A DNA stretch of 64,000 bases. Origin: Niabella sp. (GTDB lineage Bacteria; Bacteroidota; Bacteroidia; Chitinophagales; Chitinophagaceae). A program made the translations under genes and the position numbers. The stretch is taken from positions 1 to 64,000 of the forward strand of contig JAPUDO010000019.1 of the NCBI GenBank assembly GCA_027493055.1, written 5' to 3'. Of this stretch, positions 1-64,000 are shown in pieces. The notes under the pieces were generated by a model. It searched no databases. It worked only from the letters and a program-made list of their open reading frames with translations, and had not been told where the DNA came from. Every line of letters starts with the position of its first letter. Within the stretch, counting starts at the first letter, position 1.

Positions 1-2
1 TG

Positions 3-62
3 ACTGAAACAAGACTTGAACTCGAAATTATGTCAGCCGTAAAAATAAAATGGACAAAGTAA
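3..62 (+). CDS. possible C-terminal end of an upstream gene (partial)
   Basis: An open frame enters from the left edge and stops at TAA 60-62, giving 19 residues with no recognisable motif. It lies in AT-rich sequence like the genes that follow. It may be the end of a truncated protein or chance. Confidence 0.2.
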   Translation, partial: TETRLELEIMSAVKIKWTK

Positions 63-84
63 AATACAAGCAATACTAAAAAAA

Positions 85-650
85 ATGACACCAGATTTCA
101 AATCAGCTATTTTGAGAATAATACCTTTTGTTGTTGTGTTAATTGCTTTGAAAATAGCAACTCAAAAGAAAAAATAAATCAAGATAATTTCTTCCTGAAA
201 AAACCAATAACTACCACCCGATTCTTCTGCTGGTGGTTGGGGTTTTTACTTTTTGTACTTGCGACAGAATTTGCTCTTTATAAATTTAATATTCTGGAAA
301 TAACACCTTGGAATCATAATCCGGCAACAAGTATCATTTTAATATTGGGCAGCGTAATTTTAGCGCCTTTGTTAGAAGAATTACTTTTTAGAGGACTGTT
401 ATTACAAAAGTTATTAAATTCAAAACTCAAAAAATACTTAGCCATATCTATTCAGGCAATTGTATTTGTACTGATGCACTCTTTTGCTTACGAAAACACT
501 ATGACATCCAATATAGGCATTGTGCAAACGTTCATAGATGGTTGTCTGTTTGGAATGGCAAGAATGACTACAAAATCAATATACACATCCTTTTCGATGC
601 ACGCAACAGGAAATCTGATTGCCGTATTGGAACGAATTTTATTTGGCTAA
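85..650 (+). CDS. CPBP-family intramembrane metalloprotease, apparent -1 frameshift
   Basis: The family (type II CAAX prenyl endopeptidase/bacteriocin-processing, CPBP/Abi) is made of membrane metalloproteases. Seen here: an ATG at 85 opens about 30 codons with one hydrophobic helix and stops at TAA 175. The following frame continues directly into the CPBP core, which carries motif 1 EELLFRG, motif 2 (FVLMHS) and a late HATGN. The two halves join if one A is added to the A6 run at 169-174. The track-style start TTG at 237 would cut off the first helix. So this is either a one-base deletion (pseudogene or sequencing error) or slippage on A6. Family assignment is firm, state of the gene is not. 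Confidence 0.7.
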
Positions 651-683
651 AATCAAAAAAAACGTATAAATAAAAGGACTACA

Positions 684-781
684 GCTAACAAAAAGCCAGG
701 CAACAGTTTGGGCGGGCGTTCAAACGTGAAAGTTCCTACAGACTGTCCTGCCCGAACGCCAAACCCCAAACCGTTACAAGC
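684..781. repeat. attC-like imperfect inverted repeat between two orphan genes
   Basis: Nested arms are visible: GTTTGGG (706-712) pairs with CCCAAAC (765-771) and GGCGTTC (715-721) with GAACGCC (754-760). The outer ends read GCTAAC (684-689) and GTTACAAGC (773-781), resembling the R' and R'' boxes of integron attC sites. It sits between two AT-rich genes with no obvious promoter. No integron integrase is present in the window, so the assignment is inference. Confidence 0.45.
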
Positions 782-787
782 AATGCT

Positions 788-1129
788 ATGACACTTCAAG
801 CTGCGACAGAAATATTAAGCAAAACAAAATTTAATAATCAAACCGATTGGGACACTTATCCAACTGCTGACTATTATTGTGATAAGTGTAATCAGATTGT
901 ATCCATTGACTTCAAAAGTTTGACAAAACATCAATTTTCTGACTATTCCAATTTGGCTTCGACAGACAAAGAATTATTTAGAAGTGTTGAAGATGGCGAA
1001 ACAAAAACAAACTCATTTCTTGACTTCTATTGCCCCAATTGCAACCGACCCGTTAAAATATATTACGACAGTTGGTTAGGCGGAAAACACGGCGAAGCTG
1101 GTTTTACAATTAAATTCATCGCACATTAA
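788..1129 (+). CDS. hypothetical protein with zinc-ribbon cysteines
   Basis: 113 residues with no family I recognise. Two CxxC pairs are visible (YYCDKCNQ near residue 32 and FYCPNCNR near residue 82), about 50 residues apart, which together would bind one zinc as a split zinc ribbon. There is no signal peptide or membrane segment, so it is probably cytoplasmic. It begins 7 bases after the attC-like repeat, as a cassette gene would, and its base composition (AT-rich) resembles the CPBP gene before it rather than the later genes. Nucleic-acid or protein binding is possible but unproven. Confidence 0.6.
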   Translation: MTLQAATEILSKTKFNNQTDWDTYPTADYYCDKCNQIVSIDFKSLTKHQFSDYSNLASTDKELFRSVEDGETKTNSFLDFYCPNCNRPVKIYYDSWLGGKHGEAGFTIKFIAH

Positions 1130-1481
1130 AAACAATAACGAAATATTATCGGGTTGGACATTGACTTTTGATGAAATGTCCTGGAATATTGGAGTATATC
1201 ATCCTTCAACGATTCTAAGCATTGATCCTTCAATTTATACAGGCTGCATTATACTTTGATGAAAAAGGAGGACAGGAAATGACTAACTTTATGTTCAGTT
1301 AAACGGGAACGTTATCTTCCGATTCAAAGGAATCCTCCGGACCATCCGCAGGGCGGACACCTCCCCGGGAGGGGATATGTAGCACCTTATAAGGAATGGC
1401 GGGTTGAAGATGAGTACACCAGACAGGATGTTTCGGGCCCGTTAAAACCTGCTCCGCAAAACGGGAAATAAAACGCTAACC
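1130..1481. other. gene-poor stretch with a start-less open frame
   Basis: A 62-codon frame without a start codon runs from 1283 to TAA 1469-1471 on the plus strand, ending 10 bases before the next gene. Its C-terminal part is rich in proline, glycine and charged residues. It looks like the end of a truncated gene. Nothing else was recognised. Confidence 0.35.
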
Positions 1482-1871
1482 ATGGAAATACAACCTAAAA
1501 AATGCCTCGCCTGTGGCAAGCCGGTAAGGGGCCGCAGCGACAAAAAATTCTGTGATGATTATTGCCGTAATGTATATAACAACAAGGCAAAGGGCGCCCA
1601 TAGCAGCCTCATACGTAATATCAACAATATTTTAAAAAAGAACCGGAACCTGCTTGCGTCTTTACTCTCACAGGAGCAGGAAACCATCAAAATAGAAAGA
1701 GAAAAGCTCTCGGGCCTGGGATTCAGGTTCGGGTATTTTACCCATCAGTACACCACTAAAAAAGAAGCCACCTACTTTTTTTGTTATGATTATGGTTATC
1801 TGCCAATAGATAACGGCTGGTTTTTGGTAGTAAAGGGAAAGAAACTAAAAGATAAAGATTACCTATTTTAA
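1482..1871 (+). CDS. DUF2116-like zinc-ribbon protein
   Basis: 129 residues. The N-terminus has a CxxC...CxxxC arrangement (KKCLACGKPV, then KKFCDDYCRN), the pattern of the small zinc ribbons found in DUF2116-like proteins of Bacteroidota. The middle is a basic helical segment and the C-terminus is rich in aromatic residues. No signal peptide. Such proteins are widespread in this phylum and of unknown function; nucleic-acid binding is a reasonable guess. It overlaps the convergent lysozyme gene by 9 bases at the stop codons. Confidence 0.65.
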   Translation: MEIQPKKCLACGKPVRGRSDKKFCDDYCRNVYNNKAKGAHSSLIRNINNILKKNRNLLASLLSQEQETIKIEREKLSGLGFRFGYFTHQYTTKKEATYFFCYDYGYLPIDNGWFLVVKGKKLKDKDYLF

Positions 1872-2321
1872 AAAATATAAATCTGATTCAGCCTTTCTGC
1901 GTTTCACCAATCCCTCCAGTTTCTTCCCATTGGCATTAACCCATTTTGCAAATTCCTTTTCGATAGCCGGATCTTTGGGGTTGGCATTTACTTTTTTGGC
2001 CAGCGTGGAGATCTTCAAATTACTCTCTCCCAGGTTATAAGTAAAGCTCACCAGCGCGTCAAACTGGTTCTGATTAATATCATCTCTTATCAACGCGTCT
2101 ACGGCCAGTTCAAAGCGCTTCAGATCGTATTTCAGATAATCAAGCCCCTGTGCCAGTGTAATAGACTTATCCCTTAGCGTTACTTTTTGGCCCGAAGGAT
2201 ACCTTGTAGTTCCGTAACCGATTGTTGGCACACCTGCCGGGCATATATATGGCTTTGCGTAAAAGCCTTCAAATGATTTTATAAGGTCGATTCCCCTTTT
2301 TCCTGTTTTTGTGATTTTCAT
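1863..2321 (-). CDS. phage-type lysozyme, glycoside hydrolase family 24
   Basis: Muramidase of the T4/lambda-R endolysin fold that cuts the peptidoglycan glycan chain. The catalytic Glu is at residue 18 (IKSFEGFY), followed by Cys27 and Thr33 in PYICPAGVPTIGYG, giving the E-8aa-C-5aa-T triad of the family with Cys in place of the usual Asp. 152 residues is normal length. I start at the ATG at 2319-2321 (MKITKTGKRG), because the 20 residues upstream do not resemble the family. No signal peptide is visible. No holin or other phage gene adjoins, so it is a phage relic or a domesticated gene. It is divergent from the tracrRNA-like locus. Confidence 0.85.
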   Translation of the reverse strand: MKITKTGKRGIDLIKSFEGFYAKPYICPAGVPTIGYGTTRYPSGQKVTLRDKSITLAQGLDYLKYDLKRFELAVDALIRDDINQNQFDALVSFTYNLGESNLKISTLAKKVNANPKDPAIEKEFAKWVNANGKKLEGLVKRRKAESDLYFLK

Positions 2322-2463
2322 GGCAATTAATTTATTGAATACCTGCATTAAATTTACTGAAAAAATCATTACTGGCGGCATCCCTTATTTCTCCATATTG
2401 ATGTTTCCTCCCTTTATCTACGAGCATTGTTTTCCCTTGCCTGTTTAACAGGATATTCTCATT

Positions 2464-2493
2464 AATTTCAAATTAACTTTGGTCTTTGACAAC
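2464..2493 (+). repeat. solitary 3' half of the type II-C CRISPR repeat
   Basis: These 30 bases are identical to the last 30 bases of the 46-bp repeat in the array at 13.4-15.5 kb, in the same orientation. The 5' 16 bases of the repeat are absent. It keeps the -7 box TAACTTTG at 2474-2481 but has no TTG at -33 spacing. The distance to the array is about 11 kb and no second solitary copy was seen. Confidence 0.9.
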
Positions 2494-2576
2494 ATATGAA
2501 CAATGTTGCCGGGGATAGGTGCCGTTGCAAAAACACTTAAGGCGACCCTTGGCAAAACCGAAGGCCCTTTTTTATT
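2487..2576 (+). ncRNA. tracrRNA-like small RNA without an anti-repeat
   Basis: Directly after the half repeat the sequence resembles the 3' part of the tracrRNA at 21941-22017. In 2522-2544, the block beginning CCGTTG and ending AAGGCG matches the tracrRNA block at 21972-21994 at 19 of 23 positions without gaps. Instead of an anti-repeat there is a self-complementary hairpin, CAACAT (2490-2495) with ATGTTG (2503-2508), whose left arm begins with the repeat's own last bases. A hairpin near 2547-2563 followed by T6 (2568-2573) looks like a terminator. Expected start is about 2487, a few bases after TAACTTTG. This could be a Cas9-binding decoy, a regulator, or a decayed second tracrRNA. Confidence 0.65.
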
Positions 2577-2993
2577 TATCCTTCTTCTTTAAACAGGTTC
2601 TTTAGCTGGAAAGTGATGGTCCGGCGCACCGGCCGCAGAAACAGGCTTATAAATTTGCTCTGAGGGGCCATAGCTTCTATATGTTCAAATATGGAGGTAC
2701 AACATCAGGTCCCCGAAAAATCAGCAGAGCTGGCTGTCAAAGGTTTGGTGTTAGTACCTAGTGTTAAGTTAAGTGTAAGTTGTCAATAGTGAATGGAGAA
2801 TAATTGCAGATACATACTCACTATTGACCATTCACTACTCACTTTAAATGCGACAATTCTTCATTAACATAACATTAGTTGGCCGCCAACATTATCTTTC
2901 CCTATTTTCTTTGCAGCCCTCCTGAGCATAGCAGTTACGAAGTTATCAGTTTATAATTCAGCTCTATTTGTTCTACATCATAGACTTTTGCGT
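2577..2993. other. intergenic debris
   Basis: A minus-strand 31-codon frame ends at 2578 with a basic C-terminus and looks like the tail of a lost gene. Around 2785-2842 there are imperfect inverted copies of a GTCAATAGTGAATGG-like sequence, a kind of short intergenic repeat. No intact gene was seen. Confidence 0.4.
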
Positions 2994-3272
2994 TTATACA
3001 TTCAAACGAAGAGTTAATTGCCGGATCCTTTCTTCGTTCAGTTGCAGCAGGTTGCTGCCGTAAGCAGTTAATACCAGATCGTTGTTCGTGGAGGCTTGCG
3101 TTTCTGTCAACCGGCTGATATACTTACGAACGATGTTACGGCTGATATCGGTGCGTCGAACAATCTCACGAATGCTGGCATCTTGCTGATAAAGCTGAAA
3201 AATTTGTTTTACCGGATCCCATCACTACTGGTTGTTGAGCCAACGCAGGTATTCAGCAAAATTCTTTTATCC
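2994..3272 (-). pseudogene. IS21-family IstA-like transposase fragment
   Basis: Read on the minus strand, the frame gives a helix-turn-helix segment (IREIVRRTDISRNIVRKYIS) typical of the N-terminus of IstA transposases, preceded in the same frame by two adjacent stop codons after EYLRWLNNQ and ended by TAA at 2994-2996. It covers only about 85 codons of a roughly 500-residue protein, with no catalytic DDE part and no IstB. It is a broken remnant of an insertion sequence, supporting past transposition in this end of the window. No target duplication could be identified. Confidence 0.65.
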
Positions 3273-3413
3273 GGGGAGTAGCAATGCCGAATAAAAATAG
3301 CGCTGGTGCCACCTTTTGAGGGACTTTGCTTTTTGCAAACAAGTTGGATAGGGAAAGACATCGTTTAGTCTGTTTCCGTCAATTAACATCCCAGACGTGC
3401 TGTAAATCCCTGT

Positions 3414-3791
3414 TTATAATCTCTGCGGTTTATGATTTTCATCCAATGCTACAAAAACAAACAGGCCTTCAACCGCAATTTGCGCCTTTTTATCATCGTA
3501 CATTTGCTCTACATACATTTCTACCTTTACGCTGAGCTTTACCGCGCCCACAGATTGTACTTTGCCTACTACTTCTACAAAACATACTTTGTCTGCAGGC
3601 CTCCAAAATTTTATATTATTAATGGCCACGGTAAACATCTTTTTCCGCGAATATCTTGTAGCCGTTATAAAAGCTACTTCATCCATCCATTTCAGCGCTT
3701 CGCCGCCAAATAAAGTATGGTTGGCATTTTGTGTGCCGGGAAATATAGTCTTGCTTTGCCTGGTTTCTGCCAGCCTGATATTTGCTTCCAT
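3414..3791 (-). CDS. acyl-CoA thioesterase, hotdog fold
   Basis: 125 residues of the YciA/acyl-CoA hydrolase family, which cleaves acyl-CoA to free acid and CoA in the cytoplasm. The conserved segment HTLFGGEALKWMDEVA contains the catalytic Asp, and later blocks (INNIKFWRPADKV, VEVVGKVQSVG) fit the central strand and dimer interface. Length is normal for a single hotdog domain. It stands alone between the IS fragment and a minus-strand hypothetical gene and has no obvious metabolic partner nearby, so the natural substrate is unknown. Confidence 0.85.
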   Translation of the reverse strand: MEANIRLAETRQSKTIFPGTQNANHTLFGGEALKWMDEVAFITATRYSRKKMFTVAINNIKFWRPADKVCFVEVVGKVQSVGAVKLSVKVEMYVEQMYDDKKAQIAVEGLFVFVALDENHKPQRL

Positions 3792-3914
3792 TATATATTC
3801 GTTATGTTTTGGGGGTTACTGAATGCTCCGTCATTAAACATGAGAAATCGAAGGTTATTGGATCGTAAGATTGGTTTTGTTTGATACGGTTCCGGATCGG
3901 CGTATTAATTGCAG

Positions 3915-4490
3915 TTAAATTTCCTTTTGCATAGCGGCAATACATTCTTCCCTGATTTCCCAGATTTCATCAAGCCCGTATCTGATGTTCCCTTTCTCCA
4001 GCCAACCCGCAAGAAATTCTTTATGGATTTTAGTTTTTTGTTCCGCTACTTCATCATATTCAATTTCAGTTTCTGTAAAAAGTTTATTTTTCAAGTTGAG
4101 ATAGCTGGAATCCGGCCGGGTAAAATCCAGATAGCAATCTTCATATTTCAGGTAGTTGTGCGCCTCGGGCATATAATTGAGGCTGTATTTTTGCAATGTG
4201 TTTTTAATGCGGTGTTCGTATGCTGCATCCATTTTAAAAATACCTAAAACCAGTTTTATTTGCGGCCTGTTATTTTCGAGCGCCAGTTTTCTTAACGTTG
4301 CATGTTTTGTACTGCAGGTGCCACACATCTCATCCAACACACAACAAATGTTATTTTTATTTTCATTCCGCCTGTAAGGCAATGTTGCTATAAACTGAGA
4401 GGCTGCATTAAAGTTGTTTATTCCAAGCTGCTTAAAACAACCGGATACCACTCCTTTACTTTCTATTTTAAAATGGACCAGCTTTTTCAT
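3915..4490 (-). CDS. hypothetical protein with a Cys-His pair resembling a transglutaminase-like core
   Basis: 191 residues without a signal peptide. The block DEMCGTCSTKHATLRKLA holds a Cys followed by a conserved Lys-His, resembling the nucleophile helix of transglutaminase/papain-like enzymes; a later PEAHNYL supplies a His and DCYLDF an Asp at plausible distances. That would make a Cys-His-Asp triad, but this is inference from motif order alone. Related hypothetical proteins occur singly in Bacteroidota. The gene starts at the ATG at 4490 and ends 123 bases before the thioesterase start. Confidence 0.6.
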   Translation of the reverse strand: MKKLVHFKIESKGVVSGCFKQLGINNFNAASQFIATLPYRRNENKNNICCVLDEMCGTCSTKHATLRKLALENNRPQIKLVLGIFKMDAAYEHRIKNTLQKYSLNYMPEAHNYLKYEDCYLDFTRPDSSYLNLKNKLFTETEIEYDEVAEQKTKIHKEFLAGWLEKGNIRYGLDEIWEIREECIAAMQKEI

Positions 4491-4678
4491 TAAATTACTC
4501 TATGTTTTGCATACTGCATGCAAAGAGTTTTACTAGGGGCATTCCAAATTTTCGCAGTCCGAAAGCCTATCGTGTAAACACAAATACATACTATAAAAAA
4601 CCGCAATCCTTCTTACGGCGTTTGCTATCACCTCACCCTATTGCGACTCAACAGTTAGAGTCTTCAATGGCCCTCTCC

Positions 4679-4918
4679 TCAAGTAACTTTTGCCTGTTTA
4701 TAGCCGGTTCCTTTTTTCTTATATAATGGTTCAATAGCAAAAATAACATCGGTTGTGTTCAGTCTTCCAATTCCCACCCAGGTGTTGGAAGGGGCCCACT
4801 AATAGTTGCTATCAGGCGAAACAACAAGGACCTCCTGTTCTTTTCCAAGCTTTCTCCTAAGATGTGCGGCCGCGGTATGCCCTGCAATGCCTGCACCTAA
4901 TATTACTACTTTCGCCAT
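4679..4918 (-). pseudogene. broken sulfide:quinone reductase-like FAD oxidoreductase
   Basis: From ATG 4916-4918 the frame gives a Rossmann FAD-binding start ([20 protein letters not shown]) and continues into a sulfide:quinone oxidoreductase/NADH dehydrogenase II-like segment (APSNTWVGIGRL). An amber codon TAG at 4799-4801 interrupts it at codon 40, and TGA at 4679-4681 ends it near codon 80. The family is about 400 residues, so the remaining three quarters are gone. It is followed upstream by the NifX-like gene, a pairing seen in sulfur-handling clusters, so the cluster appears to be decaying. Confidence 0.7.
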
Positions 4919-4961
4919 TTTATAATGTTTTATTTGAATTATAATCTTAAGAGATGATACG

Positions 4962-5297
4962 CTACAAGGCCCCGTTTATGATACCCTGTAAATTAACCGT
5001 TGGTGCCTTTTTATAAGAAATTTCATGTTCGTCCAATTCAGCACGCAGCCGCTTTCCTATTGAGTAATAGTATAGCAAATCTGCTTTTGAAAACAATAGT
5101 ATCAGTTCCTCATGCCCGTGATGATGTTCTCCGGAATGGTTCGCGCAGCATCCTTCATCGTGATGTTCATGGGGATTGGTTATAAAAATCTCGGAAATAG
5201 TTATTCCGTTTTTAACTTCATACAGGGCAAATTCATTACACCTTCCTGTGTGGGCTGCAATGGTTACACGGTCATTAGTGGGCACAATAATCTTCAT
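4962..5297 (-). CDS. NifX/NifB-type iron-molybdenum cofactor-binding domain protein
   Basis: 111 residues of the dinitrogenase iron-molybdenum cofactor family. The fold is seen in [10 protein letters not shown] at the start and the H-T-G-R-C block ([16 protein letters not shown]). A loop near residues 42-63 is extremely rich in His plus two Cys ([16 protein letters not shown]), a probable metal-binding insertion. No nitrogenase genes occur here, and such stand-alone members are common outside nitrogen fixers, often near sulfur or redox genes. It sits next to the broken sulfide:quinone reductase. Metal or cluster carrier function is inferred. Confidence 0.75.
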
Positions 5298-5796
5298 AAT
5301 ACTATACTGTTTTCATTTAATTTTTCTTCTTTTCCAGCTTTTTGCACAACCAGAACGTTAATCTGTACAATACATACATCCAGTGGCACCAGCGGTAAGC
5401 GCAAATTGAGCTCCGGATCAATTAACAAGTTCCCAGTCTCCGTGATTCATATTCTTGTTGTTTTTCTATTTTTTACTTCCGTAAATTTTTCCTGTCAATA
5501 CTCAATTCGTTGTTTATCGGTGTCGAAATTTTCCTTCAATAAATCTTTAAAGAAGAAAGTTTTTAAAATTCCGAACATGATGAACAACTTCAGCATTGCA
5601 ATCAGCTAAAGTGTTTTATTCTCTCTGGGCATAATACTGAAGCCATGTTTGTATAATTTTATCCACTTTTTAAAAGGATAACAAAGCATTCCCGCTTTCT
5701 TTTTCATCATCAACTGCAACAGATAAATTCTTCTAAACGAAGGTAGGGGGCACGATAGATTTTTTGTGGCACTAAAAAGGGAACTAATGGTAATTT
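5298..5796. other. gene-less stretch with decayed frames
   Basis: No intact gene was found. On the minus strand there are a 27-codon frame starting MFGILK near 5580 and an open frame of about 50 codons ending near 5290; neither is a family I can name. The start resembles the first residues of small rhodanese proteins but nothing after it does. Probably remnants of the sulfur-related cluster. Confidence 0.35.
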
Positions 5797-6672
5797 TTAC
5801 TTATTCTGGTGTTTTCTGAACTGGTTAGGAGTGATGCCTGTTTGAGTTTTAAAAAACTTGGTGAAGTAAGAGTTGTCCTCAAAATAAAGTTCGTACGCAA
5901 TTTGCGAAATTGTAAGCCCGGAGTTCATTAACAATCGTTTTGATTCTAAAACAATTCGGTTTCTTATTAGTTTTCCGGCTGTTTTGCCGGTAACTGATTT
6001 GCAAACGGAATTAAGGTAGTTGGGAGTTATGGCAAGATGGTCGGCATAAAATTTCGGATAATGCGCTTCCTGAAAATGCTTTTCCAGTAGTTGTTCGAAT
6101 TTTTTGGTTACGATGTTTGAGCGTATACAATCTGCAAGCCGGTCTTCATTTTGGGTTTTTTCGGCAATCATCAAAAGCATCTCCAACAGCAGCGTTTGTA
6201 TTGTTGGAAACTTGTAGTGAAAATCTGCGTTGAATATTCTCAGAATTTTCGTAAATACAGTATCAACCTCTCTTTTGCATTCTGAAACAGTACGGAAGCA
6301 GGAGTTGCCATTTCGGTTAAAAACCGGAAGCGTGTCAATGAAGTTTTTTTGGGAAAGAAAATCGTTAAAGAGTTCGTCTCTGAAGTTGATCATGTACCCT
6401 TCGGGCCGCTTTCCGCTAAACCTTAAATCATGTACCTGCCCGGGGCTGAGGAAAAAAATAATATGGTCGTGGATATTGACTTCCCTGAAATCCAGATAAT
6501 GAACGCCGGTGCCGGATTTAATGTACAATACCTGGTAAAACGAATGCCGGTGAGGAACTTTGGGGATATACATATCTTCATTTACCAGTTTCTTAAGATC
6601 ATGAATAAAAAACAGGTTCTTATTGTGATCCCTTTCAGGTATGTCGCATATTTTTAAGAGAGGGATGGACAT
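5797..6672 (-). CDS. AraC-family transcriptional regulator
   Basis: 291 residues with the usual layout: an N-terminal cupin sensor domain (RHSFYQVLYIKSGTGVHYLDF, then FFLSPGQVHDL) and a C-terminal pair of helix-turn-helix motifs from about residue 190 (FYADHLAITPNYLNSVCKS and ISQIAYELYFEDNSYFTKFF). The signal bound by the cupin is not evident. It lies at the end of the minus-strand block that includes the efflux operon, 133 bases from the DUF2892 gene, and is the most likely local regulator of that operon. Confidence 0.9.
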   Translation of the reverse strand: MSIPLLKICDIPERDHNKNLFFIHDLKKLVNEDMYIPKVPHRHSFYQVLYIKSGTGVHYLDFREVNIHDHIIFFLSPGQVHDLRFSGKRPEGYMINFRDELFNDFLSQKNFIDTLPVFNRNGNSCFRTVSECKREVDTVFTKILRIFNADFHYKFPTIQTLLLEMLLMIAEKTQNEDRLADCIRSNIVTKKFEQLLEKHFQEAHYPKFYADHLAITPNYLNSVCKSVTGKTAGKLIRNRIVLESKRLLMNSGLTISQIAYELYFEDNSYFTKFFKTQTGITPNQFRKHQNK

Positions 6673-6804
6673 TGTACATTGTTATCGGTATTCGCAAAGC
6701 ACAGCACTGTGTTCTTCGCAAATGTACGACTGTATATATTCTTAATGCTGCGCAGCAGAAAGACTACCTCGCCGGATTAAGCATTACAGATCAGTTGTTT
6801 GTTT

Positions 6805-7017
6805 TTATTTCGGACAGCCGGTTGCCCCGTTATCTTGTTTAATTCCAATTTTTGTCAAAATCATATACATAAGACACCAGTTGGTTAAGGCGTGAACCCA
6901 CAAGTTAATACCCACAAAACCGGTAAGCCAAAGCCAGTTCTTATTGGCATAAACTCCTAAAAGAAGGCTGAACAGAATTAATGTTCCTGCTATTGCATGT
7001 ACAATTTTTGTTTGCAT
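6805..7017 (-). CDS. DUF2892 (YgaP transmembrane-like) small membrane protein
   Basis: 70 residues with two hydrophobic helices, AIAGTLILFSLLLGVYA and WLTGFVGINLWVHALTNW, and a Cys-rich ending (TNWCLMYMIL...TGCPK) as in the inner-membrane YgaP-type DUF2892 family. These proteins usually accompany rhodanese and other sulfur-handling genes. It sits 32 bases after the 100-residue gene and downstream of the RND operon, so it may be read from it. Exact role unknown. Confidence 0.75.
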   Translation of the reverse strand: MQTKIVHAIAGTLILFSLLLGVYANKNWLWLTGFVGINLWVHALTNWCLMYMILTKIGIKQDNGATGCPK

Positions 7018-7049
7018 ATTATTATCTCAATAAGCTTATATTTTTAATC

Positions 7050-7352
7050 CTAAATTGATTTTTCGATATTGAAGCTGGCCAGATGAATACGGGAAAGAAA
7101 GCTCCTTTGTGTATTGAATGCTTCAATTCCTGACATAATATTATCCAAGCATTTTTCTTCGGAAAATACGATAAACAGTAAAGAGTCCGTTGCCGGGTAT
7201 TCAGAGCCGAACCAATTAGGCAGCTCGCTTTCGGGTTCGTTTTTGTACCCTTTTACAGATTGAACTGAAAATGATTTTACCTCCGAATGATTGAGGATTT
7301 TCTTTACATCTTTTTCAAATTCTTCTATGCATGTGATGAGGAGTAGTTTCAT
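7050..7352 (-). CDS. small PII-like or ferredoxin-fold protein linked to RND efflux
   Basis: 100 residues, cytoplasmic, with alternating strand and helix patterns (MKLLLITCIEEFEKDVKKIL; then SLLFIVFSEEKCLDNIMSGI) like PII-related or ferredoxin-like trafficking regulators. Two Cys are conserved-looking (positions 8 and about 70). I do not recognise a named family. It lies 151 bases downstream of the RND pump gene and upstream of the DUF2892 gene on the same strand, a neighbourhood that suggests sensing or modulation of the pump. Confidence 0.55.
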   Translation of the reverse strand: MKLLLITCIEEFEKDVKKILNHSEVKSFSVQSVKGYKNEPESELPNWFGSEYPATDSLLFIVFSEEKCLDNIMSGIEAFNTQRSFLSRIHLASFNIEKSI

Positions 7353-7502
7353 TTGCTGGTTTTTATTGTTTTTAATTAATTTAAATGGAATAGCCTGAAA
7401 TCTTCATTCATTGAGTGCAATGAACCTTTACGGCTATTTCATGATATTTTATTTTAGTAGGCCCAAAAAAATAATACAGTAAAACGCTTACAGGCTTCCC
7501 TG

Positions 7503-10500
7503 TTATTTTTGATGCTCCCATTTTTTTCTTTCTGTCATATAGTATACCAACGGAACCACAATTAACGTGAGTAGTGTGGAGACGATAGCGCCGAACACTA
7601 AAGAGATGGCCAGCCCCTGGAAGATTGGATCGAAAAGGATAACAACGGCACCAATAACTACTGCTCCTGTTGTTAATAAAATTGGAGTAGTTCTTACAGC
7701 GCCGGCTTCAATAATAGCCTGTTTTATAGGTATTCCGTCATTCAGCCTTATTTCTATAAAGTCTATAAGCAGTACCGAGTTTCTAACCATCACGCCTGCA
7801 AGCGCTATCATTCCTATGAAAGAAGTTGCCGTAAAAAATGCCCCCAGAAGCCAGTGCCCCAGCACAATTCCTATAAGTGAAAGCGGAATGGCTACCATCA
7901 TTACTATGGGTGTTTTAAAGTTCTGGAACCAGCCAACAATCAGCATGTAGATAATGATGATCACTACTGCGAATGCAGCGCCTAAGTCTCTGAATACTTC
8001 AAGAGTAACCTGCCATTCGCCGTCCCATTTTACAGTATAATTACTTTCGTCTTCGGGCTGGTTCATATATAACTCGTTCATGGTGTAACCTGAAGGAAGT
8101 TTGATTTTCTGAAGCTTTTCATCCATGCCCAAAATTGCATAAGCCGGGCTTTCCAGTTTTCCTGCCATGTCTGCAAGTACATACACCACGCGTTTCTGAT
8201 CTTTCCTGTAAATGGTTTTGTCAAGTTCTTTTTCCTGCACTTTTACCAAATCCCCTGCAGGTATCATTCCCATCTGCCCTTTAATCTTCAGGTCGGTAAT
8301 ATCCTGAATATTGGACTTATCGGCGTTGTTCAACTTCATTACAATATCAATCGGGTCGCTTGATTTTTCGTCATATAAATTTCCAATTGGATGCTGCCCT
8401 ATTAAGTAAGTGATGTTGCCCACAATTTGTTGTGGTGACACACCGTTTAACATGGCCTTTTCTTTATCGGGGACCAACTTAAATTCTTTTTGTGGCGCCT
8501 CAACCATCCAGTCAATGTCAACCACATCGTTTGTTTTTTTAAGAATATTTTCTACCTCTTTGGCTACTTTTACCTGGCCTTCATAATCAGGGCCGTAAAT
8601 TTCAGCAACAATTGTTGATAGTACAGGAGGCCCGGGAGGTACCTCAACTATCTTTACGTTGGCTCCATATTTTGCAGCAATCTTTTGAACTTCCGGACGT
8701 ATTTTTTTAGCTACATGGTGGCTTTGTTCTTTTCGGTTTTCTTTATGTGATAAATTTACCTGGATGTCCGCGCTGTTGCTGCTGCCGCGCAAATCGTAAT
8801 GCCGTACCAATCCATTAAATGTAATAGGCGCTGAAGATCCTACATAGCTTTGATAGTTCACCACTTCGGGAACGGTTTTCAGGTACTGTGCGATATCCTG
8901 CGAAACTGCGCTGGTTCTTTCCAGGGTTGTACCTTCGGGCATATCAACCACTACCTGTATTTCATTCTTATTATCGAAAGGAAGCATTTTTACAGCCACC
9001 CATTTAGTAAAGAATGCAATTACGGATATTAGCAATAACACGCCCGTAACGCCCATCATTATCCCTCTTTTTGATTTTGAGTGTAAGAGGGGCAGTTCCA
9101 GTTTTTTATAGATTTTGTAGATCCTGTTGGTTTCCAGCCCCTGCCCTTCTTTGTGCTGTTGCTCTCCTTTAACTTTTAATAAATGATATCCCAGGTAGGG
9201 CGTTACGGTTAAGGCTACAAATAAAGATAGCATCATTGCAATTGAAGCCCCTATTGGCATTGGCGACATATAAGGCCCCATCATTCCTGATACGAAAGCC
9301 ATTGGTAAAATGGCGGCAATTACTGTAAATGTTGCCAAAATGGTTGGGTTGCCTACTTCATTTATAGCATAAATAGCCGCTTGTTTAAAAGGCAACTTTT
9401 TCATATGAAAGTGGCGGTGCATATTTTCTGCAATAATGATACTGTCGTCTACCACAATTCCAACAACAAAAACAAGGGCAAAAAGAGTGATCCTGTTCAG
9501 CGTATACCCTAAAATATAGTAACTGAAAAGCGTAAGCGCAAACGTAAGCGGAACCGAGAAGAATACCACTAAGCCGCCGCGCCATCCCATAGCCAGTATA
9601 ACCAACACGGTAACTGCTAAAATGGCCACACCTAAGTGCATCAGTAATTCCGAAACTTTGTGTGAAGCAGTTTCCCCATAATTCCGGGTTACTTCTAAAT
9701 GAACATCGTCCGGTAGCAATGTCTTTTTAAGATCATCCACTTTTGATAAAATCCGGCCGGAAATTTTCATAGCATCGGCACCTTTTACTTTAGATACCGA
9801 AATAGTAACAGCCGGATATTCTGATTTGTATTTTTTGCTGTTTTCAACAGCATTCCCATAACCGAAACTGACATAATTGGCAGGATCAGAAGGCCCGTCA
9901 ATTACCGTTGCAACCTGTTTTAAATAAACCGGCATATTTTGCGAAGTTCCAATAACCAGGTGTTCTACATCTTCTGCAGAATTTAGAAATTGCCCTGTTG
10001 TTAAAAGATACTCTACATCTTTGGAGTTGAATTTTCCTGATTGTGCACTTCCATTGTTTGCCTGAATCATCTGCATTGCGGAAAGCGCATCCACATTAAG
10101 TCCCGCCATTTTATCTTTGTCAACAATTACCTGCAACTGGCGGTTTCTTCCTCCAATGGTTTTGGTAACCGATACGTCTTTTATCTTTTTGATTTCCGAA
10201 GAAAGTTCTTCACCTATCTGGCGCAACTGGTAGTCATTATAATTGGGATTGTCGCTCCATAGTGTAAGCCCAAGCATCGGCACATCATCAATAGAACGTG
10301 TTTTTACCATCGGTTCCATTACTCCCTGGGGGAACATGTTTTTATGCTTCATCAGTTCATCATAAAGCTTAACATAAGAGCGTTCCATATCTTCACCCAC
10401 ATAAAACTGAACAATGAGCATGGCCTGGCCGTTCATGGCCATAGAATGAATGTGTTCTACTCCTTTAATATTGGAGATAACCTGCTCCAGTGGCTTTACC

Positions 10501-10703
10501 ACGCGGCTTTCAACCTCTTTAGGGCTGGCACCCGGATAGCCTACCATTACGTCCGCCATCGGTATAATGATCTGTGGCTCTTCTTCTCTTGGTATTAATG
10601 TTGAACTGTATATACCAATAATCATTAACCCTATCATCAACAAAATGGTAAGTTTTGAATTAATGAAAAACTCGGCAATACGTCCTGCGAATCCTTTTTC
10701 CAT
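7503..10703 (-). CDS. RND efflux pump, inner-membrane permease (AcrB/HAE1-like)
   Basis: Proton-driven antiporter subunit of a tripartite pump. 1066 residues fits the family. Visible: first helix after MEKGFAGRIAEFFINSKLTI, a large periplasmic porter domain, a helix block from about residue 345, the TM4 proton-relay pair in VVGIVVDDSIIIAENM, a second porter domain, and a final helix block with IALAGVMVRNSVLLIDFIE. The two halves are internally homologous. It is transcribed after the membrane-fusion gene (75-base gap) and the TolC gene, so export runs from cytoplasm or periplasm to outside. Substrate is not evident; the DD pair argues for the drug/solvent HAE1 group rather than the metal CusA group. 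Confidence 0.93.
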   Translation of the reverse strand: MEKGFAGRIAEFFINSKLTILLMIGLMIIGIYSSTLIPREEEPQIIIPMADVMVGYPGASPKEVESRVVKPLEQVISNIKGVEHIHSMAMNGQAMLIVQFYVGEDMERSYVKLYDELMKHKNMFPQGVMEPMVKTRSIDDVPMLGLTLWSDNPNYNDYQLRQIGEELSSEIKKIKDVSVTKTIGGRNRQLQVIVDKDKMAGLNVDALSAMQMIQANNGSAQSGKFNSKDVEYLLTTGQFLNSAEDVEHLVIGTSQNMPVYLKQVATVIDGPSDPANYVSFGYGNAVENSKKYKSEYPAVTISVSKVKGADAMKISGRILSKVDDLKKTLLPDDVHLEVTRNYGETASHKVSELLMHLGVAILAVTVLVILAMGWRGGLVVFFSVPLTFALTLFSYYILGYTLNRITLFALVFVVGIVVDDSIIIAENMHRHFHMKKLPFKQAAIYAINEVGNPTILATFTVIAAILPMAFVSGMMGPYMSPMPIGASIAMMLSLFVALTVTPYLGYHLLKVKGEQQHKEGQGLETNRIYKIYKKLELPLLHSKSKRGIMMGVTGVLLLISVIAFFTKWVAVKMLPFDNKNEIQVVVDMPEGTTLERTSAVSQDIAQYLKTVPEVVNYQSYVGSSAPITFNGLVRHYDLRGSSNSADIQVNLSHKENRKEQSHHVAKKIRPEVQKIAAKYGANVKIVEVPPGPPVLSTIVAEIYGPDYEGQVKVAKEVENILKKTNDVVDIDWMVEAPQKEFKLVPDKEKAMLNGVSPQQIVGNITYLIGQHPIGNLYDEKSSDPIDIVMKLNNADKSNIQDITDLKIKGQMGMIPAGDLVKVQEKELDKTIYRKDQKRVVYVLADMAGKLESPAYAILGMDEKLQKIKLPSGYTMNELYMNQPEDESNYTVKWDGEWQVTLEVFRDLGAAFAVVIIIIYMLIVGWFQNFKTPIVMMVAIPLSLIGIVLGHWLLGAFFTATSFIGMIALAGVMVRNSVLLIDFIEIRLNDGIPIKQAIIEAGAVRTTPILLTTGAVVIGAVVILFDPIFQGLAISLVFGAIVSTLLTLIVVPLVYYMTERKKWEHQK

Positions 10704-10777
10704 AATAATTTGAATGAATTAGTGGGAGATTTTGAAAACCTATTAATGCTTGATTTTTATATCTGTACGTTTTCAGA

Positions 10778-11866
10778 TCATCTCACCTGAATTTTTGCGC
10801 CATTGTATAATTTTCCGTTGTGAGAAACGATGTAAGGCTCTTTAGCTGTAAGCCCCGATTGAATTTCAACCTGGTCTCCAAAAGATTTCCCGGTTTTAAT
10901 CCACCGTAACACTGCTGTATTTTGCGAGCTTACCACATAAATCCCTGTAAGCTGTCCGTTTTCAACTAGTGCATATTTTGGCACCATTATATTTTCCTGA
11001 AAATCCTGCTCAAAATTTCCACTTTGTTTAAATGGGAACTGCACATTCACAAACATGCCCGGCAATAAACCAGATGCATTATGTATATTGATCTTTACTA
11101 TGTATTGGCCGCCTGTATGGGCTGCAGACCTGCTGATTTCTGAAACCGTTCCGGAAACGGTTTTATTCATGGACTTTAAAGTGGCATCAACCGGCATACC
11201 AGTCTTGATACGGGTGATCTGCTGTTCTGAAACCAAAACCTGCGCCTGCAAAGATGATGACGACTCGATAGTAAGCAAGGGCATACCGGGACTTGCCATA
11301 TCGCCCTGCTCTGCAAATTTTGCAGTAATGGTTCCGGATATGGGAGCGGCAATGTTCGTATATCTGTATTGGGCGTTCACTTCGTTCTTCATTTGTTGTG
11401 CAGCCTGTAATCCGGCTTGTGCCATTTCGTATCGTGCGCGCATGTCGTCCAGCTCTTTTTGCGATGCACTTTGGTTCTTATACAAATTCTGAAAACGCTC
11501 ATAATCTTTTTTAGCAATATTATATCCAGCCTGTGCCTGCGAAATCTGGGCGCTTGCCTGTCCGCCTTTAGCCTGTATATCTGCGGCGTTAATACTTACT
11601 AAAAGTTGTCCGGCCTTAACGTTTTGGCCAACTTCAGCTTTTAGAGAAGTGATGTATCCCATCATTCTGGTAGAAACGTTTACTGAGTTTTTTGCAACCA
11701 GTTTGCCGCTGGCTGTGGCGAAAGAGCCTGCGGCACCCAAAGAAGATTTGTTGACTGTTACGGATACCGGAGCTCCGGAAACTGCGGAGGGTTTGTCTTT
11801 GTTTGAAGAACAACTTGCAAGTAAAACAATTGCAGAAAATAGAAATGAATAGAGATATTTTTTCAT
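10778..11866 (-). CDS. RND efflux membrane-fusion (periplasmic adaptor) lipoprotein
   Basis: 362 residues. The signal ends in a lipobox (VLLASCSS, Cys19), so it is a lipoprotein bridging pump and outer-membrane channel. The barrel-sandwich lipoyl halves are seen at VSTRMMGYITSLKAEVGQNVK-type sequence near residue 65-90 and near 170-190 (APISGTITAKFAEQGD), separated by a coiled-coil hairpin rich in Q, A and K, then the beta-barrel and the membrane-proximal domain ending in VQPR-like strands. It sits between the TolC and permease genes in one operon. Confidence 0.92.
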   Translation of the reverse strand: MKKYLYSFLFSAIVLLASCSSNKDKPSAVSGAPVSVTVNKSSLGAAGSFATASGKLVAKNSVNVSTRMMGYITSLKAEVGQNVKAGQLLVSINAADIQAKGGQASAQISQAQAGYNIAKKDYERFQNLYKNQSASQKELDDMRARYEMAQAGLQAAQQMKNEVNAQYRYTNIAAPISGTITAKFAEQGDMASPGMPLLTIESSSSLQAQVLVSEQQITRIKTGMPVDATLKSMNKTVSGTVSEISRSAAHTGGQYIVKINIHNASGLLPGMFVNVQFPFKQSGNFEQDFQENIMVPKYALVENGQLTGIYVVSSQNTAVLRWIKTGKSFGDQVEIQSGLTAKEPYIVSHNGKLYNGAKIQVR

Positions 11867-11931
11867 TGTAAGTCTTTATGATTTTTTTATTGAGGATGAC
11901 ATTTTAAGCAGCTTATCTTTTTTATATGTAT

Positions 11932-13239
11932 TTACTGTTTCAAAAACGTAATGTATGCGGCAGCTGTGTTGTATTCAAATACGGCTTGCTGGTACTCCAG
12001 TTCTTTTTGCAACATTAATGTTTCAGCAGAAAGCAGGTCAGCAGATTTTTCTAACCCCTGGTCATAGCGGTTTTTGCGGATTCTATATGCTTCTTTTACA
12101 TGTTCCCATGCCTGATTTGTAAAAGATACTTTGTATGAAGCGTCAAGCACTGTTCTTACAGATTTGTTCAGCTCCAGCTGGCTCTGTTTGGTATATTGTT
12201 CCATCTCTATATGAGATTTGCTGCGTTGGGAGGTATATTTTGCCTGTTCGGATTTTGCCCTCAAACCGTCAAAAACATTCCATGATAACTGAAGTCCTAC
12301 CAAATAACCATTGGCTCCAAATTGAAAAATCTTATTGTCGTACATTTCCCAACTGCCAAATGCATTGAGTTTGGGTAAGTATTTGGCCTTTGAAGATTTT
12401 ATCATCCAGTCGTAAGTCTGCAGGGATTTGTTGTAGGCTTGTAAATCTTTTCTGTTAGAGTTGAGGCTGGCATTATTACCCGCTATATCACCTTCGTATT
12501 GCAGTGGTTCTGCGGGCTTCAGCACTTTTCCTTCGGCATCTTCGTTTAGCAAAAAATACAGATAATCCGATGCGTTCCTGATATTGGATGTTGCTGTTTG
12601 GAGCTGGCTTTCAATTTCGCTAACACGTACTTCCATATACAGTACTTCCGATTTCTGCACCATGCCGTTTTTATAATAGTTGTCTACCACTTGTTTATTG
12701 GCCAGTGTTGTTGCTTTGGCATTTTCCAAAGTTTCGCGCATCTTATAGGCCAGTTGAAGCATCATATAAGCTTTTAAGAGTTCGAAGCGGATGTACTCTT
12801 CTGTTCTTTCAGTTTTAATTTTTAAAACATCAGCTTTTACCTGTGCGGCCTTTTTTTGGTACACGGCATCCATATTAATAATGGGTTGCTGTAGCTCTAC
12901 TTTTGTTCCGAAATTGGAAATACTGTTAGGGTCATTGAGCTTTGCAGGATCAAAATCCATTGCAGTAATGCGCTCCTGGTTGAGCTTTGAACCAAAAGCC
13001 ATTAACGGGTTATTGGTATTGGTGAAAGTATAAGAAGCCACAACATTGGGAAGGTACATTGCCCTTGATGCCAAAAGTTCTTTTTCTGCGATATCCGTTT
13101 CGGCTTTCGCTGTTTTTAGCTGAAGGTTGCTGGCCATCCGTTTAGTTACCAGATCGGCTTTGGAAATAGTAATAGTTTCCTGAGAAAATGCTACAGTAAA
13201 AAGAAATAGAAAAACAATAGGGGTTAAAACAATTTTCAT
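11932..13239 (-). CDS. TolC-family outer-membrane efflux channel
   Basis: 435 residues from the ATG at 13237-13239 (MKIVLTPIVFLFLFTVAFSQ), chosen because it gives a clean signal peptide; the 23 residues upstream do not belong. Two outer-membrane efflux repeats are visible as long amphipathic helices with the internal duplication around NLQLKTAKAETDIAEKEL and YKVSFTNQAWEHVKEAYRIR, each followed by the characteristic RYDQGLEKSADLLSAE or YYKNGMVQKSEVLYME. It is first in the efflux operon. The start lies about 140 bases from the outer degenerate CRISPR repeat. Confidence 0.92.
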   Translation of the reverse strand: MKIVLTPIVFLFLFTVAFSQETITISKADLVTKRMASNLQLKTAKAETDIAEKELLASRAMYLPNVVASYTFTNTNNPLMAFGSKLNQERITAMDFDPAKLNDPNSISNFGTKVELQQPIINMDAVYQKKAAQVKADVLKIKTERTEEYIRFELLKAYMMLQLAYKMRETLENAKATTLANKQVVDNYYKNGMVQKSEVLYMEVRVSEIESQLQTATSNIRNASDYLYFLLNEDAEGKVLKPAEPLQYEGDIAGNNASLNSNRKDLQAYNKSLQTYDWMIKSSKAKYLPKLNAFGSWEMYDNKIFQFGANGYLVGLQLSWNVFDGLRAKSEQAKYTSQRSKSHIEMEQYTKQSQLELNKSVRTVLDASYKVSFTNQAWEHVKEAYRIRKNRYDQGLEKSADLLSAETLMLQKELEYQQAVFEYNTAAAYITFLKQ

Positions 13240-13376
13240 TCCATCTAAATTTTGATAAAAATAGGAGGACGTGATTTCCTGTACCGTAATGAATGTTACA
13301 TAAGCCATTATATCTGGCTAACAGACTTTGTTAAAGAGAATCGCACCGATTTATTGAATTGAACCAAAGAGGTGAT

Positions 13377-13422
13377 GAAGTGCTGTAACAATTACACTCC
13401 ATTAACTTTGGTCTTTGACAAC
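13377..13422 (+). repeat. degenerate CRISPR repeat at the cas2-distal end
   Basis: Only the last 22 bases (13401-13422) match the array repeat exactly; the 5' 24 bases are largely diverged. The -7 box TAACTTTG (13403-13410) survives while the -33 TTG does not. It is followed by a normal 30-bp spacer, so it still defines the first spacer. Loss at this end suggests the oldest end of the array. Confidence 0.85.
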
Positions 13423-15468
13423 ACCCGTGATATTAAGATCATGATTGATCGTGTTGTGAATTGCTTTCAATTTCAAATTAACTTTGGTCTTTGACAACAA
13501 ATGACCCCGTGAAGTATTCAACCCTGTAGTTGTGAATTGCTTTCAATTTCAAATTAACTTTGGTCTTTGACAACTCTTGATTATCATTTTCGGCATGTCT
13601 TGGCGTTGTGAATTGCTTTCAATTTCAAATTAACTTTGGTCTTTGACAACGGCGTTCAAATACTGTTCCCAGTGTTACAGTTGTGAATTGCTTTCAATTT
13701 CAAATTAACTTTGGTCTTTGACAACATACCCTCCGTCTTCTCCAATAGCTCCATTGTTGTGAATTGCTTTCAATTTCAAATTAACTTTGGTCTTTGACAA
13801 CGCGTTGTTCCGGATCTATTTGAATTACACCGTTGTGAATTGCTTTCAATTTCAAATTAACTTTGGTCTTTGACAACTGCGGGGCGTTGACACCTGCAGC
13901 AGGAAGTGTTGTGAATTGCTTTCAATTTCAAATTAACTTTGGTCTTTGACAACTATAATATGTACCACAGCGCTGATCACCTGTTGTGAATTGCTTTCAA
14001 TTTCAAATTAACTTTGGTCTTTGACAACACTTTTTCTGATTGATTTTTAAACATTTTGGTTGTGAATTGCTTTCAATTTCAAATTAACTTTGGTCTTTGA
14101 CAACAACTTCATTCCACTCCATCAGACAGCTACTGTTGTGAATTGCTTTCAATTTCAAATTAACTTTGGTCTTTGACAACTGAATACGCCATTTGAAGAG
14201 GGAGCCGACTGTTGTGAATTGCTTTCAATTTCAAATTAACTTTGGTCTTTGACAACACTCAATGAAAAATGTGACAAATGCCGCTTGTTGTGAATTGCTT
14301 TCAATTTCAAATTAACTTTGGTCTTTGACAACTAAAGAGCAATGAATAAAGAAGAAATACTGTTGTGAATTGCTTTCAATTTCAAATTAACTTTGGTCTT
14401 TGACAACAGCCGAGCAAATCAAAGAAGCGGGGTTTGAGTTGTGAATTGCTTTCAATTTCAAATTAACTTTGGTCTTTGACAACCCCCGCTTTCCATGGGC
14501 GGTAAAAGCGCCTGTTGTGAATTGCTTTCAATTTCAAATTAACTTTGGTCTTTGACAACAAATAATGGTGGCTGGCCTGGTGTAGGCAGTTGTGAATTGC
14601 TTTCAATTTCAAATTAACTTTGGTCTTTGACAACATCCAACGTGGTTGTATCTCCCGAATTGCTGTTGTGAATTGCTTTCAATTTCAAATTAACTTTGGT
14701 CTTTGACAACTAGCCCCGAAAAGGGCGTTTACCGCCTCTGGTTGTGAATTGCTTTCAATTTCAAATTAACTTTGGTCTTTGACAACGTCTGAATCGCGAA
14801 GACGGATATACTCACTGTTGTGAATTGCTTTCAATTTCAAATTAACTTTGGTCTTTGACAACATGGGATAAGCGTACTGAGCTTAATAGTAAGTTGTGAA
14901 TTGCTTTCAATTTCAAATTAACTTTGGTCTTTGACAACATCCTCCTTGTTTGGATTGCCCAACTTGAAGTTGTGAATTGCTTTCAATTTCAAATTAACTT
15001 TGGTCTTTGACAACATCTTAAATTACGGGCTGCAGCTTTGGGTGTTGTGAATTGCTTTCAATTTCAAATTAACTTTGGTCTTTGACAACCTTTCCCTTGC
15101 GGAAAATGTGTTTATTGTAGTTGTGAATTGCTTTCAATTTCAAATTAACTTTGGTCTTTGACAACACCGCCTATATTAATACCATCACCTACCATGTTGT
15201 GAATTGCTTTCAATTTCAAATTAACTTTGGTCTTTGACAACCCGCCTCTAAAGTTATACCCATCATCAGTAGTTGTGAATTGCTTTCAATTTCAAATTAA
15301 CTTTGGTCTTTGACAACCAAAAAATAGAATCACCAAAACGATTCCTGTTGTGAATTGCTTTCAATTTCAAATTAACTTTGGTCTTTGACAACATTATTGA
15401 ATCCATCGCCTTACAATTACCAGTTGTGAATTGCTTTCAATTTCAAATTAACTTTGGTCTTTGACAAC
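13423..15468 (+). CRISPR. type II-C CRISPR array, 27 intact repeats and 27 spacers
   Basis: The repeat is 46 bp, begins GTTGTGAATTGC and ends CTTTGACAAC, and I saw no difference between the 27 intact copies (first 13453-13498, last 15423-15468). Spacers are 30 bp except six of 29 bp (starting 13651, 13954, 14333, 14560, 15015 and 15318). The crRNA strand is plus, because the tracrRNA anti-repeat pairs with the repeat 5' part (18-19 continuous bases). Transcription therefore runs toward cas2, opposite to the cas operon. Uniform repeats suggest an active or recently active array. Confidence 0.97.
13454..13486 (+). promoter_or_regulatory. promoter contained in each CRISPR repeat (first intact copy shown)
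   Basis: Repeat bases 2-4 are TTG and bases 27-34 are TAACTTTG, 22 bases apart. That is the full Bacteroidota sigma-factor consensus (TTG, 17-23 bases, TAnnTTTG). Transcription would start near repeat base 40-42, just before the spacer. The same element recurs every 75-76 bp through all 27 repeats. Confidence 0.75.
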
Positions 15469-15518
15469 ACGTTTTGTCAAAACCCGCAACAGCAAAGGAT
15501 TTCAGGTTGTCAACAGAA

Positions 15519-15550
15519 TAAAAAAACGGGCTTTCCGCCCGTTTTTTTAT
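15519..15550. terminator. bidirectional terminator between CRISPR array and cas operon
   Basis: A 7-bp stem (AACGGGC with GCCCGTT, 5-base loop) is flanked by an A-run on one side and seven T on the other, so it can stop the plus-strand array transcript and the minus-strand cas transcript. Confidence 0.85.
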
Positions 15551-15586
15551 TTCTATACCTTCATTTTGTACTACTCTACCAAATTC

Positions 15587-16835
<1,249 letters not shown>

Positions 16836-16840
16836 ATAGC

Positions 16841-17437
16841 TTAAATTAGGTCGTTCTCCAGTTTCGTATATTCTTCGAAATAGATTTGCTTGTCTTGATG
16901 TAAGGTATTGTATTGTTCGAGATTCGTAAATAGCTGTTCTGTTAATCCAGGATAGGCATTGGGGAATGTCTTCCAGGAGATCCAGGGCCAACTGCTCATT
17001 TCTTTTACGAACCTATGTTTGACAGGGTTGAGATGAATGTACAGAATCAGACTACGCAAATAAGCATCATCTGTTACCTCCTTCCTTTTAAAATTCTTTA
17101 TAAATAAAGATCCACGCCTCTTATAAACTTTATTAAACGATTGCGTATAGCTGCTGAAAAAATTAGAAAACTGTTTACTTAAAAAAGCGCTGCGCTGCTC
17201 AAACTTTTCTAAAGTTTGGAACTTTAGAAAAGTTAATGCTACCGCTTCTTCGCTTTTTATTTTAACCAACAGATGAAAATGGTTCGGCATCAGGCACCAG
17301 GCGATCGTTTCAGCTATCGGGTCGATATGCAAATGATATTTTTTCAAAAAGTATTCGTAGTTCTTCTCCTCTTTAAACAGATTATCATCACCGTTGGCAT
17401 GGTTGTAAATATGATAATATGTTGAGAACTCAAGCAT
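16841..17437 (-). CDS. REP-associated tyrosine transposase (Y1, HUH) inside the cas operon
   Basis: 198 residues of the Y1 transposase/RAYT family, single-strand DNA nickases that act on palindromic REP elements. The HUH motif is at His53-Phe-His55 (CLMPNHFHLLVKI). The catalytic Tyr is most likely Tyr97 (SSYTQSFNKVYKRRGSLF), followed by the usual basic FKRKEV and RSLILYIHLNPVKH blocks. Length and motifs look intact. It starts 4 bases after the cas9 stop and ends 5 bases before the cas1 start, so it is co-transcribed with them and not flanked by visible ends of a mobile element. Whether it takes part in CRISPR function is unknown. Confidence 0.93.
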   Translation of the reverse strand: MLEFSTYYHIYNHANGDDNLFKEEKNYEYFLKKYHLHIDPIAETIAWCLMPNHFHLLVKIKSEEAVALTFLKFQTLEKFEQRSAFLSKQFSNFFSSYTQSFNKVYKRRGSLFIKNFKRKEVTDDAYLRSLILYIHLNPVKHRFVKEMSSWPWISWKTFPNAYPGLTEQLFTNLEQYNTLHQDKQIYFEEYTKLENDLI

Positions 17438-17441
17438 AAGT

Positions 17442-20400
17442 TTATGCCTTTGAAATGTTGCCTAATCTATCCACATCAAGCTTAAAACACAGTTCTTTAT
17501 CTTTTATAAATTCAATTTTGTTCAATTGTGTATATTCAAGCTTATTCACAATAACGGTTGCTACAGATACGGGGACAGCATATAGCCGGCTCCCAGTGAA
17601 ACTAACGATCTTATAAATCCTGTTTACTTGCTCTTTCGATAGCTTACTGAAATCTATCCCATCAGCAGCCTCTTCTTCTTCCGTAGGTACATACACCAAA
17701 TCATTAGGAGATAAGCAGAATAATAACCGATGTCCTTTTTCATTAGTATCAGGTACAGAGCCTAAACCCTGCTTTTGTCTCTCGATGACAATATTCAATG
17801 GAATCGTATCATAGGATCTTTTTCCATCATTATCTGCATAAACAGCAAAGAACAGGTTCGTTCCTTTTGCCGCTTCAACATATTTGTGCTTCTTATTACC
17901 TGTTTCCCCAAGTGCAAACTTGCTTCCCAACTCAAAAATGCGGGCTTTATAAATAGGCTGATGCGCCTTACCATCATTAAATTGAACTATATTTTTATTC
18001 ATTTCCTCTAATCCCTCAGGCGAAAATGCAACCTCTGGATTATTGCCTTTGAAATTGAGGTAATTTTTTAATATCTTTTGAATGCCTGTATCAGTTATAG
18101 ATTCAATCGTTTTCAAATTAAATGAAGAATCAATATTCTTTCTTGTTGCCGTAAGAATCTTTCCTTTAAGAACTTTTATCCGTGGTAAATCAATTTTTCC
18201 CGAAACAGTGTCCTTATGCATCGGTTTGCGGATAGCCCAACTGTCTCCTTTGGTTTGAGAAACAAGTTCCCTGGTTTTCTTTCCATCTTTTTCTACAAAC
18301 TTCTCATATTTATTGCTCGTTTTGTTGATAACACGAACGTTTTGTTTAAAGCTTACCACTATTTTTCCCAATTGAGCTTTGGCATCTTGTGTAAAGGTTT
18401 TCCACGGTTTTAAATAGTCCTTTGGTACTCGCTTCTCTACTTTCTCTTCAGACTTGATCCAAACATCATTATCATTTTCAGCCTTCTTCCACTTGGGTAC
18501 CTCAATTGTTTCCATTTTACGAAGTTTTTGTGCAAGCCCCATCTGAAGGTGATACTTTTGAGATTTGGCATTCTCGTTGTTCAAGTATTGAATATGTTCC
18601 CTTGTTGCACAAGCAATCACCAATGCATCCAATGCATGATGCCGATGGTCGATACGCTTTTTTTGAAACCCTTTGGACAATTCCAATGGTACGGTTGGGA
18701 TAGCTTTCCCTTCAGTATTTTTAGATGTAAACTGGTCTGAGTCGGTCAACTTATTCATTCTTTCAAACCGTGGAAGTATCACTTCATTCCAAATATCATT
18801 CAACCCCCAATCCTGGCGAAGTGTTTGGGTAATTTTACCATTACCCGGTAATACATTTTTACTTCTGAATTCCTCATCGTTTCCGTCTTCACTACGTACA
18901 ATATTTGACAATATATTAGAAATAAATTTACTGGTGTAACGAGTATCATTCAGTTGCCGCTCAATCATGGCATCAGGAATTTCTTCGAGTAAAAGTTTTC
19001 TTTTCTTGGGCTGGTTTCTGGAATAATGATTTTTTATAAAATCTTTATACTCCGTTTCTGTAAGCACTTTAAATTGCTTATCACCATCCTGTATAATTTC
19101 ACCAGCATGTTTTTTTATAAATGCAAACCCCAGTTGTTTATCCTTCAATTTATTAACCGCTGATTCACAAATAATTTTATTGCTAAAGCTATCATCAAAA
19201 TATCTCGACTGTGGAATGATATGTTCTATTTCATATTCAGATGTAAATAGTTTACCCAACGGAATTATTTTACCCGTGTAAGGCGAGCGATAGCGCTGCT
19301 CCAACCACAACTTGTATCGCTGCAACTCAGATTTGGACGGTTGCGATGTTTTACTGATTTTCAAAATATCCTCAGGCACATCGTAGGTACTCAAAGCCCC
19401 GTCTTCAAATATTTTCAATGCTTCCTGTTGCATTGGTGAATGAGGACGCACATTTTCAACATTCAGTTTACCGTCTGAATTTTCTTTTAACTCAATCAAG
19501 AGTTCTTTCAATCTTAAGTTGGTCGCCTCATTATCAGAAATGATAGTAGTCAATCGTTTCCTCTCTTCAGCAGTGTTACGCATTTCACGGCCGAGTTCTA
19601 CGTGAATTTCATTGAAAAAATCCTTTTTACCGTTACCGTGCTTCTCCCAAATATCTCCCACTACACGCAAAGTTTCCATTACTACCTGTTCAACAATCGG
19701 ATTGCGTAATGAGTGTTGTTTGAACTCTTCCAGGTATTTTTTAAGATCTTCTATTGATTGCCATTTGCCCGTAATTTCAGCTTCCGAATGCCGGTCGTAA
19801 ACTACGTATTGTGCCAGCCAAAGCGGCAATCCATGAAAATCGGTTTCTGTTTGCAATTGATGTTGAGCTGCTTTCTCACGTACGCGGTTTTTGATAGTTT
19901 CGTCAAACTCCCCATTAATAATATTGGCAATTCTTTTTTGCGTTGACAGGTCTACATTTTCCCAACTCCAATATTTGTCGATACGCATTAACGGCAACAG
20001 TTTTTTAATCGCCTTTTCAGAAAAAGAACCGTATTCGCTTTTAAACGGCGGAAACTTTCTGAAATTTTCGACAAAAGAATTTTTGTCTAAATCATATTTA
20101 GCAGCAAATGAGTGCAATGCTTTTTCAAATTCAATTTTATCTGTAACTGAATAGATTAAATGCCATAATTGAAGTTCTCTTTCCACAGTCAGAAACCCAT
20201 CGGGAATATTTTCAACTTTGGCCAACCTTCTTCGTAACTCATACCCTGTTTCGTTCATCGGATATTTTTTCGACTCATCCTTTTCGTTATCATACACGTA
20301 ATTCCAACGATATTTCGAGATTTCTATCGTCAAAATTTTTCCTTTCAAACCCTGTGGCTCCAATAAATATTTGATAATACTTTTATGATCAACCTCTTTT

Positions 20401-21845
20401 TGCTGCATTAGAAAATCAAATAACCGAGCCCTATCTTCATCACTATTAATATAGGTTTGCGTAACATCCACTTCATCTTCCCGTCTGAAAATCTTCAGGT
20501 TATACATCCATTGCCAAATACGAAATTCCTGATATAACGGGTGCGATTTCGGAATGGCTTTCAGGTATTCCTTCTTTTCAAATTCTTTTCCGTCCTTACT
20601 TTTTGCTTTATAAAAGCGATACTCCAGGGAGCAATTGCTGATGGATGACTTTTGGCTTTTTAAAGGACGCTGATAAAAAATGATATCATTCACAAACAAA
20701 TGCACAAAGTCCCGTTTACTCAATTGTATTTGATGTGCTTCATTATTTCGATATAATTCCCTGACACAATCACTGTATAAATCATCGGTAAATAATTCCG
20801 GCTGTAGTTCAATTTGCTTTTTAAGTATAGCTTCCAGTTCTTCTTTATAAAACTTACGTTCTATTGTACGGACTAATTTGCCCTTTATTTTTTGTTTTGG
20901 ATTGAGCAGTAGGTTTTCGTATATATATGTACCAACGATTTTGCCGGAGTGTTCAATATCCTGTTCTGTTTTCTTCTTAATCAATGTCCAGTCGTCCTCA
21001 CCAGGTGCGCGAAAACTTCTCCTTTCGTTTCCTTCTTTATCCGTTTTGACAGAGCCATCATCGTTTAGTTCTGTCGTTACAATAAAATCCCTGATTTTAT
21101 TATTCCAGTCAGATAAATCAATTTTACTTGAGCGCCTGTAAATCCATCCGTTTTCTAAGTGGATAGAATACCATATCTCCCCTTTCCTGTTAACCTCAGG
21201 ATCAGGAACCACGTCCACTACTTTTAAGGAATAAAACTCTACCAGTTTATTTGCCTTTTCTTCCTCTTCCTCACCTCGCAGTTGGTAATACCCGCGCTTT
21301 TGATTAAAATTCAGAATAAGCCATGCCAATTCCTCTTTGCTTATTTTATGGGCAATGGCTTTTTTACGCAGATAATAAATCGTCCAGTCATAAGGTATTT
21401 TAATATCCTGACCGTTGGCTTTAAAATCTTCCAGCATTTCATTGAAAGATTGCTGAAAAAGGAATTCAAATTTTCCTTCTTTATTTTTCTTCCAGGCTAT
21501 TTTGGGCTCCGTTTCCTCCACAAACTGTCCCAACCTGTTTTCAAAATCAAGCTCCTTTGTGTAATGTTCAGGTAAAAAACCAAGTACATACAACACCCGA
21601 TGTAAGCGGGAACGGCGTAGTAAATGACGCTCACGCAAACGGCGTGTACTTCTGAATCTTGTTCTGTCCGCTGTTTGGGAAACAGAATTCCCTTTCCCAA
21701 ACTCATCTTTAATATCCTGTGTCATGGGAATAATCCGGCTTCCCATCCCGAGTATTTTTCCTTCTTTATTTTCAAAATCGTTTTGGACGAGCGCCCATCC
21801 TATTGAGTTTGTTCCCAAATCAAGTCCAAGTATCGTCTTAGTCAT
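17442..21845 (-). CDS. cas9: type II-C Cas9 RNA-guided endonuclease
   Basis: 1467 residues. Cas9 cuts both strands of target DNA guided by crRNA:tracrRNA. RuvC-I is at the start (ILGLDLGTNSIGWA, Asp9); an Arg-rich bridge helix follows (RTRFRSTRRLRERHLLRRSR); RuvC-II has Glu750 (VELGREM); the HNH domain has His875 (IEHIIPQSRYFDDSFSNK); RuvC-III has His1070 and Asp1073 (HHALDALV). All catalytic residues are present. The large size and lack of csn2 or cas4 fit the long Bacteroidota II-C group. It is first in the operon with the transposase, cas1 and cas2, and divergent from the tracrRNA, with the 16-bp palindrome between them. Confidence 0.97.
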   Translation of the reverse strand: MTKTILGLDLGTNSIGWALVQNDFENKEGKILGMGSRIIPMTQDIKDEFGKGNSVSQTADRTRFRSTRRLRERHLLRRSRLHRVLYVLGFLPEHYTKELDFENRLGQFVEETEPKIAWKKNKEGKFEFLFQQSFNEMLEDFKANGQDIKIPYDWTIYYLRKKAIAHKISKEELAWLILNFNQKRGYYQLRGEEEEEKANKLVEFYSLKVVDVVPDPEVNRKGEIWYSIHLENGWIYRRSSKIDLSDWNNKIRDFIVTTELNDDGSVKTDKEGNERRSFRAPGEDDWTLIKKKTEQDIEHSGKIVGTYIYENLLLNPKQKIKGKLVRTIERKFYKEELEAILKKQIELQPELFTDDLYSDCVRELYRNNEAHQIQLSKRDFVHLFVNDIIFYQRPLKSQKSSISNCSLEYRFYKAKSKDGKEFEKKEYLKAIPKSHPLYQEFRIWQWMYNLKIFRREDEVDVTQTYINSDEDRARLFDFLMQQKEVDHKSIIKYLLEPQGLKGKILTIEISKYRWNYVYDNEKDESKKYPMNETGYELRRRLAKVENIPDGFLTVERELQLWHLIYSVTDKIEFEKALHSFAAKYDLDKNSFVENFRKFPPFKSEYGSFSEKAIKKLLPLMRIDKYWSWENVDLSTQKRIANIINGEFDETIKNRVREKAAQHQLQTETDFHGLPLWLAQYVVYDRHSEAEITGKWQSIEDLKKYLEEFKQHSLRNPIVEQVVMETLRVVGDIWEKHGNGKKDFFNEIHVELGREMRNTAEERKRLTTIISDNEATNLRLKELLIELKENSDGKLNVENVRPHSPMQQEALKIFEDGALSTYDVPEDILKISKTSQPSKSELQRYKLWLEQRYRSPYTGKIIPLGKLFTSEYEIEHIIPQSRYFDDSFSNKIICESAVNKLKDKQLGFAFIKKHAGEIIQDGDKQFKVLTETEYKDFIKNHYSRNQPKKRKLLLEEIPDAMIERQLNDTRYTSKFISNILSNIVRSEDGNDEEFRSKNVLPGNGKITQTLRQDWGLNDIWNEVILPRFERMNKLTDSDQFTSKNTEGKAIPTVPLELSKGFQKKRIDHRHHALDALVIACATREHIQYLNNENAKSQKYHLQMGLAQKLRKMETIEVPKWKKAENDNDVWIKSEEKVEKRVPKDYLKPWKTFTQDAKAQLGKIVVSFKQNVRVINKTSNKYEKFVEKDGKKTRELVSQTKGDSWAIRKPMHKDTVSGKIDLPRIKVLKGKILTATRKNIDSSFNLKTIESITDTGIQKILKNYLNFKGNNPEVAFSPEGLEEMNKNIVQFNDGKAHQPIYKARIFELGSKFALGETGNKKHKYVEAAKGTNLFFAVYADNDGKRSYDTIPLNIVIERQKQGLGSVPDTNEKGHRLLFCLSPNDLVYVPTEEEEAADGIDFSKLSKEQVNRIYKIVSFTGSRLYAVPVSVATVIVNKLEYTQLNKIEFIKDKELCFKLDVDRLGNISKA

Positions 21846-21891
21846 ACCTAAATGCTTTTAAAATATGTAAGTTACTTAAAATCATACTCCT

Positions 21892-21915
21892 GCCATTACG
21901 GAAACCCGTAATGGC
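21892..21915. promoter_or_regulatory. palindromic operator-like site A between cas9 and tracrRNA
   Basis: Perfect 10-bp arms GCCATTACGG and CCGTAATGGC around AAAC. The 16-bp centre TTACGG-N4-CCGTAA (21896-21911) recurs near 25161, 26744 and, with one mismatch, 25787. The site is 47-70 bases upstream of the cas9 start. Its right arm covers the -33 region of the tracrRNA promoter. A protein bound here could control both transcripts. Confidence 0.7.
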
Positions 21916-21932
21916 AAGTTCACTCATTTATT

Positions 21933-21940
21933 TATATTTG
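21933..21940 (+). promoter_or_regulatory. tracrRNA -7 box
   Basis: TATATTTG matches TAnnTTTG. Initiation a few bases downstream would begin the RNA inside the anti-repeat. No TTG lies 17-23 bases upstream, where palindrome A is found instead. Confidence 0.65.
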
Positions 21941-22017
21941 CAATTGAAAGCAATTCACAATAAGGATGATTCCGTTGTGAAAACATTCAAGGCGGGGCAA
22001 CTCGCCTTTTTTTATAT
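21941..22017 (+). ncRNA. tracrRNA of the type II-C system
   Basis: The anti-repeat (21942-21960) is the exact reverse complement of 19 bases near the 5' end of the CRISPR repeat; after one mismatch the match extends a few bases further upstream. It is followed by a nexus-like segment (AAGGATGATTCCGTTG), a linker, and an 8-bp hairpin with a GCAA loop (21989-22008, AAGGCGGG with CTCGCCTT) that runs into T7, a rho-independent end. The layout matches known Cas9 tracrRNAs. It is divergent from cas9. Confidence 0.92.
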
Positions 22018-22148
22018 CTGAATTATTTATCGCCTCGCCTATCTGCGGGGCACTTTTATTTCCACTCCCAAAACGCGAAACGCCCCGTTCCCGGAGCGTC
22101 GATCCCTAGATGCTATCCAGGGAGCTGTTCTGTAAATTCAATGCGTAT

Positions 22149-22583
22149 TTATTTCTTTTCTACCAAACTTTGCAGCAACCTGATCTGCTCATCTTTTACC
22201 TTCAACAATTCCGCATTTAATCTTTTGATTTCATCATATGCTTCCACTAATTTATCAAGGGGATTGAAATTCGGATGATGATTAAAAAATGCAGGCTGTT
22301 GACAGTTTTCAAAAGTAGCATTGTTAGAAATCAGATTAATTGCCTGCTCCTCATCAAAATTCTGAAAAGCCTCAACCGGTATTTTTAAAGCAGCAGATAT
22401 TTGTTGAAGCAAAGGAACATCAATCGTTTCCCTGGTTTCCAGTACAGATATTTTTTTCTGGTTCCAATCATCGCCCAATTCATAAGCCAGAGCTTCCTGC
22501 TTTATGCCAAGCATTTCGCGGAAGCGTTTTACATTTCGTCCTTCATGTATCTTGTTAGTGTGTACAGCGGAGTTCATAGGCAA
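22149..22583 (-). CDS. XRE-family helix-turn-helix regulator
   Basis: 144 residues. An XRE/Cro-type helix-turn-helix lies near residues 17-70 (NVKRFREMLGIKQEALAYEL, then NQKKISVLETRETIDVPLLQ). The C-terminus is a coiled coil (DEIKRLNAELLKVKDEQIRLL), probably for dimerisation. It lies 131 bases beyond the tracrRNA end and is the only DNA-binding regulator in the 22-27 kb block. It is thus a candidate to bind the TTACGG-N4-CCGTAA sites, though none is found upstream of its own start. Confidence 0.88.
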   Translation of the reverse strand: MPMNSAVHTNKIHEGRNVKRFREMLGIKQEALAYELGDDWNQKKISVLETRETIDVPLLQQISAALKIPVEAFQNFDEEQAINLISNNATFENCQQPAFFNHHPNFNPLDKLVEAYDEIKRLNAELLKVKDEQIRLLQSLVEKK

Positions 22584-22667
22584 ATTTAAGTGTTATAATA
22601 ATATTAGCTATTCTATAAAGTTACGAAAAACACAGGCACAACGTTCGCAACTTCTTAAAAATGTTTC

Positions 22668-22695
22668 TAAAAAAACAAAGCCGGATCACTCCGGC
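22668..22695 (-). terminator. terminator of the minus-strand nuclease/lipoprotein operon
   Basis: Stem GCCGGA with TCCGGC (22680-22685 and 22690-22695). On the minus strand it is followed by a T-rich run. It lies about 145 bases after the last frame of the operon at 22840. Confidence 0.75.
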
Positions 22696-22839
22696 TTCAC
22701 TCCGATTGAGGACACCCCGATCCAAATTTTTTATTAAAAAGGATAATAAATTATTCTGAGAGCAAGTTCAGATATCTTAAGACATCCTTTGTAAGCTGGA
22801 ACCAAAATTTATCAAAGACGGTCTCCTGTTTAATAGTAT

Positions 22840-23030
22840 TTAAAAACATGAACAACGGCTTTTATCTACATAGGTCTTGCTATCTTTAGAATTGATATAA
22901 TAACAACCTCCTTTTTTCCTTTGTATAAAGTGTGCCCATTGTAAGAATCACAATGATTCCCTCGTATCCCCTCCGCTTTATCACAAGATAATAACAGCCC
23001 AATAGAAAGAATTGCAAATACTTTTCTCAT
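22840..23030 (-). pseudogene. small GGCYY-type lipoprotein with a one-base frameshift
   Basis: ATG at 23028-23030 overlaps the TGA of the gene before it (ATGA). The first 40 codons give a signal and lipobox (LLLSCDKAEG). The rest, in the next frame, encodes GGCYYINSKDSKTYVDKSRC, matching the C-terminal GGCYYYTSGGSKVYVDRSYC of the gene at 23628. The two halves join if the A6 run at about 22912-22917 had seven A. So it is a paralogue of that gene, either mutated or affected by a homopolymer error. Confidence 0.65.
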
Positions 23031-23590
23031 AAATTGTTTTTTAGCTCCTCGATTTTCTTTTTGGCTTCTGTAAATGTGGTTTCAATATCATCGCTCTCTT
23101 TCAAAAACAATGTATTGTCCGATCCATAGCGCTCCAGCTTTACAAACCAGGTAGCTCTGCCTTTACTTACGTAATATCCAACCTGAAAACCATCTGATGT
23201 AGTGAATTTATTTTCCAGGTAGTCCGGATTAGAACTAACATCCTGCTCCTGTTGCGACTTCAATACTTTAATCGCCTTTATAGTCTCTACAAGATCTCTA
23301 TGCTCTATAGAAGCGGTATTGGAGCTATACTTTCCCTCTTTTGATATTTGATAAAAATACATCGATTCTGATCCATTTATTATTTTTCTAATTCGAGTTG
23401 CGGCAATATCTCCGAATGACAGTTTTAATGCTGGCATCTGAACATCAATATATTTTATTATTATCCCGGTTTTAGAAACGAACGCCTCCATTTTAGTTTT
23501 GACATCCTGGGATACCTTTTTTATATCTTGCGCATTAGCTAGAACGACGATAACCATTGCAATTGTAATAACAATTGATTTCTTGTACAT
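23027..23590 (-). CDS. secreted hypothetical protein
   Basis: 187 residues with a signal peptide (MYKKSIVITIAMVIVVLANAQ), so periplasmic or outer-membrane-facing. The mature part has alternating strands and two helices and ends in a Lys/Glu-rich helix (EAKKKIEELKNNL). I recognise no family. It is third in the operon that begins with the PD-(D/E)XK nuclease, 37 bases after the GGCYY lipoprotein gene and overlapping the small frameshifted one by four bases. Confidence 0.7.
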   Translation of the reverse strand: MYKKSIVITIAMVIVVLANAQDIKKVSQDVKTKMEAFVSKTGIIIKYIDVQMPALKLSFGDIAATRIRKIINGSESMYFYQISKEGKYSSNTASIEHRDLVETIKAIKVLKSQQEQDVSSNPDYLENKFTTSDGFQVGYYVSKGRATWFVKLERYGSDNTLFLKESDDIETTFTEAKKKIEELKNNL

Positions 23591-23627
23591 ATTCTTTAGA
23601 TTTTAAATTACACGATATTAGATTTTC

Positions 23628-23987
23628 TCAATTACAATAGCTCCTGTCCACATATACTTTACTGCCACCAGAAGTATAATAATAACACCCTCCTCTGGGG
23701 CCGCGATGGTATACTCTGCCGGAGCTGGCTTTGCGAGTAGTGGTTTTCTTTTTAACTGTACTGCTTTTTTTACCACTACTTAAGCGTGCGTTGTATGTAT
23801 TTTCAGTACCTGTACCACTCTTATTACTATAAGAAGATTGCAGCAGGCTGGCGTACTCCCAGGTATAGTCGTCATATAATTTTACAGTAACGCCATCGGT
23901 TGTTTTTACAACATGCTTTACTGTCCTTTGAGCGCAGGAAATCTGCGTGAAAAATAATAACAGTAAGCATATAATAACACGATTCAT
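23628..23987 (-). CDS. small secreted protein with basic linker and C-terminal GGCYY motif
   Basis: 119 residues. A signal peptide ends in a Cys-containing stretch (LLLLFFTQISCAQRTVKHV), so it is exported and perhaps a lipoprotein. Then a strand-rich segment (TDGVTVKLYDDYTWEYASLL), a Ser/Lys/Thr-rich linker, and the motif RGPRGGCYYYTSGGSKVYVDRSYC. This C-terminal motif appears in the paralogue at 22840 and in other Bacteroidota lipoproteins near secreted nucleases. It overlaps the nuclease gene upstream by ATGA, so translation is coupled. Function unknown. Confidence 0.72.
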   Translation of the reverse strand: MNRVIICLLLLFFTQISCAQRTVKHVVKTTDGVTVKLYDDYTWEYASLLQSSYSNKSGTGTENTYNARLSSGKKSSTVKKKTTTRKASSGRVYHRGPRGGCYYYTSGGSKVYVDRSYCN

Positions 23988-25099
23988 GATGCAGGATTTT
24001 GTTTTTCTTCTGTTTGATTTTTTTCCTGGTAATTATTGACTGTTGCTAACAGCTCTTTCCGGTATTTGTACATATCGTCAAGACTGTTTAACAGTTTTTT
24101 CTCGCCGTTATCCTTTCCGTTGTGGAAAAGCTCCAGGTACTTTTTGGTGTAATTGAAGTGTAGTCTCGCCAGTGGTTTCCGGTTATTATCGTCCAGCAGA
24201 ATACCGAAATAAGATTGTGTATCTCTGAAAGCGATCCGCGCTGCCGGAAGCACCTCTCTTAAAATGGCTTTTATGATTTGTGAGCCTTCTATTTCCTCTT
24301 CGGTGGTGATGAACTTAGGAGCATCAGTATTTTCATCAACAGGATCCACTTCCCCATTCTCCTGCGCCGTAGGAATCTTTTCGTTAATGCTTAACGCATT
24401 TTTAAGCCGGAAGCTGATAGACTCATTGATGGAATTAGAAATAGCCCTTTTGGTATATTCTTTAAAAGTAGCTAACCGGGAGGCGGTTAAGGGTTTCTCA
24501 AAAAACCTGTTTACCAAAAGCTTTACCAGGTCGTCCGAAGGCTCCCTGAGTTCCTTTTCAAATTCGTTGCGGATCGCTTTAATATATTTCAGGGCTTCGG
24601 CCGAATCTAAAATACTTTCGAGATTATACCCTTTTTTGGTAAACATTTCAAGTATCTTAATATTGGCGTCCTTGAGGTTGGAAAGGTCCAATGTGAAAAA
24701 AGGCTTATCATCCATAATGTTGGGCCGTTCCAGATCTGCATAAAAATTGTACACATGCCCGTTGGTCAATACGCCAAACCTGGATTTAGAAACATGATAG
24801 TACCTGTGCAGTTGGGAGTTGTGCGCATCTGCATTTTCTTTCCAGTGCTTGCACTCTATTATTAAAATCGGCTCATTATCTCTTTTGATCACATAATCTA
24901 TTTTCTCCCCCTTCTTGGTTCCTATATCACAAATAAACTCTGGAATAACTTCTGTAGGATTGAAAATATCGTAACCGATTATTTGTATAAACGGCATTAC
25001 AAAGGCATTTTTGGTGGCTTCCTCTGTATTGATCTGGTCCTTTAACGCATCTACTCTCTGGTGCAGCTGTTCCAGCTTTAATTTTAAATCATTTTCCAT
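23984..25099 (-). CDS. PD-(D/E)XK nuclease-domain protein (HsdR N-terminal-like)
   Basis: 371 residues from ATG 25097-25099 (MENDLKLKLE); the frame reaching to 25180 crosses palindrome B, which would be in the promoter. After a coiled-coil start, residues 45-85 carry the nuclease core E54, D68 and E82-C-K84 (EFICDIGTKKGEKIDYVI, then ILIIECKHW), as in the type I restriction HsdR N-terminal domain. No helicase domain follows; the rest is helical and acidic with a compact C-terminal domain. DNA cleavage is inferred. It leads the operon with the secreted proteins and probably acts in the cytoplasm. Confidence 0.82.
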   Translation of the reverse strand: MENDLKLKLEQLHQRVDALKDQINTEEATKNAFVMPFIQIIGYDIFNPTEVIPEFICDIGTKKGEKIDYVIKRDNEPILIIECKHWKENADAHNSQLHRYYHVSKSRFGVLTNGHVYNFYADLERPNIMDDKPFFTLDLSNLKDANIKILEMFTKKGYNLESILDSAEALKYIKAIRNEFEKELREPSDDLVKLLVNRFFEKPLTASRLATFKEYTKRAISNSINESISFRLKNALSINEKIPTAQENGEVDPVDENTDAPKFITTEEEIEGSQIIKAILREVLPAARIAFRDTQSYFGILLDDNNRKPLARLHFNYTKKYLELFHNGKDNGEKKLLNSLDDMYKYRKELLATVNNYQEKNQTEEKQNPAS

Positions 25100-25160
25100 A
25101 TCGGGGGCATTTATTTTAGCAGTAACAGGTGCTAAAATAAACAAGCGCTGTCCCAATAAA

Positions 25161-25176
25161 TTACGGGAAACCGTAA
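25161..25176. promoter_or_regulatory. palindromic site B upstream of the PD-(D/E)XK nuclease
   Basis: TTACGG-GAAA-CCGTAA, perfect 6-bp arms, 62-77 bases upstream of the chosen start at 25099. Same centre as site A. Confidence 0.7.
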
Positions 25177-25227
25177 ACAAGAAGATTTTCTTAAAAAGAA
25201 AAGGTGTTTTTCAAACAGTTAGCTTAG

Positions 25228-25734
25228 TTATTTCCGCCGCCAGTTCCACGGAGCTACAGGATCTTTGTCTGCCCATAGGCCTGCCCGCCTTTTCCTGGCT
25301 GCTGCTTCAAGTGTTGCATAGGTAGTATCATCGGAATATCTTTTAAAATGCCAGGCCAGTCCGTTCTTTACCAGCTCCTTGTTAAGGGTTTTTCCATCGC
25401 CCAGGATGACTTCAGCTATCAGCCTTTTATTCCTGTCATACTTATTGTTGTGCACAAGGGTAACCCGCTTTCCAAAACATGCATCTGAAGCGAATTGCTT
25501 CGCCTTATTCCCAAAAGGTTGCTTCTTTTCAGGGCAATCTATATGTGCCAGTCTTACAACCTGTTCTTTGCCATTCATCAGCAATACAAAAGTGTCGCCA
25601 TCTTTTATGCCAATCACTTTGTAACCTGCCCGTTCACTGGCAGCAGCATATAGTTGAGTGCTACCGTATGTATCGCTTACAGTACTTTTACAGGCAGCAA
25701 ACAGCACCATCAGCAATATCACGTACCTGTTCAT
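25228..25734 (-). CDS. secreted thermonuclease (SNase family) lipoprotein
   Basis: 168 residues. The signal ends in a lipobox (VLFAACKS, Cys15), so it is anchored outside the cytoplasm. The staphylococcal-nuclease OB fold is clear: GIKDGDTFVLL, then VRLAHIDCPEKKQPFG with the catalytic Arg and Asp/Glu, and YDRNKRLIAEVIL with the second Arg, ending KRRAGLWADKDPVAPWNWRRK. It hydrolyses DNA and RNA with calcium. It lies between the nuclease operon and the membrane-protein gene and is preceded by palindrome D. A nutritional or a defence role are both possible. Confidence 0.92.
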   Translation of the reverse strand: MNRYVILLMVLFAACKSTVSDTYGSTQLYAAASERAGYKVIGIKDGDTFVLLMNGKEQVVRLAHIDCPEKKQPFGNKAKQFASDACFGKRVTLVHNNKYDRNKRLIAEVILGDGKTLNKELVKNGLAWHFKRYSDDTTYATLEAAARKRRAGLWADKDPVAPWNWRRK

Positions 25735-25786
25735 TTAAATAAATTGTAATTGCAGTGCAATAATAGGAATGAGCGCGTATATATCA

Positions 25787-25802
25787 TTACGGGAATCCAT
25801 AA
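25787..25802. promoter_or_regulatory. imperfect palindromic site D upstream of the thermonuclease
   Basis: TTACGG-GAAT-CCATAA, one base off the perfect palindrome, 53-68 bases upstream of the thermonuclease start and just after the stop of the next gene. Confidence 0.5.
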
Positions 25803-25805
25803 AAG

Positions 25806-26717
25806 CTACTGCTTCAGCGGAAGGATATGCCTTTCATAAATAAACTTTGTTAATAGCTTCAGCTTTTTATTGGTATAAACCGGGTGAGCACCAGTATCGG
25901 TATAATACTCTCTTCTTCCGTCCAGTCTTATATACGTCACCCTGCCAATATCATCTTTGGTAATGGTTTCGGGCCGGGTTATTTTTTTAAATCGGAACAA
26001 TTTTGCCGAATCCAGGTCAACCAGTAAAGTATCTCCTCTTTTGGGTGTACAGGGCGAGGGCTCATAATGATCATCTGCCCAATACATACAGTGTCCGGAT
26101 CTGACTGGAGGAGGGTCACCTATATTGCTAACAAACACACCCAATAAAGCCAATGCTGCGGCTATAGACGATCCTGCTATAATTTTAAACCCCCGTTTTT
26201 TTGGTGGCATGGCTAACGGAGCCTTTGGAGGCGGATCAGGCTGATGTTCAACTTTTTCACCCTCCGTCACTGGCCTATCCTCAATTCCGAATGTGTCACT
26301 GGTATTTTCTCCGGTGTCAACAATTTCAGAGTCGTTTGCATTATTCACACAAGTATAATCCCGCCCCAGCTCAAAAGGTCTGGGCTTAAAGTCAATCAGC
26401 CAGGCAATAAGGTCCAGATTTTTCTTCCTGGGCTCTTTTACCTCTCCGTTTAAAAAATTAACCAAGGGCCTGAACTTATCAATTGAGTGGTTTCTTATCA
26501 GCTGCAGGCCCTGTTCATACTTACTAAATGTACCAAAAAAGGTTTTTAAAATCACCGCATCTGCACCAGAAGATCTTTCTGCAAAAAGTGCTTCACACTC
26601 ATCTCTCAATTCGGCGGGACTAGGATGATTTAAACGCGTTGAAAGATTACCTGTTTTGCGCTTATTCTCATATTCCCGCAACACAGCATTGGTATAATCT
26701 ATAAAAGACATAAGCAA
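25806..26717 (-). CDS. single-pass membrane protein with a cytoplasmic helical domain
   Basis: 303 residues. The N-terminal 130 residues are helical and without a signal. A Pro/Glu-rich linker follows, then one membrane helix (IIAGSSIAAALALLGVFVSN, about residue 180) and an outer domain of about 100 residues with two Cys (SGHCMYWADDHYEPSPC) that probably form a disulfide. The CMYW...C motif is shared with other uncharacterised Bacteroidota proteins. It is monocistronic, with palindrome C 27-42 bases before its start and the thermonuclease gene after it. A role in signalling across the membrane is possible but unproven. Confidence 0.7.
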   Translation of the reverse strand: MLMSFIDYTNAVLREYENKRKTGNLSTRLNHPSPAELRDECEALFAERSSGADAVILKTFFGTFSKYEQGLQLIRNHSIDKFRPLVNFLNGEVKEPRKKNLDLIAWLIDFKPRPFELGRDYTCVNNANDSEIVDTGENTSDTFGIEDRPVTEGEKVEHQPDPPPKAPLAMPPKKRGFKIIAGSSIAAALALLGVFVSNIGDPPPVRSGHCMYWADDHYEPSPCTPKRGDTLLVDLDSAKLFRFKKITRPETITKDDIGRVTYIRLDGRREYYTDTGAHPVYTNKKLKLLTKFIYERHILPLKQ

Positions 26718-26743
26718 AGTTTACACGTTAAAACTAACGGAAT

Positions 26744-26759
26744 TTACGGAATCCCGTAA
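26744..26759. promoter_or_regulatory. palindromic site C upstream of the membrane-protein gene
   Basis: TTACGG-AATC-CCGTAA, perfect 6-bp arms, 27-42 bases upstream of the start at 26717. Matches sites A and B. Several further CCGGAA/TTCC-like half repeats follow up to about 26805. Confidence 0.7.
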
Positions 26760-27067
26760 GCATTACCGGAATTCCAATGGAAAGACCGGAAATGCCGGAA
26801 TCATTTGCTAACCAGCGCCTTACCCCAATCTATCTTCGTTTTCGCAATCAGTTAAAAAGCTCCTTTGCTAAGAGCATTACTGTACAGAACTGGTTATCCC
26901 GGGTATTGAAAGCGGTTGCAGTTAACCGGTTTGGGAAGCGTTTAGCAGCTTCCGCAATCAATACCCAACCTCACTTCCCAAATGCGTAAGAAGCGCTTCT
27001 TACCGCACCGTTTAAACACTGCCCCAAACGGAGGCAGCATTCATTCACTTTTTTAAAATTTAAAACA
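26760..27067. other. intergenic region full of inverted repeats
   Basis: Holds an 18-bp perfect palindrome GTAAGAAGC-GCTTCTTAC (26986-27003), a stem GGAAGC/GCTTCC (26934-26953) and a stem CTGCC/GGCAG near 27019-27037. A 70-codon frame at 26777-26989 covers these hairpins and is probably not a gene. It may be a structured RNA region or operator cluster. Confidence 0.4.
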
Positions 27068-27229
27068 ATGATAGAGTTAATACTCGCGTTTTTGTTGTCG
27101 TTACTGCCTGGTCACTACCATACAACAACAAATGATCATAATGGTACGCAAATAACAACAATGGGTGATGATGATACCGAAACCAGCATAGGCGGGGAAA
27201 CGGGGCACATACCTCCCAAATTTCCATAA
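27068..27229 (+). CDS. small 53-residue secreted or membrane peptide
   Basis: ATG at 27068 in an AT-rich leader, with a hydrophobic start (MIELILAFLLSLLPGHYHTT) and a polar remainder (Thr, Asp, Gly rich). Unlike the antisense frames here it has a clean start, a stop, and its own terminator 25 bases downstream. No family recognised. Confidence 0.45.
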   Translation: MIELILAFLLSLLPGHYHTTTNDHNGTQITTMGDDDTETSIGGETGHIPPKFP

Positions 27230-27252
27230 AAGAACAAAATTACTTTTTAATA

Positions 27253-27280
27253 GAGGGGCAAGAACGATCTTGCTCCTTTT
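27253..27280 (+). terminator. rho-independent terminator after the 53-residue gene
   Basis: 10-bp stem (27254-27263 with 27268-27277, one G-T pair, loop ACGA) followed by TTT. It supports the small gene as a transcribed unit. Confidence 0.7.
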
Positions 27281-27404
27281 ATTATTCAGGATAAACAAAG
27301 AAAATTAGACTATATTCAGTCGGTTTTTTAGCTCAAATAAGGAATATTTAATATGTGCCAAAACTACTGGTTTCATCTGGGCTATAAGAAACCGAAAATA
27401 TATA

Positions 27405-29048
27405 ATGATGAGATTGCACTTTGCCTTATTCCTACTAATTCTTATATTTTATTTTTGGTCTTGCAAACCAAATAAAGAGAACAACCCTGTACCAATTTCT
27501 GATAATTACAACAAAGGCAAAGCCTGCTATGGAATAAAGAATGATTCTGCATTTTATTATTTTAATAAAGTTGTTGCTGAACCAAACAGTACCCTGATAG
27601 CACCTGCAGCCTATACCTACATGGGTATTATTCAACATGATGCAGGAGACTATTTCGGAAGCCAGGAAAGCCTGCTTTTATCTTTAAGCCTGCTTGACGA
27701 AAATAAAGAAAAAGAACAAAGCCTCATTCTCTCAAATTATAATGAACTGGGCAATAATAGCAGAAACTTAAAAAATTATGATGACGCTATCAATTATTAT
27801 AAACTGGCTTTAAAGTTCGCAAAAGACAGTGTGGACCGTCTTATTAACCTGAACAATATAGCAGTCACCTACCAGGACAAAAACCAATATGATTCAGCAA
27901 TTAGCATTTATAGTTCTATTTTAAATGAAAACGAGGAGGAGAAACTGGAATATGCCAGAGTATTATCTAACATGACCAAAGCAAAATGGTTAAAGGATTC
28001 AAACTATAATGCCGCACCTGAGTTATTCGCCGCTCTTCAGATCCGCATAAAAGAAAATGATAAATGGGGCTTAAATGCAAGCTATGGGCATTTAACTGAA
28101 TACTACGAAAGAAGGCAGCCCGACGCTGCCTTATTATACGCCCAAAAAATGTACACTATTGCACAGGAATTGAGCAGCCCCGATGACCGGCTATTTGCCT
28201 TACAGAAATTAATTACACTAAGCTCCCCGAACGCTTCAAAAAAATATTTTGAACGATATCAGCAGCTAAACGATAGCTTACAAACGGCCCGCAACAGCGC
28301 CAAAAACCAGTTTGCATTGATACGTTATGAAACAGAAAAACATAAATCCCAAAACCTGATCCTTCAAAAAGAGAATGCAGAAAAAAAAGTACGGATTATA
28401 GAGCAGCAGGTGATTCTGGGCGGAATAGTAATCCTTTCTTTTGCAATTTTATTCTGGTATAGAAGACAAAAACAGCAAGCCCTTAGGGAGCAACAACTGA
28501 AAACCTCACAAAAAGTACATGATGTAGTAGCCAACGGACTGTACCGCATAATGGTTGGTGTTGAGCACCAGCCTGAAATAGACAGGCAACAACTATTAGA
28601 CGAAATGGATAATTTATATGAGCAGTCGCGCGATATTTCTTACGAAACAATAGAGGTTCCCAAACAAAGCTTCAGTAACGAAGTAGCCGGCCTGCTAAAA
28701 TCTTTCTCTACAGAACAAACAAGCATTTCTATTGTAGGCAATACACCCAAGGTATGGGATAAGTTAAATAATAAAGCCCGCACCGAATTAAAGCGTGGGC
28801 TGCAGGAGCTACTGGTAAATATGCAAAAACACAGCGCCGCAAAAAACGTAGTCGTAAAGTTTGAGGAGGTGGTAAACGGGTTGCTAATCCGGTACACAGA
28901 TGACGGCAAGGGTATATCTGCAGACTTCTGCTATGGCAATGGCCTAAGGAGTACGGAAAACCGTATTAAAAGTATTGGCGGGCAGTTTAATTTTAACCTT
29001 CCGTCAGCTACGGGCTTAAACATTCAAATATTTATTCCGATCTCATGA
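27405..29048 (+). CDS. TPR-domain sensor histidine kinase
   Basis: 547 residues. A lipoprotein-like signal (FYFWSCKPN) leads into about 250 residues of TPR repeats (for example NYDDAINYYKLALKFAKDS) that lie outside the membrane, then a helix (VILGGIVILSFAILFWYRRQ), a dimerisation domain with the phosphate-accepting His in SQKVHDVVANGLYRIM, and a C-terminal ATPase (ELLVNMQKHSAAK, DDGKGI, GNGLRSTENRI). The stop overlaps the regulator start as ATGA, so they form one translationally coupled two-component pair. Confidence 0.9.
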   Translation: MMRLHFALFLLILIFYFWSCKPNKENNPVPISDNYNKGKACYGIKNDSAFYYFNKVVAEPNSTLIAPAAYTYMGIIQHDAGDYFGSQESLLLSLSLLDENKEKEQSLILSNYNELGNNSRNLKNYDDAINYYKLALKFAKDSVDRLINLNNIAVTYQDKNQYDSAISIYSSILNENEEEKLEYARVLSNMTKAKWLKDSNYNAAPELFAALQIRIKENDKWGLNASYGHLTEYYERRQPDAALLYAQKMYTIAQELSSPDDRLFALQKLITLSSPNASKKYFERYQQLNDSLQTARNSAKNQFALIRYETEKHKSQNLILQKENAEKKVRIIEQQVILGGIVILSFAILFWYRRQKQQALREQQLKTSQKVHDVVANGLYRIMVGVEHQPEIDRQQLLDEMDNLYEQSRDISYETIEVPKQSFSNEVAGLLKSFSTEQTSISIVGNTPKVWDKLNNKARTELKRGLQELLVNMQKHSAAKNVVVKFEEVVNGLLIRYTDDGKGISADFCYGNGLRSTENRIKSIGGQFNFNLPSATGLNIQIFIPIS

Positions 29049-29719
29049 CCCGAATGATACAAAAGGTATTAATTGCCGAAGATCACGACAGTGCCAATAT
29101 TTCTGTTCAGAAAACATTGGAAGAAATAGGTGTTACTCACCCGGATTATGTGTATTACTGTGATGATGCCTTGCTTAAAATAAAAAAGGCGATAGAACAG
29201 GATAGTGCATACGACCTGCTTATTACTGACCTCTATTTTGACAAAGATTATCGGGAACAATACCTGTCCGATGGTAAAGCGCTTATTGAAGCCGCCAGGC
29301 AGGTTCAGCCTGCCATTAAAATCCTGGTGTTTTCTGGCGAAGGCAGGCCCGCCATTATTGAACCGCTTTTTAACGATCTGCAAATTGACGGATATGTAAG
29401 GAAAGCAAGAGGTGATACCAGGACTCTATTGAAAGCCCTGAATGCCATTAGTAATAATGACCGTTATACTCCCGAATTTTTCAAAGACCAGGTAAAATAT
29501 AAAAAAGCACATGAGTTTACGGTGTTTGACACCACCATTCTGTCCCTGCTAGCCGAAGGAAAAAGGCAACAGGAAATTTCAGACTACCTGAAATCAAAAA
29601 AGATACAACCTTCGGGCCTCAGCAGTATTGAAAAAAGACTGAGCCAGATAAGAGAGGCGCTTGGTTTTTCCACCAACGAGCAGCTGATAGCGCATTGTGT
29701 AAAAATGGGCATTATATAG
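29045..29719 (+). CDS. response regulator with atypical helix-turn-helix
   Basis: 224 residues. Receiver domain with the phospho-Asp in AYDLLITDLYFDKDYRE, acidic pair in IAEDHD and Lys in RKARGDTR. The output domain (FTVFDTTILSLLAEGKRQQE, then LSSIEKRLSQIREALGFSTN) resembles NarL/LuxR-type but with a longer second helix. It is the partner of the TPR kinase; its target genes are not visible, though the NHL gene follows about 100 bases downstream. Confidence 0.88.
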   Translation: MTRMIQKVLIAEDHDSANISVQKTLEEIGVTHPDYVYYCDDALLKIKKAIEQDSAYDLLITDLYFDKDYREQYLSDGKALIEAARQVQPAIKILVFSGEGRPAIIEPLFNDLQIDGYVRKARGDTRTLLKALNAISNNDRYTPEFFKDQVKYKKAHEFTVFDTTILSLLAEGKRQQEISDYLKSKKIQPSGLSSIEKRLSQIREALGFSTNEQLIAHCVKMGII

Positions 29720-29822
29720 CCCGTTTTAACCTTCGGCAACTTTGTTTATGAAACAAAATTGAAAAGTTTGAACAAGTTCCTTATTTTAGCCGCTTATACA
29801 CAACCCTCAAAACCAATTTTTT

Positions 29823-31280
29823 ATGAACCCTAAAAGTTCTGTAAGGCAGCTTATGCTTCCTGCTTTGTTTTGCTCCTTGTTTTTGCTGTTTTTTTCTAAT
29901 ACCCGGGCACAGATAGTATCTGTAATCGCAGATGCTTCTCAAGGATTTATATATCCCACAGGACTGGCGCTTGATGGCAACGGAAATCTATATGCTGCAG
30001 ACTGGAATGAGCATATAATTTTCAAAATAAACCTGGGCAATAATTCGGTTACGCAGCTTCCGCTGAGTAAAACTGAGCTTGATGGCGTGGCAGGCTTAGC
30101 CTACGATGGATCCAGGTATTTATATGCTACTATTTCTAATAGTAATACCGTTAAAAGAATAGATCTTACCGATAATTCCATTACCGTTATTTCCGGTAAC
30201 GGAACTGCAGGTAGCGACGATGGCCAGGGCGCAGGCGCCCAGCATTATTATCCCTTTGGGATTGCACTTGATGTCGCTAACGGTAACCTCTATGTTGCTG
30301 ATCAGAGCAGCCAGATTATCCGCAAGATTGAATTAAATAATAATAACACGGTTACTACCATTGCAGGCCAGGCTACTATAAGCGGCAGCGCCGATGGCCA
30401 GGGATCCCAGGCCAGGTTCAACTTGCCAACCGCCCTGGCGCTTGATGGCAACGGCAATCTTTACGTAGCAGATGCCCAAAATAATACCATCCGTAAAATT
30501 GAACTGAATAACAATAATACCGTAACCACCGTGGCGGGTTTGGCAGGAGTAACAGGCAGCATGGACGGGAACGGATTGCAGGCCCGGTTTTATTATCCAA
30601 CCAGCCTGGCCTTATTTGGTAACAGTATTCTTTTTGTGGCAGACTTTTATAATGGACGCATTCGCAGGATCGACCTGAATAACAATAATGCGGTAACCAC
30701 CGTAGAGGGAGATAACGGTAGCCTGGATAATTGGGCAGAGTCAATAACATTGGACGGGGCCGGTAATTTATATCTTTCAGATGTATTCAACTATGAGATC
30801 AGGAAAATGGCGTTAGGCGGTACATTGCCGGTTACTTTTGGCAGCATTACCGCCAGCCTTAGCGGTGATAAGCTTAACATCAGCTGGCAAACTCTTTCCG
30901 AAACCAATAATGATCATTTTGAAGTACAGGTTTCCAAAGATGGCAAAACATTTACTACTGTTTATACACTTGCATCAAAGGCGCCCAATGGCAACTCCGA
31001 TAGTTTGCTCAAATACAGCGTGTCGTTTGGGTTAGGAACGTCCGCTGCTTTATCAGGATTGGGCCTGTTGTCATTGCTGGCACTGGCGGTACCTGGCAAA
31101 AGGAGAAAATGGATAAGCCTTGCAGCTTCGCTTGCAATAGGCATTGCGGTATGGAGCAGTTGTACAAAAGCTGATACAGCCATAGGCGATGGAGTGGAAA
31201 AAATTTACGTACGCATTGCACAGGTAGATAAGGATGGTACCAAAAGCTACAGCAAAGCAGTAGTAGTAAACAACAGGTGA
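29823..31280 (+). CDS. secreted NHL-repeat protein with a C-terminal membrane anchor
   Basis: 485 residues. Signal peptide (LFCSLFLLFFSNTRAQ), then about six NHL repeats with the pattern LDGNGNLYVADxxNxxIRKI, forming a beta propeller of roughly 290 residues, an Ig-like strand domain (VTFGSITASLSGDKLNISW), and a hydrophobic end (LSGLGLLSLLALAVPGKRRK) with a second hydrophobic stretch and a lipobox-like SSC. The Gly-rich hydrophobic end with an Arg/Lys cluster suggests sorting or anchoring. It probably sits on the cell surface; the ligand is unknown. Confidence 0.82.
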   Translation: MNPKSSVRQLMLPALFCSLFLLFFSNTRAQIVSVIADASQGFIYPTGLALDGNGNLYAADWNEHIIFKINLGNNSVTQLPLSKTELDGVAGLAYDGSRYLYATISNSNTVKRIDLTDNSITVISGNGTAGSDDGQGAGAQHYYPFGIALDVANGNLYVADQSSQIIRKIELNNNNTVTTIAGQATISGSADGQGSQARFNLPTALALDGNGNLYVADAQNNTIRKIELNNNNTVTTVAGLAGVTGSMDGNGLQARFYYPTSLALFGNSILFVADFYNGRIRRIDLNNNNAVTTVEGDNGSLDNWAESITLDGAGNLYLSDVFNYEIRKMALGGTLPVTFGSITASLSGDKLNISWQTLSETNNDHFEVQVSKDGKTFTTVYTLASKAPNGNSDSLLKYSVSFGLGTSAALSGLGLLSLLALAVPGKRRKWISLAASLAIGIAVWSSCTKADTAIGDGVEKIYVRIAQVDKDGTKSYSKAVVVNNR

Positions 31281-31842
31281 TAGCAGCAGGCGTATTTTCT
31301 TATTGAACACAGGAAGTTGGCGCGGGTGTAGAACAAAAGTCCCTTTTTATTCTACAAATGGCTAAACAGCTTATCGGACAATAATATTTCGCCGCGATGC
31401 GGCTTAGAGAAGCATTATAGTTGAATTGTTACAAAGATTTACGGCGCACTGCGCCTGCCTAAGGCTGAACAACTACGATAAAAAGCTGTAACACAGTGTT
31501 AACTTTATAGCCGCAGCGCGGCGACAATATTTGTAGGTACGGATCAGTCGAAATGTTTATAGGTGCAGCGCACCGAAATATTTTATTCAGGGAGATTGGT
31601 CCTGCACCCGGTAGCGCTTTAGAAAATCCAGGGTAAACCGACAGCCGGATTGTTTCAACACAAATATAATTACCTGTACCAACAAATTTGTTTACCTTTG
31701 CCACCTTGTATGTTATCCTAACACTGGATTTGTTTTTTCCTCCAATCAAATATAGTGATCGCTTAACGTAAGGCTGGTATTGTATCCGCACCTGTTTTGC
31801 TGATAGCCTTACCCTATTTATCATTTTTTAATTTTATTCAAT
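31281..31842. repeat. four REP-like 13-bp palindromes with fixed spacing
   Basis: GCCGC-GAT-GCGGC (31391), GGCGC-ACT-GCGCC (31443), GCCGC-AGC-GCGGC (31510) and GGTGC-AGC-GCACC (31562). Each has 5-bp arms around 3 bases and begins 52, 67 and 52 bases after the previous one. No gene is found in this 562-base stretch. They resemble clustered REP elements, the substrate class of RAYT transposases, one of which lies in the cas operon. Confidence 0.65.
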
Positions 31843-33078
31843 TTGACCTTTAATAATTTACAGCTTATTGCGCCTTTACAAAAGGCGCTGAGCGAAGCAT
31901 GCTATACCACACCCACTCCTGTACAGGAAAAATCCATCCCGGTAATTTTACAAAAAAGAGATGTTCTGGCCTGTGCACAAACCGGTACGGGCAAAACAGC
32001 CTCCTTTGCCCTGCCACTGCTGCAGTTGCTGCACCTGGAGCCGGAAAGGGGTAACAACAGCTGCCGGGCATTAATATTAGTGCCTACCAGGGAACTGGCG
32101 CTGCAGGTAGCTGAAAGTTTTACCACTTACGGCAAGCACCTGGCGTTAAAGCACCTTGCCATTTTTGGAGGCGTGTCCCAGCACCACCAGGTAAATGCAT
32201 TACAGCAGCAGGTAGATGTGCTTATTGCCACTCCCGGCCGCCTGCTGGATTTGCTTAACCAGCGCTGCCTTTCCTTAAACCACATTAAATACCTGGTATT
32301 GGATGAGGCGGACCGTATGCTGGACATGGGCTTTATACATGATGTAAGAAAGATCTTTTCCAGGCTGCCTTTACAACGGCAAACCATCCTGTTTTCTGCA
32401 ACCATGCCCCCCGAAATTCAGCAACTGTCAGATACGCTGTTAAACCAGCCCGTAAAAATAGCGGTAACGCCGCCGGCAACAACTGTTGACCGCATACAAC
32501 AATTGCTGTACTATACAGAAAAACAACATAAGCCTTCCTTATTGCTGCATTTATTAAAAGATGAGGAAATGCAAACGGTACTGGTATTTGTAAGAACAAA
32601 ATATGGTGCAGACAGGATTGCAAAGAACCTTACCCGGGCAGGTATAAAAGCGGCCGCTATACATGGCAACAAATCACAGTCTGCAAGGCAAACGGCACTG
32701 CTGAATTTTAAAACGGGAACCATAAGAGTGCTGGTAGCTACGGATATTGCGGCCAGGGGTATTGACATTGACGACATGGGCTATGTGATCAATTATGAAC
32801 TGCCCAACATACCCGAAACCTATGTGCATCGCATTGGACGTACCGGCAGGGCTGGTGCAAACGGCATTGCTATTTCTTTTTGTGACGATGAAGAAAAAGA
32901 GTACCTGCGCGATATTCAAAAGCTGGTAAATAAAAAAATACCAACGGTAAGAGGCCATGTATTTGATGTGCCCCTGATGCATGAAAATGATCTTAAAGCA
33001 AAACACCCGCTTCATACAGCGCCCGCAAAGAATAACAGGAATAAAAGACAAAACCGCTTCTTTGCGCGTAAAGATTAA
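31843..33078 (+). CDS. DEAD-box RNA helicase, RhlE-like
   Basis: 411 residues, ATP-dependent RNA unwinding. All core motifs are visible: Q motif (YTTPTPVQEKS), Walker A AQTGTGKTASF, PTRELALQ, GG, TPGRLLDL, DEAD (LDEADRMLDMGF), SAT (FSATMP), then domain 2 with VATDIAARGIDID and HRIGRTGRAG. The basic C-terminal tail (NKRQNRFFARKD) may bind RNA. The start is a TTG at 31843, the first codon in the frame that fits the usual MTFxxL opening of this family. It probably acts in ribosome assembly or mRNA decay. Confidence 0.92.
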   Translation: MTFNNLQLIAPLQKALSEACYTTPTPVQEKSIPVILQKRDVLACAQTGTGKTASFALPLLQLLHLEPERGNNSCRALILVPTRELALQVAESFTTYGKHLALKHLAIFGGVSQHHQVNALQQQVDVLIATPGRLLDLLNQRCLSLNHIKYLVLDEADRMLDMGFIHDVRKIFSRLPLQRQTILFSATMPPEIQQLSDTLLNQPVKIAVTPPATTVDRIQQLLYYTEKQHKPSLLLHLLKDEEMQTVLVFVRTKYGADRIAKNLTRAGIKAAAIHGNKSQSARQTALLNFKTGTIRVLVATDIAARGIDIDDMGYVINYELPNIPETYVHRIGRTGRAGANGIAISFCDDEEKEYLRDIQKLVNKKIPTVRGHVFDVPLMHENDLKAKHPLHTAPAKNNRNKRQNRFFARKD

Positions 33079-33087
33079 ACATATTTT

Positions 33088-33252
33088 ATGGTTCATATAA
33101 AAATCGGCGACATAGTAACACTGCGGCCACCATTCAACCCCGAAAAACAATATACTGTAGTAGAAATAAACGGCAATTATGCAACCCTGTATATCCCGGG
33201 GCAGCATAAAGACCTGGTTATTTATACCGGATGCATCAGGTATAACCCATAA
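33088..33252 (+). CDS. 54-residue SH3-like small protein
   Basis: ATG 33088, TAA 33250-33252, just 9 bases after the helicase stop. The sequence MVHIKIGDIVTLRPPFNP, then YTVVEINGNYATL and an ending IYTGCIRYNP has the KOW/SH3-like barrel pattern of small nucleic-acid or ribosome-associated proteins. It is likely co-transcribed with the helicase. Family not identified. Confidence 0.6.
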   Translation: MVHIKIGDIVTLRPPFNPEKQYTVVEINGNYATLYIPGQHKDLVIYTGCIRYNP

Positions 33253-33255
33253 AAT

Positions 33256-34305
33256 CTAGGAAATAGGTTCACATCTTTTAGTGCGCTCTTTCATTAATTG
33301 TATGGCTTGCTCCCGGCTATCAAACATCCCGTTTATATTAACCAGGTTATCTGCCAGTTTATGGTATTGCCTGGTCATGAGGTAAATAAATACATGCAGG
33401 TAATGAATGCCGTCAAACACAATTGCTTTTTTTTGGGCAAATTCGTCCTTACGTTTCCAGAACTCATCGGGCATATCCGTATAATGCATTCCCGGCCGTA
33501 AATGGTGAATGATGTGATAACCATCGTTCCAGCAAACATGATTATATTTTGTGTTGATACAATTAATGGAATTGGTAAAAATATCATCGGGGTTGGAGCG
33601 GTCAATAAAGGAATGCTGTGTCCAGTTCCCCAGCATCATTACAAAGCGGGCAAAAATTAAAGGAATGACAAAGACTATTAAAGTCGGTTTCAGGTTTACG
33701 AAGCACATGCCGATGCAAAAGAAAATATAAACCCATTCTCCAATAGTAAACCGCGTGTATAATTTCTTCCTTTTTCTTTTATACAGGTATTCAAACGTTT
33801 CTTTAAAGCCCAGCAGGATAAAGTTGAAAAAATAGGCCAGGAAGCTTTTAAGGCTGTCGCGCTGATAAAACATTGTGCTGCTGGAATCCTCCTCATTATT
33901 ATTCTCCACATGATGCATACCCAGGTGATGGCTGTAATATCCTTCCGGGGCATGGCCAAACAAAGGGCATACGATCCAGGTAATATAAAAATGGAAAGCG
34001 TTTTGGTAGGCCGGCTTAAATATTTTGCGATGGCAAAGGCAATGAAACATTAAACCAAATCTTCCTTTGAAATAAAACTGCGCTATATAAAAATAGCCCA
34101 CTGCAACCACCCACCAGGCCCATCCTGTTAAAAGGGGCGTAAACAGTAAAACCGCTAAAGGAACTACGGTCAGGTGTATGATGGTAAGCAGGTATATAAA
34201 CGGCAGGTCGCGCTTTTCTTTTATAAAACGCAGCCAGAACCGGTCATATACGTTTAAATTTTTAGGTGTATAAACGGGATCTGTCAGTACAGATAAATCT
34301 TTCAT
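33256..34305 (-). CDS. membrane fatty-acid desaturase-like protein
   Basis: 349 residues with at least four membrane helices and three His boxes: HCLCHRK (about residue 92), HHLGMHH (about 127) and HIIHH (about 267). These bind the di-iron centre of membrane desaturases and hydroxylases. The enzyme would act on acyl chains of membrane lipids or a carotenoid-like substrate. It converges with the small SH3-like gene, and the gap between stop codons is 3 bases. Substrate cannot be told from sequence. Confidence 0.85.
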   Translation of the reverse strand: MKDLSVLTDPVYTPKNLNVYDRFWLRFIKEKRDLPFIYLLTIIHLTVVPLAVLLFTPLLTGWAWWVVAVGYFYIAQFYFKGRFGLMFHCLCHRKIFKPAYQNAFHFYITWIVCPLFGHAPEGYYSHHLGMHHVENNNEEDSSSTMFYQRDSLKSFLAYFFNFILLGFKETFEYLYKRKRKKLYTRFTIGEWVYIFFCIGMCFVNLKPTLIVFVIPLIFARFVMMLGNWTQHSFIDRSNPDDIFTNSINCINTKYNHVCWNDGYHIIHHLRPGMHYTDMPDEFWKRKDEFAQKKAIVFDGIHYLHVFIYLMTRQYHKLADNLVNINGMFDSREQAIQLMKERTKRCEPIS

Positions 34306-34692
34306 TAGTATATATTTTAGTTGGCCACCATTGATCCGGAAGATCCCGGATGTATCCGGAGCGGGCAGTTGTGATAGTCAAACGAAACTACATCAATAGT
34401 GCTCTGTAGGAGCTATTTATCATGTTTGCTTCATGCAGACCTTTTAAAATACAATTATTATGTTATGGAAGATAATCATTTAATCTGGTATCCCCGTTAT
34501 TCATTAACCGGAAGCTGTTAAATATTAGCTATTGTTTGTATTTCCCGGTAAATAGTAAACGGATCATGTAAATTAAACTATTTGCCTCTGAATGCTGTTA
34601 TAAAAGTTATAAAGCTAACCGGTTTGCATGCTGGATTGTTTTGCAGATTTAACATACTGTTTCTCTTTTTGTAACGCTGTTAATTATTTAAA
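34306..34692. other. intergenic region without a recognised gene
   Basis: 387 bases, AT-rich, between the desaturase start and a short doubtful frame. I see no gene or clear promoter apart from weak TATA-like runs. Confidence 0.5.
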
Positions 34693-34917
34693 ATGTCTAA
34701 AAATTATCACCCCGGCAGAATCCCCTTAACGTTTGTCCTTAAAAATGTTGTAATGACAGCTCCTAATATCTGTTTTACCGGAGACGCCATTACAACGTTA
34801 AGTAATTATCCAGCTAAAAAAGCCATTGTAAATATGGATGAGTGGAACTGGCACAAGGAGTTAAGGGGAGGAACTTCATTTTATATCATTACCAGCCGGA
34901 AGCAAGCAGATGTATAA
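34693..34917 (+). CDS. short hypothetical frame, 74 residues
   Basis: MSKNYHPGRIPLTFVLKNVV continues to an acidic-aromatic middle (MDEWNWHKEL). No family recognised and no clear promoter. It lies just before a stretch related to that at 52017, so it may be the start of a decayed gene. Low confidence. Confidence 0.3.
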   Translation: MSKNYHPGRIPLTFVLKNVVMTAPNICFTGDAITTLSNYPAKKAIVNMDEWNWHKELRGGTSFYIITSRKQADV

Positions 34918-34960
34918 AAAAATTTTGCTCTGATACAATTTTCTGAGGATTGCCGGTTCC

Positions 34961-35141
34961 GCATTCCGCAAGGAGTGGTGTAAAGCGCAAAAGCTTTCAA
35001 AATCAGATGCGTTTATCCTGCTTAATCAATATCCCCGCGGGTTAGGGAAAAAGCAGTATATTCAGGATCTGTATAATTATTATACCGATTGTTTTTACTG
35101 TTTTGCTAAGGCAGGTATGCCTTTACTTAAAACAACAACAC
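34961..35141 (+). pseudogene. decayed fragment with a LRKEW/SKSDAF motif, copy A
   Basis: An open frame without a start encodes FRKEWCKAQKLSKSDAF and runs on past the next gene's start. A second related sequence at about 52017-52090 reads LRKE-stop-HKAKKPSTSDVF in the same frame. The two DNA stretches match at roughly 70% over 66 bases. They appear to be remnants of one small gene or element present twice. Confidence 0.45.
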
Positions 35142-36212
35142 ATGAAGTTTGCTTCTCTCATTACAGGAACAGGGGCTTATATACCTAACAAAATACTGAA
35201 AAACACTGACTTTTTGAGTCATACGTTTTATGGACCTTCCGGACAGCCTCTTTTGACTCCGACAGCGAGCATCATTGAAAAATTTAAAAACATAACCGGC
35301 ATTGCCGAAAGGCGTTATGCGCCGTCACATATCAATGCAGCGGATATGGCTGCCATTGCAGGCTGGCAGGCATTAATAAATAGTGATATTGATCCTGAAA
35401 CGCTGGACCAGATTGTGGTAGCGCATAATTTCGGGAATGTGGCTTATGACACTATTCAATCTCAAAATGTGCCCTCGCTTTCCTGCAGGGTAAAGCATAT
35501 ATTGGGTATTAACCGGCCGGAGTGTATAGCCTTTGATGTAATGGCCGGCTGTCCCGGATGGCTGCATGCCGTTATTCAATCCCATGCCTGGTTTACAGCG
35601 GGTATGGCTCAAAGAGTATTGCTGATAGGCTCAGAAGCATTGTCGCGGGTTATTGACCCTGCTGACAGGGACAGTATGATTTTTTCAGATGGTGCGGGGG
35701 CTGTTGTAATGGAATACAGGCCCGCACACAGCGGCAACGCCGGAATCTTAGGCTGCTGTTCACAAACCCACAGTATAGAAGAGCTTAACTATATTAATAT
35801 GGCTGGCAGCTACAGGCCAAACGGCAATGATGCAGTGTATATTAAAATGAAAGGGCGGAAAGTGTATGAATATGCCTTAAAGCACGTGCCGCTTATTATG
35901 AAGGAATGCCTTGATAAAAGTGGTATTCCTGTTAGTGAAGTGAACAAGATACTGATCCACCAGGCCAATGAAAAGATGGATGAAGAAATTATAGAAAGGC
36001 TGTATGCGCTATACGGGGTGGCACCCAGGCCCAATGTAATGCCTATGAGTATTCAATGGCTGGGAAACAGTTCGGTAGCTACTATTCCAACATTATACCA
36101 TCTGATACGAAATAATAAAATAGCAGACCATAAAATTTCAGAAGGAGATATTCTTCTTTTTGCATCTGTGGGCGCAGGAATGAATATTAATGCTGTTTGT
36201 TACAGGGCCTGA
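35142..36212 (+). CDS. beta-ketoacyl-ACP synthase III family protein
   Basis: 356 residues from ATG 35142 (MKFASLITGTGAYIPNKIL); the TTG at 35103 would add residues unlike the family. KAS III condenses an acyl starter with malonyl-ACP. Catalytic triad visible: Cys in DVMAGCPGWLHA, His in ILIHQANEKMDEE and Asn in WLGNSSVATIP. The thiolase-fold halves are in order. It stands alone rather than next to acyl-carrier or reductase genes, so it may start a special lipid or resorcinol-type product rather than bulk fatty acid synthesis. Confidence 0.85.
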   Translation: MKFASLITGTGAYIPNKILKNTDFLSHTFYGPSGQPLLTPTASIIEKFKNITGIAERRYAPSHINAADMAAIAGWQALINSDIDPETLDQIVVAHNFGNVAYDTIQSQNVPSLSCRVKHILGINRPECIAFDVMAGCPGWLHAVIQSHAWFTAGMAQRVLLIGSEALSRVIDPADRDSMIFSDGAGAVVMEYRPAHSGNAGILGCCSQTHSIEELNYINMAGSYRPNGNDAVYIKMKGRKVYEYALKHVPLIMKECLDKSGIPVSEVNKILIHQANEKMDEEIIERLYALYGVAPRPNVMPMSIQWLGNSSVATIPTLYHLIRNNKIADHKISEGDILLFASVGAGMNINAVCYRA

Positions 36213-36330
36213 TTAACAAAAGTGCGAAACGAGGACGCTTTGCACAGCCCTGGAGGCTCCCCGCACAGCGAGATTGTATGCCCGTCCTGCCGGCTCAAAA
36301 AAGAAAAACGGCTACTTGAAATATTATGCC

Positions 36331-36338
36331 TATATTTG
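36331..36338 (+). promoter_or_regulatory. -7 box upstream of the RRM gene
   Basis: TATATTTG matches the Bacteroidota -7 consensus. Start would be near 36344, leaving a leader of about 100 bases before the ATG at 36447, long for this phylum and typical of cold-induced or RNA-regulated messages. Confidence 0.55.
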
Positions 36339-36446
36339 TATTGTTAATTTGAGTTACTGCTCTATTGCAAGCACCTGCTTTTTCAGCTTTTCCGCTTTCT
36401 ATATTTGCCTTTCTCGAATCATTTATCAATTTTTAAATTTACTAAA

Positions 36447-36701
36447 ATGAACATTTTCGTGTCCAACCTTGGGTACAGCTTCACCAGTGAAGATCTTTCT
36501 GAATTATTTTCAAATTACGGGCAGGTGGATTCGGCCCGTGTAATTACTGACAAATTTACCAGGCAAAGCAAAGGATTTGGTTTTGTTGAAATGCCTGATG
36601 ATAACGCATCAGCAGCCATCAAAGACTTGAACGGTTCTATGCAGGACGGTCGCTCTATTAAAGTAATGGAAGCCAGGCCAAGAAAAGCGCAGCTATTCTA
36701 A
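36447..36701 (+). CDS. RNA-binding protein, single RRM
   Basis: 84 residues from ATG 36447; the longer frame adds 14 residues not in the fold. RNP2 (NIFVSNLGYSF) and RNP1 (SKGFGFVEMPDD) are both present, so it binds single-stranded RNA through aromatic side chains. These one-domain RRM proteins of Bacteroidota are abundant and respond to cold or growth. It starts a group with the Sm-like protein and the cold-shock protein, all on the plus strand with gaps of 57 and 41 bases. Confidence 0.92.
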   Translation: MNIFVSNLGYSFTSEDLSELFSNYGQVDSARVITDKFTRQSKGFGFVEMPDDNASAAIKDLNGSMQDGRSIKVMEARPRKAQLF

Positions 36702-36758
36702 TCGCTGGTAAATAAAAGGCCGGTTTCAGTTATCAAAAAAAAAATTTAAATTTATTAT

Positions 36759-37013
36759 ATGGATATCGCTTCAATAGAAAAGTTCTTAGACATAAATGCT
36801 AAAAACGCTAAAGTTGTAAATGTACATTTTAAAGACCGATCAACTGTAACCGGCATTTTTGTTTCCTTAAAAGATTACGGAGAGCTTAAAGCCAAAAATT
36901 TCTGGCGTTTGGTCAGCACTAAAAATGTAGAGCAATGGAAGGCAACCGAAAATGTTGAATTATCACGCTTATTTAACGGTGCTTCATTTACAAGGCTAAG
37001 CGTTATAAAATAA
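36759..37013 (+). CDS. 84-residue Sm-like-looking protein between RNA-binding genes
   Basis: The block NVHFKDRSTVTGIFVSLKDYGELKAKNFWRLV has the strand pattern of small Sm/Hfq-like barrels, though residues for a ring are not certain. No signal or membrane segment. It is common directly downstream of RRM or cold-shock genes in Bacteroidota. A role in RNA handling is inferred from context only. Confidence 0.6.
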   Translation: MDIASIEKFLDINAKNAKVVNVHFKDRSTVTGIFVSLKDYGELKAKNFWRLVSTKNVEQWKATENVELSRLFNGASFTRLSVIK

Positions 37014-37054
37014 ATATTATACCGCAATTTTTATTTAATCTTTAAAACTCATTA

Positions 37055-37486
37055 ATGGCAGGAACCTGGAACAAAAGAGAAAGAGAACAGAAAAAGAAAA
37101 ATTTAAAAAAACAGAAAGAAGAAAAAAAGCTGGAACGGAAAGAGAACTCATCAAAAGGGAAAAGCCTTGATGAAATGCTGGCCTATGTTGATGAGTACGG
37201 CAACCTTTCTGATTCACCTCCGCAAAGAAACCCCCAGGCTATTGAAGATATTCCGCCTACAGTTGCTAACAGTAATGCGTTAAGGCAGAATGACCTGCCC
37301 AGAACAGGATTTATTACCTTTTTTGACAGCAAGAAAGGATATGGATTCATCAAAGATCGTCAAACCCAGGAAAGCATTTTCGCTCATGTTAATGCGTCCA
37401 ATGTTGAATTAAAAGAAGGACTGTCAGTAACCTACGAAGTGGAGAAAGGCCCCAAGGGTTTGGTTGCGGTTAATATTTCAATGTAG
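37055..37486 (+). CDS. cold-shock domain protein with basic N-terminal extension
   Basis: 143 residues. The C-terminal 70 residues are a cold-shock OB fold with RNP1 KGYGFIKD and RNP2 ESIFAHVNAS. The N-terminal 75 residues form a highly charged Lys/Glu helix (REREQKKKNLKKQKEEKKLE) followed by a linker, which is longer than in classic CspA. It would unfold RNA structures at low temperature. Last of the RNA-binding trio. Confidence 0.9.
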   Translation: MAGTWNKREREQKKKNLKKQKEEKKLERKENSSKGKSLDEMLAYVDEYGNLSDSPPQRNPQAIEDIPPTVANSNALRQNDLPRTGFITFFDSKKGYGFIKDRQTQESIFAHVNASNVELKEGLSVTYEVEKGPKGLVAVNISM

Positions 37487-37798
37487 TGGTATTCCCCTCT
37501 CTTTAAGTATCCATCTTTAAAAAGACTGTCTTAAAAGTTGATTTAATTGTTATACTGAGGCATAAATAATTGCGAATCAACTTCTTTAAAACAACAAGCA
37601 GCGTTGTCAGGCAGTGCCAATCATTATCGGATGACGAAGCCTCCGGCGATGAGTTATTAAGGCCCCTTCCTCAGGCTCAGGGTGACATTTGATTATTACA
37701 TTTTAAAGCTTCCCTCATCTTTATCAGTCCCTGTAAAAAAGATGAGGGAACAATACGTAACGTCATCATTCCCCCCTATCTGTTTTTATAGCCTGAAC
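37487..37798. other. intergenic region with a degenerate repeat
   Basis: 312 bases. The segment around 37598-37620 (AGCAGCGTTGTCAGGCAGTG) matches 51688-51712 (AGAAGCGTTGTCAGGCTGTC), suggesting an old dispersed repeat. No gene. Confidence 0.4.
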
Positions 37799-39250
37799 TT
37801 ATTCACTGGTTATCTCCTCTTTCTTTTTCTTCCAGCTTCTATGGCTGGCGCCGTCCATTTTTACAATTTTAGGAGTAAAAGTACCCACAATCTCCACCAG
37901 TGCTTTTTGCGATTGCATAACAGTATGAATATCCTTGTAAGCAAAAGGCGATTCGTCAAGGCCGCCGCCTAACAGCTTTACCCCAAACTTTTTCAGCTCA
38001 TCCCTGAACTGCTTATCAGTAACGGATTGTATAGCACGGGTACGGCTCATTTTACGCCCTGCCCCGTGGGATGCTGAATTAACAGCAGCTGTTTCACCTT
38101 TGCCTTTTACAATAAACCCATCGGCAGTCATGCTGCCGGGGATAATACCCAGCACCTCTTTACCGGCAGGGGTGGCGCCTTTACGGTGCACAATTACCTC
38201 TTTACCATCCAGCATTTCTTTCCATGCAAAATTGTGATGGTTCTCTACCATCTTTAAGGGTTTACGGCCCAGCTGTCTTGCTATTTTATCATGAATGATA
38301 TGATGACAGGCGCTTGCATAATCGCCGGCAAGGTTCATAGCCAGCCAGTATTCCATACCCTCTTCCTCATCCAGCCCCAGCCAGGCAAGGTTTTTAGCTT
38401 CCGGCGGCAAACGGTGTTTGCTGATGGCCAGCTTTGTGTAGTGGTTGGCAATATGTGCGCCCAATGCACGTGAGCCTGAGTGCGTAAGGAAGCCGGTATA
38501 ATCCCCCGCATCTACTCCCGGCACCTCATCTTTCGCTGTAAGCGTTACCCTGCCAAATTCCGCAAAGTGGTTGCCGGAACCGGATGTCCCTAACTGTTTC
38601 CAGGCACGGCCATGCAGGTTCTTTAATAATGGGAGCTGATAAAATAATTCATTTCCCATTACTGCGTGATCTGCAGCACGGTCAAACTGTGCGCCGCTTC
38701 CAAATAAGGTGGCTTCGCCCAGCTCCCGCGCAAAGAAGGCTTCCCTGTCAGTAAGCTCTTTGGGGTTGATGTCAAAAATACTCAGGCACATCCGGCAGCC
38801 AATGTCCACGCCCACGCCATAAGGGATGACTGCATTATCAGTAGCCAGCACGCCGCCAATAGGCAACCCGTAGCCGCTATGTGCATCGGGCATTAAGGCT
38901 CCGGCTACTGCCACCGGCAGTTTCGCCGCCTGGTACATCTGGTGCAGGGCGCCTTCTTCAATATGCTCCTGCCCGAAGATGTTAAAATGCACCCCTGTCT
39001 GGTTTAAGGAAACTGCTGCACCATCCGCATCCCCCGGCTTTGGTAAAAGATGTTTTGCTATTATGCCTAATACTTCGTCTGCTGCATAATCATGCGGAGC
39101 AGCCAATATTTCTTTTAAAATATGGAGCGCATGCTCTTTACTTTCATACCTGTACGCTTTCTGCATCGTATTCATGGCAACAGAGATCACCGGTCCTTCG
39201 GGGTATCCTATTGCTCTCAGCTCTTTTCCTGTTAAGCTTAATTTGCTCAT
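37799..39250 (-). CDS. rtcB: RtcB-family RNA ligase
   Basis: 483 residues, GTP- and manganese-dependent 3'-phosphate RNA ligase used in tRNA and mRNA repair. Metal site motifs are seen in DAHSGYGLPIGGVL, GVDIGCRMCLSIF (Cys) and the HHNFAWKE block; the guanylylated His lies in NSASHGAGRKMSR. The gene stands alone and I see no archease nor RtcR. It is divergent from the ORF6N gene with a long spacer. Normal length, no anomaly. Confidence 0.95.
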   Translation of the reverse strand: MSKLSLTGKELRAIGYPEGPVISVAMNTMQKAYRYESKEHALHILKEILAAPHDYAADEVLGIIAKHLLPKPGDADGAAVSLNQTGVHFNIFGQEHIEEGALHQMYQAAKLPVAVAGALMPDAHSGYGLPIGGVLATDNAVIPYGVGVDIGCRMCLSIFDINPKELTDREAFFARELGEATLFGSGAQFDRAADHAVMGNELFYQLPLLKNLHGRAWKQLGTSGSGNHFAEFGRVTLTAKDEVPGVDAGDYTGFLTHSGSRALGAHIANHYTKLAISKHRLPPEAKNLAWLGLDEEEGMEYWLAMNLAGDYASACHHIIHDKIARQLGRKPLKMVENHHNFAWKEMLDGKEVIVHRKGATPAGKEVLGIIPGSMTADGFIVKGKGETAAVNSASHGAGRKMSRTRAIQSVTDKQFRDELKKFGVKLLGGGLDESPFAYKDIHTVMQSQKALVEIVGTFTPKIVKMDGASHRSWKKKKEEITSE

Positions 39251-39678
39251 AAAAATATTTTTAGAATAAAGGGGTTGCCTTTACCTGATTGTAATGTAAA
39301 GTTGAATCACTCCTGTGCAATATTTCTGCACAGTGATCATTTATTTTTTAAAATGGGAAATAGACAGCTGTGTTGACAGCCACTTGCAAAGTTTCAATAT
39401 GGTAGTTATAGTACACGCATAGCGGGTATTGATACCGGTTTGAGGAAAAGGTAACCTTATGGATAGCACTATTAAACCATAGCGGGCAACTAAAATGGCT
39501 AACATTGATCTGCTAATACATCCGATAACCCTATGCGATGTCAGGCCCCTACGAGGCCGCATGTCTTGTATATTCTTTTTTTCTATAAATATTTGACTTC
39601 TACGAGGTCTTAAACAAAATACTAAATTTGTGCTGCTGATAATATCTGGCGCATTGATAAACACCTAATAGTTGCAAT
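39251..39678. promoter_or_regulatory. intergenic region with candidate promoter of the ORF6N gene
   Basis: 428 bases with no gene. TAAATTTG at 39623-39630 fits the -7 box for the plus-strand gene. Two partial repeats, CCTACGAGG (39548) and TCTACGAGGTC (39600), lie upstream and may be operator half-sites or an old repeat. Confidence 0.45.
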
Positions 39679-40239
39679 ATGGCAAAGACCTATCTGCAAA
39701 TGCTTGTAGCAGAGCAAAAGATCCTTAACCGGATCTATGTAATACGTAATCAAAAGGTAATGCTGGACAGGGATCTGGCAGAAATGTATGGCGTAGAAAC
39801 GAGGCGATTAAATGAGCAGGTAAAACGCAACAGTAAGCGCTTTCCCAAAGATTTTATGTTTACGCTTACTCCAAAGGAGTTCAGCAACTTGATGTCGCAA
39901 ATTGCGACATCAAGTTTATCTGCCGGTTGGGGTGGTACCCGAAAATTGCCCAACGCTTTTACTGAACAGGGCGTAGCCATGCTATCCAGTGTATTGAACA
40001 GCGATACTGCCATAGAAGTGAATATCCGCATTATCCGGGTATTTACAAAGCTTAGGGAATATACGCTTACCCATACTGAAATATTGATGCAGCTGGCAAA
40101 GCTTGAAAAGGAAGTAAAAGGCAATAGCCACGATATCGAAAATATTTTTGCGGTATTGAAAGAACTGATTGAAAAGCAAAGCACTCCAAAGCCCAGGAAT
40201 ACAATAGGGTTTAAACAATATGCAGATAAAAAGGAGTAG
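39679..40239 (+). CDS. ORF6N domain DNA-binding protein
   Basis: 186 residues with the phage-type ORF6N/KilA-N-related domain at residues 10-90 (KILNRIYVIRNQKVMLDRDLAEMYGVETRRLNEQ) and a second half rich in charged coiled-coil residues (LTHTEILMQLAKLEKEVKG). These proteins come from phages or mobile islands and probably bind DNA; the ORF6N family is one of the most frequent solo phage genes in Bacteroidota. No other phage gene adjoins it. Confidence 0.9.
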   Translation: MAKTYLQMLVAEQKILNRIYVIRNQKVMLDRDLAEMYGVETRRLNEQVKRNSKRFPKDFMFTLTPKEFSNLMSQIATSSLSAGWGGTRKLPNAFTEQGVAMLSSVLNSDTAIEVNIRIIRVFTKLREYTLTHTEILMQLAKLEKEVKGNSHDIENIFAVLKELIEKQSTPKPRNTIGFKQYADKKE

Positions 40240-40297
40240 CCCACACTCTTTCTTCTCGTTCAGATAGCTATATTCTCTTCTCTGCCTTTTTGAGTGG

Positions 40298-40315
40298 TAC
40301 TACCTATAAAATTGG
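40298..40315 (+). promoter_or_regulatory. TACTACCTATAAAATTGG motif, site 1
   Basis: Upstream of the serine hydrolase. The end lies 36 bases before the -7 box TAGTTTTG (40352-40359). Near-identical copies occur before the 7TMR kinase (41619) and the ZU5 lipoprotein (44141). Confidence 0.5.
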
Positions 40316-40389
40316 CTATTGTTGCCTATTTTCATCACCCGGCATGACGGATAGTTTTGCATTCATTATTTCATTCTTAAAATAAAAAT

Positions 40390-41553
40390 ATGAACCGTTA
40401 TTTAATGACTATCCTGCTGGCTTTGGTATTTACCAATTGCAGGAAAACCCACTCCCATCCTATTCCTGTCACAGAATGTCTTTCTGCTAACCTGGTTAAT
40501 GAACAAATTGTACCGGCACCGGGTATTAAGAGCATTATAGATAACTATACCTCCAAAGAACTGCCAGGCATTACATTTATAGCACGTAAAGGCGGCCAGT
40601 ACTGGCAATACAACAGCGGCCGCTATAATAAAGAGCAGGGAGCGGCAATGAAACCCTGCCTTGTATGGCCCGGGTACAGCATCAGCAAAATGTACACGGC
40701 CACCGCTATCCTGAAACTGGCAGAAGAAAACCGGATCAGGCTTGACCAGAAAATAAACACCTGTTTGCCAGCTAGTGTGCTTTCAAAAATCCCTGGTGCT
40801 GATAAAATAACAGTACGTATGCTGCTGAACCATAGCTCGGGTATTGAAAACTTCTGGCAAAACCCCGGTTTTGTAGCCGCATATATGGAGAACCCCGCAC
40901 GCACTTATAGCCTGAATGACTATCTTGAGGCCAGCCAGGAGCGCCTTTTCGAGCCTGGGACAGATATCTCTTATTCTAACACCAACTACCTTCTTTTGTC
41001 CGTTATCATTGATCATATAACCGGACAAAATCATGAAAAGGCTTTTCAAAAGTATATTTACAACCCCCTTTCCTTATCAGCCACATTTTATAAAACGCTC
41101 CCCGCATCTCAGCAAAATAATACGCCCAGCCTGTATGCAGATACGGATGGCAGCGGCTATCTTATAGACTATACCGAGCTTTCTCATGCACAATTCCATA
41201 ATGAATCTGGCAGCAACAGTCTTATGGCTACACCAAAGGATTTTGTAGATTTTATTCACGGTCTCACACATGGCAGATTACTGAATACTGCTTTCTTTTC
41301 AGAAATGAAAAAGGAATACGCAGGCAATGATGGCGCTGACATATACGGGCTGGGCCTGGAATATTTTGAAAAAAGCGGCACTAAGCTGTATGGCTACAGC
41401 GGCAGCAGCTTTGGAGGGAGAACCCTGCTGCTTTATAATCCCAAAACAGACGTCAGCTTTTTTGTAGGCGTAAATGCAGGCGCTGAACTGGGAGGTCCGG
41501 TACTGGAAACCATTGCGGCACTTATGGATGAGCTTATTTCCAAACTGGCATAA
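40390..41553 (+). CDS. serine hydrolase of the beta-lactamase/DD-peptidase fold, lipoprotein
   Basis: 387 residues. The signal ends in a lipobox (VFTNCRKT), so it is anchored outside the cytoplasm. Catalytic motifs of class C-type penicillin-binding hydrolases: SISK (in PGYSISKMYTATAILKL), Tyr-Ser-Asn (DISYSNTNYLLL) and the third motif in YSGSSFGG. It would act on cell-wall peptides, D-amino acid esters or beta-lactams. It is monocistronic, preceded by site 1. Confidence 0.87.
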   Translation: MNRYLMTILLALVFTNCRKTHSHPIPVTECLSANLVNEQIVPAPGIKSIIDNYTSKELPGITFIARKGGQYWQYNSGRYNKEQGAAMKPCLVWPGYSISKMYTATAILKLAEENRIRLDQKINTCLPASVLSKIPGADKITVRMLLNHSSGIENFWQNPGFVAAYMENPARTYSLNDYLEASQERLFEPGTDISYSNTNYLLLSVIIDHITGQNHEKAFQKYIYNPLSLSATFYKTLPASQQNNTPSLYADTDGSGYLIDYTELSHAQFHNESGSNSLMATPKDFVDFIHGLTHGRLLNTAFFSEMKKEYAGNDGADIYGLGLEYFEKSGTKLYGYSGSSFGGRTLLLYNPKTDVSFFVGVNAGAELGGPVLETIAALMDELISKLA

Positions 41554-41618
41554 TCATTCAATAGCTTTTCCTTCTGTTATAAAAAAAGCGGAAGGAACCG
41601 CTGTTGAAAAATAGGGAG

Positions 41619-41637
41619 TATTACCTATAAAAGGTGG
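41619..41637 (+). promoter_or_regulatory. TATTACCTATAAAAGGTGG motif, site 2
   Basis: Contains the inverted repeat ACCT-N5-AGGT. It lies 13 bases before the -7 box TATCTTTG (41651-41658), covering the -33 region of the kinase gene, in position for regulation. Confidence 0.5.
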
Positions 41638-41664
41638 CAGATGTACGCGCTATCTTTGGAAAAT

Positions 41665-43485
41665 ATGAGAGCGCTCCTTATGTGTATAGTATTTGTTGTG
41701 GCTTGTTTGCCCCTTGGAGCACAGAAAATAACATTGTCAACTACTGCTCAGAAATATGCCGTTGCGTACCCCTATTATTTAGAAGACCGTAACGCCTCTC
41801 TAAATTTTGAAGCAATTAAAAAAGAGGAAAGCCGCTTTATACGGGCACAGAAAAAAGTGCCCGACTTTTTAGGAAACTTTTCCAAAGCGATATGGTATCG
41901 CTTTGAAGTACTCAATAACAGTAATACAGATGACTGGTACCTCGAGATCAAAGGTGGGTTTATGAACCTTATTACGGTTTACCAGGTTGAAGAAAACGGT
42001 AAGGTGAGGTCATTAACATTAAATGGCGATAATAACTTCCACTTAAAACCTGTACGTTCCAGCAACCTTGTTTTCCCTGTAACCCTTTCAAAGGGTGCCG
42101 GCACCACCTTATATGTGCGGGCTACCAGCAAAACCCTGATAAGAACATCCATGAGTTTCAGCACCATGCAGCAATTGTATGAAGATAATACGTTCATTTC
42201 TTACGGCGACGGCTTTTTTACCGCTGTGGCCGTAGCTTTATTATTATACAACCTGTTTGTATATTTTTCACTGAGCGAGAAGGCTTATCTCTATTATATT
42301 GGTTATATCTCTATGGCCATACTTCATAATAATGTAGTAGCCGGCCATATACAGGTATTTTTGCCATGGCTGGATTGGCTGAACACCACCACGCTGATCC
42401 CGGCAATGTCTTTTTTCAGTATCCTTTTTTCCAACTCTTTTTTGCAAACCAGGCAACATGCGCCGTTCATTTATAAAATGCAGTTGCCGCTGATTCTTTT
42501 ATGCCTGGTGCCATTGATATGTTATACAGCCGGCTGGTACAGGCTGGCTATCTTAATGTCTGCCATGCTCATTTTTATTCTTTTTGTTTACTGGCTTTGC
42601 GCTGGCATCACCGCTTATAGAAAAGGCTTTGCCCCTGCTATTTTTTACATTATTGGTTTTGGAGCCCTGGTACTTTTGAGCGTTGTTTTTGAGTTAAAAA
42701 TGAGGGGGTGGCTGGAGGAAAGCTATTGGACAGATTCATCATTATTTATTGGTGTTGCTCTGGAAGCTATCGTTTTATCCTTTGCCCTGGCCAGTAAGAT
42801 CAATTTTTATAAAAAAGAAAAAGAACGGCTGCAGGAGCAGGCTTACCAGCAGGCTATCCATTTCTCCAGGGAATTGATACAGACGCAGGAAGCTGAAAGA
42901 AAACGGATCGCATCGGAACTGCATGACAGCCTGGGGCAAAAACTGGTGCTGATAAAAAATAAGATCCTTAAAGCAGCATTGCCCGGCGCTGTAGCACAAC
43001 AGGATGATTCCCTGCCGGGAAATGTAGCCGAAGCCATCCAGGAAATAAGGAGCATTTCTTACGGGCTCAGGCCTTACCAGATAGACCTGCTGGGGCTCAC
43101 CAGCTCTGTTAATAGCCTTGCAGAAGAGAGCTTTGACGCAGCGGGTATTGATTTTACAACAACTATTGACAATATTGACGGAATATTTGACAATGATGAC
43201 AGTATTAACATTTATCGTATCGTACAGGAATGTATCAATAATATTATCAAGCATGCTGCAGCAAGCCATGCAGATATTTCTATAAAACGATCCGGAGCTG
43301 AAATCACGATTACTATTAAAGATAATGGCTCCGGGTTTGACACTGGTAAAAATTATTCCGGTTTTGGATTAAAAGGTATTAAAGAACGATTACATATACT
43401 GAAAGGATCTGTTACTATTAAAACCCTGCCTCTGTTGGGAACCTCATTTCAGTTTCATATTCCCGTATCAAACCCCCACACATGA
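41665..43485 (+). CDS. 7TMR-DISM sensor histidine kinase
   Basis: 606 residues. I prefer ATG 41665 because TATCTTTG at 41651-41658 looks like the -7 box and the signal peptide then begins MRALLMCIVFVVACLPLGAQ; the ATG at 41641 is in frame. An outer 7TMR-DISMED2 domain is followed by seven helices (from VAVALLLYNLFVYF) and a HisKA_3 kinase with His in RIASELHDSLGQKL, then ATPase motifs (ECINNIIKHAAAS, DNGSGFD, GFGLKGIKERL). Stop overlaps the regulator start. Confidence 0.92.
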   Translation: MRALLMCIVFVVACLPLGAQKITLSTTAQKYAVAYPYYLEDRNASLNFEAIKKEESRFIRAQKKVPDFLGNFSKAIWYRFEVLNNSNTDDWYLEIKGGFMNLITVYQVEENGKVRSLTLNGDNNFHLKPVRSSNLVFPVTLSKGAGTTLYVRATSKTLIRTSMSFSTMQQLYEDNTFISYGDGFFTAVAVALLLYNLFVYFSLSEKAYLYYIGYISMAILHNNVVAGHIQVFLPWLDWLNTTTLIPAMSFFSILFSNSFLQTRQHAPFIYKMQLPLILLCLVPLICYTAGWYRLAILMSAMLIFILFVYWLCAGITAYRKGFAPAIFYIIGFGALVLLSVVFELKMRGWLEESYWTDSSLFIGVALEAIVLSFALASKINFYKKEKERLQEQAYQQAIHFSRELIQTQEAERKRIASELHDSLGQKLVLIKNKILKAALPGAVAQQDDSLPGNVAEAIQEIRSISYGLRPYQIDLLGLTSSVNSLAEESFDAAGIDFTTTIDNIDGIFDNDDSINIYRIVQECINNIIKHAAASHADISIKRSGAEITITIKDNGSGFDTGKNYSGFGLKGIKERLHILKGSVTIKTLPLLGTSFQFHIPVSNPHT

Positions 43486-44129
43486 ACACAGAAAAAATAA
43501 AAATACTGATAGCGGATGACCATCCTATTTTTTTAAAAGGATTGCAGGAAGTAATAGAAGATACCGGAACCATGCAGGTGGTATTTAAAGCTCATAATGG
43601 TACAGATGCCATTAATGCAGCACTCAGCAAAGACCTTGATATTGCCATCCTGGATATAGACATGCCGGGTGCCAACGGATTGCAGGTAGCCGAACAGATC
43701 CTTGCAAAAAAGCCCGAAACAGCTATTATCCTGCTAACCATGCACAAAGCCAAAGATGCTTTTTTAAAAGCACTGGAAATAGGCGTATCGGGTTATGTGC
43801 TGAAAGAAAATGCAGTGGTAGACATTATCAATGCTATTGCTGCGGTAAGGAAATACCAGTCTTATATCAGCCCGGAGATGTCATCGTTCCTTTTAAAAAA
43901 TAAACACCGGAGCCGCAATGATGCCGCCAGCCAATTAGAGCTGCTGACACAATCGGAAAAAAATATTCTGGAAAAAGTGTCCCAATACAAATCCACCAAA
44001 GAGATAGCGGAAGAATTATACATCAGCGAAAAAACGGTATCCAATCACCGCATGAACATCGCAAAAAAATTAAACCTCAGCGGCAAAAACAGCCTGCTGC
44101 GTTTTGCTATTGAAAATGCAGGCAGTTAG
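43482..44129 (+). CDS. NarL/FixJ-type response regulator
   Basis: 215 residues. Receiver with phospho-Asp in IAILDIDMPGANGLQV, acidic pair in IADDHP and Lys in VLKENAV, then a LuxR-type helix-turn-helix (LTQSEKNILEKVSQ, then EIAEELYISEKTVSNHRMNI). Coupled to the 7TMR kinase by ATGA. It is the likely binder of the TACTACCTATAAAATTGG-type sites 1-3, including its own operon. Confidence 0.92.
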   Translation: MNTEKIKILIADDHPIFLKGLQEVIEDTGTMQVVFKAHNGTDAINAALSKDLDIAILDIDMPGANGLQVAEQILAKKPETAIILLTMHKAKDAFLKALEIGVSGYVLKENAVVDIINAIAAVRKYQSYISPEMSSFLLKNKHRSRNDAASQLELLTQSEKNILEKVSQYKSTKEIAEELYISEKTVSNHRMNIAKKLNLSGKNSLLRFAIENAGS

Positions 44130-44140
44130 CTTATAAGCAG

Positions 44141-44202
44141 TACTACCTACAAAATTGAGCCGGAACACCCATTGTAACCGGGCATTGGGAAAAATAGTTT
44201 TG
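44141..44202 (+). promoter_or_regulatory. site 3 and promoter of the ZU5 lipoprotein
   Basis: Motif TACTACCTACAAAATTGAG (44141-44159) followed by TTG (44172-44174), 20 bases, then TAGTTTTG (44195-44202). The motif end is 36 bases from the -7 box, as at site 1. Confidence 0.6.
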
Positions 44203-44219
44203 CTGCATAAAATACAATT

Positions 44220-45572
44220 ATGCAATACAACAAAACAACTACCGGCCAACCCCGCTCCAGGTATTTTTTATTACTACTGCTTGGTGCATGGTGCTTATTA
44301 CTTTTCAGCACATCATGCAACAAAAGTCGCATCGGGGAGGAAAGTCCTGACATCCCTCACCAACCACTGCAATTATCTCATGGTAAACCTACAGGAGAAA
44401 TCAGCACTGCACAGATAGGAGCAGAAGGTGGCTCCCTGATCAGCAAAGACGGTACCATCAAAATAGAAGTTCCGGCCGGCGCCATTGATGCGGCCACAGC
44501 GTTTAGCATACAGGAAGTAGAAAATGTGCTGAAGAACAAAGCGAAAGCATTCCGGCTGCTGCCTGAAAACGTGAACTTTAAAAAGCCGGTTACCCTTACC
44601 TATAACTATGGAGAAATAGCCATGGACGGTGTAAATCCCGATTTTCTCTTCCTGGCTTTCCAGGATAAGGACGGCTATTTCTATTCGGCCAATAAAACCC
44701 GCGGCAACCGTCAGAGCAAGACCCTGACAGTACAAACCACCCACTTCAGCGACTGGACCTTCTATTCGCAATATGACCTGTATTTGCCCGGAAATAAGCT
44801 GTCAAACGGGGAAATACGCCTGGTGGAGGGAGAAGAAATAACCCTCGAGCTAAAAGCTACTACGCCCAAGGAAAACTATTATGAAGAGTACGGGCCAATA
44901 GTACTGCCCGAACTCGCTTCCAATATTTATATCCAAAGGGCCGTATGGGATTATGCCCCTAAAAAAGGAGTAATGAACTCCAACCCGGCCCAGGGAGCGG
45001 TTGTTTATAAAGCGCCTGCAAAAGTAACGGCGGTAGAAAGGGTTTACATCAATGTTACCATCAATGGGAAGCTGGGAAAAGATAACCTGGGTAATGATGT
45101 GCAGCAAATGCAGATAAGGCAGCCTGTGGTGATTTATCCTGAGGGGTATTTTATACTGAGTGAAGATGGCGTGGAAATAGCAGCCTATAATTTTGGGGGA
45201 GAGTACATACAATTGTACGGCTCCCAATTGGTAGCCTTTTTTCCTAACGGCTATTCGTTGGGTATATACACTTACGGACCCACTACAGGAAGCTTTCCTT
45301 ACAATATGCATGGTACACCCGGAGCCGCAACCATAGAGCTTACACAAAACGGGAAAGACGGGATGATCGTGTTTCGCCCTAAGGAATGTGAAGGTAAAGA
45401 CCCGGACCCCTATTTCTCCCCAGGGGCAGTTATCCTTAAATCTGTAGCGCTGAAAAAAGGAGAATATTTTGAAGGTGAATTTTCGGTAACGCTTTTTGGA
45501 TATGAATGGTGCCAGAAACCCAGAGCTAAAAACCTGTCCGGCAAATTCAGGTTCAGGAAAACAGTGGATTAA
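44220..45572 (+). CDS. ZU5-like lipoprotein
   Basis: 450 residues. Lipobox in FSTSCNKSRIG. The ZU5-type domain at about residues 65-180 begins IGAEGGSLISKDGTIKIEVP and PAGAIDAATAFSIQEVE, then strand-rich sequence and a C-terminal beta domain. The paralogue at 53138 (minus strand) shares this layout. Such proteins are surface or periplasmic; function unknown. Promoter with site 3. Confidence 0.75.
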   Translation: MQYNKTTTGQPRSRYFLLLLLGAWCLLLFSTSCNKSRIGEESPDIPHQPLQLSHGKPTGEISTAQIGAEGGSLISKDGTIKIEVPAGAIDAATAFSIQEVENVLKNKAKAFRLLPENVNFKKPVTLTYNYGEIAMDGVNPDFLFLAFQDKDGYFYSANKTRGNRQSKTLTVQTTHFSDWTFYSQYDLYLPGNKLSNGEIRLVEGEEITLELKATTPKENYYEEYGPIVLPELASNIYIQRAVWDYAPKKGVMNSNPAQGAVVYKAPAKVTAVERVYINVTINGKLGKDNLGNDVQQMQIRQPVVIYPEGYFILSEDGVEIAAYNFGGEYIQLYGSQLVAFFPNGYSLGIYTYGPTTGSFPYNMHGTPGAATIELTQNGKDGMIVFRPKECEGKDPDPYFSPGAVILKSVALKKGEYFEGEFSVTLFGYEWCQKPRAKNLSGKFRFRKTVD

Positions 45573-45591
45573 CAGGCTTAAAAAATGACGT

Positions 45592-46260
45592 ATGGGAAAC
45601 AAAACAACAAACCACATGTATATGAAGCAGTATCTTTTAATCATAATCGCAGCAACAATCAATATTGCCGCCATCGCACAAAATGCAGGTATGCAATCCA
45701 ACGACAATAGTGGAAAAAGAAAGTTAGGAATTAAAATAGGTGTTAATTTTTCCACCGCACATGTCAAAAATGCGGGAGACCTTAAGCTGAATGCCCGGCA
45801 GGGTTTGATGGTATCAGGATTCTTCTCTCCCTCCAACAGGGGTATAATAGGGTACAGAAGTGAGATCGTATATTCTCGCCAGGGATTCCAATATGCGACG
45901 AATAATAACACAACCATCGTCTCGAACAATTACCTGCTGTTTCCCCAACTCACAACAATCAACATTAGCCGTTTCTTTCAATTGCAGGCTGGAGGACAAG
46001 CAGGCTATCTATTAAGCGCTAACAGCAAAAATGGCGCTAACCACTTTGACATGAAAGAAATGATGAACCGTATTGATTATGGCGCTGTTGGTGGAGTTGA
46101 AATTTATCCGTATGAGGGACTGATTTTAGGTGGCCGCTATGCCATGAGCTTTGGCAATATATATAAACAACCCGAAGCTTCACCACCTATACCTGACAAC
46201 AGTTTTGATTTTAAAGCACGTAATGGCGTGATCAGTATTTTTTTGGGTTATAGTTTTTAA
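45592..46260 (+). CDS. outer-membrane beta-barrel protein, PorT-like
   Basis: 222 residues. Signal peptide after the internal ATG at 45622 (MKQYLLIIIAATINIAAIA), perhaps the true start. The mature part has alternating strands (GIKIGVNFSTAHVKN, then GFFSPSNRGIIGYRSEIVYS) and ends with the aromatic GVISIFLGYSF typical of outer-membrane barrels. It lies between the ZU5 lipoprotein and the S41 protease, all plus strand. Role unknown. Confidence 0.8.
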   Translation: MGNKTTNHMYMKQYLLIIIAATINIAAIAQNAGMQSNDNSGKRKLGIKIGVNFSTAHVKNAGDLKLNARQGLMVSGFFSPSNRGIIGYRSEIVYSRQGFQYATNNNTTIVSNNYLLFPQLTTINISRFFQLQAGGQAGYLLSANSKNGANHFDMKEMMNRIDYGAVGGVEIYPYEGLILGGRYAMSFGNIYKQPEASPPIPDNSFDFKARNGVISIFLGYSF

Positions 46261-46276
46261 CAGTAAAAAAAGAATC

Positions 46277-47308
46277 ATGAAAAACAAATATACACTGTGC
46301 GGATTATTGTTGCTGATCGCTTTCAACTATCCAGCCATGGCTCAAATAGCAGATTCTATCCGCCTTCATATAGATACCTGTCTTTTTATCTTACAACAAA
46401 ATTCATTGTATGCAAACAGGGTAAACTGGCAGGACGTAGAACAAAAAGTTTTTGCCAAAGCAGGACAGGCCAAAACAAAAGCCGAAACCTTTGAAGCCCT
46501 GAAAATAGCTTTTGATGCATTGGACGACAAGCACGCTGCCTATTATCAGTATGATGATTCTTACAAGCCTGACAATGCTGAATTAATGAGCCGTTATTCC
46601 GATTCGATCAAAGCAGCCTGGAAACGCGGTCCGCACGTTGATGCTAAAATCATCAACGGAATGGCGTATATCTCTGTTCCTTTTATGGGCGCGAACAAGC
46701 AGGAGCAAATCGACAGCTATGCCAACTGGATTTATAATGAAGTAGCAAAACTCCAAAAGCAAAAACCCAAAGGCTGGATTATTGACCTGCGCCTGAATGG
46801 CGGCGGCAATATACGTCCTATGCTTGCTGGCCTGGCTCCTTTTTTCAGAGATGGCGTTGTAAGTTATTACATTAACAAAAAAGGAGAAGCTGGTGACAAA
46901 TCGGTTTTCAGCAAAGGAAATTTCCTGATATATGATCTTATACAAGCCAGAATCAAAAACAAAATCAATAGTTTTCCAAATGCAAAAGTGGCGGTGCTAA
47001 TCGGCCCGGGAACAGCAAGCTCGGGCGAAATAACGGCTGCAGTTTTCAGCAAACGTCCCAATACAATTCTTTTAGGCAACAACACGGCAGGTTTGGCAAA
47101 TGCTACCAACGGATTTGTATTTAACAATAACAACAACTACTTCCTTATTTCAGCAGCTCAGATTGCCGACCGGAATAAAAAAGCATTTCCGGAAATCATT
47201 AAGCCTGATTTTTACGTAGAAGGGAATGAGTCTTTTAACGATATTCCTAACGATCCGATGGTAAAGAAAGCCATAATGTGGCTAACCCGGAAACAATCAC
47301 ATATATAA
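46277..47308 (+). CDS. S41-family tail-specific protease
   Basis: 343 residues with a signal peptide (LLLLIAFNYPAMAQ). The S41 core has the conserved IIDLRLNGGGNIRPM, the nucleophilic Ser in PGTASSGEITAAVFS and the Asn-rich GNNTAGLANATNGF. There is no PDZ domain, shorter than the usual CtpA. It is exported and would trim polypeptide ends in the periplasm. 16 bases after the barrel gene, so probably co-transcribed. Confidence 0.88.
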   Translation: MKNKYTLCGLLLLIAFNYPAMAQIADSIRLHIDTCLFILQQNSLYANRVNWQDVEQKVFAKAGQAKTKAETFEALKIAFDALDDKHAAYYQYDDSYKPDNAELMSRYSDSIKAAWKRGPHVDAKIINGMAYISVPFMGANKQEQIDSYANWIYNEVAKLQKQKPKGWIIDLRLNGGGNIRPMLAGLAPFFRDGVVSYYINKKGEAGDKSVFSKGNFLIYDLIQARIKNKINSFPNAKVAVLIGPGTASSGEITAAVFSKRPNTILLGNNTAGLANATNGFVFNNNNNYFLISAAQIADRNKKAFPEIIKPDFYVEGNESFNDIPNDPMVKKAIMWLTRKQSHI

Positions 47309-47346
47309 TACACAAAACACTTACATCTTTAAAACAACTTTTTAAA

Positions 47347-48192
47347 ATGAAACAATTTACAACCATGATCCCTTTCTTATTAACCATGTTACTTATTTCC
47401 TGCACCAAGGAAGGCAACCCTTCCGGTTCCATAGACCCTGACGAGCCTGCAGCAAAAGCATATACTATTAGCGGTACTGTAAAAGATGCTGCGGGTAATC
47501 CCGTTAAAAGCGCCAGGATAAGAGTGGAAAACCCCAACGGTAATAATATCCATTATACTACCACCAGTAATGAGGCCGGCAAATACAGCATTACGGTAAG
47601 CGCCATTGGCGGGTATAAAATATACGCATGGAAAGAAGCCATGTTTGAAAATGATACTTACCAGGTAAGATTGGGGATGGAAAAAGAAACAGACTACGAT
47701 GCATTCAGTGTACCGGCAAGCGGCGTAACCAAAAATTTTGTATGGAAACTAAACGGCCGTATCCCTGACCGGGTAGTAAGCAAGGAAAACGGAACCGGTT
47801 ATTTTGGTGGCACTATAAAATTCATTAATTACAATTCCATTACGGACCAGATACCGGCAGGTACAGAAATTACCATCAGGCTTACACCGGTACCCAATGC
47901 AAAATTTCTTGATGGCACACCTGCTGCCGGTAAGATTGTTGAGAAAAAGTTCACGATTAAAGACGGCGTGGGCCAGGCATATTATATCAATGATATTCCC
48001 GCAACAAAATACAGGATCACAGCTTCAGGCTTGCTGAATGGCATGCCAAAAACTGTTGATATCGGCAGTGGAAATCCTGATGAGTTTACCATAGGCACGG
48101 AATACTATTTCAAATCCGAAGGAGGCTCCGGCTCTTACGAAAGTGGATTAGGGTCTCCTAATGAATATTCTTTCTATATCATAAGCAAATAA
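47347..48192 (+). CDS. carboxypeptidase-regulatory-like lipoprotein
   Basis: 281 residues from ATG 47347 (MKQFTTMIPFLLTMLLISCTK). Lipobox LLISC, then a CarboxypepD_reg-like domain (YTISGTVKDAAGNPVKSARI) and a second beta domain. Similar to the gene at 54746. The larger frame begins inside the S41 gene. A terminator follows. Confidence 0.8.
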   Translation: MKQFTTMIPFLLTMLLISCTKEGNPSGSIDPDEPAAKAYTISGTVKDAAGNPVKSARIRVENPNGNNIHYTTTSNEAGKYSITVSAIGGYKIYAWKEAMFENDTYQVRLGMEKETDYDAFSVPASGVTKNFVWKLNGRIPDRVVSKENGTGYFGGTIKFINYNSITDQIPAGTEITIRLTPVPNAKFLDGTPAAGKIVEKKFTIKDGVGQAYYINDIPATKYRITASGLLNGMPKTVDIGSGNPDEFTIGTEYYFKSEGGSGSYESGLGSPNEYSFYIISK

Positions 48193-48220
48193 TATTTTAA
48201 TAATAAGCCTGATACTTTAC

Positions 48221-48252
48221 AGCCGGTAACATTACTGTTTACCGGCTTTTTA
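48221..48252 (+). terminator. terminator after the barrel/protease/lipoprotein group
   Basis: 9-bp stem AGCCGGTAA with TTACCGGCT, 9-base loop, followed by TTTTTATC. Confidence 0.85.
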
Positions 48253-48558
48253 TCAGTTCGCCCTGCAAGCGAACAGGCTGTACTGGTAATTCGGAAGCTT
48301 CCTGTTGTCTTCTGTCTATAACCCGCAGCATATGTCGCCATTTATTTTTTCTGTGATGCTTTTCCATGACTTTTACTTCTGATATTTTCTTAAAAAGTTC
48401 AATAGGATTTTCTCATGTAAAACGGAGCAGGTATTCTTATCAGCTCCTTTTTTATTGTATATACCATTGCACCTAATAACGATCGTCTATAAAACCTGCC
48501 GTATAGCGGCTAACGGCTGTATATAGCGTCTCATTTTTACAGGGTCTTCTACAGAAAA

Positions 48559-48566
48559 TATATTTG
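48559..48566 (+). promoter_or_regulatory. -7 box of the 48594 gene
   Basis: TATATTTG, 28 bases before the ATG. About 60 bases further up lies a segment (48495 on) resembling one at 50944 before the cupin gene. Confidence 0.5.
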
Positions 48567-48593
48567 CGGCTCACATAAAAATTTTTATCAATC

Positions 48594-49436
48594 ATGTATT
48601 TCTCATCAATCAACACCATTGTCTGCAGAGGCCTGGCCTTTCTTTTGCCAATTGCTATATGCACCAGCTGCCAGCAGGACGAAACCGCCATTGACGATCC
48701 GGCAAAACCGGATAAGGTTGTAAACTTTATTCCTGCAAAGAACAAAAAATTCATTTATAAGATAGCGGGTGAAGATGGTTCTGACGGCACAGTTACACAA
48801 AATATATCCGGTAATAAAGACTCTGCAGGTATTACAGTATACAACCTGCATTCGGTAGTGCAGGCAAGCGGACAGTCCATAACAATGGATAATAAAATAT
48901 TCAATTTGAATGGAAAAACCTATACTGAAATAAAGGTTCCGGACGCATGGCACCAATATGTGGCGCTGCTTGGCCAAATGCCCGGTATAACCGTTACTAA
49001 AACAGCACTTACAGGCTACCCGGCGTATATGGTTATGCAAAACGCCCTGAAAAACGGCAGCACAATTACAACAACAGGCTCCGGGCAGGAACAGCTTATA
49101 GAATATACAAACCATGGGGAACCCGGATCTAACAGGCAGGAAATAACGCAACAGGGCGGAACCGCCAAAGTTGAAACGATTACGGTTCCTGCAGGCAGTT
49201 TCGTATGTAATAAGTTCTCTTATGCAACAGATACTAAAATAACCGTAAATGCCGGTAGCCGGCATGAAACCGCCGGCGGCTACCAGAAGGTAACTGTTTG
49301 GATGGCGCATGGGATTGGTATGGTAAAGCAGGAGTCCACCGGCACCCTGGTATCAGTGATATTGCTGCCAACAGGAGAAATAAAAAAGATCGTCACTAAT
49401 ACGGCATCCACTACTACTTTGCAAAAAATAGAGTAA
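48594..49436 (+). CDS. hypothetical lipoprotein
   Basis: 280 residues. The signal ends with ICTSCQQDE (lipobox), so it is a surface or periplasmic lipoprotein. The mature part is rich in strands and has an internal repeat of Thr- and Gly-rich segments. No family recognised; it resembles small Bacteroidota lipoproteins with a lipocalin-like or DUF-type fold. It is 8 bases before the GNAT gene and may be co-transcribed. Confidence 0.6.
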   Translation: MYFSSINTIVCRGLAFLLPIAICTSCQQDETAIDDPAKPDKVVNFIPAKNKKFIYKIAGEDGSDGTVTQNISGNKDSAGITVYNLHSVVQASGQSITMDNKIFNLNGKTYTEIKVPDAWHQYVALLGQMPGITVTKTALTGYPAYMVMQNALKNGSTITTTGSGQEQLIEYTNHGEPGSNRQEITQQGGTAKVETITVPAGSFVCNKFSYATDTKITVNAGSRHETAGGYQKVTVWMAHGIGMVKQESTGTLVSVILLPTGEIKKIVTNTASTTTLQKIE

Positions 49437-49443
49437 CGTTACA

Positions 49444-49914
49444 ATGAGCAGCATTAACTTTCAAATACTACAGCCTACAGATCAACAGTTTTTCACACAG
49501 ATAGCCAACTGGTATTTTTCAGAATGGCAGATTCCTGTCAACGCTACAATAGAAAGGCTCAAAAGCCTTACGGCTGATAAGGGACAGTTCCAGGCATTGA
49601 TGCTTTTTGACGGGAAACCCATTGCTACAGGCGGTGTTTATGACCATGTGGGCTTACTTGATAAAAAGCCAGCACTTAAAGTGTATAAAAAATGGCTGGC
49701 ACTGGTTTACACTATCCCCGGCGAAAGAGGCAGGGGATATGGTGCTGCTCTTTGCAACTATATACACAACTATTGCCATACATTGGGATTCGAAAAAATA
49801 TACCTGTTTACACACACTGCGAAAACCCTTTACCAAAGGCTTGGCTGGAAAGAACAGGAACGCTTCCTCATCCACGACCGCGATATTGTTGTAATGGAGA
49901 AATCAATTTTCTAA
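49444..49914 (+). CDS. GNAT-family N-acetyltransferase
   Basis: 156 residues. The acetyl-CoA-binding motif A is in LVYTIPGERGRGYGAALCNY, with the QxxGxG/A-type loop, and the C-terminal strand holds TLYQRLGWKEQERF. Cytoplasmic. Substrate cannot be inferred. It starts 8 bases after the lipoprotein. Confidence 0.88.
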   Translation: MSSINFQILQPTDQQFFTQIANWYFSEWQIPVNATIERLKSLTADKGQFQALMLFDGKPIATGGVYDHVGLLDKKPALKVYKKWLALVYTIPGERGRGYGAALCNYIHNYCHTLGFEKIYLFTHTAKTLYQRLGWKEQERFLIHDRDIVVMEKSIF

Positions 49915-50042
49915 AATCTATAAACCGGTGGATAATCAGCATTGTTAAGCGCTTATATTTTTAAAAGCACTACCTGGGTAATTATCCGCTTAGATATTAC
50001 CAGGACAGGAATACCATTGTGCCATCAAACTCAAAAATCATC

Positions 50043-50930
50043 ATGTCTATGCAAGAGCATACTGAGTACAAACGCCTTGAAGAAGCATACACCCCGGAAA
50101 ACCTCACAAGGATCTGCGGACAGATTCTTCAGCTATATAAACTGAAACAGTATGAACGTTTGCGGGCCCTGCTGGTGAAGATTGGCGACCCCGATGCCCA
50201 TAAAGTGGGCGACAGGCAGCTTCTTGTAAAACTGATGCTATGGTATCACCCCGACCGGCTGTCCTACTACCGGCAGCTTTTAAAAAATGAAAAGGAACAC
50301 AGCAGCCTGGCTGAACTAAGCCATATCCTGGTCACCCAAAATGATCCCTTACTGTTCGATCACGATGCCGCAAATGCTGTCAGTACTACAGATCCTGATC
50401 TGCCGGGTGAGGAATATGCCTGGCAGGAAGCTGAAGAGGCAAATTACTATGATAGTGATCCGGACGACACAGAGACCGATACCTACTACGGAGAAAACGA
50501 TAACAGCTTTTATACTATATTCAAAAAAAGCATGTATGGCAGGACAGACATTATTTTACCCTCCTATATGCTGGAGGATATGGATGAGCTTGAACTGGCC
50601 AACAGGGGAATGGACAGCCTGGAAGGAATAGCCCATTGCCGTCACCTGGTAATGCTTAATCTTTCGGGAAACGCGTTAACAAATACAGAGGGTATGGAAG
50701 CGCTGACTTACCTGGAGGAATTATATATTCCTGATAACGCAATCGGGTATATCGACACGCTCAGCCATCTGAGCCGGCTGAGAGTGCTGGACCTCTCCGG
50801 CAACCAGGTGGATGATATTACGCCGTTGTTTGAACTGGAGCATCTTGAATTTGTAAACCTGGAAGGAAATCCCGTTCCGGCCCTGCAGGTGAAGGCATTG
50901 AAAGCAAAAGGGTGCATCGTCATTATTTAA
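50043..50930 (+). CDS. leucine-rich-repeat protein
   Basis: 295 residues from ATG 50043 (the upstream GTG at 50019 is in frame). The N-terminal half is helical (TPR/coil-like, VKLMLWYHPDRLSYYRQLL) with an acidic spacer, the C-terminal half holds four to five LRRs such as YLEELYIPDNAIGYIDTLSH and RLRVLDLSGNQVDDITPL. It probably mediates protein contacts in the cytoplasm. No signal peptide. Weak match CACTACCTGGGTAATTATCC upstream. Confidence 0.8.
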   Translation: MSMQEHTEYKRLEEAYTPENLTRICGQILQLYKLKQYERLRALLVKIGDPDAHKVGDRQLLVKLMLWYHPDRLSYYRQLLKNEKEHSSLAELSHILVTQNDPLLFDHDAANAVSTTDPDLPGEEYAWQEAEEANYYDSDPDDTETDTYYGENDNSFYTIFKKSMYGRTDIILPSYMLEDMDELELANRGMDSLEGIAHCRHLVMLNLSGNALTNTEGMEALTYLEELYIPDNAIGYIDTLSHLSRLRVLDLSGNQVDDITPLFELEHLEFVNLEGNPVPALQVKALKAKGCIVII

Positions 50931-51019
50931 ACAGGCGACAAAACCTGCTGTATGTAGCCGGAACCCGCTCTATATCTACAAACAAAAAAGTCTTCATGGC
51001 TTTCTGTTAGCATTGCAGC

Positions 51020-51565
51020 ATGAATAAAACAATTATCAATCCCATTATCAAAGACCAGGTAACGTTCATGCAAACCGCGGTGGTTACCAATGGTCGTATT
51101 ACCACTTTGCAGGTTACCTTAATGCCAGGCGGCGGTACGCCTTTGCATTATCACAGGAACTTTTCAGAAACCTTCGTTGTAGTGGAAGGAACGCTAACTA
51201 TTACACTGAAGCACAAAACCATCTCTCTCGCGGCCGGCCAAAAGCTTACAGTGGAAAAAGGGCAGGTGCACTGCTTTTCAAACGAATCTGTGGCGCCTGT
51301 TGTTTTTACCACGGTGATTCTTCCGGGTTCTGAAGGATTTGAGAATGCCCTGCGTATTTTATATGGCCTTGCAGGCGACAATAAAACCGATGACAAGGGA
51401 ATGCCTAAAAGCCTGCTGGCATTAGCGGTGGTATCCGCTATAAGCGATATGCGCCCCGCCGGCGCCGGCGTGTTGCTGGCGCCACTTATGGGTGTTTTTA
51501 ATTATATCGCAAAGATCTCCGGGTTCCGTAAAAAGCTGGAGGCTCAGTACTGTAAGGACCATTGA
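51020..51565 (+). CDS. cupin-domain protein
   Basis: 181 residues. One cupin barrel with motif 1 GGGTPLHYHRNFSETFVVVEG and motif 2 PVVFTTVI-type strands, binding a metal through two His and Glu. A hydrophobic C-terminal part is unusual (VVSAISDMRPAGAGVLLAPL). Enzymatic or binding role unknown. Confidence 0.85.
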   Translation: MNKTIINPIIKDQVTFMQTAVVTNGRITTLQVTLMPGGGTPLHYHRNFSETFVVVEGTLTITLKHKTISLAAGQKLTVEKGQVHCFSNESVAPVVFTTVILPGSEGFENALRILYGLAGDNKTDDKGMPKSLLALAVVSAISDMRPAGAGVLLAPLMGVFNYIAKISGFRKKLEAQYCKDH

Positions 51566-52155
51566 ACCAATGATGGACAATCAACAGCAAGTGAAGCTGC
51601 CGGTTAAAAGCAGAAAAGAAGCTGTCTCCTAAAGTGTGTCAGCCTGAGGCCCCCAATAATAAAAAAATTAAGTTCATTGAAATGACAAGAAGCGTTGTCA
51701 GGCTGTCCAAAGGACTCCTTAGGGAGAGCTTGACGAACCATTGAGCTATGGATTACTAATGCCCTTCGTATTCCGATAGCTATCGGAACAGGACGACACT
51801 TATTTTTTCATTTATTTAAACTTCTTGTCACTAACAACTTGTCGAAGGCTAACGATTCTGGTATCAATATTTCGTTTCCCGGTAGTCATTGGGACAATAT
51901 GACAACCAAATTGGCTTTTAACATCAGCTTTAGCCAGGAAGCCATTTATTCTTATAATCATTGCAACCCTTCAGGCAGGAAAGATGATAGGAAAAATAAG
52001 AGAGAACCCGCTAAAAAACTCCGTAAGGAGTAACATAAAGCAAAGAAGCCATCAACATCAGATGTGTTTGTACTGACCCAGGAAATTTATGCCGGCCGGC
52101 ACTTGGGATATTTATGTAGCTTTGTGAGAGGTATTAACAAGCTGTTACCCATTTT
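51566..52155. other. intergenic region with palindrome and a decayed repeat copy
   Basis: Holds the perfect 18-bp palindrome TTCCGATAG-CTATCGGAA (51771-51788), a sequence related to 37598 (at 51688), and copy B of the LRKE/SKSDAF remnant (about 52017-52090). The 64-codon frame at 51839 ends in this remnant and is probably not a gene. Confidence 0.5.
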
Positions 52156-52320
52156 ATGCCCATAGCAACAATTATTACAGGATTGATCTTATATAGTTTC
52201 ATTCGTAAAAGACCAATTAACAAGAAACGATCTGAAACTATAGCAACAAACCTTACAGCTAAAGACTTAAATCCAATAGCCTGGCAGTTTTATGGACCAG
52301 ACATTAACAAGATAAAATAA
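52156..52320 (+). CDS. 54-residue single-helix membrane protein
   Basis: MPIATIITGLILYSFIRKR has one hydrophobic helix with a basic cytoplasmic tail and a polar rest. It lies 5 bases before the AhpD-like gene, so it may be translated with it. Family unknown. Confidence 0.5.
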   Translation: MPIATIITGLILYSFIRKRPINKKRSETIATNLTAKDLNPIAWQFYGPDINKIK

Positions 52321-52325
52321 AAAGT

Positions 52326-52631
52326 ATGAACCCCCTTGAAATTTTTCAAAAAGAGGCACCGGAAGTAGCAGCAGCATTTGACGGACTGATTGAAGCGTTA
52401 AAAAAGTCACCGGGGTTAGATGCCAAAACAAAACAATTGGTTTATATAGGGATAAAGGCTGCAATGGGCGATAGTACTGCAATTTATTTCCATGTGCAAA
52501 TGGCAAAAGAGCTTGGAGCTACCAGGGAAGAAATCAGGGATACTATTTTAATTACCCTGTCTGTGTGCGGATTAAAAGGAGTAGCAAGCTGCCTTCCAAC
52601 TGCTTTAGATATTTATGACAAAACAAAATAG
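52326..52631 (+). CDS. carboxymuconolactone decarboxylase-like (AhpD-type) protein
   Basis: 101 residues, all helical. The core (DAKTKQLVYIGIKAAMGDSTAIYFHVQMAKELGATREE) is the CMD fold of AhpD and gamma-carboxymuconolactone decarboxylase. The CxxC of AhpD is not evident, though SVCGLK and ASCLPT supply single Cys residues, so a thiol-peroxidase role is unlikely. It may act in a thiol or ring-cleavage context. It overlaps the following gene. Confidence 0.85.
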   Translation: MNPLEIFQKEAPEVAAAFDGLIEALKKSPGLDAKTKQLVYIGIKAAMGDSTAIYFHVQMAKELGATREEIRDTILITLSVCGLKGVASCLPTALDIYDKTK

Positions 52632-52638
52632 TTTTCAT

Positions 52639-52902
52639 ATGGCAGGTGATCTGTCCAATCAAATAAACATTGGTAAGGATACAGAAACCAAGCTGATGCA
52701 GGTAGGCATAGACTCTTATGAAAAATTAGTGGCAGCAGGAAGTGAGGGGGCTTTTATCCGGCTCCAGGCAATTGACCCTGGCGCTTGTTTGAGTTTACTG
52801 TATGGATTAGAAGGGGCAATAGAAGGAGTTAAATGGAACGAATTGCAGCCAGATAAAAAACAAGCCTTACAACAGTTTTATAAGACAACAAAAAAGAAAT
52901 AA
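52639..52902 (+). CDS. TfoX C-terminal-domain protein
   Basis: 87 residues from ATG 52639; the frame also contains an ATG at 52615 overlapping the preceding gene. The fold shows NIGKDTETKLMQVGIDSYEK and AFIRLQAIDPGACLSLLYGL, the helix-hairpin C-terminal domain of TfoX/Sxy. It lacks the N-terminal domain. Such orphan TfoX_C proteins are found near small enzymes; role unknown. Likely co-transcribed with the CMD gene. Confidence 0.85.
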   Translation: MAGDLSNQINIGKDTETKLMQVGIDSYEKLVAAGSEGAFIRLQAIDPGACLSLLYGLEGAIEGVKWNELQPDKKQALQQFYKTTKKK

Positions 52903-53000
52903 AGCTGCAACAAAACTAGCATGTTCAGAACATATTGAGGGTATATGCAACACCGTATTTGCTAATACCAGCAGAAAAATACAGATAACTTCCATAGCTA

Positions 53001-53034
53001 TAAAAAAAGTCCAGGGCTATGAAAGCTCCGGACT
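53001..53034 (-). terminator. terminator of the minus-strand ZU5 gene
   Basis: 11-bp stem with one mismatch (53008-53018 with 53024-53034). On the minus strand it is followed by seven T. Confidence 0.75.
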
Positions 53035-53137
53035 ACAGTAAAACACAGGGTATTACGCGATAAATTAATAGGTTCTTTTCATTCTGAAAGATCCCTTCAC
53101 TGATTTGGAAGTAACCGCATTCTTGCTATCCTATTGC

Positions 53138-54418
53138 TTAAAGTTTCCTTCTTAGTCTAAAAGTCCCAGTTACCTTTTTGGTTTTCGCCGGACATCCACT
53201 ACCTACTTCATATACTGTTGCTTCAATACTTCCGGAGATAATGCCACCTATACTTCCATACTTATCAATAGTTAGTTTACCTTTTCCATAATACGGCTTA
53301 CTGTCATTACATTTATAGTACACCCCCCTATACGGAACATCGGTCCCACTTGATATATTGACCGTCAAACCAAATTTATCCGGTTCTGCCTCATTTCCCA
53401 TATCAAAATTATCAGTCCTGTCTGCATGTAAGTTTATAGAAATACCACCCGTTAGCCCTGTACCCATAAGAATTGTCATGGAGCCCATCAACGCCGCATC
53501 ATTTGAAAGACCAACATGTGTAGTTCCATCCACTTCCCAGGTAAAATATTCATCAGGCATCAGTTCGATTTCTGTCTGGACAATAACCAGACCCGATGTA
53601 CCCGGCCTGTCAGGATGCGTTTTGTTCACCATATTCTTAATCTGTGCACCTACCGCAATTTTTGTGGGTTGTACAATGCTTGCCGGTGCGGTATAAGTTG
53701 CCGCGACACCTGTTTCATCGTTTTCCATCTCTAGATTCCTATCCCGTTTGACCTTACCGGGACCATTAACAAACCACGTATCCGTTTTGATCGGTTCCCT
53801 ATCTCTACGGCACACTTTTCCATCCGGCCACTGTTCCAGATAATATAGAAGTATCTCCGTTTCTTCATTAGCAACCAGCTTGTTCCTTATCGCTACAATA
53901 TGAAATAAACGATTAAGGTACCAATCGCTAAAATGCCGGGTATTCACCCGCACCTTGTGTGCGGCCTTGTCAATCTCCGTCATATACGCACTATAAAAAT
54001 AGCCTTCTTTATCCTGATAGGCAAGATACAGGTAGTCTTCCGATGTCCCGGCCAGATCTTCCTCTGTATAGGCAAATGTTATTTTCACATCCTTATGAAA
54101 AGTCACATCTTCTGGTCCAAGACGATAAGCAGGCCCGGTTGCCGACGCTAATGTCTTGCTGATAGGCTGTATGGTAAATTGTACATCACTGTCGACCGCG
54201 CCCGCGGGAATATCGACCGTTATCATTCCGTCGGGTGTAGCGATCTGTCCTCCCGCAGCGCCGATCACCTTTACTATCGGGTTACCCTGTGAAACACCAT
54301 GTTCTGCCTTAATCGGCACCAGTTCCCCTTTATTTGCAGGATCAGCATCTTTCCTGCAAGAGCCGATCGACAGCAGGAAACTCATACATAGTATAATATA
54401 GCTTAATTGATTTTTCAT
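53138..54418 (-). CDS. ZU5-like lipoprotein, paralogue of the 44220 gene
   Basis: 426 residues. Lipobox in LLSIGSCRKD. The ZU5 part begins IGAAGGQIATPDGMITVDIP and PAGAVDSDVQFTIQ, followed by a region similar to 44220 (AFTYEEDLAG... DFLYLAYQDKEGYFYSAY) and a C-terminal beta domain with GSIEATVYEVGSGCP. The two proteins are clearly paralogues in opposite orientation 9 kb apart. Confidence 0.78.
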   Translation of the reverse strand: MKNQLSYIILCMSFLLSIGSCRKDADPANKGELVPIKAEHGVSQGNPIVKVIGAAGGQIATPDGMITVDIPAGAVDSDVQFTIQPISKTLASATGPAYRLGPEDVTFHKDVKITFAYTEEDLAGTSEDYLYLAYQDKEGYFYSAYMTEIDKAAHKVRVNTRHFSDWYLNRLFHIVAIRNKLVANEETEILLYYLEQWPDGKVCRRDREPIKTDTWFVNGPGKVKRDRNLEMENDETGVAATYTAPASIVQPTKIAVGAQIKNMVNKTHPDRPGTSGLVIVQTEIELMPDEYFTWEVDGTTHVGLSNDAALMGSMTILMGTGLTGGISINLHADRTDNFDMGNEAEPDKFGLTVNISSGTDVPYRGVYYKCNDSKPYYGKGKLTIDKYGSIGGIISGSIEATVYEVGSGCPAKTKKVTGTFRLRRKL

Positions 54419-54603
54419 AATATTTATCGCTTTTATAATTTCAACTCAATTTCCAGCACATCCCGGTATCTTTTAAAAAAGAGCACTATTACCGGCGCAT
54501 GTTAAAGGTGGGGAGGGCCAGTAACTGTAGCAATATCCACCGTACTACCCTGCTTAAACTCAGTATTTTATATACATCTCTTTAATATCCCTTGCGCTCA
54601 TTT

Positions 54604-54729
54604 TTACCGTACACTACTCACTCCTCCGGGCGGTCCGGGTTCATTTACATTATTTTTTTTACAGGAGATACCTAAAACAATTAATCCTGCTAAAAGAAGC
54701 AGCTTCCCTAAGCGCTTTTGCGTATTCAT
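54604..54729 (-). CDS. small 41-residue lipoprotein
   Basis: MNTQKRLGKLLLLAGLIVLG leads into a lipobox (LGISCKKN) and then a short Pro/Gly-rich tail. It lies 16 bases after the gene at 54746 and may be an operon partner. The clean signal and stop argue that it is real. Confidence 0.6.
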   Translation of the reverse strand: MNTQKRLGKLLLLAGLIVLGISCKKNNVNEPGPPGGVSSVR

Positions 54730-54745
54730 AGTAAAATATTTTCAG

Positions 54746-55474
54746 TTAATAATTATAAGTTACAGCAACGCCTTCGTACCAGTCTTCGGGAAAATCAATG
54801 GTAAGGCTTGATTGATAGCCGCCCGAACCCAGCGTATATTTAAGCCGGAGCGGTTGCCTGTTCCCATTTTTAACATATACTGCAGTCAGCGTGTACCGGC
54901 CTATTGGTATGTCCGTTAATTTACCGTAAGATGATGTATTGGGTAGCCCCGTATGCAGCTTTAACACTTCTCCATCTGAGCCGTCTATTAATTTTCCAAC
55001 AGGAGTTAGCGTATATTCAATACTTTGCTCGTCTATATCCAGCAGCAATGCACCATTGAGCTCAATATAGGATCCATAATACCCGTCTTCCGGCATGGGG
55101 CCGGAGAGTTTCCATTTGAAATTTCTTACAGCGCCCTCATTGCTGAAAACATTATCATTGTCAGGATGCAGTGGCAGCCGGTAATTTTTACCATTATAGT
55201 TCTTTACAAGATAGGCGTTGGCATGATAAGTTCCTACCTTACTAATCTTGATCTTATAGTTTCCATTGGCATCTGTTTTACCAACGAAAGAATTATAGGT
55301 TCCTACAAGCGTGTTCTCTATAGTTACTTCTACATCGCTCAAAGGATTTCCTTTTGTGTCCACCACGCTTCCGGTGGCATAGCCGCTTTCGGGCGCGGCA
55401 GTATTACCCTCCTTCTTACAGGACATCAGTATTATTATCCATACTATCAAATGCAGGAATAAGTTTTTTTTCAT
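54746..55474 (-). CDS. carboxypeptidase-regulatory-like lipoprotein
   Basis: 242 residues from ATG 55472-55474 (MKKNLFLHLIVWIIILMSCK). Lipobox LMSC, then YATGSVVDTKGNPLSDVEVT, the beta-sandwich of carboxypeptidase-regulatory domains, and a second beta domain. Related to 47347 and 55541. Possibly surface-exposed; function unknown. It is followed by the small lipoprotein. Confidence 0.8.
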   Translation of the reverse strand: MKKNLFLHLIVWIIILMSCKKEGNTAAPESGYATGSVVDTKGNPLSDVEVTIENTLVGTYNSFVGKTDANGNYKIKISKVGTYHANAYLVKNYNGKNYRLPLHPDNDNVFSNEGAVRNFKWKLSGPMPEDGYYGSYIELNGALLLDIDEQSIEYTLTPVGKLIDGSDGEVLKLHTGLPNTSSYGKLTDIPIGRYTLTAVYVKNGNRQPLRLKYTLGSGGYQSSLTIDFPEDWYEGVAVTYNY

Positions 55475-55540
55475 TTTAATTGTAGTTTTAGATACGTAAT
55501 AACAACATAGGTTAGCGCCTGGTGCAAGCGTTCCCACTTA

Positions 55541-56530
55541 TTATATGGCTATTTTTAACCCTATTTCCAGCGCGTCCCAGTTACTCTTAAAAGAGGGTAC
55601 CATTACAGGCGTATATTGATGGTTGGGCGTAAAGGTTACCGTAGATGTACCCACTGCATTATCCGGCTTAAGACCCAGATGCTCATATACATTGGCTTTT
55701 GTACCTATAGCCCTCATTTTTAGCTTACGCCCATCACTCATTTTGGCATTGATGGTATATTTACCTACCGGGATATTGTGAATACTAAACCCGGTTGAGC
55801 TGCCAATTTGCCGGGTAATTTTGAAAGACCTTGTTTCTCCGTAAAGCCCCGTTCCTATAGGAATCAGCTCAATTTCAATAACACCATTTTCAGGCAGGTA
55901 TTCCGGATTTTGATAGGGGTCTCCGGTATAATTAATATTGAAACTAAAAGATAAAGCCCCACCGTAATAATTGCTTTCATTACCGGGTTGCTGCGCTACT
56001 TCATCAGGATTGGCAGGGCCATAAGACAGCAACACAAAGTTTTTGACCACTCCATTGCCCGACGGAAAGGAGCTGGTACCACCTACAGGATATAATGCAA
56101 CAACAGCTGGTGTTTCATTATAGATTATTGTAGCAGCCGTACCAAAAAAATAGGCAGCACCGGCCGGAATACGGAACTCGTAATATCCGTTATCATTGGT
56201 GAGTGCGCTTCCGCTTGAATAAAATCCGCCTGTGAGTGATGAGGACACACCAATATGCGCGCCTTTTAGGGGTTTGCCGCTTAAATCAGCCACATAACCT
56301 CTCGCTACATCTGCTCTAACAGATAAAGAAGGAAAGACCGGCATTCGGGGTATAGCGTTTCCCATAACATTCACGTAGTAGCCATCTCCGGGAATAGCGA
56401 AATTGGCATGTCCATTCACAACAGGTAAATCGGGCTGGGCTTCCCAGGTTGTTTCTGCAGTAGCTTCGTCTGGCTCTTTTGAGCAGCCTGTTAGCGCACA
56501 TACCATAAACAGCAGGTAAAATAGTTTCAT
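55541..56530 (-). CDS. carboxypeptidase-regulatory-like lipoprotein
   Basis: 329 residues from ATG 56528-56530 (MKLFYLLFMVCALTGCSKE). Lipobox LTGC. The segment VADLSGKPLKGAHIGVSSSL is the regulatory beta domain; further strands follow. It resembles 54746 and lies 67 bases upstream of it in the same operon. Surface or periplasmic. Confidence 0.8.
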   Translation of the reverse strand: MKLFYLLFMVCALTGCSKEPDEATAETTWEAQPDLPVVNGHANFAIPGDGYYVNVMGNAIPRMPVFPSLSVRADVARGYVADLSGKPLKGAHIGVSSSLTGGFYSSGSALTNDNGYYEFRIPAGAAYFFGTAATIIYNETPAVVALYPVGGTSSFPSGNGVVKNFVLLSYGPANPDEVAQQPGNESNYYGGALSFSFNINYTGDPYQNPEYLPENGVIEIELIPIGTGLYGETRSFKITRQIGSSTGFSIHNIPVGKYTINAKMSDGRKLKMRAIGTKANVYEHLGLKPDNAVGTSTVTFTPNHQYTPVMVPSFKSNWDALEIGLKIAI

Positions 56531-56627
56531 TATAAATAATTTTTTGTCAGATAAGAAAATAAAAGCCAGGCAGGTATCATCCCGCCAGGCAGCGGTGTTC
56601 TGCAACGATCAGCTAATAACAAACAGC

Positions 56628-57236
56628 TTATAAATCAGAAGATGTGAAAGATAATTTAAGCGTAATGTCCACATCTGGCAAAATATAGAGCTCTGCACCA
56701 GGATCATTATAGCTGTTCATGCCCCATTGCAGGCGATCCAGCTTAAAGCTGCCTTCCGCAGACATTTTCCCTTTTGCTGTTTTAACCACTACCGGTATCT
56801 GGATGCTGTGGGTTTGGCCTATCATCTTAAAATCGCCGGTGATCATGGTATTGGCAGAAGAAGATGCAGCACTGTAGGGCTCTACTTTTGTAATGTGGAA
56901 ACTGGCATCCGGATGTATTGCCATGTTAAAAAAGTCTGGGCTTTTTAAGTGGGTCAGCAATGCTTCCCGTTCCGCTGGATTGGTAAGGTCAAAATTGCTG
57001 ATGCTGGCAATGGGAATAGTAAAATCACCACCGGTTATTTTTCCTTTTCCATTGGTTTGCAGGGTACCGGACACTTTAAAAGCGCCCCTGTGAAAATGGG
57101 TAGGCGCACTGCCTTTCCATTCTACAGCAGAGCTTTCTTCGTTTACTTTAAAATCAGTTGAGCTTATTGACCCGTTGTGCGAACATGCGGTTAGTACAGA
57201 TAGCGCAATGAGCGCGGCATACATCTTTCTTTTCAT
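56628..57236 (-). CDS. YceI-family lipid-binding protein
   Basis: 202 residues. The signal peptide ends in a Cys-containing stretch (LSVLTACSHNG), so it is a lipoprotein. The YceI beta barrel starts with FKVNEESSAVEWKGSAP, then GGDFTIPIASISNFDLTN and HLKSPDFFNMAIHPDASFH. The family binds isoprenoid-like or polar lipids in the periplasm. It is near the cupin genes and may be stress related. Confidence 0.88.
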   Translation of the reverse strand: MKRKMYAALIALSVLTACSHNGSISSTDFKVNEESSAVEWKGSAPTHFHRGAFKVSGTLQTNGKGKITGGDFTIPIASISNFDLTNPAEREALLTHLKSPDFFNMAIHPDASFHITKVEPYSAASSSANTMITGDFKMIGQTHSIQIPVVVKTAKGKMSAEGSFKLDRLQWGMNSYNDPGAELYILPDVDITLKLSFTSSDL

Positions 57237-57255
57237 TTTTGTTTATTGTAGTTGT

Positions 57256-57717
57256 TTATAAAAAATTTACTTTATACACGTTAGTAATTGAATCTATCAT
57301 AGCCTTCATTCTTTCTGCCGGCGGAGCAACGGGCGCAGTAACTGTTTCGGGCAGTTCTGAAAGCGGTTCGCTGAATGCTATAAAATAATTCCAGAGATCT
57401 CCGGGAGTTATAAGGTTCATAAGCGTAGCTTTCCCCGTAAGTATTTTAAACGAATGCGGTACATTGCGGGGTGCAAAAAGGGCTTCGCCCTGCTTCAGTA
57501 CGGTTACATTGTTTGCTACGGTTACGCTTATTTCACCATCCAGCACATAGAAAGCTTCATCTTCATTTGTATGAATATGCGGTGGTGGCTCGGCGCCCTT
57601 CGGCAGGGTGAGTTCAAGCAATGCCAGCGTATTCCCTGTTTGCTCCGGCGCAATAAGTGTTTGAAAATAGCCGCCCTGGTAGCTTCTGTACCTGGCAGTG
57701 GTGATTAATGATTCCAT
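57256..57717 (-). CDS. cupin-domain protein
   Basis: 153 residues from ATG 57715-57717 (MESLITTARYRSYQGG); the longer frame runs into the next gene's sequence. Cupin motif 1 is ELTLPKGAEPPPHIHTNEDEAFYV and the second is ALFAPRNVPHSFKILTG. Cytoplasmic, metal binding. It follows the YceI gene in the same direction. Confidence 0.85.
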   Translation of the reverse strand: MESLITTARYRSYQGGYFQTLIAPEQTGNTLALLELTLPKGAEPPPHIHTNEDEAFYVLDGEISVTVANNVTVLKQGEALFAPRNVPHSFKILTGKATLMNLITPGDLWNYFIAFSEPLSELPETVTAPVAPPAERMKAMIDSITNVYKVNFL

Positions 57718-57727
57718 TTTTGATGAT

Positions 57728-58084
57728 TTATCTGATTTGTGCAATATGTGTTTCGTTGATTTTTTTAACAGAAGAGACCCGGCATGTTTCGATGCGCAAC
57801 AAGGCGGCGATGCTAGTAGCACCATCCACATCAACTGCATTAGCCAGGCAGTTTAACCTTCTGATCATGGCTGGTTTATTGGTCTTTAACCGGTACCCGT
57901 TCATTAAAATTTCAAGGAACTGGTTGTCCGCTGCATCATATAAGCGGATTATGGTATAGGGGTTAGAGCGCGGGCCGGTTTCGGTTACCCAGTAATGGCT
58001 TTCTTTGGGAAGATGGGCAGGCGTGGCTTTCACACTGATCACGAACAGTAACAAGGTGCAGATGATGATAAAAAACTTTTTCAT
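57728..58084 (-). CDS. secreted hypothetical protein
   Basis: 118 residues with a signal peptide (MKKFFIIICTLLLFVISVKA). The mature part contains short strands (SNPYTIIRLYDAADNQFLEI) and a Cys near the end. It starts 10 bases before the cupin, on the same strand. No family recognised. Confidence 0.65.
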   Translation of the reverse strand: MKKFFIIICTLLLFVISVKATPAHLPKESHYWVTETGPRSNPYTIIRLYDAADNQFLEILMNGYRLKTNKPAMIRRLNCLANAVDVDGATSIAALLRIETCRVSSVKKINETHIAQIR

Positions 58085-58430
58085 ACGTATAATTTTTATG
58101 TTAAAAAATAAATACAGGGATAACTATTTTTTGCTGATAAGAATGCAAGATTGAGGTTATTCCAGAACCCCAGCAAATAGCAGCGATGTATGCCGGCTTT
58201 CATCGTTATATGCCGATTTTTATTGCCGAATGCTTTCAGAAATCAAACATGAACCGGCTGTGCCAGTGAGATATAAATCAACTATATACGTTGTATCTCT
58301 TGCCTAGAAAAGCATCATCGATACTGTAGAGATACAAAAAGAGAAGGCTGGTGCTGTTATTCAAAAATTATAGTCATAAGGAAGGAGTCAGAAAAGTGCA
58401 GGATGTTTGAAAGAGGTTTGTATTAAAAAG
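58085..58430. other. intergenic region without a gene
   Basis: 346 bases, no gene seen. AT-rich with a weak purine-rich stretch near 58360. No clear promoter for either neighbour was recognised. Confidence 0.5.
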
Positions 58431-58880
58431 CTAATCCATAACAAGCCTCCAGGTACCATTTATCTTTTTCCATACAGAGCTATATAGCCCTTTGGTTATT
58501 TTTTCATTTCCCAGGCTGTCTTTTCGTGTGAGTATAAACCAGCCATATGTATAACCCAGGTCACCGCTTGCCGCTACGTCAATTTTCTTTGCCTCCCAGG
58601 TGATTTTAAAAGGCGCTTTCGTGCCATTAGGATATTTAGCTATATTTTTTTTAATAAAGTCAATATTATGAAGAATAGTGTCTCCATCATTAAACAGAGC
58701 AATCTCATCAGCTGCAACATCAAGCATGGCATGATAGAATCCTTTTTGGGCCGAAGCATTGGAAAAGGATTGTTCTGCGTCCTTTAACTCCTGTTTCAAT
58801 TTTTCAGGATGATGCATAGTAATGCCCCGGGAACAACCAATTGCAAAAAGAAACAGGTACATTATGGCAATATTTTTCAT
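58431..58880 (-). CDS. NTF2-like (DUF4440-type) lipoprotein
   Basis: 149 residues from ATG 58878-58880 (MKNIAIMYLFLFAIGCSRG). Lipobox FAIGC. A DUF4440/NTF2-like alpha-beta fold is suggested by EQSFSNASAQKGFYHAMLDV, then DGDTILHNIDFIKK and GDLGYTYGWFIL and VWKKINGTWRLVMD. It lies beside the LytS/LytTR genes and may be regulated by them. Confidence 0.8.
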   Translation of the reverse strand: MKNIAIMYLFLFAIGCSRGITMHHPEKLKQELKDAEQSFSNASAQKGFYHAMLDVAADEIALFNDGDTILHNIDFIKKNIAKYPNGTKAPFKITWEAKKIDVAASGDLGYTYGWFILTRKDSLGNEKITKGLYSSVWKKINGTWRLVMD

Positions 58881-58932
58881 TGTCTGTTTTTTTAGTTTTG
58901 CTGTCAGAAATGAAAAGAATATTTTTTCAGGC

Positions 58933-59673
58933 CTATTCAGTAGCAGGCAACGGGTTAAATTTATCTGCACAGGCCTGTTTGTAATTGCGCCCGATGGGAA
59001 TTTTATTCCCCGCAATCAAAATATGATTGGGATGATACCCTTCCATTTTATGTACAGGGATAATAAAAGAACGGTGAATACGCATAAACTCACCTATGGG
59101 CAGCAGCTTTTCTGTTACGCTGATCTTTTGTTTTGTATGAAAGGTTTTATCTTTTGTGATCACTTTGATATAATCCTTTATACTTTCTATCCACAAGATA
59201 TCTTTTGTGTTCACTTTTATTAAACGCCGCTCAACGCGCAGGTATAAAAAATGATCCTGGTGCTGTTGCACCGGGCTTTCCGCCGCCTGATGCGCTTCGC
59301 TTCTTTTACTGCCTCCGTTAATAAAGTGCATTACTTTATCAATCGCCTGCAGGAAACGTTTCAATGGAATAGGTTTAAGCAAATAGTCTATCGCGTTAAG
59401 GTCAAACCCTTCAATAGCATACTCCTGGTAGGCTGTTGTGAAAATAATAAGCGGGGGCTTTTTCAAGCTGCGCACCAGGTCGGTTCCCAAAAGACGTGGC
59501 ATTTTTATATCAAGAAAAACAAGGTCAATCTGATCATGCTGAATAGTCTGGAATGCTTCTATTGCATTGCTGCAGGTGCTCACAATTTCTATTTCGGGGA
59601 TATGCATGGCATATTTCCGTATAATCTCCATAGCATGAGGCTCATCATCAACTATAACCGTCCGGATCTTCAT
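58933..59673 (-). CDS. LytTR-type response regulator
   Basis: 246 residues. Receiver domain with the phospho-Asp in LVFLDIKMPRLLGTDL and acidic pair in IVDDEPHA, then the LytTR DNA-binding domain (YLRVERRLIKVNTKDILWIES, then RIHRSFIIPVHKM). It overlaps the kinase by ATGA and is the regulator of this pair. Target genes are probably near. Confidence 0.93.
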   Translation of the reverse strand: MKIRTVIVDDEPHAMEIIRKYAMHIPEIEIVSTCSNAIEAFQTIQHDQIDLVFLDIKMPRLLGTDLVRSLKKPPLIIFTTAYQEYAIEGFDLNAIDYLLKPIPLKRFLQAIDKVMHFINGGSKRSEAHQAAESPVQQHQDHFLYLRVERRLIKVNTKDILWIESIKDYIKVITKDKTFHTKQKISVTEKLLPIGEFMRIHRSFIIPVHKMEGYHPNHILIAGNKIPIGRNYKQACADKFNPLPATE

Positions 59674-60752
59674 TTTTTATTTTTTGCTGTTGAAGATAAT
59701 TGAACATTCAGCTCGGCAATAAAGCAGTCACCTTCATCAAAATACCGGAACAAATGTTTGCCCGGGTATAATAGTTCTAACCGTTTCCGCAAATTGAGCA
59801 GTCCTATATCCCCGCTACCTTTTTTACCGGAGCTGTTAACAACCGGCTGTTCGGGTTTGCTGTTAGAAATTTTGAAAGCCAGTGTATCGCCGGAAACATA
59901 TAATTCAATATTGATCCACGGTGTATCGGTAGTTTCCGCAGCGCCATGCTTAAAGGCATTTTCAACCAGGGGAAGCATCAGCAGCGGCGCTATTTTTACG
60001 TTTCCTGTATTATCACTCATATTTACATTCAGCTCCAGCCGGTCTTCATACCGAAGTTTTTCCAGCTCAATATAATCATTCAGCACTTCAATATCGCGTT
60101 TAAGCGATACCTGTTCAGCAGTGCATTCGTAAAGCACATACCGGAGTATATTGGAAATACCCAGGATAATGGCTGGCGTTTGGGGTGCATTATCTAAAGA
60201 AAGTGCATACAGGTTGTTCAGCGAATTGAAAAGAAAATGAGGGTGTAATTGTCCTTTTAAAAAATTGAGCTCGGCCTGAAGCACTGCCTGCTTTCGCTCG
60301 TTCCATAAGATGAACAATTTCAAAGTTACGCAGATCCATACTACCGTATTGGTACGCTCAACAGCATTTACAAAATCCACAGGACTTTTCAACTGCGCCC
60401 ATTTGGGCAGGCTGAGCTTTGGCCATGTAAAGCTGCTGTCTCTTAGTTTATAAAAGCGGTATATATAAGGGTCTGTAATAAAAACCTCCACCATCCTGTA
60501 TAATACTGCAATTAATAACATGATCAACAGTACCAGGAAAAAGGTTTTAATATATTTATCGCGAAAGAAAAAACGCGGCACTACCCAATGGGCAATAAGA
60601 TAAAAGTAGCACATATGCACGGGCAGCAGCATCAGGATAATTTTCGCGCCCAGTTCATAACTGTCATACGCTGTACCATAAATAAATACCAGTAAGCTGA
60701 AGGAAAGCAGCCAGTAGAATAATTGTTTTAATATGGGATACCTTGCTAACAA
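59670..60752 (-). CDS. LytS-like sensor histidine kinase
   Basis: 360 residues with a TTG start at 60750-60752 (MLARYPILKQLFYWLLSF); I see no ATG before the first helix. Four membrane helices, then a His_kinase domain with the His in LKGQLHPHFLFNSLNNLY and the ATPase lobe (LPLVENAFKHGA, then GDIGLLNLRKRLELLYPGK). Kinase partner of the LytTR regulator. Confidence 0.9.
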   Translation of the reverse strand: MLARYPILKQLFYWLLSFSLLVFIYGTAYDSYELGAKIILMLLPVHMCYFYLIAHWVVPRFFFRDKYIKTFFLVLLIMLLIAVLYRMVEVFITDPYIYRFYKLRDSSFTWPKLSLPKWAQLKSPVDFVNAVERTNTVVWICVTLKLFILWNERKQAVLQAELNFLKGQLHPHFLFNSLNNLYALSLDNAPQTPAIILGISNILRYVLYECTAEQVSLKRDIEVLNDYIELEKLRYEDRLELNVNMSDNTGNVKIAPLLMLPLVENAFKHGAAETTDTPWINIELYVSGDTLAFKISNSKPEQPVVNSSGKKGSGDIGLLNLRKRLELLYPGKHLFRYFDEGDCFIAELNVQLSSTAKNKK

Positions 60753-61478
60753 ACAGTTGCCTTTTCTATAAAGTTAAGGCCGGTCCTTTATATTTTTTAT
60801 GTTAGTAGACATAAGTAGCGTTTTGTCGATGAATGTAATATGATTTTTTTAGCAATAATGCGGGAAGTACCAGTATTTATATCGAAAGCCCGGCTCATCA
60901 GATGGATTTCTTTGTAATAGTCATTTCTGTTCATGACTAAATCAACTGCAGAAAGCCATTGAGAACGTTAACCTGCATTATTCAGGAAACGGCAGCCCTG
61001 CAGGTTTGCATGCTATGTCTATTACGCCTGTGCATTTACTCTTTTGCATATATACTGCAATTCGTCAATGCTTTTTACGCAACTGAGCCTTATTCCTGTT
61101 ATAAAAACTCCTATTACCTGTTCTGCATTTACCAGTACTTTTACAATACCATTTATATACTCATCTGAAACAGGCGAATTTCCTTTCTGAAACCCGATGT
61201 TAAGTATTTCATGCGTAGTCATACGATAAGCTTTGATTGTTTACAAAATGCTTTACTCTTTAATAAATTCAAATCGTATGCCAAATAAATTATTTTCATT
61301 TGCTAAAAGCTTTATGCTTTCAGCCTTTAGCCTTCATATTGTACACCGTACGTCTGATATCGTACACGGTTCCAGGCACACAGGCCAGAGGCCTGCGCGA
61401 GAGGGAGCCTATCCTCCCTGTCAACTATCATCAGTCATCTGTCAACTCACATCAGTAAGCCTTATGCTTTCGGCTTTT
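60753..61478. other. intergenic region with one doubtful gene
   Basis: 726 bases. A minus-strand frame 61022-61222 (66 residues, MTTHEILNIGFQKGNSPVSD) has plausible protein composition but no context. Around 61380-61470 two similar segments CTGTCAACTATCATCAG and CTGTCAACTCACATCAG form a short tandem repeat. No other feature. Confidence 0.4.
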
Positions 61479-62666
61479 TTACTGTATCACCAGCTCGTCC
61501 ACTTTTTTCCCGCCGGGATCAAAAATGCTGAAGCGCGCTTCCTGGCCGGATATTTTAGCCTTCAGGATATTATTATTGGAGTTTACGATAACAGGAAATT
61601 TTACAGCAGCATTGGGCTGTATGATCCTGTGCCGGTGCTCATGGCCGCTTAGCATTACCTGCACACCGGCATCATTAAGAACCGGAACCCATTTTTCCAG
61701 AATTTCACTACTGCCATGCCAGCCGGCATCCGGCGGTATATGACAAATAGCTATCCTGTGCTTTGCTTTTTTAAAGGCATCCGTTTTTACTATTTCATTC
61801 AACCACCGGGTCTGTTCATTCCTGTAATTATCCATATCAGTGATGCCACTGTATTCAATATCTGAATCGGGTTTATCTTCACCTCCGTCCAGCACCACAA
61901 AACAGGCATCTCCTCTTGTAAACATATAATAAAGATGGCCGCTGTTGGTGGGGAAATAATCAGGAAACTTTGAAGCAAAAGGCGCCCGCGTTTCATGATT
62001 CCCTCTGGCATAATACATTGGTTTCTCAGCCGCAAATAACGCAGTGGCGGTATCCATAAAACCGCCGAACATCTCCGCCTCACTCCTGGAGGCATTGATC
62101 ATATCGCCATTAAAAACAACAAAATCATTGGTAGTAAAATCTACCTGAGATAACAGTTGCTTTAAAACATTATTCCGTTCATGAATATCGTTCACTACAG
62201 CAAACTCAACCGGCCCCGGCTTTCCGGCAGTAGTAAACGTAAGCGGTTTTTTCGAATACACATTCGTAGCAGCAATGTCTCCGTAATGTATATATACAAA
62301 CTCGTGCTTTAATACTTCCTGGCTGTAAATACGATAGCGGTACCTGGTGTTGGGCTTCAGGTCTCTAAGCGTTACTTTATGAACAGTACCTATATTTTTT
62401 AACCCATTGGTTGAGTAGAAGAACTTTTGCCTTTCCTTCTGATAAAAGTGGCTGCCATCATCCGGCGCCAGCTCCACCCATGCCGTAGCGGACTTGTTCG
62501 TGGTCCATACAATGGTTACCCCGGAGTCTGTCATTGCCTGTAAATAAGGACCATGAGATATTCTTATTCCCTCCTGTGCATTTACGCGGAAAGCGATAGT
62601 CAAAAAAAGCAGGCCGCTCAGTATACCGGACAAGCGGATCGGTTTCATTAATGATTTCATCTTCAT
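61479..62666 (-). CDS. secreted metallophosphoesterase with N-terminal fibronectin-like domain
   Basis: 395 residues. Signal peptide (GILSGLLFLTIAFRVNA), then a purple-acid-phosphatase-type fibronectin domain (LQAMTDSGVTIVWTTNKSAT) and the calcineurin-like core with NDIHERNN, FNGDMINASR, RGNHETRAP and SGHEHRH. Metals bound by these motifs hydrolyse phosphate esters outside the cytoplasm. It is 63 bases after the EEP gene on the same strand, so probably one operon for phosphate or nucleotide scavenging. Confidence 0.9.
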   Translation of the reverse strand: MKMKSLMKPIRLSGILSGLLFLTIAFRVNAQEGIRISHGPYLQAMTDSGVTIVWTTNKSATAWVELAPDDGSHFYQKERQKFFYSTNGLKNIGTVHKVTLRDLKPNTRYRYRIYSQEVLKHEFVYIHYGDIAATNVYSKKPLTFTTAGKPGPVEFAVVNDIHERNNVLKQLLSQVDFTTNDFVVFNGDMINASRSEAEMFGGFMDTATALFAAEKPMYYARGNHETRAPFASKFPDYFPTNSGHLYYMFTRGDACFVVLDGGEDKPDSDIEYSGITDMDNYRNEQTRWLNEIVKTDAFKKAKHRIAICHIPPDAGWHGSSEILEKWVPVLNDAGVQVMLSGHEHRHRIIQPNAAVKFPVIVNSNNNILKAKISGQEARFSIFDPGGKKVDELVIQ

Positions 62667-62729
62667 ATTATATAGTTGTTCATTCCCGGGGGACGTACCC
62701 AGGAAAGAGTGGAACGGTTTCTGTCCTGA

Positions 62730-63536
62730 TTATTTTTTTACCAATTCAAGGGTAACTAAAACAGGCAGGTGATCAGATGCGTCTTCATTTTTGATCACTT
62801 CAACATTTTTTACTTTCCACACTTCCCCTTTATTTATAAAAATATAGTCAAGGCGATACTCCGGCTTTGTATAAGAATACGTGAGCTGAGGGCTGCCGTG
62901 TATTACTGCAGCATCATTTAACTTTTGGGTCAAAGCTTTATAAGGTTCGGTATCAGGAATAATATTAAAATCCCCGCCAACAATTACGGGCATCTTCATC
63001 CCCGTCATAATATCTGCAACTGCCCTGGCCTGCGCCAGCCTGTTGCCTCCAAACTCATGGCACAGGTGGGTACCTGCAAATGCTATTTTACGGCCATTCG
63101 GAAATTTATGCTCTATAACAATTAACGCCCTTCCTTCCCCTCCTTCGGGCACCGGAAGATGGTGTACTGTGTGCTTCGCAGGGTATTTTGATAAAAGCCC
63201 CTCGCCATATCCGCCTTCACTGTAGTCCATAGCTTTTCCAAAATAACCATGCATACCGGTCATTTTTGCTAATTCAGCTACCAGGTCTTTTTTTACCCCC
63301 CCATTAAATGAGGCCGTTCTTTTTGTCATGCTATCCACTTCCTGCATAGCCACAAAATCAGGTTGATACTTATTAATAACTGCAGCAACTTTTTTAAGAT
63401 TGCTATGCCCTGCGTTATAGTTTTCTTCACCGTGGTAAATATTATAGGTAAGCACTTTAATGGTTTGTGCATATACAGTTTCGCTTAATGTGCACAAAAA
63501 CAAAGCAAAAAACAGGCACAACCTTCTCATATTCAT
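62730..63536 (-). CDS. endonuclease/exonuclease/phosphatase-family secreted hydrolase
   Basis: 268 residues. Signal peptide (LFFALFLCTLSETVYA), then the EEP fold: LTYNIYHGEENYN, DFVAMQEVDSMTK, IVGGDFNIIPDTE, RLDYIFINKGE and SDHLPVLVTLE, giving the metal and His residues of the DNase I-like family. It could cleave nucleic acid or phospholipid head groups. First of the two-gene operon with the metallophosphoesterase. Confidence 0.92.
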   Translation of the reverse strand: MNMRRLCLFFALFLCTLSETVYAQTIKVLTYNIYHGEENYNAGHSNLKKVAAVINKYQPDFVAMQEVDSMTKRTASFNGGVKKDLVAELAKMTGMHGYFGKAMDYSEGGYGEGLLSKYPAKHTVHHLPVPEGGEGRALIVIEHKFPNGRKIAFAGTHLCHEFGGNRLAQARAVADIMTGMKMPVIVGGDFNIIPDTEPYKALTQKLNDAAVIHGSPQLTYSYTKPEYRLDYIFINKGEVWKVKNVEVIKNEDASDHLPVLVTLELVKK

Positions 63537-63627
63537 ATCAATGCTATTTTAATTTTATTATACTGTTTGTTCCTGCATAAATATACACCCGTTTTTAAAA
63601 CACCCAACATCAAATATTAAACTTGGT

Positions 63628-63635
63628 TATCTTTG
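63628..63635 (+). promoter_or_regulatory. -7 box upstream of pheS
   Basis: TATCTTTG, only 6 bases before the ATG, so the message would be almost leaderless. No TTG at the right spacing. Confidence 0.45.
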
Positions 63636-63641
63636 CGTCCT

Positions 63642-64000
63642 ATGCAGGATTTGTTACAAAAGATAGAGGCGTATAAAAATGAGATCAGCGCTTTTAATGC
63701 TACAGATGATAAGCAGGCAGAAGCGTTTCGTATCAAATGGCTGGGCAGCAAAGGCCTGGTAAAAGAGATCATGGGCGAAATGAAAAATGTGCCCAATGAG
63801 CAGAAGCGTGAAGCGGGGCAGATTTTGAACGAATTTAAACAATTTGCCGAAGCCCGGTTCGAAGCACTGAAAGAGGCCACCGCGCCTGTTGAAAGTGCAG
63901 CTTCAGGGATTGATCTTACACTTCCCGGCGATGAAACGCCTCTCGGAAGCCGTCACCCTATTTCCTTAATGCGTAACCGTATTATTTCCATATTCCAGCG
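63642..64000 (+). CDS. pheS: phenylalanine-tRNA ligase alpha subunit (partial, runs off the window)
   Basis: The first about 119 residues of PheS, a class II aminoacyl-tRNA synthetase subunit that charges tRNA-Phe. The N-terminal coiled coil is clear (EAFRIKWLGSKGLVKEIMG), followed by IDLTLPGDETPLGSRHPIS, the typical pre-catalytic segment. The gene is cut at the right edge, so motifs 2 and 3 are not seen. Housekeeping gene. Confidence 0.95.
   Translation, partial: MQDLLQKIEAYKNEISAFNATDDKQAEAFRIKWLGSKGLVKEIMGEMKNVPNEQKREAGQILNEFKQFAEARFEALKEATAPVESAASGIDLTLPGDETPLGSRHPISLMRNRIISIFQ

Follow-up and report, generated by a model that had tools for sequence, protein, structure and literature searches.

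Tracr-L of Streptococcus pyogenes is a natural single-guide RNA, derived from the tracrRNA and operating without a separate crRNA. Small RNAs of the scaRNA kind are defined by their expression and by their action together with Cas9 or tracrRNA in the available text of PMC13431127 and PMC6199352, where a unit resembling a single-guide RNA is also predicted in Listeria. Racrs are presented in the accessible part of PMC10651486 as repeat mimics of viruses and plasmids. Promoters can be embedded in the repeats of type II-C arrays, with the box TAnnTTTG, according to excerpts of PMC10309648, and loss of cas genes by deletion is mentioned for type I-B in the portion available of PMC5704556. Recombination between an array and a tracrRNA gene was not described in the titles and abstracts of the papers found on CRISPR loss by recombination and on locus remnants. 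We analysed a stretch of 64,000 nucleotides from a Niabella sp. genome (contig JAPUDO010000019.1, hereafter the window), in which a solitary half repeat is joined to a tail resembling that of a tracrRNA. This site, at 2464–2576, is probably a recombination scar, a relic of a type II-C CRISPR-Cas locus.

The site and the intact II-C locus of the window

The site and its neighbour are composed as follows.

1863–2381 (−): Phage_lysozyme neighbour (Pfam PF00959, E 1.6e-41)
2464–2493 (+): half repeat, the 3' 30 nt of the 46-nt II-C repeat, identical at 30/30 positions to the array repeats at 13.4–15.5 kb on the same strand
2474–2481 (+): TAACTTTG, inside the half repeat, a putative promoter that fits the Bacteroidetes promoter box TAnnTTTG
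2494–2523 (+): unrelated sequence of 30 nt, interpreted as a spacer, equal in length to the array spacers (periods 75–76, 46-nt repeat)
2524–2576 (+): diverged tracrRNA tail with an imperfect, poor terminator-like hairpin and T6 (19/23 block at 2522–2544; tail-model match R1 at 2522–2565)

The intact II-C locus of the same window consists of the following elements.

13401–13422 (+): half repeat at the array start, followed by a spacer at 13423–13452 and the first full repeat at 13453, the same build as the site
13453–15468 (+): intact II-C array of 27 full 46-nt repeats, each starting with GTTGTGAA
15587–15982 (−): cas2 (TIGR01573, 77.8 bits)
15927–16991 (−): cas1, type II (TIGR03639, 306.1 bits)
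17442–21845 (−): cas9 (TIGR01865, 411.8 bits)
21936–22015 (+, approximate ends): tracrRNA, with the anti-repeat at 21936–21960 and the tail from 21972

Comparison with the array repeat indicates that only the 3' 30 of its 46 nt are present at 2464–2493. The anti-repeat of the tracrRNA pairs within the 5' 25 nt of the repeat, and about 10 nt of that stretch remain at the site, upstream of the expected start. The first-pass annotation of this DNA had described the 3' 30 bases of the repeat standing alone, in the same orientation and about 11 kb from the array, the tracrRNA-matching block, the retained −7 box and the phage-type lysozyme next door, as well as the lack of an anti-repeat. All of these observations hold, and we likewise saw no anti-repeat complementary to the repeat within 2464–2576. 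It had further described an ending in a hairpin and T6, of which the T6 (2568–2573) is evident and the hairpin is only a poor terminator-like one, its right arm appearing shortened in our reading of the sequence. The spacers of the window array are 29–30 nt long, and the final CC of the 30-nt segment may instead be part of the tracrRNA portion. The segment had no close match in the loci compared, its 22-nt core was not found in viral contigs, and its structure did not rise above that of shuffles. Searches of Rfam returned no match for the whole window at the gathering level, nor for 2300–2750, L263 and L156 at the E-value level.

The 19/23 match of the tail exceeds chance within the window. 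Among all stretches on both window strands, only the tracrRNA itself (23) and the block at 2522–2544 (19) agree with tracrRNA positions 21972–21994 at 18/23 or more; the next best stretch reaches 17/23, which is also the top match among 20,000 mononucleotide shuffles of the 83-nt segment. The conserved tracrRNA tail GTTGTGAAAACA reads GTTGCAAAAACA at the site, the tail core GTTGTG having become GTTGCA, and the core of the tail agrees with the tracrRNA of its own genome at 16/20 positions, whereas the half repeat is perfect. We also built a model from 19 other tracrRNA tails, leaving the window site out and including the tracrRNA of the same genome. The site scored 12.3 bits, compared with 61.1 for the real tracrRNA, corresponding to E 0.0052 in the window and E 0.47 genome-wide. 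A model search with the tracrRNA, which the first-pass annotation had proposed, did find the site in the window, and the score taken by itself would be poor support for the tail genome-wide.

Further features were noticed in this genome. A second solitary half repeat (23/24) is located on contig C96 at 40420–40443 (L009 2421–2444, −), upstream of an ORF at L009 461–2233. A clear tracrRNA-like tail was not found at this second half repeat, and its homology beyond the repeat is weak, with equal scores in 3/1,000 shuffles and 14/1,486 window stretches, and is not claimed. Between cas1 and cas9 of the window lies an ORF (16841–17437, −) resembling a REP-associated tyrosine transposase (NF047646, 61.8 bits, below the cut-off of 80). 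A 10/16 match at 2419, upstream of the half repeat of the site, was considered as a decayed 5' repeat half and rejected at a chance expectation of 0.24.

Fusions of repeats and tracrRNA tails in other Bacteroidota

The tail model was scanned over 394 genomes of the family, 396 of the order and 395 of the class, in sets that overlap, with stricter filters in the large scans. From among the matches listed, 65 were read by eye with their flanks (22 + 20 + 23), chosen mostly because they were 5'-partial, second in their genome or low-scoring; as these were selected matches only, no frequency is claimed. Four of the 65 are fused to CRISPR repeat sequence, namely those in G003 (same genus), G536 (same order), G752 (same class) and G777, the last with repeat and tail joined directly, no spacer lying between them. 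Scanning genome contigs with a sequence pattern gave 32 loci, which by eye comprise two tracrRNA tails, one ordinary array (L231) and 29 that are neither. The two tails, in a Bacteroidales MAG (L218, genome G401) and a Prolixibacteraceae MAG (L234, genome G402), are probably further fusions, as judged with a pattern that itself fixed the CC before GTTG and allowed 14–44 nt to CCGTTG. Within the genus, the fused pattern was present in 2/17 genomes, G003 and the genome studied here (G000); the tail as a DNA query against the same 17 genomes found only itself, missing the G003 fusion that the model later recovered. A loose version of the fused pattern was discarded, as it matched 288 of the 394 family genomes with per-genome counts resembling those of the backward control. 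The first-pass annotation had proposed looking for the same pair in related genomes, and fusions of the same build do recur there, so that the tail is not without a conserved copy.

Cas9 was sought genome-wide with TIGR01865 in G000, G003, G401, G402 and G536. Among the four genomes of this set other than G000, G401 and G536 gave no match, G402 gave a weak one below the cut-off (20.7 bits), and G003 has a Cas9, which the window Cas9 used as a query missed, a failure that we do not count as evidence of absence. No cas1, cas2 or cas9 was found within 14–20 kb around the fusions of G003, G401, G402, G536 and G752. The Cas9 of G003 is encoded elsewhere in its genome together with an array and a tracrRNA of another type, and the tail of the G003 fusion matches the tracrRNA tails of G008 and G011 at 43/44 positions and is not of G003's own type. 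The surroundings in G402 and G536 look like ordinary chromosome by eye, and the terminator hairpins of G003, G536, G402 and G401 fold. Other genomes contain tracrRNA tails that lack a repeat or are split (L161, L162, L170, L171 and L312), and six loci (L158, L161, L171, L310, L311 and L316) carry tandem tracrRNA pairs or a tracrRNA with an orphan tail, some of the pairs being of two types.

An array-tracrRNA scar should show a repeat part, one spacer length and then the GTTG of the tail, and the window site displays this build with 30 nt from the repeat end to GTTG. The same distance is 30 nt in G003, G536 and G752, 29 nt in G402 and 41 nt in G401, and the spacers measure 28–30 nt in G003's own array (periods 75–77, repeat 47) and 30–31 nt in a relic array of G752. 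The 30-nt segments share no sequence among members, a difference to be expected of spacers. In all six spaced fusions GTTG is preceded by CC, as in tracrRNA, and by TTCC in G536. In the window, G016 and G003, the array likewise opens on a half repeat, followed by a 30-nt spacer and GTTGTGAA; the G587 array starts with one or more interrupted repeats and then 30 nt, that of G015 starts with a near-full repeat, and the array starts of G011, G008 and G004 lie outside the stretches compared. In 10/11 loci, the window included, the stretch common to repeat and tracrRNA is exactly GTTGTGAA, on the same strand and with the array upstream; the exception is G003's own locus with its tracrRNA of another type. 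This 8-mer occupies 21974–21981 in the window tracrRNA.

Two of the fusions have array ancestry. The G536 element can be aligned for about 89 nt to the region where the array of its congener G587 starts, including an insertion inside the repeat, and the flanks alone score 64 compared with 28 for the best of 2,000 shuffles, so that the 5' side of G536 matches the flank of an intact locus in a relative. The relic array of G752 has 10 repeat ends at intervals of mostly 138 nt; its repeats carry internal insertions, and the last end stands 30 nt before the tail. In the stretches compared, neither the window site nor that of G003 showed flanking synteny with CRISPR loci of the genus. In the G752 relic (L328 about 9881–11320, −), the sequence inserted in the repeats is palindrome-like (TCCGCC...GGCGGA), and one spacer occurs at least three times.

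Origin and possible activity of the fusions

The II-C layout, with array and tracrRNA gene on one strand at opposite ends and the cas genes between them, might make such fusions possible. The first 8 nt of the repeat (GTTGTGAA), recurring in the tracrRNA tail, could act as a recombination site, and a single deletion joining an array repeat to the tracrRNA at this 8-mer would take out the cas genes and the anti-repeat along with the remainder of the array. The product would be the first half repeat of the array, then one 30-nt spacer, then the tail of the tracrRNA including its terminator. The array-start alignment of G536, together with the lack of a TIGR01865 match for Cas9 in this genome, directly supports the scar reading, which we hold with greater confidence for G536 and G752 than for the window. 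We infer the deletion mechanism and the same origin for the window site. Its source might be another copy of the locus or a strain that lost the locus, with decay of the tail since then, and the scar is probably inert.

Some observations stand against a scar in the window. An intact locus with the identical repeat remains 11 kb away in the same genome, which would require a second copy or a transfer. A perfect half repeat beside a decayed tail would be unlike one neutral relic of a single age; our guesses are that the half repeat was kept perfect by gene conversion from the array or by selection on the promoter. The breakpoint could possibly lie upstream of GTTG, where the CC is as in tracrRNA, and the 30-nt spacing would then be unexplained; a longer stretch in common could favour CC-bearing repeats. 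The G401 fusion with its spacing of 41 nt does not fit and may instead be a degenerate tracrRNA. The unequal condition of the two parts would also suit a tracrRNA gene that decayed independently behind a promoter half derived from a repeat, without array-tracrRNA recombination. The half repeat appears young and the tail old, the half repeat on C96 stands alone, tails that are repeat-less or split exist elsewhere, and the CC or TTCC before GTTG is that of a tracrRNA. We regard such a history as unlikely, as it leaves unexplained both the 30-nt spacing in four genomes and the array ancestry of G536 and G752. A decayed tracrRNA locus was one of three options in the first-pass annotation and comes closest among them, with the likelier source being a fusion of the first array unit with a tracrRNA tail.

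The site contains CAACAT (2490–2495) and ATGTTG (2503–2508), from which the first-pass annotation derived a self-hairpin like a guide-less single-guide scaffold. This hairpin is within chance. The module folds with z +0.57 against shuffles and the whole window RNA with z −0.14 and −0.10, compared with −4.43 for the real tracrRNA; the 6-bp stem was attained in 4.3% of random modules and in 1/28 array units. Moreover, CAAC comes before GUUG, opposite to the order in the real repeat:anti-repeat stem GUUGUG:CACAAU. The whole RNAs of G003, G536, G752 and G402 fold better than shuffles (z −1.8 to −2.6), which also counts against the scar reading, and the variable modules of the other fusions do not (z −0.74 to +0.71). 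We attribute the better whole-RNA folds to the terminator and to a GACAAC:GUUGU pairing that descends from the ends of repeats.

A functional Cas9-associated small RNA, similar to a scaRNA or a single-guide RNA, might start at about 2488 from the promoter half of the repeat and engage or restrain Cas9 with its tail. The retained promoter box and T6, the recurrence with folding terminator hairpins in G003, G536, G402 and G401, and the cognate Cas9 of this genome would agree with such a function, and a Neisseria II-C scaRNA binds Cas9 according to the available text of PMC13431127. However, the window RNA has no excess structure (z about −0.1), the core GTTGTG is altered to GTTGCA, two of the four other hosts examined gave no Cas9 match and one a weak match only, and the 30-nt segment has no sequence in common between members, which leaves a functional RNA quite unlikely. 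A wider scenario would combine array-tracrRNA recombination as a regular route of II-C collapse with scars of which some stay expressed as chimeric RNAs, a 30-nt guide-like leader plus a tracrRNA tail, that occupy Cas9, the window scar being a built-in brake on immunity beside its intact Cas9 locus; taken as a whole, we consider this scenario very unlikely.

The first-pass annotation had also considered an RNA anti-CRISPR or decoy. A Racr-like decoy carried by a mobile element could be suggested by the phage-type lysozyme adjoining the site, by an ORF about 1.7 kb from the G401 fusion that resembles a phage-type lysozyme by eye, and by the occurrence of repeat-derived units on viral contigs. 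No homologue of the site was found in phage records, plasmid records or the viral-contig patterns tried, the surroundings of G402 and G536 look chromosomal, and the tracrRNA-pairing half of the repeat is missing, and we consider such a decoy highly unlikely. The decoy idea is unsupported, yet testable, as the cognate Cas9 is still in this genome.

The viral contigs gave observations of their own. The tail pattern gave 47 loci, comprising a canonical tracrRNA (L057) and 46 loci without tracrRNA features by eye; none of nine loci found with the fused pattern has a tracrRNA tail by eye. The canonical II-C tracrRNA (L057 988–1049, −; IMGVR_UViG_3300013936_000003) is near an ORF that by eye resembles a tyrosine integrase, and an element may have inserted at the tracrRNA gene. 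L018 (11315–11383, −; IMGVR_UViG_3300048575_000373) has a half repeat, about 31 nt with an anti-repeat-matching piece TGCAATTGAAA and then a 5' repeat half. As this viral contig carries phage-structural-like ORFs, the unit is possibly a phage-borne crRNA-like unit or an RNA anti-CRISPR. Apparent single II-C repeats, with a 5' half, a promoter-like box and a repeat-like end, occur on L069, L073, L075, L078, L081 and L089/L090 and are candidates for solitary repeat units.

If the scar reading is true, a II-C locus would carry its own route of loss, with the 8-nt match of repeat and tracrRNA bracketing the cas genes, and how often CRISPR is lost via array-tracrRNA recombination would be directly measurable. 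As fossils of vanished CRISPR systems, scars would then preserve a spacer along with the tracrRNA type that belonged to the missing Cas9, as exemplified by G003, where the type of the scar differs from the present tracrRNA type. In sequence scans, a scar of this kind can pass for an RNA anti-CRISPR or a scaRNA, which is what happened here.

Comparison with known systems

The site would resemble the scaRNAs of type II, as far as these are described in the available sources, in being a repeat-homologous, small-RNA-like unit outside the array with signals resembling a promoter and a terminator. Unlike them, it lacks the tracrRNA-pairing half of the repeat and has no pairing with an anti-repeat. 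With the Racrs of the accessible part of PMC10651486 it may share a solitary repeat sequence behind a promoter, with 30 of the 46 nt of the repeat present. It differs from them in being chromosomal and outside a recognised virus or plasmid, where a lone lysozyme gene adjoins it, and in being fused to a tracrRNA tail, the word tracrRNA being absent from the main text of PMC10651486. As the source of a putative single tracrRNA-derived RNA the site can be likened to tracr-L, but it has neither an anti-repeat nor a defined guide. Orphan arrays and locus remnants left after cas loss are alike in that repeat and spacer are kept and the cas genes are gone, as in G536 and G752, whereas the present remnant continues, at the common 8-mer, into the tail of a tracrRNA.
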